Assembly: GCA_016201135.1 (NCBI GenBank) | Contig: JACQDK010000029.1 | Span: forward strand, 1-32,723 | DNA: 32,723 nucleotides | Source: Actinomycetota bacterium | GTDB lineage: Bacteria > Actinomycetota > UBA4738 > HRBIN12 | Reading direction: 5' to 3' | Shown here: one piece after another, positions 1 to 32,723 of the stretch | Position numbering within the stretch: position 1 is the stretch's first letter | Layout of the letters: every line of letters starts with the position of its first letter | Notes under the pieces: model-generated | The model's database searches: none | What the model was told of the DNA's origin: nothing | The model's input: only the letters and a program-made list of their open reading frames with translations | Program-made: the position numbers and the translations under genes

Positions 1-543
1 CTTCAGGACCCGCGTGGCTCCGGAGCGCACGGCCGCGTAGAGGACCGGTGCCGGCACGTCGCCGCCGGCCTGCGGAGGCGTCGCGAGCACGATCTCCTTG
101 ACGCCGGCGACCACGGCGGGCACGACGGTCATGCATACGGACGACGGGTAGATCGCGCGCCCGCCGGGGACGTAGCAGCCCACCGCCCTGAGCGGCCGGA
201 CGATCTCGCCGAAGCGCACGCCGTCACGCTCGTCCGACCACTCGCGGGGGAGCTGGCGCTCGTGCAGGTCGGTGAGCCTGCCGATCAGTGCGTCGATCGC
301 TTCCTTCAGCGCCTCCGGCGTGTCCACCTGGGCGCGATCGAGCTCGCCGGACGTGACGACGAGACCGCTCTCGCGAAGGTCGACGCCGTCGAGCTCGAGA
401 GCGAGCCGGAACAAGGCCTCGTCGCCCTCGGCGCGCACGCGCGCGAGGATCTCGCGGACGGTCTCGGCGACGGTCGGATCGGGCTCGAGCCTCGTAGGCT
501 CGAGCCGCTCCCCCCGCTCACGCAGGTCGAGGAGCTCGAGCAC
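1..543 (-). CDS. hisD: Histidinol dehydrogenase, N-terminal part (C-terminus outside window)
   Basis: Minus-strand translation from GTG at 543: VLELLDLRERGERLEPTRLEPDPTVAETVREILARVRAEGDEAL...VGCYVPGGRAIYPSSVCMTVVPAVVAGVKEIVLATPPQAGGDVPAPVLYAAVRSGATRVLK; the YVPGG-RA-YPSSV-MT-VPA-VAGV motif is typical of HisD. Confidence 0.88.
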   Translation of the reverse strand, partial: MLELLDLRERGERLEPTRLEPDPTVAETVREILARVRAEGDEALFRLALELDGVDLRESGLVVTSGELDRAQVDTPEALKEAIDALIGRLTDLHERQLPREWSDERDGVRFGEIVRPLRAVGCYVPGGRAIYPSSVCMTVVPAVVAGVKEIVLATPPQAGGDVPAPVLYAAVRSGATRVLK

Positions 544-705
544 CTAGGACTCCTCGACGACCTCGTGATGGGGATGGTGGGAGCGCGGGTCGATCTTCGC
601 CAGGGCGCGGTCGCGAAGGAACAGCACCCAGCCGCTCACCGACACGACCAGCGCGGCCGCGATGAGCATGCCCAGGGCGAGCAGGAACGTGGTCTGGCGG
701 TCCAC
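544..705 (-). CDS. Small single-TM membrane protein (53 aa)
   Basis: Minus strand, GTG start at 705: VDRQTTFLLALGMLIAAALVVSVSGWVLFLRDRALAKIDPRSHHPHHEVVEES*; one hydrophobic helix, stop directly abuts the hisD start. Confidence 0.5.
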   Translation of the reverse strand: MDRQTTFLLALGMLIAAALVVSVSGWVLFLRDRALAKIDPRSHHPHHEVVEES

Positions 706-729
706 CCGGATAGGTTACCGGAACCGCTC

Positions 730-2247
730 CTAGGCGCCCCGCGAGGGTCTTCGCCGGGCCTCGGCGCGGCGTTCGGCTTCCAGGCGCTCCAGGTCCACGC
801 CCTCGTAGCTGATGAAGCCGAACGCCGCGCCGAGCTCCGTGAGGTGCATCGCCTCGCGAGCGGCCATCTGCATCACGAACCTGATCCGGAACGCCATCGG
901 GACGGCGTACTGCGCGACCTCCTCCAACCCGGCTGCGCAGAGCTCCTGCTCCATCGCACGGCCGGCGTCCATCACGCGCTCCCAGGCCTCGCGCATGCCG
1001 GCCTCCTCGATCTGCACGGGAACGTCGTACCCGTGCTGGGTGGTGAGGCGCTGCCACTCGATCGTCAGCGGGCGGTGGCGCTGGAGGTCGCGGAACGCGC
1101 CGTAGTCGCAGAGCACGTCGAACCGGTACTGCGTGCGCTCCCAGGCGCGGCCCGGCTTGTGACGCCGGTTCTCCCGCGCGCCCACGCTGGCCGAAAGGAT
1201 CTCGCCGCGCTGCTCGGGCGTGAGGCTTCGGACGTGGTCGAGCAGCTGGTCGTCGGGGAGGCCGCTCGCCGCGTACAGCACCGCGGCGGTCACCTTCAGC
1301 TCGCCCTCCGGGTCGGATTCGACCAGCGTGACCTCGGGCCGCTGCTCCGAGCCGATGCCGAGCAGGGCCTTGCCGGCCACCTCCTCCACCCCCTCGCGGG
1401 TATCGCGCCAATACCTCGTCCACGCGAGGCCGCGGTCCGGCGCGTCGACGCGCTTCAGGAACGCGGGTATCACCTTCCGCAGCTCCACCAGCATCAGCTG
1501 CCCGTACTCGCGCATCTCGGCGAGCGGGTGCGCCGCCAGACGCATCAGCATCTGCTCGTACGACTGGCCGGTGGCGTAGATCCCGAGGTTGGACCGCGTG
1601 CACGCCGGCAGCAGGACCCGCAGCGTATCGCAGGTCTTCGCGGTGATCGTGGAGCGGTACACCGAGTCGCCATCGCCCGGTTCCTTCGGGAATCGCTCGG
1701 AGAACCACGCGAACAGCGGGTCGAAGAGCTTCGCGTAGGTCTCGAAGACGCCGTCCAGGTACTCGCGGAACCGCGGCTCGATGTCGGTGCCGGCGATCTC
1801 GGGCGGGATCGTGGCGCGCCACCGTCCACCCGGCCTGTCGTCGTAGCGCATGTAACGCGTGGACTGCTCGAGGTACGCGGCCAGACGCCCCCACTCGAGA
1901 GCCTTGCAGAGGAGCTGGCTCGACTGCTCGCACGCGAGGTGCACGCCCCCGAGCTGGGCGACCGAGTCGTCGCCGTACTCCCCGAACACGTTCTCGTAGA
2001 GCCTCTCCGCGCGCTCGGTGCCGGCCCGCGTGAGCTCGCCGGTCTCGCCCACGTCCTCGGCGAACTCGTCCAGGTACAGCCGCCGGAGCGACTTCGGGGT
2101 GCGCGAGTACCGGGCGAAGAGCGCCCCCTTCACCACCTCGGGCAGGTTCACCAGCGCGAAGACCGGCCCGTCCAGGCTCGTGAAGTGGCGCCCCAGGACC
2201 TCACGCTCCTGCGGAGTGAACTCCTCGGTGGCGTACCAGGGCGTCAT
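730..2247 (-). CDS. Long (~505 aa) FAD-dependent thymidylate synthase (ThyX)-like protein
   Basis: MTPWYATEEFTPQEREVLGRHFTSLDGPVFALVNLPEVVKG...YLEQSTRYMRYDD...FRDLQRHRPLTIEWQRLT...; ThyX-like motif fragments in both halves; ATGA overlap with the upstream pknB stop. Confidence 0.75.
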   Translation of the reverse strand: MTPWYATEEFTPQEREVLGRHFTSLDGPVFALVNLPEVVKGALFARYSRTPKSLRRLYLDEFAEDVGETGELTRAGTERAERLYENVFGEYGDDSVAQLGGVHLACEQSSQLLCKALEWGRLAAYLEQSTRYMRYDDRPGGRWRATIPPEIAGTDIEPRFREYLDGVFETYAKLFDPLFAWFSERFPKEPGDGDSVYRSTITAKTCDTLRVLLPACTRSNLGIYATGQSYEQMLMRLAAHPLAEMREYGQLMLVELRKVIPAFLKRVDAPDRGLAWTRYWRDTREGVEEVAGKALLGIGSEQRPEVTLVESDPEGELKVTAAVLYAASGLPDDQLLDHVRSLTPEQRGEILSASVGARENRRHKPGRAWERTQYRFDVLCDYGAFRDLQRHRPLTIEWQRLTTQHGYDVPVQIEEAGMREAWERVMDAGRAMEQELCAAGLEEVAQYAVPMAFRIRFVMQMAAREAMHLTELGAAFGFISYEGVDLERLEAERRAEARRRPSRGA

Positions 2248-3735
2248 GTCGGGCTTGGGCTCGGCTCCAGGCCGGGGTAGAGGGTGACGGTCGTCCCGGG
2301 CGGGACCATCTCGCCCGGCGCCGGGTCCTGCTCCGCGACCTTGTTCCCCTTCGGGCAGAGGGGGTTGGGCGCCACCGAAGTGTCGGAGATGATGGGGTTC
2401 AGCCCCTTCTGCTCCAGCTTCTTCTGCGCCGCGCCGAAGCTCTGGCACCTGACCTCGGGCACCTCCACCATCGCCGGAGCCTCGGCCACGGTCAGCGTGA
2501 CCGTGTCCCCGACCGCGACCGTCGTGCCCCCGGGAGGGCTCACGAGGATCACCGTGCCCGGCGGCTGGTCGCTGGTCTGCTTCTGCACGTTCACTTGCAG
2601 CTTCAAGGCCTCGAGCTCGGCGGTCGCGGTCGAGAGGTCCTTGCCGATCAGATCCGACGGGATCGTCAGGGACTTGGGAGCCTTGGCGATGAAGATCGTC
2701 ACTTGCTCGGAGGCGAGCAGCGTGCCGCCGCCCTGCGGGTCCTGCGCGATGACGGTGCCGATCCTGGGATCGGTGGGATCTGCCACGACCCTCGGCTTGA
2801 CGACGATGTTCGTGAACCCGGCGAGCGCTTCGCGCGCCGCCTGCTCCGTCTCGCCGATCACGCTGGGGTAGGGGATCGGGGTCGGCGTCGGGCTCGTCGT
2901 CGGGGTCGTCGTCGGGCTCGAGCCGAGCAGGCCCTGCGCCAGCAGGTAGAGCCCGCCGCCGAGCACCAGCAGGAGCAGGGCTCCGATCAGGATCCCCAGC
3001 CAGACCTTCCTGCCCGAGCCCTCGGGCTCGACGGGCGGCATCGCCTGGGTCGGCGGACGCGAGATCACCTGGGTGGCATCCGCCCCTGCGGGGAGCAGCG
3101 GCGTGGCCCGCACCGGGTCGCCGCGGCGCACCCGCTCGAGGTCCTCCCTGAACTCGCCCGCCGTCTGGTAGCGGTTCGCGGGATTCTTCGCCACCGCGCG
3201 CATCACGACGGCGTCGAGCGCCGTCGAGACCTCGGGATTCTTCGAGGAGGGCACCGGCGGCGTCTCCTGGACGTGCTTGTACGCGACCGCCACCGCCGTG
3301 TCGCCCGTGAACGGCGGCACGCCGGTGAGCATCTCGTAGAGCACGATGCCGAGGGAATAGAGGTCGCTCCGCGCGTCCACCGGCCGGCCCTGCGCCTGCT
3401 CGGGGGAAAGGTACGAGGCGGTGCCCAGCACCGCGGCGGTCTGAGTGACGTCGTCGCCCTCGGCGATGCGAGCGATGCCGAAGTCCATCACCTTGACCGC
3501 GCCCGATCGGGTGACCATCACGTTGCCCGGCTTCGTGGTTCAGGCGCGCGGCCGCCTGCGCCTCCCTGCGGAACCGGTCGACGAAGCTCGGGTCCTTCGC
3601 GAACTGGGGCGCGAGGATCTTGATCGCCACAGGCCGGGAGAGCACCTCGTCGAAGCCGCGGAACACCTCGGCCATGCCGCCCGCGCCGAGCCGGGCCTCG
3701 ATCCTGTACCGCCCTCCGAGCACCGACTCGCTCAC
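2244..3735 (-). pseudogene. pknB: PknB-like Ser/Thr kinase with PASTA repeats, disrupted by an out-of-frame internal deletion near 3531-3538
   Basis: N-lobe from GTG 3735 (MSESVLGGRYRIEARLGAGGMAEVFRGFDEVLSRPVAIKILAPQF...AARLNH) then frame switch to KPGNVMVTRSGAVKVMDFGIARIAEG..., TM and PASTA repeats to 2244. The segment with the hinge and HRD catalytic loop is absent. Confidence 0.85.
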
Positions 3736-5258
3736 GCGCCTCCCTTCAGATAGATCTCGATGACCTGCTTCGCGATCGGCGCCGCCACCTGACCGCCCGT
3801 CGCCTCGCTCCCCAGGTTCCCACCGTCGAGCACGATGACGGCAACCACGATCTGCGGATCCTGGGCAGGAGCGAAGGATACGAACCAGGCGTGAGGCGCG
3901 GCTCCCTTGCCGTGCTGGGCCGTCCCCGTCTTTCCCGCCACCTGGATCCCCGGGATCTGCGCGGCGGTGCCGGTCCCATTGTTCACGACGCTCACCATCA
4001 TCTGAGTCATCGCGGCCGCGGTCTGCGCCGAGATCGGGCTCCCGTACACCTGCGGGTCGAACGTCTTGACGACCCTTCCCGCCGAGTCGCGGATCTCGGT
4101 CACCAGGCGGGGCTGCATCTCGACACCGCCGTTCGCGATCGCCTGGGCGACGAGCGCCATCTGCATCGGGTTCGCTAGGACGTTGTCCTGCCCGATCGCC
4201 GAGATCGCCACGGCCGGATCGCGCTGCTGGAAGTACCCCGGCACCGGGAACCTACCCGGCTCGAAGAACCCGCTCTGTCCGAAGGGGATCACGGGAAGGG
4301 TTGGCTGGAGGCAGTCCGTCTGCACGGGCGGATCCGTCGCGCAGAACCCGAACGCCCTCGCCTGGGCCGCGAGCTTGTCCGGTCCGAGCTGCAGTCCCAC
4401 CTCCCCGAAGATCACGTTGCACGAGTTGGTGAAGGCCGTAAGAAGGGTCGTGGTCGAGCCGCCGGGGCAGTACTCGCCGCCGAAGTTCTGGATGGTGGCG
4501 TTCGTGAGCGGGAGGCCCAGAACGTGCGGGTTCGGGTACTCGGTCGTCAGGGTGTCGCCGTTCTCGAGGGCCGCGGATGCCGTTACGAGCTTGAACGTGG
4601 ATCCGGGCGGGAAGAGCTCGGCCACCGCGCGGTCCGTCAGGGGGTACGTGGGGTCGGCGTTGAGCTGCGCCCAGGTCTGCCGGATCAGCTCGGGGTCCTG
4701 CGACGAGAGCGGATTGGGGTCGTAGTTGGGGTTCGCGTACATCGCGAGGATGTCGCCGGTCTGCGGGTTCAGCGCGACCACCGCTCCGGGCAGACCTCCC
4801 AGCGCTCTGGCCGCCGCCTGCTGGAGGGCCGGCACGATCGTGGTCACCACGGTGGCGCCCTTCTTCGGCCGGCCGAGGAGCAGGTCCGAGAACGTCTGCG
4901 CCGCCAGCTCAGGGGCATCGCCCGAAAGGTAGTCGTTCGTCGCTGCCTCGAGGCCGGTGCGGCCGTACACCAGCGAGTAGAAGCCGGTGATCCCCGAGTA
5001 AAGGCGCCCGTCCGGGTACCGGCGCCGGTACACGAGCTCGCCGCGGCTCGTGCGGCTCGCCGCCAGCACGGTCTTTCCGTCGGCGGCCAGGATCGTCCCG
5101 CGGTCCACGCGGTACTCCGCGATCAGCTGGCGCGTCGCGTTCGCGGGGTCGTCGGCTATCCGCGTCGCGGCGAACACCTGGAGGTAGCTCACCTGGCCGA
5201 CCAGCAGGAGGAAGAGCGCGGTGAGTCCCAGCCCGAGGCGACGGATCTGCCTATCCAT
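3732..5258 (-). CDS. pbpA: Penicillin-binding protein, PbpA/FtsI-type transpeptidase
   Basis: MDRQIRRLGLGLTALFLLLVGQVSYLQVF...PPGSTFKLVTA (SxxK), KTGTAQHG (KTG); GTGA overlap with pknB start. Confidence 0.93.
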   Translation of the reverse strand: MDRQIRRLGLGLTALFLLLVGQVSYLQVFAATRIADDPANATRQLIAEYRVDRGTILAADGKTVLAASRTSRGELVYRRRYPDGRLYSGITGFYSLVYGRTGLEAATNDYLSGDAPELAAQTFSDLLLGRPKKGATVVTTIVPALQQAAARALGGLPGAVVALNPQTGDILAMYANPNYDPNPLSSQDPELIRQTWAQLNADPTYPLTDRAVAELFPPGSTFKLVTASAALENGDTLTTEYPNPHVLGLPLTNATIQNFGGEYCPGGSTTTLLTAFTNSCNVIFGEVGLQLGPDKLAAQARAFGFCATDPPVQTDCLQPTLPVIPFGQSGFFEPGRFPVPGYFQQRDPAVAISAIGQDNVLANPMQMALVAQAIANGGVEMQPRLVTEIRDSAGRVVKTFDPQVYGSPISAQTAAAMTQMMVSVVNNGTGTAAQIPGIQVAGKTGTAQHGKGAAPHAWFVSFAPAQDPQIVVAVIVLDGGNLGSEATGGQVAAPIAKQVIEIYLKGGA

Positions 5259-6555
5259 GTCGCTCCCAAGGTCCCGCCGAGACTCGGACGAGCAGCGCGA
5301 GGATCACGAAGTTCGAGACCAGGCTGGATCCGCCGTAGCTCACGAACGGCAGCGTGACTCCGGTGAGGGGGATCAGCCGCGTGACGCCCCCGACGATCAC
5401 GAACGTCTGGAGCGCGACGCTCGCCGTGAGCCCCGTGGCGAGCAGCTTGCCGAAGGCGTCGGTGCGTTCGAGAGCGAGGCGCAGCCCTCGCCCGACGAGG
5501 CCCAGGTAGAGCATCAGGAGAGCGGCCGTGCCCAGGAACCCGAGCTCCTCGCCGATCACGGCGAAGATGAAGTCCGTTGCCGCGTAGGGGATCAGGCCAG
5601 GAGAGCCTCGCCCGAGCCCGGTGCCCACCAGGCCCCCGCTCGCGAGCGCGAACTGTCCCTGCGCGATCTGCCCGTACCCCAGCTCGTACACATGCTGCGG
5701 GTCGAGCGCGTGCAGCCAGTACTCGACGCGGAGCTGGACGTGTGAGAAGGCTAGGTACCCGATGTACGCGCCGATCGCGAACAGCACGAGCCCGATCAGC
5801 AGGTACGCGGGGCGCCCGGTCGCCACCCAGACCATGACCAGGAAGACGGCGAAGTACAGCAGCGAGGCGCCCATGTCCTTCTCGAGGAAGAGCACGGCGA
5901 GGGAGGTTCCCCACGCGAGCAGCAGGGGCCCGAGATCCTTGATGCGGGGCAGGCCGAGGCGCCCAACTCCCTGCGACAGCAGCTCGCGCTTGGCCGCCAG
6001 GTACGACGCCAGGAAGACGACGACGAGCACCTTGCCGAACTCCGAGGGCTGGAACGAGAGCGGGCCGAACCGCACCCAGAGGCGCGCGCCGTTGATCGTG
6101 ACCCCGATGCCCGGCACTACCGGCAGCAGGAGGAGCGCGAGACCGGTCAGCCCTATCGTGTAGGTGAAGGCGTCGAGCTGCCTGTCGTCGCGCACGATCA
6201 GCAGCGTGAGCGCGAAAGCACCGAGCCCGACGAGCAGCCAGGTCACCTGCTCCTGCGCCAACTTGGCCTCGGGGGGCAGGCCCGCGTCGAGCCGGAAGAT
6301 CAGCGCGAAGCCGATGCCGGTGAGCATGCCGGCGATCGGGAGCAGCACGGGATCGGCTCCCGGCGCAACCTTCCGCGCGAGGAGCCAGACGGCCAGGAAC
6401 CCGCCGGCGATCAGCGGTCCGTAGATGTCGACGTTCCCCGGCACCTTCCCGCGGAGCCCGAGCCCGACGGCAACGTACGCGCCGACGGCGACCGCGATGG
6501 TGAGCAGCAGCAGACCTAGACCGGTGCGTAGACGGCGGACGGCGGTCGCGCTCAT
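5251..6555 (-). CDS. rodA: RodA/FtsW SEDS-family glycosyltransferase
   Basis: Multi-TM translation with GITxxFVSYGGSS-like (GVTLPFVSYGGSSLVSNF) and RRLWVRFGPLSFQPSEFGK signatures; ATGA overlap with pstP. Confidence 0.92.
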   Translation of the reverse strand: MSATAVRRLRTGLGLLLLTIAVAVGAYVAVGLGLRGKVPGNVDIYGPLIAGGFLAVWLLARKVAPGADPVLLPIAGMLTGIGFALIFRLDAGLPPEAKLAQEQVTWLLVGLGAFALTLLIVRDDRQLDAFTYTIGLTGLALLLLPVVPGIGVTINGARLWVRFGPLSFQPSEFGKVLVVVFLASYLAAKRELLSQGVGRLGLPRIKDLGPLLLAWGTSLAVLFLEKDMGASLLYFAVFLVMVWVATGRPAYLLIGLVLFAIGAYIGYLAFSHVQLRVEYWLHALDPQHVYELGYGQIAQGQFALASGGLVGTGLGRGSPGLIPYAATDFIFAVIGEELGFLGTAALLMLYLGLVGRGLRLALERTDAFGKLLATGLTASVALQTFVIVGGVTRLIPLTGVTLPFVSYGGSSLVSNFVILALLVRVSAGPWERHG

Positions 6556-7661
6556 GGAGACGGCGAGATCCCCGCGGGTTGTCCTTGCGAGCCCGCACGG
6601 ACATCCCGCCGGATCTGGTCGACGATGGCCTGTGCCTCCTGAAGGTTGTTCGCCGTGATCCCGGAGGCTAGATCCGCATAGAGCGGCAGCGCCTCGGCCT
6701 GCGCCGCGTCTATGTCGGTGTCGATCGAGACGTGGCTGAACCGGAACCCTCCGAACGTGGCGGGGATCCCCTGGTAGACGGCGACATGTCCACCGTGCTC
6801 CCCCACGTACCACTGCCGGTCGGCGTACACGCGTAACGCCACCAGGAGCGCCGCGACGATCGCGACGACCATTCCCGCGCGGAGCCCGTACCGACGGGCC
6901 GCGGAGCCTAGTGCACGCGGAACCCCAGGCCTCGCGTCCCGCGCCGGATCCTCTGACGGGTCGTCCCCGTGAACGTCCAGCAGGACGACCGTGGTGTTGT
7001 CGACGCCGCCGGCGCGGTTCGCGGCCTTCACCAGCCGGTGGGCGGCCTGCTGCGGGTCGGGTTCGGACTCGAGGATCGCCCGCAGCTGCTGCTCGGGGAC
7101 CATGCCCGTGAGCCCGTCCGTGCAGAGCAGGATCCGGTCGCCGTCCAGGAGCGCCACGCGCGACTCGTCGACGTCGACGTCCGGCTCGGTGCCGACCGCG
7201 CGGGTGAGGACGTTGCGGTGCGGATGGACCTCGGCCTCGCCCTGCGTGATCTCTCCGGCCTTGACCATCCGGGCCACCAGCGTGTGGTCCTCGGTGAGCC
7301 GGCGGAGATCGCCGGCGCGCAGCAGGTACGCCCTGCTGTCGCCGACGTGGGCCAGGTGGAGCTCGTCTCCGGCCACGACGGCCGCGGTGAGCGTCGTGCC
7401 CATCCCCGACACGTTGCGGTCGCGCACCGATCGCTCGAACACCGCATCGTTCGCGCGGCGGATCCGCTCGGAGAGGTCCTCGCGGCCCTCCTCCGAGAGC
7501 CTCTCGAGGGTCTCGAGAGCAAGGTGCGACGCCACCTCGCCGCCCAGGTGTCCGCCCATCCCGTCGGCCACCGCGTACAGCGGGTGCTCGGCCAGGAACG
7601 AATCCTCGTTCCCGTCCCGAACCTTGCCTATGTCGGTGGCGTAGCCGGCCCGGATCCTCAT
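6552..7661 (-). CDS. pstP: PP2C-type Ser/Thr protein phosphatase with C-terminal TM/extracytoplasmic region
   Basis: MRIRAGYATDIGKVRDGNEDSFLAEHPLYAVADGMGGHLGGEVAS...HVGDSRAYLLR...LLCTDGLTGMV...GGVDNTTVVLLDV: PP2C metal-binding motifs. Confidence 0.93.
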   Translation of the reverse strand: MRIRAGYATDIGKVRDGNEDSFLAEHPLYAVADGMGGHLGGEVASHLALETLERLSEEGREDLSERIRRANDAVFERSVRDRNVSGMGTTLTAAVVAGDELHLAHVGDSRAYLLRAGDLRRLTEDHTLVARMVKAGEITQGEAEVHPHRNVLTRAVGTEPDVDVDESRVALLDGDRILLCTDGLTGMVPEQQLRAILESEPDPQQAAHRLVKAANRAGGVDNTTVVLLDVHGDDPSEDPARDARPGVPRALGSAARRYGLRAGMVVAIVAALLVALRVYADRQWYVGEHGGHVAVYQGIPATFGGFRFSHVSIDTDIDAAQAEALPLYADLASGITANNLQEAQAIVDQIRRDVRAGSQGQPAGISPSP

Positions 7662-8104
7662 CGGCGGAGCTCCAGCAGGGTCGTCCCGACCCGGATCCGG
7701 TCGCCCGGCTCGACCTGGGCGGGAGCGGCAAGGCGCTGGTCGTTCACGAACGTGCCGTTGGTGGAGCCGAGGTCCTCCACGTACCACCGCTCGCCCTTGC
7801 CGAAGATCCGGGCATGCTCCTGCGACACGTAGGTGTCGTCTAGCCGGATCTCGCACTCCGGCGCACGGCCGAGAACGGTGCTCGCGGTGAGCTTGAACGT
7901 GCGCGGGCGGGCGCCGTCGGGACCGTGCACGACCACCGTGGGGGTCGAGGGCGCGGCGGCTGCGCGCTTGCTCGTGGCGCGCCCCGACCCGCCCGGGGAG
8001 GCCACCCGCAGGTCGCGAGTAACGGTCCTCACCGCCCGCCATATGAAGAGGTACACGAGGGCGAGGAGCCCGTACTTCAGCGCGGAGAGCGCGAATGGGG
8101 TCAC
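7658..8104 (-). CDS. fhaB: FHA-domain protein FhaB
   Basis: TM helix then STVLGRAPECEIRLDDTYVSQEHARIFGKGERWYVEDLGSTNGTFVNDQRL: FHA signature; position in the conserved cluster. Confidence 0.9.
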   Translation of the reverse strand: MTPFALSALKYGLLALVYLFIWRAVRTVTRDLRVASPGGSGRATSKRAAAAPSTPTVVVHGPDGARPRTFKLTASTVLGRAPECEIRLDDTYVSQEHARIFGKGERWYVEDLGSTNGTFVNDQRLAAPAQVEPGDRIRVGTTLLELRR

Positions 8105-8107
8105 CGG

Positions 8108-8803
8108 CTACGACCCCGCGCGGAACTCGAGGACCGTCGTGCCGATCGTGATCCGGTCCCCGTCGGCGAGCTCCCGGGACTGCACGGGCTGGCCGTTCAG
8201 CTGGGTGCCGTTCGTGGAGCCGAGGTCGGTGATCCGGTGGGCCGCGCCCTCATCGCGGATCTGCGCGTGCCGCCGCGAGGCGCCGGCGTCCTTCAGAACC
8301 ACGTCGCACTCGGGCAGGCGGCCGATCGTCACGACCCGACCGGCCAGGCGCACCGTCCGCGTGCTCCCTTTCTCGGTGATGACGAGAGAGGCGGCCGAAG
8401 CCGGGGCCGGCTCCACCTTCTCCTCCCCCTCCACGAGGGAGGCCTCGCAGTGGAACTCGCCCTTCTTCAGTCCGGGGTCGACGGCGAACTCGACGCGGGG
8501 GGGGCCGACCAGGCCCCATCCTCGCTCCGCGGCGTGGTCGCGCACCACCTGCTGGAGCTCGGCGACGAGCGCCTGTTCGGCCTGCTCGAACCGCTCGGCG
8601 TCGACCGGCGATAGCGAGAACCCGAAGTCGTTCGGCGCCCAGACGTCGCGGACCCCGACCGTCTTCCGGGCGTCCGTCTCGCGCAGGATCCGCTTGGCGA
8701 GCTCGACGGGTTGCAGGCCGCTGCGGAAGGTCTTCGCGAACAGACCTTCGACGAGGCCTCCGAGGCGGCGTTCGAAGTCGTGAAGGATCGGCACGGTAGG
8801 CAT
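8108..8803 (-). CDS. fhaA: DUF3662/FHA-domain protein FhaA
   Basis: FERRLGGLVEGLFAKTFRSGLQPVELAKRILRE (DUF3662) plus VTIGRLPECDVVLKDAGASRRHAQIRD...DLGSTNGTQLNG (FHA). Confidence 0.92.
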   Translation of the reverse strand: MPTVPILHDFERRLGGLVEGLFAKTFRSGLQPVELAKRILRETDARKTVGVRDVWAPNDFGFSLSPVDAERFEQAEQALVAELQQVVRDHAAERGWGLVGPPRVEFAVDPGLKKGEFHCEASLVEGEEKVEPAPASAASLVITEKGSTRTVRLAGRVVTIGRLPECDVVLKDAGASRRHAQIRDEGAAHRITDLGSTNGTQLNGQPVQSRELADGDRITIGTTVLEFRAGS

Positions 8804-8896
8804 GCGCGGGGGTCGGTACCCGCGCGTCGGGCCATCCTAGCGCGGGGTACGTGCCGGCTCACCGACCTCGACTCGCGGGCGCCTCGCCGGGTTCCG

Positions 8897-8920
8897 GGTC
8901 GCGAGGGTCCCCTCGCGACC
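8897..8920. other. Perfect 10-bp stem / 4-nt loop inverted repeat upstream of the tRNA
   Basis: GGTCGCGAGG-GTCC-CCTCGCGACC. Confidence 0.6.
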
Positions 8921-8945
8921 GGCTGCTACCATCGGGTTCCCGCTC

Positions 8946-9030
<85 letters not shown>

Positions 9031-9128
9031 CTTCAGGTGTCATGGCGCGATCGGCGGCTCGACGATTCCCTCTCTTGACTTGTCTGCGCGGAAGCTTGCC
9101 TCGGACTTGTGGGTGGTGAAGGGGACGA

Positions 9129-9596
9129 GTGACGCCGGACCCAGGATCCGAGCGGTTCTACGAGACGGAGGCGCAGGCCGTGTTCCGCGCCGTCTACTTG
9201 CTGTGCCGCGATCGGGTCCTTGCGGAGGACGCGACGCAAGAGGCCTTCGCTCGGGCGCTCGAACGATGGGAGCGCCTCGGGACCCAACCCTGGGCCGGGG
9301 GGTGGGTGATGACCACGGCGCTGAACGTCACGAGGCGAGGGATGCGGCACCGGCGGGTGCTTCGACCGGTGATCCGCGACGATCCAGATCCGGAGGAGAC
9401 CATCGACCTGTGGGATCGGGTAAAGGGCCTGCCGCGCCGGCAGCAGGAAGCGGTGGTCCTGTGCTACCGCGTGGGCCTCTCCATCGAGGAAGTGGCCCAG
9501 GCCATGGGCTGCAAGGAGGGGACGGTTCGAACTCACCTGTCTCGGGCTCGCAAGGTGCTTCGTGCCGCGCTGAAAGGAGTTTCCGATGGAGACTGA
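9129..9596 (+). CDS. ECF-type RNA polymerase sigma factor
   Basis: FRAVYLLCRDRVLAEDATQEAFARALERWERL (region 2) and LPRRQQEAVVLCYRVGLSIEEVAQAMGCKEGTVRTHLSRARKVLRAAL (region 4). Confidence 0.88.
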   Translation: MTPDPGSERFYETEAQAVFRAVYLLCRDRVLAEDATQEAFARALERWERLGTQPWAGGWVMTTALNVTRRGMRHRRVLRPVIRDDPDPEETIDLWDRVKGLPRRQQEAVVLCYRVGLSIEEVAQAMGCKEGTVRTHLSRARKVLRAALKGVSDGD

Positions 9597-10718
9597 CGAG
9601 AGACTTCGGGCTTTGCTCCGGGAGACGCCCGGAAGCGTCCCCGCCTTCCGAGGCGACCTTCAGCGCGTCGCCGCCCGGGCCAGGATCCGGCGATGGCGAA
9701 GGCGGGCGGCGGTTGGTGGCGTGGCGGCGGTCCTGATGGCCGGCGTGGCCCTTCCGTTGGGCCTGCTGTACGGCCTCCGGGGCTCGAACCACTCGCCCTC
9801 GCCGGTTTCGCAGCTCCTCGTCCGTCCCGTCCTTGCCGCGCAGATCCATGTCCCATCCGGTGCGGTGGACGTGGCGACGAGCGACGGCGCCCTATGGGTC
9901 TCCGGGTTCGGGGTCGTCAGCCGGCTCGATCCGGTGACGGATCGGGTGGTCGCCAAGATCAGGACTCCCGGCACCGAGGATTACAGCAGCATCGCCGTGG
10001 GCGAGGGAAGCGTCTGGGTCTCCGCCGATAACGGCGATGTGTATCGGATCGATCCCTCGACCAACCGCGTTGTTGCGACCGTTCACGTCGGGGGCCCGTT
10101 CAGGGGATCGCCGTGGGGGCGGGCAGCGTTTGGGTCACGCGCCCGATGGGAGGACGTGGCGACCTGATTCGTATCGACCCCCGAACGAACGAGGTGGCTG
10201 GGCCCACCATCAAGGTTGGCCCCGGACCAACGCAGGCAGCCTACGGACTAGGCGTGGTGTGGGTTCAGAACACCTCCCCGCAATCCGTCATGCGGGTCGA
10301 TCCGGCGACGGGAGATGTCTCCACGGTGCCCGTCGTTGGCGCGCTAGCCGTGGGATACGGCTCGCTGTGGACGGCTTCGGATGACTCTCTCACCCGGTTC
10401 GACCCCGAGACCGGCCGTTCCGTCGCGAGCATCCAGATCCCTCGCGCGGAGGGAGTTGCCGTCGGAGCAGGTGAAGTGTGGGTTCTCGCCTCCCCGAGAT
10501 CGAGCTCGCCCACGCTCTTCTACCCGATCAAGCACACCGCGACGCTTTGGGAGGTGGACCCGAACACGAACCGGATCGTCGGCAGGCCGATCCGACTCGA
10601 CGCCTTGCAGCCCATCGCGATCACGGCCGGTGACGGTGGCGTGTGGATCGCCGACTACGATAGCGGGACGGTCACGCGCTTCGATCTCGTCCCGTGTGGC
10701 GGCTCCGGATGCGAGTGA
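9586..10718 (+). pseudogene. Membrane-anchored YncE/SMP-30-like beta-propeller protein with a 1-nt frameshift near 10098-10106
   Basis: METDERLRALLRETPGSVPAFRGDLQRVAARARIRRWRRRAAVGGVAAVLMAGVALPLGLLYG... + DVATSDGALWVSGFG..VSRLDPVTDRVVAKI repeats; homology continues in the other frame as GIAVGAGSVWVTRPMGGRGDLIRIDPRTNEV... to 10718. Confidence 0.78.
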
Positions 10719-10752
10719 ATCGAGAGGAATGCGAACGATGAGGGCATGCCCT

Positions 10753-10834
<82 letters not shown>

Positions 10835-10836
10835 AG

Positions 10837-10859
10837 AGCGCTCAGCGTCCCTGAGCGTT
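10837..10859 (+). terminator. Stem-loop just after the downstream tRNA copy; possible terminator, no clear U-tract
   Basis: agCGCTCAG-CGTCC-CTGAGCGtt, 7 bp perfect plus possible G-T and A-T extension. Confidence 0.4.
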
Positions 10860-10890
10860 GTTGGAGGTGGTCCGGTTCACCCTCTGCGCT

Positions 10891-11301
10891 TCAAGTCTGC
10901 GAAGCGAGCTCGGCGGCGAGCTCGGCCGCGGTTCGGATCGGGATGCCGCGCCAGCTCCTCAGTCGCGTGAGATGGCGGTCGCCGGAGACGATCGCGTCGG
11001 CGTTCCCGGCCACGGCGGCCTCCAGCACCCGGTCGTCCGCGGGGTCGGCCGCGATCTCGTGGACGCGTTCCGTCGGCTGGACGACGAGGCCGATCCGGAT
11101 CACCTGGGCGACGACCTCTTCGGCCATGGCCGCCTCCCATCCGAACTTCTCGACCAGCACGCGACCGAGCTCCGCCAAGAGGGGAGCGGAGGTCACGAGG
11201 ACGGTGCGACCCTCGAGCGCGGCGCGGTAGATGGTTTCCGGGGCTCCTCCGGGGAAGATGAACGCGGAGACGAGGATGTTGGTATCGAAGACGACCCTCA
11301 A
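10891..11301 (-). CDS. PIN-domain toxin of a type II toxin-antitoxin pair
   Basis: MRVVFDTNILVSAFIFPGGAPETIYRAAL...LAELGRVL...DPADDRVLEAAVAGNADAIVSGDRHLTRL: PIN acidic motifs; overlaps the upstream antitoxin ORF. Confidence 0.85.
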   Translation of the reverse strand: MRVVFDTNILVSAFIFPGGAPETIYRAALEGRTVLVTSAPLLAELGRVLVEKFGWEAAMAEEVVAQVIRIGLVVQPTERVHEIAADPADDRVLEAAVAGNADAIVSGDRHLTRLRSWRGIPIRTAAELAAELASQT

Positions 11302-11546
11302 CGGCGGGCCTCATCGATGAGCCGCTCGACGTCCTTCTCGTCCCCGATCCCGAGCCGCCGGGCCTGCGCGGCTCCGTACCTCTGGAGGGACTCGAAGGTG
11401 CCGGTCTCCCGGTAGACGCCGTAGACGCGAAGCATCTCCCGGAACAGCTCGCTCCTGTTCCGCCCCTCCTCCTCGGCGATCCGCTCGAATGCCGAGGCCG
11501 AGTCCGGCGGAACCGAGACCGCGATCACCTTGGACGACCGCCCCAT
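11298..11546 (-). CDS. Ribbon-helix-helix (CopG-like) antitoxin
   Basis: MGRSSKVIAVSVPPDSASAFERIAEEEGRNRSELFREMLRVYGVYRE...; typical RHH N-terminus, overlaps the toxin start. Confidence 0.8.
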   Translation of the reverse strand: MGRSSKVIAVSVPPDSASAFERIAEEEGRNRSELFREMLRVYGVYRETGTFESLQRYGAAQARRLGIGDEKDVERLIDEARR

Positions 11547-11568
11547 GTGTGCCTCCTCCCACGGTGGT

Positions 11569-11583
11569 TCATACAGTGTATGA
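11569..11583. promoter_or_regulatory. Candidate autoregulatory operator of the RHH/PIN module
   Basis: Perfect dyad TCATACA-G-TGTATGA about 22 bp upstream of the antitoxin start codon. Confidence 0.55.
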
Positions 11584-11609
11584 CCAAGGCCGGTGACCGG
11601 CAAGAGCCC

Positions 11610-12833
11610 TCAACCCGCGGTGCGCGCGGCGATCTGGTTCGCGACGATGGCCGCGTCCTTTCCCACTCCGCACAGGAGCGATGACTTCCGTGTGCGGAGG
11701 AAGTGGACGCCGACGAAGTACAGACCCTGCGCCGCAGAGCTCGCGCCCTCGACGTGGTTCGGGAACCCGAGCTCGTCGAAGGCCCCCGGCACCTTCACCC
11801 ACCTGCCGTAGTCGGGCCGGAAGCCGCCGGTGAAGATCACCGCTCCGAAGTCCGACAGATCCAGGTGCTCCGGCGCTCGGGCGTCGAACGGTTCGGGCTC
11901 GGGGATGTCCGGCATCGCCAGACCGCGTTCGGCCACCAGCTTGCGAACGAGATCCATGATCTGCAGGTACCGCTCGTCTCCCCAGGCGACGCTCTCGCCG
12001 AGGTCGGGGGCGAACAGCGCCCGGCGGCCCTCGGCTTCCAGGAAGTGACCGAGCAGGGTGACGCCGGCGCTGCGCAGGGTTCGAAGGTGAAGGTCGTGGC
12101 CGCCGCTGTGCCCGCTGGCCAGGACGTTGGCCGCCAGGCGCGCGGCCGGGGTGGGCAGGGCTGTGACCGGCTGGTCCAGGAACCCCGTCTCCAGCACCCA
12201 CCAGAAGATGTCGCGGTCGCCGAGGCGGCGTGGTACCCACGGCGCCCGGCCGCACGAGAGGAACACCTCCCGACCGGCCTCGTGCAGTTCCTCCGCGAGC
12301 TGGCAGCCCGTCTGGCCGCTGCCGATCACGAGCACCTTGCCGGGGGGAAGCGCCTCGGGGTTCCGGTAGCCCTCGACGTCGATCTGCGGGAGTTCCGCGG
12401 GCAGGCTCGATGCGCGCGCGGGCCGATGGGGTAGCTGGTAGGCGCCTGTGCTGACGACGACGGTCCGGGCCTGGATCTCGCCCCCCGAAGTGCGGAGGAG
12501 GAAGCGGTCTTCCTCCGCGGGTTCTAGAGAGGTCACCTCGATGTCCTCGCGCACGGGCGCGCCGAGGCCCTCGGCGTAGCGCTCCAGGTACTCGACGATC
12601 TGGTCGCGAGGCATGAAGCCGTCCGGATCAACACCGTCGTAGGGACCACCGGGAAGCTGGAGGGACCAGTTGGGCGTGACCAGGCAGAAACTGTCCCAGC
12701 GGTTCCGCCACGTCTCACCGATCCGGCCCCAATCCATGACGACGTGCTCGACGCCCGCCCGCGTGAGCTCGTGACTCGTGGCCAGGCCCGCCTGCCCGCC
12801 ACCGATCACAACGGTGTCGATACGTTCCGCCAT
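11610..12833 (-). CDS. Flavin-dependent monooxygenase/oxidoreductase (CzcO-like)
   Basis: MAERIDTVVIGGGQAGLATSHELTRAGVEHVVMDWGRIGETWRNRWDSF... with GxGxxG FAD motif and second Rossmann VLVIGSGQTGCQLAEEL. Confidence 0.88.
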   Translation of the reverse strand: MAERIDTVVIGGGQAGLATSHELTRAGVEHVVMDWGRIGETWRNRWDSFCLVTPNWSLQLPGGPYDGVDPDGFMPRDQIVEYLERYAEGLGAPVREDIEVTSLEPAEEDRFLLRTSGGEIQARTVVVSTGAYQLPHRPARASSLPAELPQIDVEGYRNPEALPPGKVLVIGSGQTGCQLAEELHEAGREVFLSCGRAPWVPRRLGDRDIFWWVLETGFLDQPVTALPTPAARLAANVLASGHSGGHDLHLRTLRSAGVTLLGHFLEAEGRRALFAPDLGESVAWGDERYLQIMDLVRKLVAERGLAMPDIPEPEPFDARAPEHLDLSDFGAVIFTGGFRPDYGRWVKVPGAFDELGFPNHVEGASSAAQGLYFVGVHFLRTRKSSLLCGVGKDAAIVANQIAARTAG

Positions 12834-13212
12834 GGGTCGGAGCATGCTACCCGGACCGTCGGGGGGTTGTCCGACGGGCGCCGCCGCGCGCAGACTGTCG
12901 CTGCCCGCGGAAGGGAGGATGCGCGTGCCGCTGGCTCACCGAGGTTCGTGGCTGGAAACGCGTGGTGCTCATCGCGATCCTGATGGTGCTGGCCGTCGGC
13001 ATCGGCCTCGCGCTGCGGGCTCTGGGGTTCGGCCCGTCCGACGTCTCCAAGACGTGACTCGGCGAGCGCGTCGGACGCCACCCGGGACGACGTCGATCGC
13101 GCGATCGGCCGTTAGGCGCGGCTCCGAGTCTCCGAGGTGATGGGCGGAGCCGTGCTGCTCGAAGTGGCGGACCCCACCAGCTCTTCGGCTTCAGACCCGG
13201 GGTCCATCGCCC

Positions 13213-13719
13213 TCATCTCCGACCTTGAGACGGGGCATCACCCAGATCTGCCAGGTCGGGCACGAGCTCCTCGGGATGGTCACCAAGAAGGTACCGGGCA
13301 CTCGGACCTCTGGTCGAAGCGATGTCGTCCGGGTTGTAGAGACGGCATCTTTGCAGCGACAGGCATCCACAGCCGATACAGCCCGTCAGGTCGCTACGGA
13401 GTGCCTCGAGCGCGGCGATCCGGTCATCTAGCCGCCGACGCCACGATCGCGAGAGCTTGGCCCACTCAGCCTTCGTGGGCGCTCGGTCGGCGGGCAGGAT
13501 CGCGAGCGCCTCGCCGATCTCCTCGAGCGTCAGTCCCAGCCTCTGTGCGATCCGGATGAGGGCCACGCGGCGGAGAACGTGCCTCGGGTAGGTGCGGCCC
13601 CCACCACTGGTCCTGTCGGATCGGATCAAGCCTAGGGACTCGTAGAAGCGCAGGGCTGATGCCGCAAGTCCGCTCCGTTCGGCTACCTCGCCGATCCGGA
13701 TCACGTCGTCGGCCCGCAT
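13213..13719 (-). CDS. soxR: SoxR-type MerR-family [2Fe-2S] redox regulator
   Basis: IRIGEVAERSGLAASALRFYESLGLIRSDRTSGGGRTYPRHVLRRVALIRIAQRLGLTLEEIGEAL...CIGCGCLSLQRCRLYNPDD: MerR HTH plus CxxCxC-x5-C cluster. Confidence 0.93.
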   Translation of the reverse strand: MRADDVIRIGEVAERSGLAASALRFYESLGLIRSDRTSGGGRTYPRHVLRRVALIRIAQRLGLTLEEIGEALAILPADRAPTKAEWAKLSRSWRRRLDDRIAALEALRSDLTGCIGCGCLSLQRCRLYNPDDIASTRGPSARYLLGDHPEELVPDLADLGDAPSQGRR

Positions 13720-13735
13720 CTCCCTCGAACGCTCC

Positions 13736-13766
13736 TTGACTTGAAGTGGACTTGAAGTCGTAAGGT
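13736..13766 (+). promoter_or_regulatory. SoxR-type operator/promoter with 19-bp spacer
   Basis: TTGACT (13736-13741) - 19 bp - TAAGGT (13761-13766); spacer region holds the near-palindrome GACTTgAAGTggACTTgAAGTC (13738-13759). Confidence 0.7.
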
Positions 13767-13834
13767 CCTGACCAGCGACTTGCGATGTGAGGACGCGAGA
13801 TGGGGACGATACCAAAGACGGAGCGAAGGCCCAG

Positions 13835-15088
13835 ATGAGCGAGACCCTCGACGAAGCGCTCGAGATCTTGCACGACACCGGCCCCGAGTTCAGCGAGGAC
13901 GACGAAGGCGGTCTCTCCAACCACGGCCCGATGGCTGCCGAGGCTCTGTGCGCCCTTGGACGCGAGGACGAAGTCATCGGGTGGGTCGAGGGCTACATCC
14001 CTCGTCTCCAGGAACACCCCAGCGCCGGTGAGCCCGTCGGCGATGCTTGGCACGAAGCGCTGGGGGAGTACGCGAGGCTGCCCGACTGGATCGCCCTGTT
14101 CGATGGCGAGCTCGCTGAAGGGGATTGGCAGGAAACACTGAACACGTGGGTCGCTCGTCTTGCTCCGGGTCTTGCAGCGGCCGCTACGCACGGGCTGATC
14201 AGAACCGCCCACGCCGCGCGTTCCCTCGGGCAGAGCGACGTACCAGGCCGCCGCCATGAACTCGCGGAAGGGCTCGCCTACTGGGCTGCCCGCTATCAGC
14301 AACTTCCCGGGAAGCTCGCCGATTCCCCTTCCCGTCTTGCGCCGTCCGATGCTCTTCGACGCGTCAAACGACTCGAGGTCCGAAGCTCAGGCTTGATCAG
14401 CGACGACTTGCGCGGACTCGACGAGCTCCCTGGCTTTGCGGGCGTGGTGAATCTCGTCGACCCTTCCCCAGACCCGGCACGGTTCCTCTCGGAGATGACA
14501 CTTACGTTTGCCCGCGCGTACCTCGAGACGGTCTCATCGGGACGGATCATCGGAATGATCCACTCCGTGACGGGGCCGAGCGCCTTGCGTCTCCTGATGC
14601 CACACATAGAGCTGGACACGGCGGCGACCGCTTCGCGCTTCGCGTGGCAGACGGGGGCCGGGATCTATGCGGCGCTCGCTGGGACGAGCGACGAACCTTT
14701 TGAGGTGTCGACTTCGTTGGATATCGAGGATCTCGTGGATCAGGCAGTCGCCACCGGGGACGAGCATGCGATCAAGTTCATGGAAGCGTGTATTCGCGAG
14801 CACGCGCTCAACCCCGATCCGATCTACCTGACCGCGGCGTCGGATGCAGCGACGCGTCTCGCCGCCGACTACGACCGTCAGGTTGAAGAGAAGTCGCTGG
14901 GCTCGCCTTGCTTCGAAGAATGTGGTGACGTCGTGGTGACGCGCCGACACGCGGTGGGGCGATCGCGTGAGACGGCAAGGGCCGGGGACATGCCCCGGCC
15001 TACCGTGGTTCCCTTCGTGCCCTATGCCGTCGCGCAGGTGCAGTGGACGTCGGCCTCGCCGCAGCCCCGACAGAGCAGCGTGCAGTAG
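13835..15088 (+). CDS. Questin-oxidase-like (DUF4243) protein; extreme C-terminus uncertain
   Basis: MSETLDEALEILHDTGPEFSEDDEGGLSNHGPMAAEALCALG...TWVARLAPGLAAAATHGLIRTAHAARSL...ELAEGLAYWAARYQQLPG: motifs recalled for questin oxidase-like proteins. Confidence 0.75.
   Translation: MSETLDEALEILHDTGPEFSEDDEGGLSNHGPMAAEALCALGREDEVIGWVEGYIPRLQEHPSAGEPVGDAWHEALGEYARLPDWIALFDGELAEGDWQETLNTWVARLAPGLAAAATHGLIRTAHAARSLGQSDVPGRRHELAEGLAYWAARYQQLPGKLADSPSRLAPSDALRRVKRLEVRSSGLISDDLRGLDELPGFAGVVNLVDPSPDPARFLSEMTLTFARAYLETVSSGRIIGMIHSVTGPSALRLLMPHIELDTAATASRFAWQTGAGIYAALAGTSDEPFEVSTSLDIEDLVDQAVATGDEHAIKFMEACIREHALNPDPIYLTAASDAATRLAADYDRQVEEKSLGSPCFEECGDVVVTRRHAVGRSRETARAGDMPRPTVVPFVPYAVAQVQWTSASPQPRQSSVQ
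14980..15000. terminator. 8-bp stem-loop near the convergent 3' ends
   Basis: GGCCGGGG-ACATG-CCCCGGCC; no U-tract; lies inside the 3' end of the 13835-15088 ORF. Confidence 0.4.
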
Positions 15089-15204
15089 CGGTCGGAGCCG
15101 CCGTGCAGGTGCCCGGGGTCGTGCTCGTCGGCCTCGGCCCCGCAGATCGCGCACTTCCAACCGGCAGTGACACCCCCGCACTTCACGCAGCGGTCGTCGC
15201 TCAT
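15022..15204 (-). CDS. 60-aa Cys-rich zinc-ribbon-like mini-protein
   Basis: MSDDRCVKCGGVTAGWKCAICGAEADEHDPGHLHGGSDRYCTLLCRGCGEADVHCTCATA*; nine Cys; ATGA overlap with the osmC-like stop. Confidence 0.65.
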   Translation of the reverse strand: MSDDRCVKCGGVTAGWKCAICGAEADEHDPGHLHGGSDRYCTLLCRGCGEADVHCTCATA

Positions 15205-15764
15205 CGGACCTCCAGGTCGGTCACGACCGGGGTCGCGTTCGCGATGATGTCTCGCACGGGCGAGGTGTCCTGAACGTACTGACACAGCTCCTCGAGCGTC
15301 GCGGCGTCGGCGTTGCTGGCCTTCGCTGTCCCCTTGACGCGGATCTCCGTGAAGCCCGCGCGGGGGCCGCCGCCCAGTCCGACGAAGGTGCGGAGGTCGA
15401 CATCACCCTCCAGCTCGTAGGAGAGCTCCTCCAGGTCGATCCCGCGCGCGGCCGCGTTGTAGGCGAACCCGACCGCGTAGCAGAACCCCAGCGCCGCAAG
15501 CACCAGCTCCACCGCGTTCGCGCCCGCGTCGTCGCCGAGCAGGACCGCGGGCTCGCTTCCCACGAGCGTGTGCGTGTCCGCGTGGGCGGACTCCTGCCCC
15601 GCATGGGTGAACGCCGAGATGCGTCCCGTGCTCGTCCCGCCGCCGGTCCAGTCGGTCTTCGCCTTGAACGTGAACCGCCCGATGCCGGGATCCTGCTCGA
15701 TCGCGCCGATCGTCTGGACCAATCGGTCGACGTCGACCCCGTTCCTTGCCGTGGTCGTTGCCAT
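15201..15764 (-). CDS. OsmC-family protein
   Basis: MATTTARNGVDVDRLVQTIGAIEQDPGIGRFTFKAKTDW...GSEPAVLLGDDAGANAVELVLAALGFCYAVGFAYNAAARGIDLEELSYELEGDVDLR: OsmC fold signature. Confidence 0.88.
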   Translation of the reverse strand: MATTTARNGVDVDRLVQTIGAIEQDPGIGRFTFKAKTDWTGGGTSTGRISAFTHAGQESAHADTHTLVGSEPAVLLGDDAGANAVELVLAALGFCYAVGFAYNAAARGIDLEELSYELEGDVDLRTFVGLGGGPRAGFTEIRVKGTAKASNADAATLEELCQYVQDTSPVRDIIANATPVVTDLEVR

Positions 15765-15810
15765 GTGCTGCCCCCTTCCCTCGATCTTAGTGAGTGAGGA
15801 CGCGCCGCCG

Positions 15811-15852
15811 GACGAACCCATTGCATCTCGCGCAGGATGCAATAGGTTCGTC
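15811..15852. promoter_or_regulatory. 17-bp inverted repeat (one mismatch) with 8-bp spacer in the osmC / ECF sigma intergenic region
   Basis: GACGAACCcATTGCATC-TCGCGCAG-GATGCAATaGGTTCGTC. Confidence 0.7.
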
Positions 15853-15906
15853 GGCGCGAGCGTCTTTCAGTCTGAGAATCACTCCGAAGTGAGGAAGCGC
15901 CGTGGG

Positions 15907-16515
15907 ATGGAGCAGATCGTGGGCGGGACCGCCATCGACCCCGAAGACGAACGCAGATCAGCATTCGAGGCGCTCGCTCGCGAGCAGCTTCCGCGGCTGT
16001 ACGGCCTCGCCCGCCGCCTCACGAACGACGGAGCGGAGGACCTCGTGCAGGAGTGCCTCTTGAAGGCCTATCGCTCGTTCGGGGCTCTTCAGGCGACCGA
16101 GGCGGGACCGGCCTGGCTCCAGCGGATCCTGGTCAACGCGTTCCGAGACCGACTGCGCAAGGAAGCCCGCTCGGTCAAGGAGGTGGACATCGAGGAGATC
16201 GACGACTTCTCGCTCTACCGCACGATCGCCGACGAGGATCCGTTCCCTTACTCCGACTCGCTGCACGTCGACGTCCTCCAGGCGTTCGGGCGGGAGGACG
16301 TCCACGCGGTTCTCACGCGGATGCCCGAGATCTACCGCGCACCGCTCGTCCTGCGCTACATGCAAGGCTTCGTGACGAAGGAGATCGCCCGGATGATGGA
16401 CACGCCGCTGGGAACGACGCTCGCGCGGCTGCACCGAGGCCGCAAGCTCTTCGAGCGCGAGATGTGGGTCTACGCCGAAGAGGCCGGCCTGCTGGAACAG
16501 GAGGGGGCGCCATGA
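15907..16515 (+). CDS. ECF-type RNA polymerase sigma factor
   Basis: LPRLYGLARRLTNDGAEDLVQECLLKAYRSF...WLQRILVNAFRDRLRKEAR...VHAVLTRMPEIYRAPLVLRYMQGFVTKEIARMMDTPLGTTLARLHRGRKLFEREM. Confidence 0.92.
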   Translation: MEQIVGGTAIDPEDERRSAFEALAREQLPRLYGLARRLTNDGAEDLVQECLLKAYRSFGALQATEAGPAWLQRILVNAFRDRLRKEARSVKEVDIEEIDDFSLYRTIADEDPFPYSDSLHVDVLQAFGREDVHAVLTRMPEIYRAPLVLRYMQGFVTKEIARMMDTPLGTTLARLHRGRKLFEREMWVYAEEAGLLEQEGAP

Positions 16516-16748
16516 CCGAGCGCGCGATCCCCTGCTCGGACGCGGTCAAGCAGCTCTGGGATTACCTCGACAAGGTGCTCTCGCCCGAGGATCAGGCGCT
16601 GGTTGAGGGCCACCTCGCCTTCTGCCGCCGCTGCTGCGGTGAGTTGGAGTTCGCCAAGGAGCTGCGATCGTTCCTCGCTTCCAACGTGGTGGATGAGATC
16701 CCGGCCGACGTGAAGGAGCGCCTGGAGCGCTTCATGGAAGAGCTTTGA
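16512..16748 (+). CDS. Zinc-binding anti-sigma factor (ZAS-like)
   Basis: MTERAIPCSDAVKQLWDYLDKVLSPEDQALVEGHLAFCRRCCGELEFAKELRSFL: HxxxCxxC motif; ATGA overlap with sigma. Confidence 0.88.
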   Translation: MTERAIPCSDAVKQLWDYLDKVLSPEDQALVEGHLAFCRRCCGELEFAKELRSFLASNVVDEIPADVKERLERFMEEL

Positions 16749-16761
16749 GGGTCCGAGCGCG

Positions 16762-17371
16762 ATGACCCGGGACCTGCTCTTCCAGGACCAGATCAAGCAG
16801 TCTGTGCGCACCGCGTACGCGGGCCTGGACCGCGGGGCGGGCAAGCCGGCTGCCGATCTCCTTTACTTCGAGGACGAGCTGGCCGAGCTGCCGCCCGAGG
16901 CGGTCGGTTGGGCGCTCGGCGTCGGCAACCCCGTGCGGCACGCGGACCTACAGCCCGGCGAGATCGTGCTCGACGTGGGCTCCGGAGGCGGCATCGACAC
17001 GATCCTCGCTGCCAAGAGGGTCGGCCCCTCGGGCGGCCGAGATCCGCCGGGTGCTGAGGCCCGGGGGACGTCTCTGCGTCGCCGACCTGACGGTCGAGGA
17101 CGAGCTGCCGCCCGAGGTGATGAACAACGAGGCCGCCTGGGCCGGGTGAGTGTCTGGCGCCCTGGCGGAGCGTGCCTTCGCCCTCAAGATCCAGAAGATG
17201 GGGTTCGAAGACGTCCGGCTCGGCGAGCGGATCCCCTACGGGGTGGAAGAGGCCGCGCTCTACCCGCTGTTCACACCCGCGCTGATCCAGCTGATGCGCG
17301 AGGTCATTCCCCCGGATCGCCAGGACACCGTGGCCGTCAGCGTGATCGCCAAGGCCCGCAAGCCTGCCTGA
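16762..17371 (+). CDS. ArsM-like SAM-dependent methyltransferase: internal out-of-frame deletion near 17024-17034 and in-frame TGA at 17147-17149 (pseudogene or candidate selenoprotein)
   Basis: MTRDLLFQDQIKQSVRTAYAGL...LPPEAVGWALGVGNPVRHADLQPGEIVLDVGSGGGIDTILAAKRVGP / AAEIRRVLRPGGRLCVADLTVEDELPPEVMNNEAAWAG-TGA-VSGALAERAFALKIQKMGFEDVRLGERIPYGVEEAALYPLFTPALIQLMREVIPPDRQDTVAVSVIAKARKPA*. Confidence 0.75.
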
Positions 17372-17405
17372 CCTACACACGGTCCCTCACCCGGAGGTCG
17401 ATCAC

Positions 17406-18803
17406 TCAACCGGTTCGAAGGATCTCCCGGACCGGCGACGACGCGAGCAGGGGGTCGGCGCGTTCTGGCTTCAAGGTCGACGCGAAGCCCCGGATGATCT
17501 CGGCGGCCTCCCGGTACGCGGCAGCCGCGCCCTCGTCCTCGCCGACCCCGTAAAGTGCGCGTCCGAGCGCCGCGCGCGCCTGCCAGCGGGTCAGCGGATG
17601 CCCGAGCCGGTCGGCCCCCTCGACGGTGGTCCTGAGCTGGGCGACGGCCTCCTGGTCCCTCCCGAGCTCGAGCAGGGCTGTGCCGAGAACCATCCGTGCG
17701 GACACGTCGTACTTCAAGCGCCCGATCGGCCGCGCTATCTCGATCGCTTCGAGCGCGCCCTCGACCGCCGCTTCCGGTCTCTTCGCGCGCAGAGCCATCT
17801 CGGCGCGCGCCACGGACAGCCGACCCGGTGCGAGCCATCGCTCCCATCCGGTTCCGTGGCGGGCTCGCTCCCAAAGATCGGGCAAGGCGCGCTCGACTCT
17901 CGCCACCTCGTCCTCGAGCAGATCCGTGAAGATCAGATCGATCTCGCCCTGCATCACTCCGCTGTCGAACCCAGCTCGGCGATAGAGCTCGATCGCCTCC
18001 TCGTTCCGGCGCCTCGACTCGGCGAGGTCGAGCACGTCGCGCAGGGGTGCGGTCGAGCAGTTGAGGGCGTAGGCGATCCCGCCGATCGAGTCGAGCTCTC
18101 TGGCTCGCGCGATCGTGGCGTCGAACAGCTCGATCGCCTCCGCGTGGCGACCCAGCGCGGCGAGAGCAAGTCCCTCCGTAGAGCCACCGTCCAGCAGGGC
18201 TGCCGGGTTGTGGACGTCGCCGCCGAGCTCTCGCGCATGCCGGCCGAGCTCGGCGGCCCTGGCGTACCCGCCCGCCCAGTAGTGGGTAAGGGCGTGAAGG
18301 GATGAGTGTGCCGCGAGGTCGATGGCCCTGGTGCCGGGGGTCCAGGTCTCCAGCGCCCGATCCCCCAGCTCGACGGCCCGGTCGAGGTCGCCCTCCTGCC
18401 CCCGTATGCCGTGCGTCTGGCTAAGCAGGGCGAGGGCAGGACCGAGCGCATCGTCGTCGCCGAGCCGCTCCGCCAGCTCGAGCGATCGTTCGGCGAAGGC
18501 GTACGCCTGGTCGGTCCGCTCCATCCACATCGAGGCGCGCCCGAGACCGAGCAGCGCCTCGAGCTGTTCGCGCCCTTCGAGGTTCGGGAGGAGCTCGCCG
18601 AGCTCCTGCGCTGCGGCCTCGAAGTCCTCCAGCTCGACCAGCGCGAGGCCGCGGAGCAGACGGATGCTTCGCCGGGCGGGCTCGTCGTCGCGGACGAGGT
18701 CGAGCGCTTCGGTGTAGAGCTGGGGGGCCGGCTCCTTGTCCCATCCCTCGCGAGCGTGCTCGGCGGCCGCGAGCAGATCCCGTACCGCGGGCGAGAACAT
18801 CAT
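17406..18803 (-). CDS. TPR-repeat protein
   Basis: 465 aa of repeated TPR-like helices (e.g. ALLGLGRASMWMERTDQAYAFAERSLELAERLGD; GLALAALGRHAEAIELFDATIARARELDS). Confidence 0.75.
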   Translation of the reverse strand: MMFSPAVRDLLAAAEHAREGWDKEPAPQLYTEALDLVRDDEPARRSIRLLRGLALVELEDFEAAAQELGELLPNLEGREQLEALLGLGRASMWMERTDQAYAFAERSLELAERLGDDDALGPALALLSQTHGIRGQEGDLDRAVELGDRALETWTPGTRAIDLAAHSSLHALTHYWAGGYARAAELGRHARELGGDVHNPAALLDGGSTEGLALAALGRHAEAIELFDATIARARELDSIGGIAYALNCSTAPLRDVLDLAESRRRNEEAIELYRRAGFDSGVMQGEIDLIFTDLLEDEVARVERALPDLWERARHGTGWERWLAPGRLSVARAEMALRAKRPEAAVEGALEAIEIARPIGRLKYDVSARMVLGTALLELGRDQEAVAQLRTTVEGADRLGHPLTRWQARAALGRALYGVGEDEGAAAAYREAAEIIRGFASTLKPERADPLLASSPVREILRTG

Positions 18804-18857
18804 CGGAAGATAGGGCAGGCCTGGGGCACCGGTCCAGTCCTAGGTCTGCCGGAGCCG

Positions 18858-20051
18858 TCAGATCCCGGGCGGCGCGGCTCCGTCAGGGAGCCAGGCCTCG
18901 ACCGACGTGCCCGTCCCCGGCTCGGACTCGATGCGGCACCATCCCTGCGCCATCTCGGCGCGCTCGACCATCGACAGGAGCCCGAGGTGGCCGGGCGCGG
19001 GTTCCAGTTTGTCCCCGACGTCGAAGCCTCTGCCGTCGTCGGCCACCCGAACGCTGAACCCCCCGTCTCGCTCCTCGAGAGAGACCGCGATCTCGGAGGC
19101 TCCCGAGTGCTTGCGCGCGTTGTTCAGAGCCTCCTGCGCGATGCGGTACAGGATCGTCAGGGCCTCGGGATCTGGCTGGCGCTGGAGCCGGTCGTCGACC
19201 CGGAAGACGAAGCGGCCCGTGTGCGCTGCCATCGACATGAACTCGCGGATCGCGGGGGCCAGCCCGCCCGTGTCGAGCGCCGGCGGGTGCAGCTCGAAGA
19301 GCAGGAACCGCAGGCGGCCCACGGCGGCCTCGGTCGCCTCCTGGAGGCGGTCGAGCTGCGCGATCTCCTCGGGGTCGTGCAGCAGCTTCCGGAGAACGTG
19401 CATCCGCATCCCGACGGCGGTCATCACCTGGACCGAGTCGTCGTGTATGTCGCCCGCGATCCGCCGCCGCTCCTCCTCCTGGGCGTTGATGACCCGCGAG
19501 AGCAGGCTCCGTCTCGCTTCGTCGACCCGGCGCAGTTGACGGTAGCTGTCCTCGAGCTCCCCCGTCCGCGCCCGCACGCGCTCCTCCAGCTCCTCCTGGT
19601 GGCGCTTGAGGTCGACGTGCAGGAAGCGGGTTCGGAGCAGGTTCCGGATGCGCAGCGCCACCTCGATCGCGTCGAAGGGCTTCGTGAGGAAGTCGTTCGC
19701 TCCCGCCGCCAGGGCGCGCTGCTTGGTTCCGGCGGTGGCGTCCGCGGTGAGGACTAGGATCGGCAGGTACTCGTCGGGCTCCAGCCGTTCCGCGACCCGA
19801 CGCATCAGCTCGAACCCGTCGACGTGTGGCATCAGCAGGTCGAGGGCGAGCAGGTCGGGAGGCTCCTGCTCGAACACGGCCATGACCTCGCGTGGGTCGA
19901 TCACCGTTCCCACGTTGCGGAACCCGCCCTGATGCAGGATCCGTTCCATCAGACGGACGTTCGCCTCCTCGTCGTCGATCACCAGGATGCGGGCGGAAGC
20001 GAGCCGATCGTCGTCGAGGGCAACTCGTGCGTCATCTGGGGCGAGCATCAT
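18858..20051 (-). CDS. Hybrid REC - HisKA_3/HATPase (NarX-type) signalling protein
   Basis: ILVIDDEEANVRLMERIL...LLALDLLMPHVDGFELMRRV...LTKPFDA (REC), EEERRRIAGDIHDDSVQVMTAVGMRM (HisKA_3), ALNNARKHSGASEIAVSLEERDGGFSVRVADDGRGFD (HATPase). Confidence 0.9.
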   Translation of the reverse strand: MMLAPDDARVALDDDRLASARILVIDDEEANVRLMERILHQGGFRNVGTVIDPREVMAVFEQEPPDLLALDLLMPHVDGFELMRRVAERLEPDEYLPILVLTADATAGTKQRALAAGANDFLTKPFDAIEVALRIRNLLRTRFLHVDLKRHQEELEERVRARTGELEDSYRQLRRVDEARRSLLSRVINAQEEERRRIAGDIHDDSVQVMTAVGMRMHVLRKLLHDPEEIAQLDRLQEATEAAVGRLRFLLFELHPPALDTGGLAPAIREFMSMAAHTGRFVFRVDDRLQRQPDPEALTILYRIAQEALNNARKHSGASEIAVSLEERDGGFSVRVADDGRGFDVGDKLEPAPGHLGLLSMVERAEMAQGWCRIESEPGTGTSVEAWLPDGAAPPGI

Positions 20052-20305
20052 CTTTCCCCAAGGCGTGGGCAGCGGCCGGCTCCGGGCGTTCATGGGTGGC
20101 GGTCCCGGGCACGCCCGGGTTCCCTCTCGATGTGCGGATGCGCATCCCTGTTCATACGCCACCCAAGTCGATGTGGCAACGACCGAGCGGGCCATCTGGG
20201 CATCACCCGGGGGGACCCCGGCCGCCCGACAGCAGGTCGCTCGGAGGGCGGGACCCGGCGAGGAGGTGACGGCCCGCGATCCGCGGCTGAACCTCGTGGT
20301 TGCCC

Positions 20306-20356
20306 CCGATAGGCAACGTGACCGTTGCCCTGTGAGGGCACCTCACGGGGTATCGG
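20306..20356. other. Nested inverted repeats that can fold as a three-way junction
   Basis: CCGATA[GGCAACG-TGAC-CGTTGCC]CT[GTGAGG-GCA-CCTCAC]GGGGTATCGG: outer 6 bp plus two inner perfect hairpins. Confidence 0.5.
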
Positions 20357-20397
20357 CCCCTCGGGTCGTGTGAGGGTTGGCCGGGGTAGGGTTGGTC

Positions 20398-21321
20398 GTG
20401 CCCGTGATCGAGCTGGAGGGGCTCCGGAAGGAGTACCGGCGCCTGCGTGGAGGCCGGACCGTCGCCGTCGACGGCCTGGACCTCGCCGTTCCCGAGGGCG
20501 GGGTGTTCGGGTTCCTGGGGCCCAACGGCGCGGGCAAGACGACGACCATCCGGTGCCTGCTGGGCCTCGTCGCCGCGAGCGGCGGCCGCGCCAGGCTCCT
20601 CGGCGCGGAGGTTCCGCGAGGCCTCCCGGGTGTGATCCGGCGGGTCGGCTCGATCGTCGAGACCCCCGCGCTCTTCCCGCGCTTCAGCGGCCGGCGGAAC
20701 CTCCAGCTGCTCGGCCGGCTTCAGGGGGTCGGGCCGAAGGCCGTGCAGGTTGTCCTCGAGCGCGTGTCGCTGGCCGAACGCGCCGACGACCTGGTGAAGA
20801 ACTACTCGCTCGGGATGCGCCAGCGGCTCGGCATCGCGGCGGCCCTTCTGAAGGACCCCTCGGTCCTGATCCTGGACGAGCCCGCGAACGGCCTCGATCC
20901 CGCCGGGATCGTGGAGGTGCGGGAGCTCCTTCGCGGGCTCGGCGCCGAGGGCAGGACCGTCTTCGTCTCGAGCCACATCCTTTCCGAGGTGCAGCAGATG
21001 GCCGATCGCGTCGCGATCCTGGCCCGCGGGCGGTGCGTGCGGGCGGGGGCGGTGGCCGACGTGCTGGCGAGCGGGCGCGCGGAGGGGATGCTCGTGCGGA
21101 TCGACGATCCCGAGGCCGGCCGGCGGGCGCTCGCGGATGCCGGCATCGACGCGACCCTCGATCGGGACCTGCTCCGCGTGCCGCTCGGAGCGCCCGATGC
21201 GGCCCGGATCACCCGCGCGCTCGCCGAGCGGGGCCTCTACCTCACGGAGCTCCGCCCCGAGGAGGCCGACCTCGAGACGGTGTTCCTGGAGCTCACGCGC
21301 GACGAGGGGCTCGCCGGATGA
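20398..21321 (+). CDS. ABC transporter ATP-binding protein
   Basis: FLGPNGAGKTTTIRCLLGL (Walker A), NYSLGMRQRLGIAAALLKDPSVLILDEPANGLDP (signature, Walker B). Confidence 0.95.
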   Translation: MPVIELEGLRKEYRRLRGGRTVAVDGLDLAVPEGGVFGFLGPNGAGKTTTIRCLLGLVAASGGRARLLGAEVPRGLPGVIRRVGSIVETPALFPRFSGRRNLQLLGRLQGVGPKAVQVVLERVSLAERADDLVKNYSLGMRQRLGIAAALLKDPSVLILDEPANGLDPAGIVEVRELLRGLGAEGRTVFVSSHILSEVQQMADRVAILARGRCVRAGAVADVLASGRAEGMLVRIDDPEAGRRALADAGIDATLDRDLLRVPLGAPDAARITRALAERGLYLTELRPEEADLETVFLELTRDEGLAG

Positions 21322-22247
21322 TGGCGGCGCTGCTCTCGACGGAGCTCCTGCGGGTCTCGTCGCGCCGTCTCGTGCGCATGGCGGTCCTCGCCGCGCTGCT
21401 CGGGATCGCCGTGACCGGCGTTCTCGTCGCGGCGCACTCCCACGGGCCCAGCGCGCAGCAGCTCGCGGCCGCGCGCGACGCCTACCGGGGCAACCTTCGG
21501 CAATGCCTGAGCGGCGGGTTCATCCCGGAAGACCAGCTCCCGACGGGCCAGACCCTGGAGGAGTTCTGCGCGCAGAACGTGCAGCTCGAGTTCTACCTGC
21601 CGGGGACCAGCTTCAGTCTCGTCAACCTCAAGGGCGCGCTCTCGGGCACGGCGGTGCTCCTTGTCCTCGGCGGCCTCCTGCTGGGGGGATCGCTCGCGGG
21701 CGCCGAGTGGAACGCCGGCACGATGGCGACGCTCCTCACATGGGAGCCGGGCCGGTTGCGCGTGCTGCTGGCGAAGGCGATCGCGGCGGCCGCGGTCGTG
21801 ATGCTGCTTGCGATCGGGGCGGAGACCGTCCTGTCGCTCGTGCTGTGGCTGGTCGCGGCGACGCGCGGGATGACGCAGGGAGCGGACGGGAAGTGGCTCC
21901 TGGGCGTCGTCGGGCTCGTCCTGCGTGTCTCCGCCTCCGCGGGCATAGCCTCGCTGATCGGCTTGGCAGTCGCGATGATCGGCCGGAGCACGGTCGCGGC
22001 GGTCGCGGTCGGTTTCGCCTACCTCGGGCCGCTCGAAGGCCTGATCCGCGGGCTGAGGCCCTCGTGGCAGCCGTGGCTCCTAGGCGACAACGTCGCGCTG
22101 TTCGTGAACGGGAGGTCGCAGCCGCTCGGCGTCTATCCGCACGAGATCGTGCGGACCGTCACCGCCGCGGGGCTCGTCGCCTCGGCCTATGCGGTGGTGC
22201 TGCTCGCGTTCGCCGCGCTCTCGTTCCGCTCGCGCGACGTGACGTGA
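21318..22247 (+). CDS. ABC-2 type permease subunit
   Basis: Multi-TM; overlaps ATPase stop; LLLGGSLAGAEWNAGTMATLLTWEPGRLRVLLAKAIA. Confidence 0.88.
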   Translation: MMAALLSTELLRVSSRRLVRMAVLAALLGIAVTGVLVAAHSHGPSAQQLAAARDAYRGNLRQCLSGGFIPEDQLPTGQTLEEFCAQNVQLEFYLPGTSFSLVNLKGALSGTAVLLVLGGLLLGGSLAGAEWNAGTMATLLTWEPGRLRVLLAKAIAAAAVVMLLAIGAETVLSLVLWLVAATRGMTQGADGKWLLGVVGLVLRVSASAGIASLIGLAVAMIGRSTVAAVAVGFAYLGPLEGLIRGLRPSWQPWLLGDNVALFVNGRSQPLGVYPHEIVRTVTAAGLVASAYAVVLLAFAALSFRSRDVT

Positions 22248-22255
22248 CGTGACGT
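22236..22255. repeat. 4 x GACGT tandem repeat over the permease stop codon
   Basis: gacgtgacgtgacgtgacgt. Confidence 0.9.
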
Positions 22256-22261
22256 GAAAGA

Positions 22262-23704
22262 TCACTTCACGACGAACGTCCCCGTCATCGTCGTGGGATG
22301 GATGTCGCACCTGAAGAAGTACGTGCCGGGGCCGAGCGGTCCCACCTTGTACGTGAAGCTGGCCGGCCCGGTCACGAGCTCGCCTTTGAACAGCGCCGTG
22401 GCCCCGCTCTCGTCCGTGTAGATCGAGATGTTGTGCGGTATCCCCGGGTCCTTGTTCTCGAAGGTGATCGTGAAGGGCTTCCCGGCGGGAGCGGCCAGAC
22501 AGTTGGTGTCGAACATCGTGTTCGCGGCCGTGATGTGCAGCTTCGTGCCGCCGGGCTCGCAAGCGGCAGGAGCGGCTCCGCTGGGACTGGGTGAGAGCGA
22601 CGGGGCCGGGCCGCCCCCTCCGCCCTTGCCGGTGTAGGCGCTCAGCGGCTTGGCGGGATCCACTCCGGCCGAGAAGGGATCGGCCATCGTCGGGTAGGTC
22701 GCCGGCGCGGGCGGCGCCTGCGGATCGACCTTGATCAGCCCGACCGCGCCGAGCGCCGTGTACGCGAAGGAGTGCGTGACGAACGGGTAGAGCCCCGGAT
22801 CGGGGATCTTCAGCTCGAACATCGCTCCCGCGCCCGGCGCGATCGCGTACGTCTGGAGCCCGTAGAGGGTGTTGGCGGGGTTCCCGTCGGCATGGGTCTG
22901 TAGGAACATCGTCCCTATCACGTGGAACGCGTCCGTGAGCGTCGGTCCGGCGTTCAACACCCAGATCCGGAACTGCTCGTCGGGCTTCACCGCGAGCGGG
23001 GTGGTCTTGTACTGGTCCGCCTTGCCGTTGAACACGACGTACTGAGGATCGACCGCCTCCATCCGGGTGAGGTCTCCCTCGTACACGCCGTGGATGGGTT
23101 TGGCGGTCGGATAGAGCTCGCTCGAGACGAGGACGAACTCGCGCTCCTTGGGAAGGTTGTCGGGCTCCACGATGATCGCGCCGTACATGCCATTCGAGAT
23201 GTGTTGGAGCACAGGCGGTACTCCGCAGTGATACATGAAGACCCCGGGGAACATCGCGACCCAGTCGAAGGTCTTCGTCTCTCCCGGGTTGACCGGCTGG
23301 TAGTTGCCGGTAAGGGTCGTGGCCCCGGCCGCGGGAAGGTCGGCCCAGGGGGTCATCGCCGCGTGGAAGTCGATCGAGTGCTGCATCCCGATCGTGCTGG
23401 CGTTCGTGAGGGTGAAGTGGACCGTGTCACCGAGGTGCACGCGGATCACGGGGCCGGGCGCGGTCCCGTCGAACGTCCAGACGTGGTAGCGGATGCCGGG
23501 CGCGATCTCCTGGATGGTCTCGGTCGCGGTGAGGTCGATGTTCACGACCGTGCCGTTGGCGGCCTCGACCCGGTAGTCGGGAGCGCCGGACGACGCAGGT
23601 CTCAGCGGCTGGGTGGGGCTCGTTCTGCTGGGCCGGATCCACGTGAGGCCGATGATCAGCAGGGCGATCTCCACGAAGACCCCGACGGCGAACACCCTCC
23701 TCAT
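22262..23704 (-). CDS. NirK-like two-domain multicopper protein with an additional C-terminal cupredoxin domain
   Basis: MQHSIDFHAAM, FMYHCGVPPVLQHISNGMYG, DAFHVIG, YPFVTHSFAYTALGAVGLIKV (NirK T1/T2 Cu ligands); Gly/Pro/Ser linker; IPHNISIYTD...YFFRCDIHPTTMTGTFVVK (blue-copper site). Confidence 0.85.
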   Translation of the reverse strand: MRRVFAVGVFVEIALLIIGLTWIRPSRTSPTQPLRPASSGAPDYRVEAANGTVVNIDLTATETIQEIAPGIRYHVWTFDGTAPGPVIRVHLGDTVHFTLTNASTIGMQHSIDFHAAMTPWADLPAAGATTLTGNYQPVNPGETKTFDWVAMFPGVFMYHCGVPPVLQHISNGMYGAIIVEPDNLPKEREFVLVSSELYPTAKPIHGVYEGDLTRMEAVDPQYVVFNGKADQYKTTPLAVKPDEQFRIWVLNAGPTLTDAFHVIGTMFLQTHADGNPANTLYGLQTYAIAPGAGAMFELKIPDPGLYPFVTHSFAYTALGAVGLIKVDPQAPPAPATYPTMADPFSAGVDPAKPLSAYTGKGGGGGPAPSLSPSPSGAAPAACEPGGTKLHITAANTMFDTNCLAAPAGKPFTITFENKDPGIPHNISIYTDESGATALFKGELVTGPASFTYKVGPLGPGTYFFRCDIHPTTMTGTFVVK

Positions 23705-23760
23705 CTCGATGCTCCTTCCTCGATGGGTTCGACTCCCGCTTCCGGCGAGCGGTCCTCACC

Positions 23761-24327
23761 CTATCGTCCGGAGGAAGGATCGCCCGGGATCTCGCCGGCC
23801 TCCGCCGGCTTGGTTCTTCTCACTCCGACGACGACGAACCAGCCTATGCCGGCGTGCATCAGCAGGTCTCCGATGCTCACCGCCTGTCCGATCGGCGGTC
23901 CGATCGGGATCACGTCCCCGAGCGGCAGCAGCTTGGTTCCGTCACCGGCCAGGCGGTGCTTCTGGCCGGCGGCGCCGGTCCTCAGCTCACCGAGGGTGGA
24001 GGCCTGGCCGGAGGCCACGAGCGCGTGCCTGGTCACGGGCATCCCGTGGTTCGCCGCGATGGCGACGAGGTTCAGGGCAAGTCCGAGCAGGATCAGCGCG
24101 AACCCGGGCGCGCGGACGTTGGCTCCCGCGAAGACCAGCAGGAGGGCGAAGGACGCGAGCAGCACAGGGAAGGCGAACGAGCCGCGGATCACGAGGAACT
24201 GCAGGACCACGCCGGCGAGCGCCACCCACGTCCACCGGACCTTCACCGAGGGGAAGTGGCTGAGGCTCCCGCCGGCGAGAAGGCCGATGCCGAAGGAGAG
24301 CGCGAGCGTGAGGAGGATCAGGGGCAC
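23761..24327 (-). CDS. DUF5317-like membrane protein
   Basis: VPLILLTLALSFGIGLLAGGSLSHFPSVKVRWTWVALAGVVLQFLVIRG...GDLLMHAGIGWFVVVGVRR: several TM helices; family from memory. Confidence 0.6.
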   Translation of the reverse strand: MPLILLTLALSFGIGLLAGGSLSHFPSVKVRWTWVALAGVVLQFLVIRGSFAFPVLLASFALLLVFAGANVRAPGFALILLGLALNLVAIAANHGMPVTRHALVASGQASTLGELRTGAAGQKHRLAGDGTKLLPLGDVIPIGPPIGQAVSIGDLLMHAGIGWFVVVGVRRTKPAEAGEIPGDPSSGR

Positions 24328-24337
24328 GATGGGCCGC

Positions 24338-25543
24338 TCAGGTGGCGTCCCTGCGGGCGAGCTCGTCGCGCGCGAGGCGGGCGGCCTCCTCGTACACGTC
24401 GCGTGCCGGCACGCCCGCCTCGCGCGCAACGGCCGCGCAATCCTCGAACTCCGGCGCCACCGTGACCGGCGCGTCGTCGAGCAGGCCGACCTTGACTCGA
24501 ACCCGTCCGTACCGAGTGGACACCTCGATCCATTCGCGATCGAGCGCCTGCTTGCTCACCGCGGCCGCGCGGATCCCGAGCGTGCCGGTCTCACGGAAAA
24601 GCACGCGGCGCATCGCGTCCTGCTGCTGGGGCGAGCAGAGCACCGAGATCGTGACCGCAGCGCGCCCCTTCTTCATCACGATCGGCGTGAGCCATGCGTC
24701 CTGCGCTCCGGCCTCGAACAGGCGCTCCAGGACGTAGCCGTAGAGCTCGGGGTTCAGGTCGTCGACGTTGGTCTCCAGCACGAGCTCTCCTGAGGCCGGC
24801 GTTTCGGCCGCGGATCCCCGCCCTGCCGGCACCTCCTCGCCCAGGAGCACCCGAAGAACGTTCGGGAAGTCGGTGCGGTGCGAGCCGGCGCCGTAGCCCA
24901 CCGCGTCGATGCGCATCGCCGGCATCTCGCCGAAGCCCTCCACCGTCGAGGTGAGGATCGCCGCGCCGGTCGGCGTCACGAGCTCGACCGGCACGCCCCG
25001 GGAGTACATCGGGGCGCCGCGCAGCAGCTCCACCACGGCCGGCGCCGGGATCGGCATCGAGCCGTGCTCGGTCCGCACCATCCCGAACCCCGTCGGAACC
25101 GCGGACGAGAACGCCCGCTCGACGCCGAGCATGGTGAGCGCCACCGCCACGCCGCAGATGTCGACGATCGAGTCGACCGCGCCCACCTCGTGGAACGTGA
25201 CCTGCTCGACGTCGCGCCGGTGGACGATCGCCTCGGCCTCGGCGAGCCTGCGGAAGATCCGCTGGGCGAGATCCTTCGCATCGGGCGGAAGGTCCGAGCC
25301 CTCCACCAGGGAGCGGATGTTCGCGTAGGTGCGGATCACCCCGCCCGCCGGCGCCTCAACCAGGACCTTCGTGGCACCGATCCCGTGCGCGTCGACCCGC
25401 TCCACCTCGACGTCGAACGGCTCCACCGGAAGCGTCGCCAGCACCTTCCGGATGCCGTCGAGGTCCGCGCCGGCATCGATCAGGGCGCCCAGGGCCATGT
25501 CTCCGGAGATCCCGGCGATGCAGTCGAAGTACAGGACGCGCAC
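24338..25543 (-). CDS. larC: LarC, nickel-pincer cofactor biosynthesis
   Basis: MRVLYFDCIAGISGDMALGALIDAGAD...FHEVGAVDSIVDICGVA...PTPAGAAIL-like segment, ETNVDDLNPELYGYVLERLFEAGAQDAWLTPIVMKKGR. Confidence 0.93.
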   Translation of the reverse strand: MRVLYFDCIAGISGDMALGALIDAGADLDGIRKVLATLPVEPFDVEVERVDAHGIGATKVLVEAPAGGVIRTYANIRSLVEGSDLPPDAKDLAQRIFRRLAEAEAIVHRRDVEQVTFHEVGAVDSIVDICGVAVALTMLGVERAFSSAVPTGFGMVRTEHGSMPIPAPAVVELLRGAPMYSRGVPVELVTPTGAAILTSTVEGFGEMPAMRIDAVGYGAGSHRTDFPNVLRVLLGEEVPAGRGSAAETPASGELVLETNVDDLNPELYGYVLERLFEAGAQDAWLTPIVMKKGRAAVTISVLCSPQQQDAMRRVLFRETGTLGIRAAAVSKQALDREWIEVSTRYGRVRVKVGLLDDAPVTVAPEFEDCAAVAREAGVPARDVYEEAARLARDELARRDAT

Positions 25544-25544
25544 G

Positions 25545-26312
25545 TCAGGCCTCCGCGCGGCGCAGGGCTCGGACGATGCGCAGGGCGACCTGCGCGGCCC
25601 CGAAGCCGTTGTCGATGTTCACGACCGCGACCCCGGGCGCGCATGAGGACAGCATCCCCAGGAGCGCGGCGAGGCCTTCGAAGGAAGCCCCGTACCCGAC
25701 GGAGGTCGGGACCGCGACGACCGGCGTGGACGTCAGCCCTGCGATCACCGAGGGAAGCGCACCCTCCATGCCGGCGACCACCACCACGCAGTCGACGCGC
25801 TCGAAGTCGCCCCGGTGCTCCAGGACTCGGTGCACGCCGGCCACTCCCACGTCGCCGATCCGCAGCGCCGCGCAGCCGCTGGCCTCGATCGTGAGCGCGG
25901 CCTCCTCCGCCACCGGCTGGTCCGACGTGCCGGCCGACACGACGGCCACCTCTCCCGGGGGGGCGCCGGCGCCGGCACGTTTGACAAGGACCAGCCCGGA
26001 CCGCTCGTCGTAGCGAGCTCCCGGAACCGCCTCGAGGACGGCCTCGGCCTGCTCGGGAGCGGCGCGGGTCACCAGCACGGCGCCGGCGGAGCGCGAGGCG
26101 AGAGCTCGCGCGACGTCCGCGACCTGCGCGGGCGTCTTGCCCGGTCCGTACACCGCCTCGGGCTGGCCGGTGCGGAGCTCCCTGTGATGGTCGACGCGCG
26201 CGCCGGGCACGGACTCGTAGGGAAGGTCCCGCAGGCCCTCCAGCGCCTCGTCCACCGAGGCGCGCCCGGCGGCTACGTCGTCCAGCAATCGCGAGAGGGT
26301 TCGTTCGTCCAC
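25545..26312 (-). CDS. larB: LarB, PurE-like nickel-pincer cofactor carboxylase
   Basis: PEAVYGPGKTPAQV...VVSAGTSDQPVAEEAALTIEASG...DVGVAGVHRVL...VVVVAGMEGALPSVIAGLTSTPVVAVPTSVGYGASFEGLAALLGMLSSCAPGVAVVNIDNGFGAA. Confidence 0.94.
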   Translation of the reverse strand: MDERTLSRLLDDVAAGRASVDEALEGLRDLPYESVPGARVDHHRELRTGQPEAVYGPGKTPAQVADVARALASRSAGAVLVTRAAPEQAEAVLEAVPGARYDERSGLVLVKRAGAGAPPGEVAVVSAGTSDQPVAEEAALTIEASGCAALRIGDVGVAGVHRVLEHRGDFERVDCVVVVAGMEGALPSVIAGLTSTPVVAVPTSVGYGASFEGLAALLGMLSSCAPGVAVVNIDNGFGAAQVALRIVRALRRAEA

Positions 26313-26326
26313 CAGGAACGTCAGCG

Positions 26327-26332
26327 TATACT
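26327..26332 (+). promoter_or_regulatory. Possible -10 element for the DUF4446-bactofilin-serS transcript
   Basis: TATACT with weak -35-like TTCGTC 17 bp upstream; AT-rich relative to surroundings. Confidence 0.3.
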
Positions 26333-26389
26333 ATCGGTCCTCTCGCGAAAACCGCAGGTAGATGGCCTGATTCCGAGGGGCCCCCGACC

Positions 26390-26896
26390 ATGGCCGAGAT
26401 GACGTTCTCCACGCAGACGCTCAGCCTGATGGCGCTCAGCGCGCTCGGGCTTGCCGCGCTCGCCCTCCTGTTCTCTGTCGCGGGGGGCGCGGGGCGCCGC
26501 GGGCGCGAGCCGGGCGGCCCGATCCGCCTGGACGACACCCTCCGAGGCGTGCTCCAGGGCCAGGCGAACCAGATCAAGCGCCTGGAGGAGGCCGTTCGCG
26601 CGCTGAACCGCATCGACAAGAAGCAGGACGCGCAGATCCGTGGCAGCATCCGCAACGTGGCGCTGTTGCGGTACGACGCGTTCGAGGACGTCGGCGGGCG
26701 ACTCTCGTTCTCCTGCGCGCTCCTGGACGACGATGGGTCCGGCGTGGTCCTCACGTCGATCAACGGGCGGCAGGAGACGCGGGTGTACGCGAAGCCGATC
26801 ACCGAGGGGCGCAGCTCCCACAACCTCTCCGTCGAGGAGGGGGAGGCGGTACGGCAGGCGCTCTCGACGCCGGAGGAGACTGTGAGGGCACGATGA
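26390..26896 (+). CDS. DUF4446-like protein
   Basis: N-terminal TM then LKRLEEAVRALNRIDKKQDAQIRGSIRNVALLRYDAFEDVGGRLSFSCALLDDDGSGVVLTSINGRQETRVYAKPI (from the translated ORF). Confidence 0.8.
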   Translation: MAEMTFSTQTLSLMALSALGLAALALLFSVAGGAGRRGREPGGPIRLDDTLRGVLQGQANQIKRLEEAVRALNRIDKKQDAQIRGSIRNVALLRYDAFEDVGGRLSFSCALLDDDGSGVVLTSINGRQETRVYAKPITEGRSSHNLSVEEGEAVRQALSTPEETVRAR

Positions 26897-27378
26897 TCTG
26901 GAAGCGCGAGGATAGCGAGGGGCCCGAGGAGGCCGCCCCCACGAAGCGACGGGAGGAGCCAGCGATGGCGGAGCAGAGCGGTGAGGTCACGATCGTCGGA
27001 CAGGGCGCGAAGCTCGAGGGCACCATCGTGTCGGTCGGTTCGCTGAGGATCGACGGCCAGGTCAAGGGGCAGGTCAACGCCGACGGCGACGTGTCGCTCT
27101 CGCCGCAGAGCCAGGTCGAGGCCGACATCCGCGCCCAGAACGTGACCGTCGCGGGCCGGTTCAAGGGCAACATCATCGTGAAGGGCAAGGCGCACCTTGC
27201 CCGCGGCGGGCGCATCGACGGCAACGTCACGTCGAAGACCCTCGTGGTCGAGGAGGGCGGGATCTTCCACGGGCAGAGCATCATGGACGGTGCGCCCGCG
27301 GCGCCCCAGGCCGGCCAGCACGCCGCGCAACCCGCCGCCGCTGCCAGCGAGAAGGCCGAGCAGGTGAAGGTCACCTAG
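26893..27378 (+). CDS. Bactofilin
   Basis: VTIVGQGAKLEGTIVSVGSLRIDGQVKGQVNADGDVSLSPQSQVEADIRAQNVTVAGRFKGNIIVKGKAHLARGGRIDGNVTSKTLVVEEGGIFHG. Confidence 0.92.
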   Translation: MIWKREDSEGPEEAAPTKRREEPAMAEQSGEVTIVGQGAKLEGTIVSVGSLRIDGQVKGQVNADGDVSLSPQSQVEADIRAQNVTVAGRFKGNIIVKGKAHLARGGRIDGNVTSKTLVVEEGGIFHGQSIMDGAPAAPQAGQHAAQPAAAASEKAEQVKVT

Positions 27379-28752
27379 ATGCTGGACGTCCGGGCGATCC
27401 GGGAGAACCCGGAGCCGTTCCGCAAGGGCCTGGCGCGGAGGAACCTCGCCCAGGCCGTGGACGAGCTGCTGGCGGTCGACGAGCGCCGCCGGGGGCTAAC
27501 CCGGCGCGTCGAGGAGCTCCGCGCCGAGCAGAACCGTGCGTCCAAGGCTATCGGCGGGGCCGACGGCGACGCGAAGCGGAAGCTGATCGACGAGGTGAGC
27601 CTGGTGAGCGCCGAGCTGAAGGAGCTGGAGCCCGAGCTCACCGAGGTGGACGCCGCGCTCACCGACCTCCTGGCCAAGACGCCGAACGTGCCGCACGACT
27701 CGGCGCCCGACGGCTGGACGGACGAGGACGCCGTCGAGGTGCGCCGGAACCACGACGAGCCTCCGACGTTCGACTTCGCTCCGAAGGATCACGCGGAGCT
27801 GGGTGAGCTCCTCGGCGTGCTCGACACCGATCGCGGTGCGCGAACCAGCGGCTCGAGGTTCGTATATCTGCTGGGTGACATCGTGTTCCTTCAGTTCGCG
27901 CTGGTGCGCCACGCGATGGACGTCCTACAGGTCAAGGGCTTCACGCCGGTGATCCCGCCCGTGCTGGTCCGCGAGGAGGCGATGTACGGCACGGGGTTCC
28001 TTCCGACCGACGCCGTGAACATCTATAGGACCGACGAGGACGAGCTCTATCTGGTCGGAACGTCGGAGGTTCCGCTCGCCGCGTTCCGCATGGGCGAGAT
28101 CCTCGAAGAGGCCGAGCTGCCTGCTCGGTACGCGGGGTACTCGACGTGCTTCCGGCGCGAGGCCGGCTCGTACGGCAAGGACCTGGGGGGCATGTTCCGC
28201 GTGCACCAGTTCGACAAGGTCGAGATGTTCTCGTTCTGCTCGCCGGAGGCGAGCTGGGACGAGCACGAGTACCTGGTTTCGATCGAGGAGGAGATCATCG
28301 GGAACCTCGATCTGCCGTACCGCGTGGTGAACATCGCGGCCGGCGACCTGGGCGGCAGCGCCGCGAAGAAGTACGACATAGAGGTGTGGCTGCCCGGCCA
28401 GCAGAGGTACCGGGAGCTGACGTCGTGCTCCAACTGCACCGACTACCAGGCGCGACGGATGCGGACGCGCATGCGTCGCGCCGGGGGCTCGGTGGAGGTG
28501 CTCCACACGCTGAACGGCACCGCGACCGCGATCGGGCGGACGCTGATCGCGATCCTCGAGAACCACCAGCGCGCCGACGGATCGGTGGAGCTGCCCGAGA
28601 AGCTCCACGCGTACCTTCCGGAGTCGCTCCGGGTGCCCGATACACGATGTCCCAGGGCTCGCTGGTCTCGTTGCAGTGGTCGGATAGCGCCATCACGCGC
28701 TCACGGTCGTCCGGGTGGATCATCCGCTGGAAGTGCTCCGGCTCTCCGATGA
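27379..28752 (+). CDS. serS: Seryl-tRNA synthetase; authentic to about 28635, then an aberrant tail to 28752
   Basis: MLDVRAIRENPEPFRKGLARRN...GTGFLPTD...YLVGTSEVPLAAF...CFRREAGSYGKDLGGMFRVHQFDKVEMF...ELTSCSNCTDYQARRM...AIGRTLIAILENHQRADGSVELPEKLHAYLPESLRV. Confidence 0.9.
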   Translation: MLDVRAIRENPEPFRKGLARRNLAQAVDELLAVDERRRGLTRRVEELRAEQNRASKAIGGADGDAKRKLIDEVSLVSAELKELEPELTEVDAALTDLLAKTPNVPHDSAPDGWTDEDAVEVRRNHDEPPTFDFAPKDHAELGELLGVLDTDRGARTSGSRFVYLLGDIVFLQFALVRHAMDVLQVKGFTPVIPPVLVREEAMYGTGFLPTDAVNIYRTDEDELYLVGTSEVPLAAFRMGEILEEAELPARYAGYSTCFRREAGSYGKDLGGMFRVHQFDKVEMFSFCSPEASWDEHEYLVSIEEEIIGNLDLPYRVVNIAAGDLGGSAAKKYDIEVWLPGQQRYRELTSCSNCTDYQARRMRTRMRRAGGSVEVLHTLNGTATAIGRTLIAILENHQRADGSVELPEKLHAYLPESLRVPDTRCPRARWSRCSGRIAPSRAHGRPGGSSAGSAPALR

Positions 28753-31024
28753 GCTCGTCCGGGAGGTAACCCAGCACGTGCTCGATCTGGGGGCCGACGT
28801 AGACGGTGCGGGTGTGGCCCTCCACGTCCGTGACGTCGATCCACGGGATCGCGGGCACGCCCTCAACCAGGCTGCGGTAGCGCTCCTCTGATTCGCGCAG
28901 GATCGACTCCGTCTCCTTGCTTGCGGTGATGTCGATGAACGCCCCCTGGAAGGTGAAGCCCCGGCCCCTATCGTCCCGCGTCAGCACGCCGCCGGTGTCG
29001 TGCACCCACACGATGCGTCCGTCGCGCGCGATCAATCGGTACTCGATCGACCACGGCTCGACCGTCTCACCGAGCCTGCGGAACATGTCCTGCATCCGGC
29101 TCCGGTCGTCGGGATGGATGCTCCGCATCCACAGGTCGGATCCGTCAACCCACTCCTTCGGCGCGTAGCCGAGGATCCGCTCGACCCGCGGGCTGATGTA
29201 CGTCACCATGCCGGGCGCGTCCGGCTCGGGGCTGCGCTCCAGCGCGTAGGTGATGATCGGCCCGATCTCGGCGAGCTGGCGGTACCGGGCCTCGGCCTCA
29301 ACGGCCTTGTCCTCGGCGGCCTTGCGCGCCGTGATGTCCAGGAAGACGCCCTGGAACAGCTTCGGTTGCCCGAGCTTGTCGCGCGAGATCATCCGGGCCT
29401 GGTCCAGCACCCACACCACGTGTCCGTCTCGCGCGAGGTACCGGTACTCCTCCGAGAACGGCCTGCCGGTGGCCTCGCTCCGAGCGGTGGCCCCGGTGAC
29501 GCGCTCGAGGTCGTGCGGGTGGATCCGGTCGTACCACATGTACTCCTGGATCCACTCCTCGGGAGCGAAGCCCAGCAGCTGCTCGATCTGGGGGCTGATG
29601 TAGTCGCGGGAAGGCTCCCCGTCCTTGCCCGGATCGACCTCCCACATGTAGACGACGGCCGGCAGCTGCTCGATGAGATCGCGGTACCGCTCTTGCGTCT
29701 CGCGCAGCTCCCGCTCGACGCGACGGCGCTCACCGATCTCGAGGGACATCATCTCGTTCGCCTCGGCCAGATCGGTCGTGCGCTCGAGCACGCGGAGCTC
29801 CAGGTCGTCGTTCGCGCGGCGGAGCTCGTCCTCCAGCTCCTTCTGCGCTGTTATGTCCAGCATCACGCCCTGCCAGATCAGCGGATGACCGAGATCGTCC
29901 CGGATCAGGACGGCCTGGTCGCTCACCCACACGGCCCGACCGTCGGAGGCGATCAACCGGTACTCGCGGGCCCAGGGTTCGCCCGTCTCGTTGTGCCGGT
30001 CGTACTCGGCGAGCTCGATCTCGCGGTCGTCGGGGTGCAGGAGCTCCACCCAGATGTCAGGCTGGTCCAGCCACTCCCGGCGCGAGTAGCCCAGGACGTC
30101 CTCGACTTGGCGGCTCACGTAAAGGGTGCGCCGCTCGTCGTCCGGGCCCATCTCGTAGACCACCGCCGGGATGCCTTCGACAAGCGCGCGGTGCCGCTCC
30201 TCGGAGCGGCGGAGCGCCTCCTGGGTCTCCTTCTGGTGGGTGATGTCCAGCAGCACGCCCTGCCAGAAGATAGGTTTGCCGTCCTCGTCGAGGATCGGGA
30301 TCGAGTTGTCGCTCACCCACACGACCGAGCCGTCGGGTCGGACGAACCGGTATTCCTCGGCGAACGGCTCGCCGGAAGCGCTCGCCGCGTCCAGCGCGGC
30401 GATCACCCGCTCGCGGTCGCCGGGGTGGACCGTGCTGGTCCACTGCTCGCCGTGCGCCATGTACCACTCGGGAGGGCGTCCCAGGATCTGCTCGACGCTG
30501 GGAGACACGTACAGGCTCGCGGGGGCCGGCTCGTAGGAGTCGATGTAGACGACGGCCGGGAGCTGTTCGACGAGCGCCCGATACTTGGCCTCCGAGGCCC
30601 GGAGCCACCGCTCGGCCTCCTTCTCGGCGGTGACGTCGAACATCACGCCCTCCCAGAACAGGGGCGAGCCGTCGCCGCCTCGCACGAGCAGGGCGGCGTC
30701 GCGGACCCACACGACCCCGCCGGCGGCCGAGATCGCCCGGTACTCGCAGTGGAAGGACCCGGAGGTGTCCGCCGCGAGCGAGGCTTCCTCCACCGCGGCG
30801 CGATCATCGGGGTGCACGACTTCGCCCAGCCAGAGCGCGGGCTCCGATAGCCACCGATCGGTGGCGTGGCCAAGCAGCTTCTGAACCTGGGGGCTCACGT
30901 AGAGCATGTGCTGCGGGGTGCCCGTGGACGCGATGTAGGCCACCGCGGGGATGCGCTCGATCAGCGTCCGGAAGTCCGCTTCGATCGGCTGCCCGGGCTC
31001 CGCGGGAAGCGGTTGATCGTCCAC
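28295..31024 (-). CDS. Multi-PAS sensor protein (about six PAS domains), truncated near 28637; remaining ORF is antisense of serS
   Basis: MDDQPLPAEPGQPIEADFRTLIERIPAVAYIAS... repeated PAS/PAC units (IPAVVYE..., LPAVVYM..., EYRLIARDGRIVWVHD...DITASKE); homology stops at ...ETSEPWDIVYR. Confidence 0.85.
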   Translation of the reverse strand: MDDQPLPAEPGQPIEADFRTLIERIPAVAYIASTGTPQHMLYVSPQVQKLLGHATDRWLSEPALWLGEVVHPDDRAAVEEASLAADTSGSFHCEYRAISAAGGVVWVRDAALLVRGGDGSPLFWEGVMFDVTAEKEAERWLRASEAKYRALVEQLPAVVYIDSYEPAPASLYVSPSVEQILGRPPEWYMAHGEQWTSTVHPGDRERVIAALDAASASGEPFAEEYRFVRPDGSVVWVSDNSIPILDEDGKPIFWQGVLLDITHQKETQEALRRSEERHRALVEGIPAVVYEMGPDDERRTLYVSRQVEDVLGYSRREWLDQPDIWVELLHPDDREIELAEYDRHNETGEPWAREYRLIASDGRAVWVSDQAVLIRDDLGHPLIWQGVMLDITAQKELEDELRRANDDLELRVLERTTDLAEANEMMSLEIGERRRVERELRETQERYRDLIEQLPAVVYMWEVDPGKDGEPSRDYISPQIEQLLGFAPEEWIQEYMWYDRIHPHDLERVTGATARSEATGRPFSEEYRYLARDGHVVWVLDQARMISRDKLGQPKLFQGVFLDITARKAAEDKAVEAEARYRQLAEIGPIITYALERSPEPDAPGMVTYISPRVERILGYAPKEWVDGSDLWMRSIHPDDRSRMQDMFRRLGETVEPWSIEYRLIARDGRIVWVHDTGGVLTRDDRGRGFTFQGAFIDITASKETESILRESEERYRSLVEGVPAIPWIDVTDVEGHTRTVYVGPQIEHVLGYLPDELIGEPEHFQRMIHPDDRERVMALSDHCNETSEPWDIVYRAPGATPEGTRGASRAAPPIRRRAGGSRGSRSASARSRSRCRSACGAPPPSPRRDACASASVAPGSRCSWSTTSAPGTSAGRAATPLCRTSSRRCRPGRRPRCSPRGTADRGSR

Positions 31025-31128
31025 CGCGACAGATTAGCGAGCCTCGGCGAGGATGGCGAAACGTCACGTGGCTGCGCGTGCTCGAACCGCCCCCAGCGGG
31101 ATCCGGAGCGGCTCGCCGCTTCCGGTCC

Positions 31129-32723
31129 TCAGCCGGGAAGCCGGAACGCGACGGCTCCGTCGAGCACGGTCATCCAGATCCTCAGGTCTGCCAGCCCCTC
31201 CGTCGCTGCGAACGGATCGCCATCGAGGACGGCGAGGTCCGCCAGCTTCCCGGGCTCCAGCGAGCCGAGGCGATCCTCCATGCCGATGGCGAACGCGGCT
31301 TCGATGGTGTGGGCACGGATCGCCTCCTCGACGGCGAGGGCCTGGTCCGTCCCGATCGGCTCCCCCTGAAGCGTCCGCCTGGAGACCGCGGCCGCGATCG
31401 TGTCGAGGGGCCTGTAGGAAGCGACATCGGAGTCACTGCTCAGCACCACCCTGATGCCCAGCTCGAGCTCCCTGCGAAGGGGCTGGAGGCCATGAGCGCG
31501 CTCGCCCAGGCGGACCAGGAACTCGTCGCCGCTGTCGTGGAGATACCGCGGCTGGCTCACCGCGATGACCCCGAGCCCCCCCATGCGCCCGAGCTGATCC
31601 GGGGTCGGGAAGCCCGCGTGCTCGATCCGGAACCTCGGGTCCTCGCGAGGGCGGTCTCGCTGGGCGGCTTCGAAGGCGTCGAGGACGATCCCGATGGCCC
31701 GATCGCCCTGGGCGTGCACGCCCACCTGCCAACCGAGCGAGTGGGCGCGAGTGATCATGTCTCGGAGCTCGTCGGGTTCGTGATACAGGGACCCCCCGAA
31801 CTCCCCCTTCTCCCCGTACGGCTCCGAGAACGCGGCCGTTCCCCCGATCAGAGAGCCGTCCGCGTAGAACTTTCATCGGCCCCAGCCGGAGGAGATCGTC
31901 TCCGAACGGGCCGGCGAGCCCGAGCGACGCGTAGTCCTCCAGCTGGTGCGAGAGGGGCATGCAGACGGTCCGGACGTGGAGCTTGCCGAGGCGGCGGGCC
32001 TCCCGGTAGGCCTCCAGCTCCCTGCTCGTCACCTGGGCGTCGCAAACGGTGGTCAGCCCGGCCGCCAGGTAGGCCTTGCCCGCTCGCTCAACGTCCGCGA
32101 CCAGCTGAGCGAGCGGCGCCTCGTTGTGGAAGTTCGGGCCGTGATCGCCGATGTCGACGGCGATGGGCTGCACGAGGCCCATCGCGGCGTCGAGGAAGAG
32201 CCCGGTGGGACGACCGCGCCGGTCGCGTTCGAGGCGGCCGCCCTTGGGGTCCGGCGTATCCTCCGAGACGTCGCGGAGCGCGAGGACGGCGCTGTTCACC
32301 AGCGCGTAGTGGCCGGAGACGTGCTGGACCACGACGGGGTGCCGATCGCTGGCCGGGTCAAGGTCCCAGCGCGTGGGTTCGCGGTCGTACTTCGCGTGGT
32401 CGAACCCGAAAGCGTGGATCCACGCCCCGTCTGGGGTCTCGCGCGCGGCGGCCTCGATGGCGGCGACCAGGTCCTGCACGCTCGCCACCTTCGGATAGCG
32501 CACATCGACCGATCCCAGCGACTGGCCGGTCGCCAGGAAGTGGTTGTGGGCGTCGATGAACCCCGGCAGGACCGTCCTGCCGCCGAGGTCGAGCCGGTCC
32601 GCGTCGGGGAAGGCGCCGAGCACCTCTTCGTCGCCGACCGCCATGATCCGGCCACGATCCACGGCGACCGCGGAGGCCCACCTGTCTTGCGCGTCGGCCG
32701 TGTAGACGCGGCCGCCGAAGAAG
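31129..32723 (-). pseudogene. YtcJ-like amidohydrolase, 5' end beyond window, 1-nt frameshift near 31869-31874
   Basis: FFGGRVYTADAQDRWASAVAVDRGRIMAVGDEE...VLPGFIDAHNHFLATG...LGPMK | (other frame) FYADGSLIGGTAAFSEPYGEKGEFGGSLYHEPDELRDMITRAHSLGWQVGVHAQGDRAI...RIEHAGF...SSDSDVASYRPLDTI. Confidence 0.82.

Follow-up and report, generated by a model that had tools for sequence, protein, structure and literature searches.

A putative SoxR-controlled questin-oxidase-like gene in an actinobacterium and the recurrence of this sensor-enzyme pairing

In the established mechanism of SoxR, oxidation of its [2Fe-2S] cluster by redox-active compounds activates transcription. In Escherichia coli, soxR and soxS form a divergent pair, with a dyad located in the 19-bp spacer of the promoter and carrying an AAGT-NN-ACTT core. 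Outside the enteric bacteria, SoxR is thought to answer redox-active metabolites through pumps and oxidoreductases. The SoxR regulon of Streptomyces coelicolor is composed of six genes, including those for a quinone oxidoreductase, a monooxygenase and an ABC transporter (PMC4146615), and both benzoquinone and plumbagin act directly on S. coelicolor SoxR to activate it (PMC5288332). When the literature was searched for SoxR together with 'questin oxidase', no paper was found, and 'questin' gave unrelated papers only.

The stretch of DNA analysed here, called the window, is the 32,723 nucleotides of contig JACQDK010000029.1 from an Actinomycetota bacterium. Its soxR gene stands opposite a questin-oxidase-like gene, in a layout like that of E. 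coli soxR-soxS: the genes are divergent, a dyad lies in a 19-bp spacer and the AAGT-NN-ACTT core is present. Unlike in E. coli, the window is without SoxS and SoxR faces the enzyme gene directly. This is reminiscent of S. coelicolor, where SoxR acts directly on oxidoreductase promoters and is itself directly oxidised by quinones (PMC5288332). The window nevertheless differs from S. coelicolor in that soxR lies next to its putative target and is transcribed away from it, in that a pattern search found a single genomic site, and in that the questin-oxidase-like gene class is not among the listed S. coelicolor regulon (PMC4146615). The features of the locus are the following.

13213-13719, minus strand: soxR, 168 amino acids, MerR-family [2Fe-2S] redox sensor (TIGR01950, PDB match, Cys motif)
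13736-13741, plus strand: -35 element TTGACT (read from the sequence)
13738-13759, plus strand: SoxR operator GACTTGAAGTGGACTTGAAGTC, mostly within the 19-base spacer
13742-13760, plus strand: spacer of 19 bases (read from the sequence)
13761-13766, plus strand: -10 element TAAGGT, pointing toward the questin-oxidase-like gene
13787, plus strand: possible alternative start, an in-frame GTG
13835-15088, plus strand: questin-oxidase-like (PF14027/DUF4243) gene (Pfam, homologue alignment)
about 13835-14890, plus strand: conserved domain, residues 1-352 (homologues align from near 13835)
14979-15001, plus strand: strong hairpin, a terminator-like stem without T-run (fold -25.6 kcal/mol, z -3.1), within the non-conserved tail of the gene

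The minus-strand gene encodes a SoxR. It scores 199.9 bits against the SoxR equivalog profile TIGR01950 of NCBIfam (cutoff 116.9), the top PDB match of its product is E. coli SoxR (2zhg, E 8e-42), and the cluster motif CIGCGCLSLQRC, which has the form Cx2CxCx5C of the [2Fe-2S] ligands, is present. No other match in the assembled part of the draft genome (132 contigs, 90% complete) exceeds the SoxR cutoff, and three weaker matches to the model are present. Among the 27 genomes of the window's class, SoxR is found in this genome and in that of a sister of the same GTDB family (G012) only. About 370 bases downstream of soxR and on the same strand, 11610-12845 encodes a flavin-dependent, MSMEG_0569-like oxidoreductase, which reaches 359 bits against the MSMEG_0569 family, under the cutoff of 498. 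This gene was considered as a co-regulated target and rejected, as no second box was found.

The initial annotation had described a TTGACT-N19-TAAGGT promoter enclosing a near-palindrome, between soxR (minus) and the questin-oxidase-like reading frame (plus), and its coordinates and description are right. Of the 22 positions of the operator GACTTGAAGTGGACTTGAAGTC, 18 pair with the reverse complement, the unpaired ones being the central GG and one G per half, and the AAGTNNACTT core of the operator is present within the 19-bp-spacer promoter. At up to 3 mismatches, the dyad is matched once in the window and never in 100 shuffles, and its 20-base core has one site in the assembled 2.24 Mb of the draft genome (reversed-pattern control, 0). 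A position matrix was trained on the boxes that precede 48 other soxR genes of actinobacteria, the window, the sister genome and Nocardioides being left out. The window site scores 44.1 bits with this matrix (training sites, 29-59), and the runners-up in the window are the same site on the opposite strand (7.7), then the next independent site (-4.7). As the operator is located 18 bases upstream of the soxR start, it probably governs soxR itself too.

The closest SoxR, 76.6% identical, is that of the sister genome. The operator there is a perfect palindrome, GACTTCAAGTGCACTTGAAGTC, with unchanged spacing, and the substitutions between the two operators preserve the dyad. The window operator doubles as an 11-base direct repeat (GACTTGAAGTG/GACTTGAAGTC), and an 11-bp tandem operator for a non-MerR regulator was considered; it was rejected, as the sister genome retains the inverted dyad and not the direct repeat, which also designates the dyad as the conserved feature. 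No flanking-gene synteny was found between the window and the sister genome beyond a 50-residue sigma-factor-like match.

The DNA surrounding 80 SoxR matches from the phylum was retrieved and the region upstream of each soxR was inspected. A shared element, CTTGACTTnAAGTTAACTTnAACT-nn-TAnnnT with a 19-bp spacer, is present at 48 of these soxR loci. TTGAC is (nearly) invariant in the 48 boxes, TTG having been a selection requirement, and TANNNT is found at equal spacing in most of them. The genes facing the box vary and encode SDR, FMN reductase, zinc-type quinone/alcohol dehydrogenase, luciferase-domain or Rieske-fused proteins. SDR genes are the commonest among the sampled non-Streptomyces actinobacteria (22 loci, one cluster; L179-L221). 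One cluster of small proteins facing the box comprises 7 genes (L198, L208, L215, L219, L222, L223 and L226), and L219, the member scanned, matches Pfam PF17648 (luciferase domain).

The product of the plus-strand gene matches PF14027 with 36.5 bits (gathering cutoff 27) over profile positions 32-147 of 340, and all 41 aligned public homologues match this family too. Its AlphaFold2 model has a pLDDT of 88 and a pTM of 0.86, residues 367-413 being below 50. When this model was compared to the PDB with Foldseek, six matches were obtained at E <= 0.001, all from the same superfamily: PaD hydroquinone dioxygenase (8z4q, 8z4r), AflY non-heme iron dioxygenase (8yxs) and BTG13 questin oxidase (7y3w, 7y3x, 7y3y), with E from 1.8e-6 to 1.9e-4, probability 1.00 and TM 0.58-0.60. 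The iron ligands of BTG13 are four His and a modified Lys. H30, H119, H126, H243, H311 and K314 of the window enzyme are conserved in 38-39 of the 41 homologues, as read from the alignment only, without residue-by-residue superposition. The window protein is like BTG13 (7Y3W), AflY (8YXS) and PaD (8Z4Q) in its predicted fold (TM about 0.6) and in PF14027, and its conserved His/Lys set may correspond to theirs. It is unlike these fungal (hydro)quinone-type dioxygenases in being bacterial, in lying beside a redox regulator and in sharing 14-16% identity with them.

These results support the assignment of the window enzyme to PF14027, with the BTG13/AflY/PaD fold as modelled. The initial annotation had called it an anthraquinone-ring-cleaving oxidase: the family and the fold stand, but the named reaction exceeds the evidence because the identity between the window enzyme and the fungal enzymes of solved structure is about 15% only. 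BTG13 is cited, by a reference title in PMC12186474, as an atypical non-heme iron dioxygenase cleaving an anthraquinone C-C bond. Anthraquinone ring cleavage by the window enzyme is plausible.

The last ~65 codons of the reading frame (14890-15088) are without counterpart in the homologues. Because these end near residue 350, and because the tail is predicted to be disordered after about residue 366 and crosses the hairpin, an ancestral stop may have been lost and the functional end of the gene may differ from the one annotated at 15088. No RNA element was found by Rfam in 13600-15300.

The wiring observed in the window recurs in other actinobacteria. When 77 public questin-oxidase-like homologue loci were scanned (639 kb, both strands), a SoxR-type box was found 38-71 bases before the match start in eight of them, with just three matches above 6 bits elsewhere on both strands. 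These eight loci are from Mycobacterium (two), Nakamurella, a Pseudonocardiales MAG, Actinoplanes, Crossiella (two) and Nocardioides psychrotolerans. SoxR is encoded in 8/8 boxed genomes, compared to 23/42 others (Fisher p = 0.015, relatedness ignored). In the seven boxed actinobacteria outside Nocardioidaceae, soxR does not adjoin the gene but is present elsewhere in each genome; inspection of the neighbourhood of these loci gave no other MerR gene, and Actinoplanes, Pseudonocardiales and Nakamurella carry a canonical box beside their own soxR. In the two Mycobacterium loci (L084 and L079), where soxR is elsewhere in the genome, the boxed gene directly precedes a secG-like gene, and in L084 a tpiA-like gene lies upstream of it (named from translations).

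A survey of 200 Nocardioidaceae genomes, in which only genes with readable upstream DNA were counted, gave a box before 11/11 questin-oxidase-like genes, with soxR divergently adjacent in 7/11. N. psychrotolerans has two such genes, each boxed. No such divergent pair was found in the 26 remaining genomes of the class to which the window belongs. The initial annotation had proposed to look for the operator and the gene pair in relatives, and this search did not refute its reading. What it said on regulation, namely that a SoxR box lies in a promoter of the MerR type (19-bp spacer) with a questin-oxidase-like target, is backed by conservation in the sister genome and at dozens of soxR loci, by the recurring pair, and by the boxes before the gene in further actinobacteria; regulation of the gene by SoxR, as predicted from these comparisons, is thus well supported.

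As 69 of the 77 loci are without a SoxR box, and as the closest relatives of the window enzyme are found in Chloroflexota and Acidobacteriota genomes that gave no SoxR match, SoxR control is, judging from these loci, a feature of some actinobacteria and not intrinsic to the enzyme family. In the enzyme tree, the window protein shares a clade with proteins of Chloroflexota and Acidobacteriota, and this clade does not include the Nocardioidaceae enzymes (96/90 support). In the SoxR tree, the window SoxR groups with that of the sister genome (100/98), and the SoxRs of the Nocardioidaceae pairs are found in three other places. These placements point to at least two separate origins of the coupling, an argument that it has a functional reason.

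The gene facing the SoxR box in four genomes (G012, G055, G131 and G189) encodes a Rieske-fused protein; in G012 this gene is cut off by the contig end. The long C-terminal part of these proteins gave no Pfam call. Its comparison to the questin-oxidase-like alignment with hhalign gave a probability of 70% and an E of 4e-5, with the His motifs in identical order, and at most 4.5% for the controls (reversed and eight shuffled). The Rieske-fused protein is thus probably a remote relative of the questin-oxidase-like family, and one operator may, as seems probable from this alignment, serve two forms of a single enzyme superfamily. In 397 genomes, nine proteins were found that join a Rieske [2Fe-2S] part to such a long helical domain, and four of these face a SoxR box (loci L276, in G012, L273, L274 and L275; L277-L281).

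All these results make it likely that the operator of the adjacent SoxR drives the questin-oxidase-like gene and that its product is a quinone/hydroquinone-type oxygenase. For binding, induction, metal, substrate and reaction, we infer the following course. Reduced SoxR would occupy the dyad inside the over-long 19-bp spacer. Redox-active compounds would oxidise its [2Fe-2S] cluster, and oxidised SoxR would distort the DNA so that a sigma-70-type RNA polymerase could use TTGACT/TAAGGT. The questin-oxidase-like gene would then be transcribed, SoxR at the same site controlling soxR too. The enzyme so produced would belong to the BTG13/AflY/PaD superfamily and, as a non-heme-iron oxygenase, would oxidise and probably open a quinone/hydroquinone-type compound (perhaps as the hydroquinone, given PaD). 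The inducing compound would thereby be removed and the signal would fall.

The main alternative concerns the enzyme. The site could be a true SoxR operator serving mainly soxR autoregulation and the control of whatever redox enzyme adjoins it, the substrate being a non-quinone and the quinone link accidental. The wide variety of box-facing partners (SDR at 22 loci, FMN reductase and others), the closest enzyme homologues lying in genomes without a SoxR match, and the role of DUF4243-containing MinC in minimycin biosynthesis, a non-quinone chemistry (PMC8724604), all speak in its favour. However, the enzyme family is tied to SoxR repeatedly and independently, even where soxR lies elsewhere, and the structures solved for this fold are those of a questin oxidase, a hydroquinone dioxygenase and a non-heme iron dioxygenase; we regard this alternative as unlikely, although worth keeping in mind.

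Much less probable still is that the operator belongs to another MerR-family activator. Spacers of 19 bp are used by other MerR proteins too, the genome has three weaker matches to the SoxR model, and at loci without adjacent soxR (Mycobacterium, Crossiella) sequence alone cannot name the regulator; but the box adjoins soxR both here and in the sister genome, the motif is found upstream of about 50 actinobacterial soxR genes, and the boxed loci without soxR have no other MerR gene that we could find beside them. Finally, dyad and promoter could have come together by chance between the two genes, where little intergenic DNA lies, and simple matches to promoter hexamers occur often; but a site unique in the draft genome at up to 3 mismatches, scoring 44 bits with an independently trained matrix and conserved in the sister genome through substitutions that keep the dyad, makes chance hardly credible, and the conservation data contradict it.

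Our preferred reading remains that of SoxR controlling a quinone/hydroquinone-type oxygenase, and it could be extended. Actinobacterial SoxR would repeatedly control bacterial ring-opening quinone/hydroquinone dioxygenases, both stand-alone PF14027 and Rieske-fused, in an inducible pathway destroying the redox-active ring rather than exporting or reducing it; this extension is tentative, and we lean slightly against it. In the fungal neosartorin cluster, a ring-cleaving DUF4243 enzyme is paired with an SDR reductase (PMC11149221), and the many actinobacterial SoxR boxes facing SDR genes offer a parallel that is only suggestive.

Because the sensor-enzyme wiring recurs in other actinobacteria, our comparisons suggest that bacteria turn on a quinone-attacking enzyme on sensing quinone-like compounds. 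The recurring link to a ring-cleaving-type dioxygenase would, if true, add a catabolic arm to the SoxR response and give a physiological context to the little-characterised bacterial PF14027 proteins. In compact two-gene loci such as the window and the Nocardioidaceae pairs, sensor, operator and enzyme are testable together.
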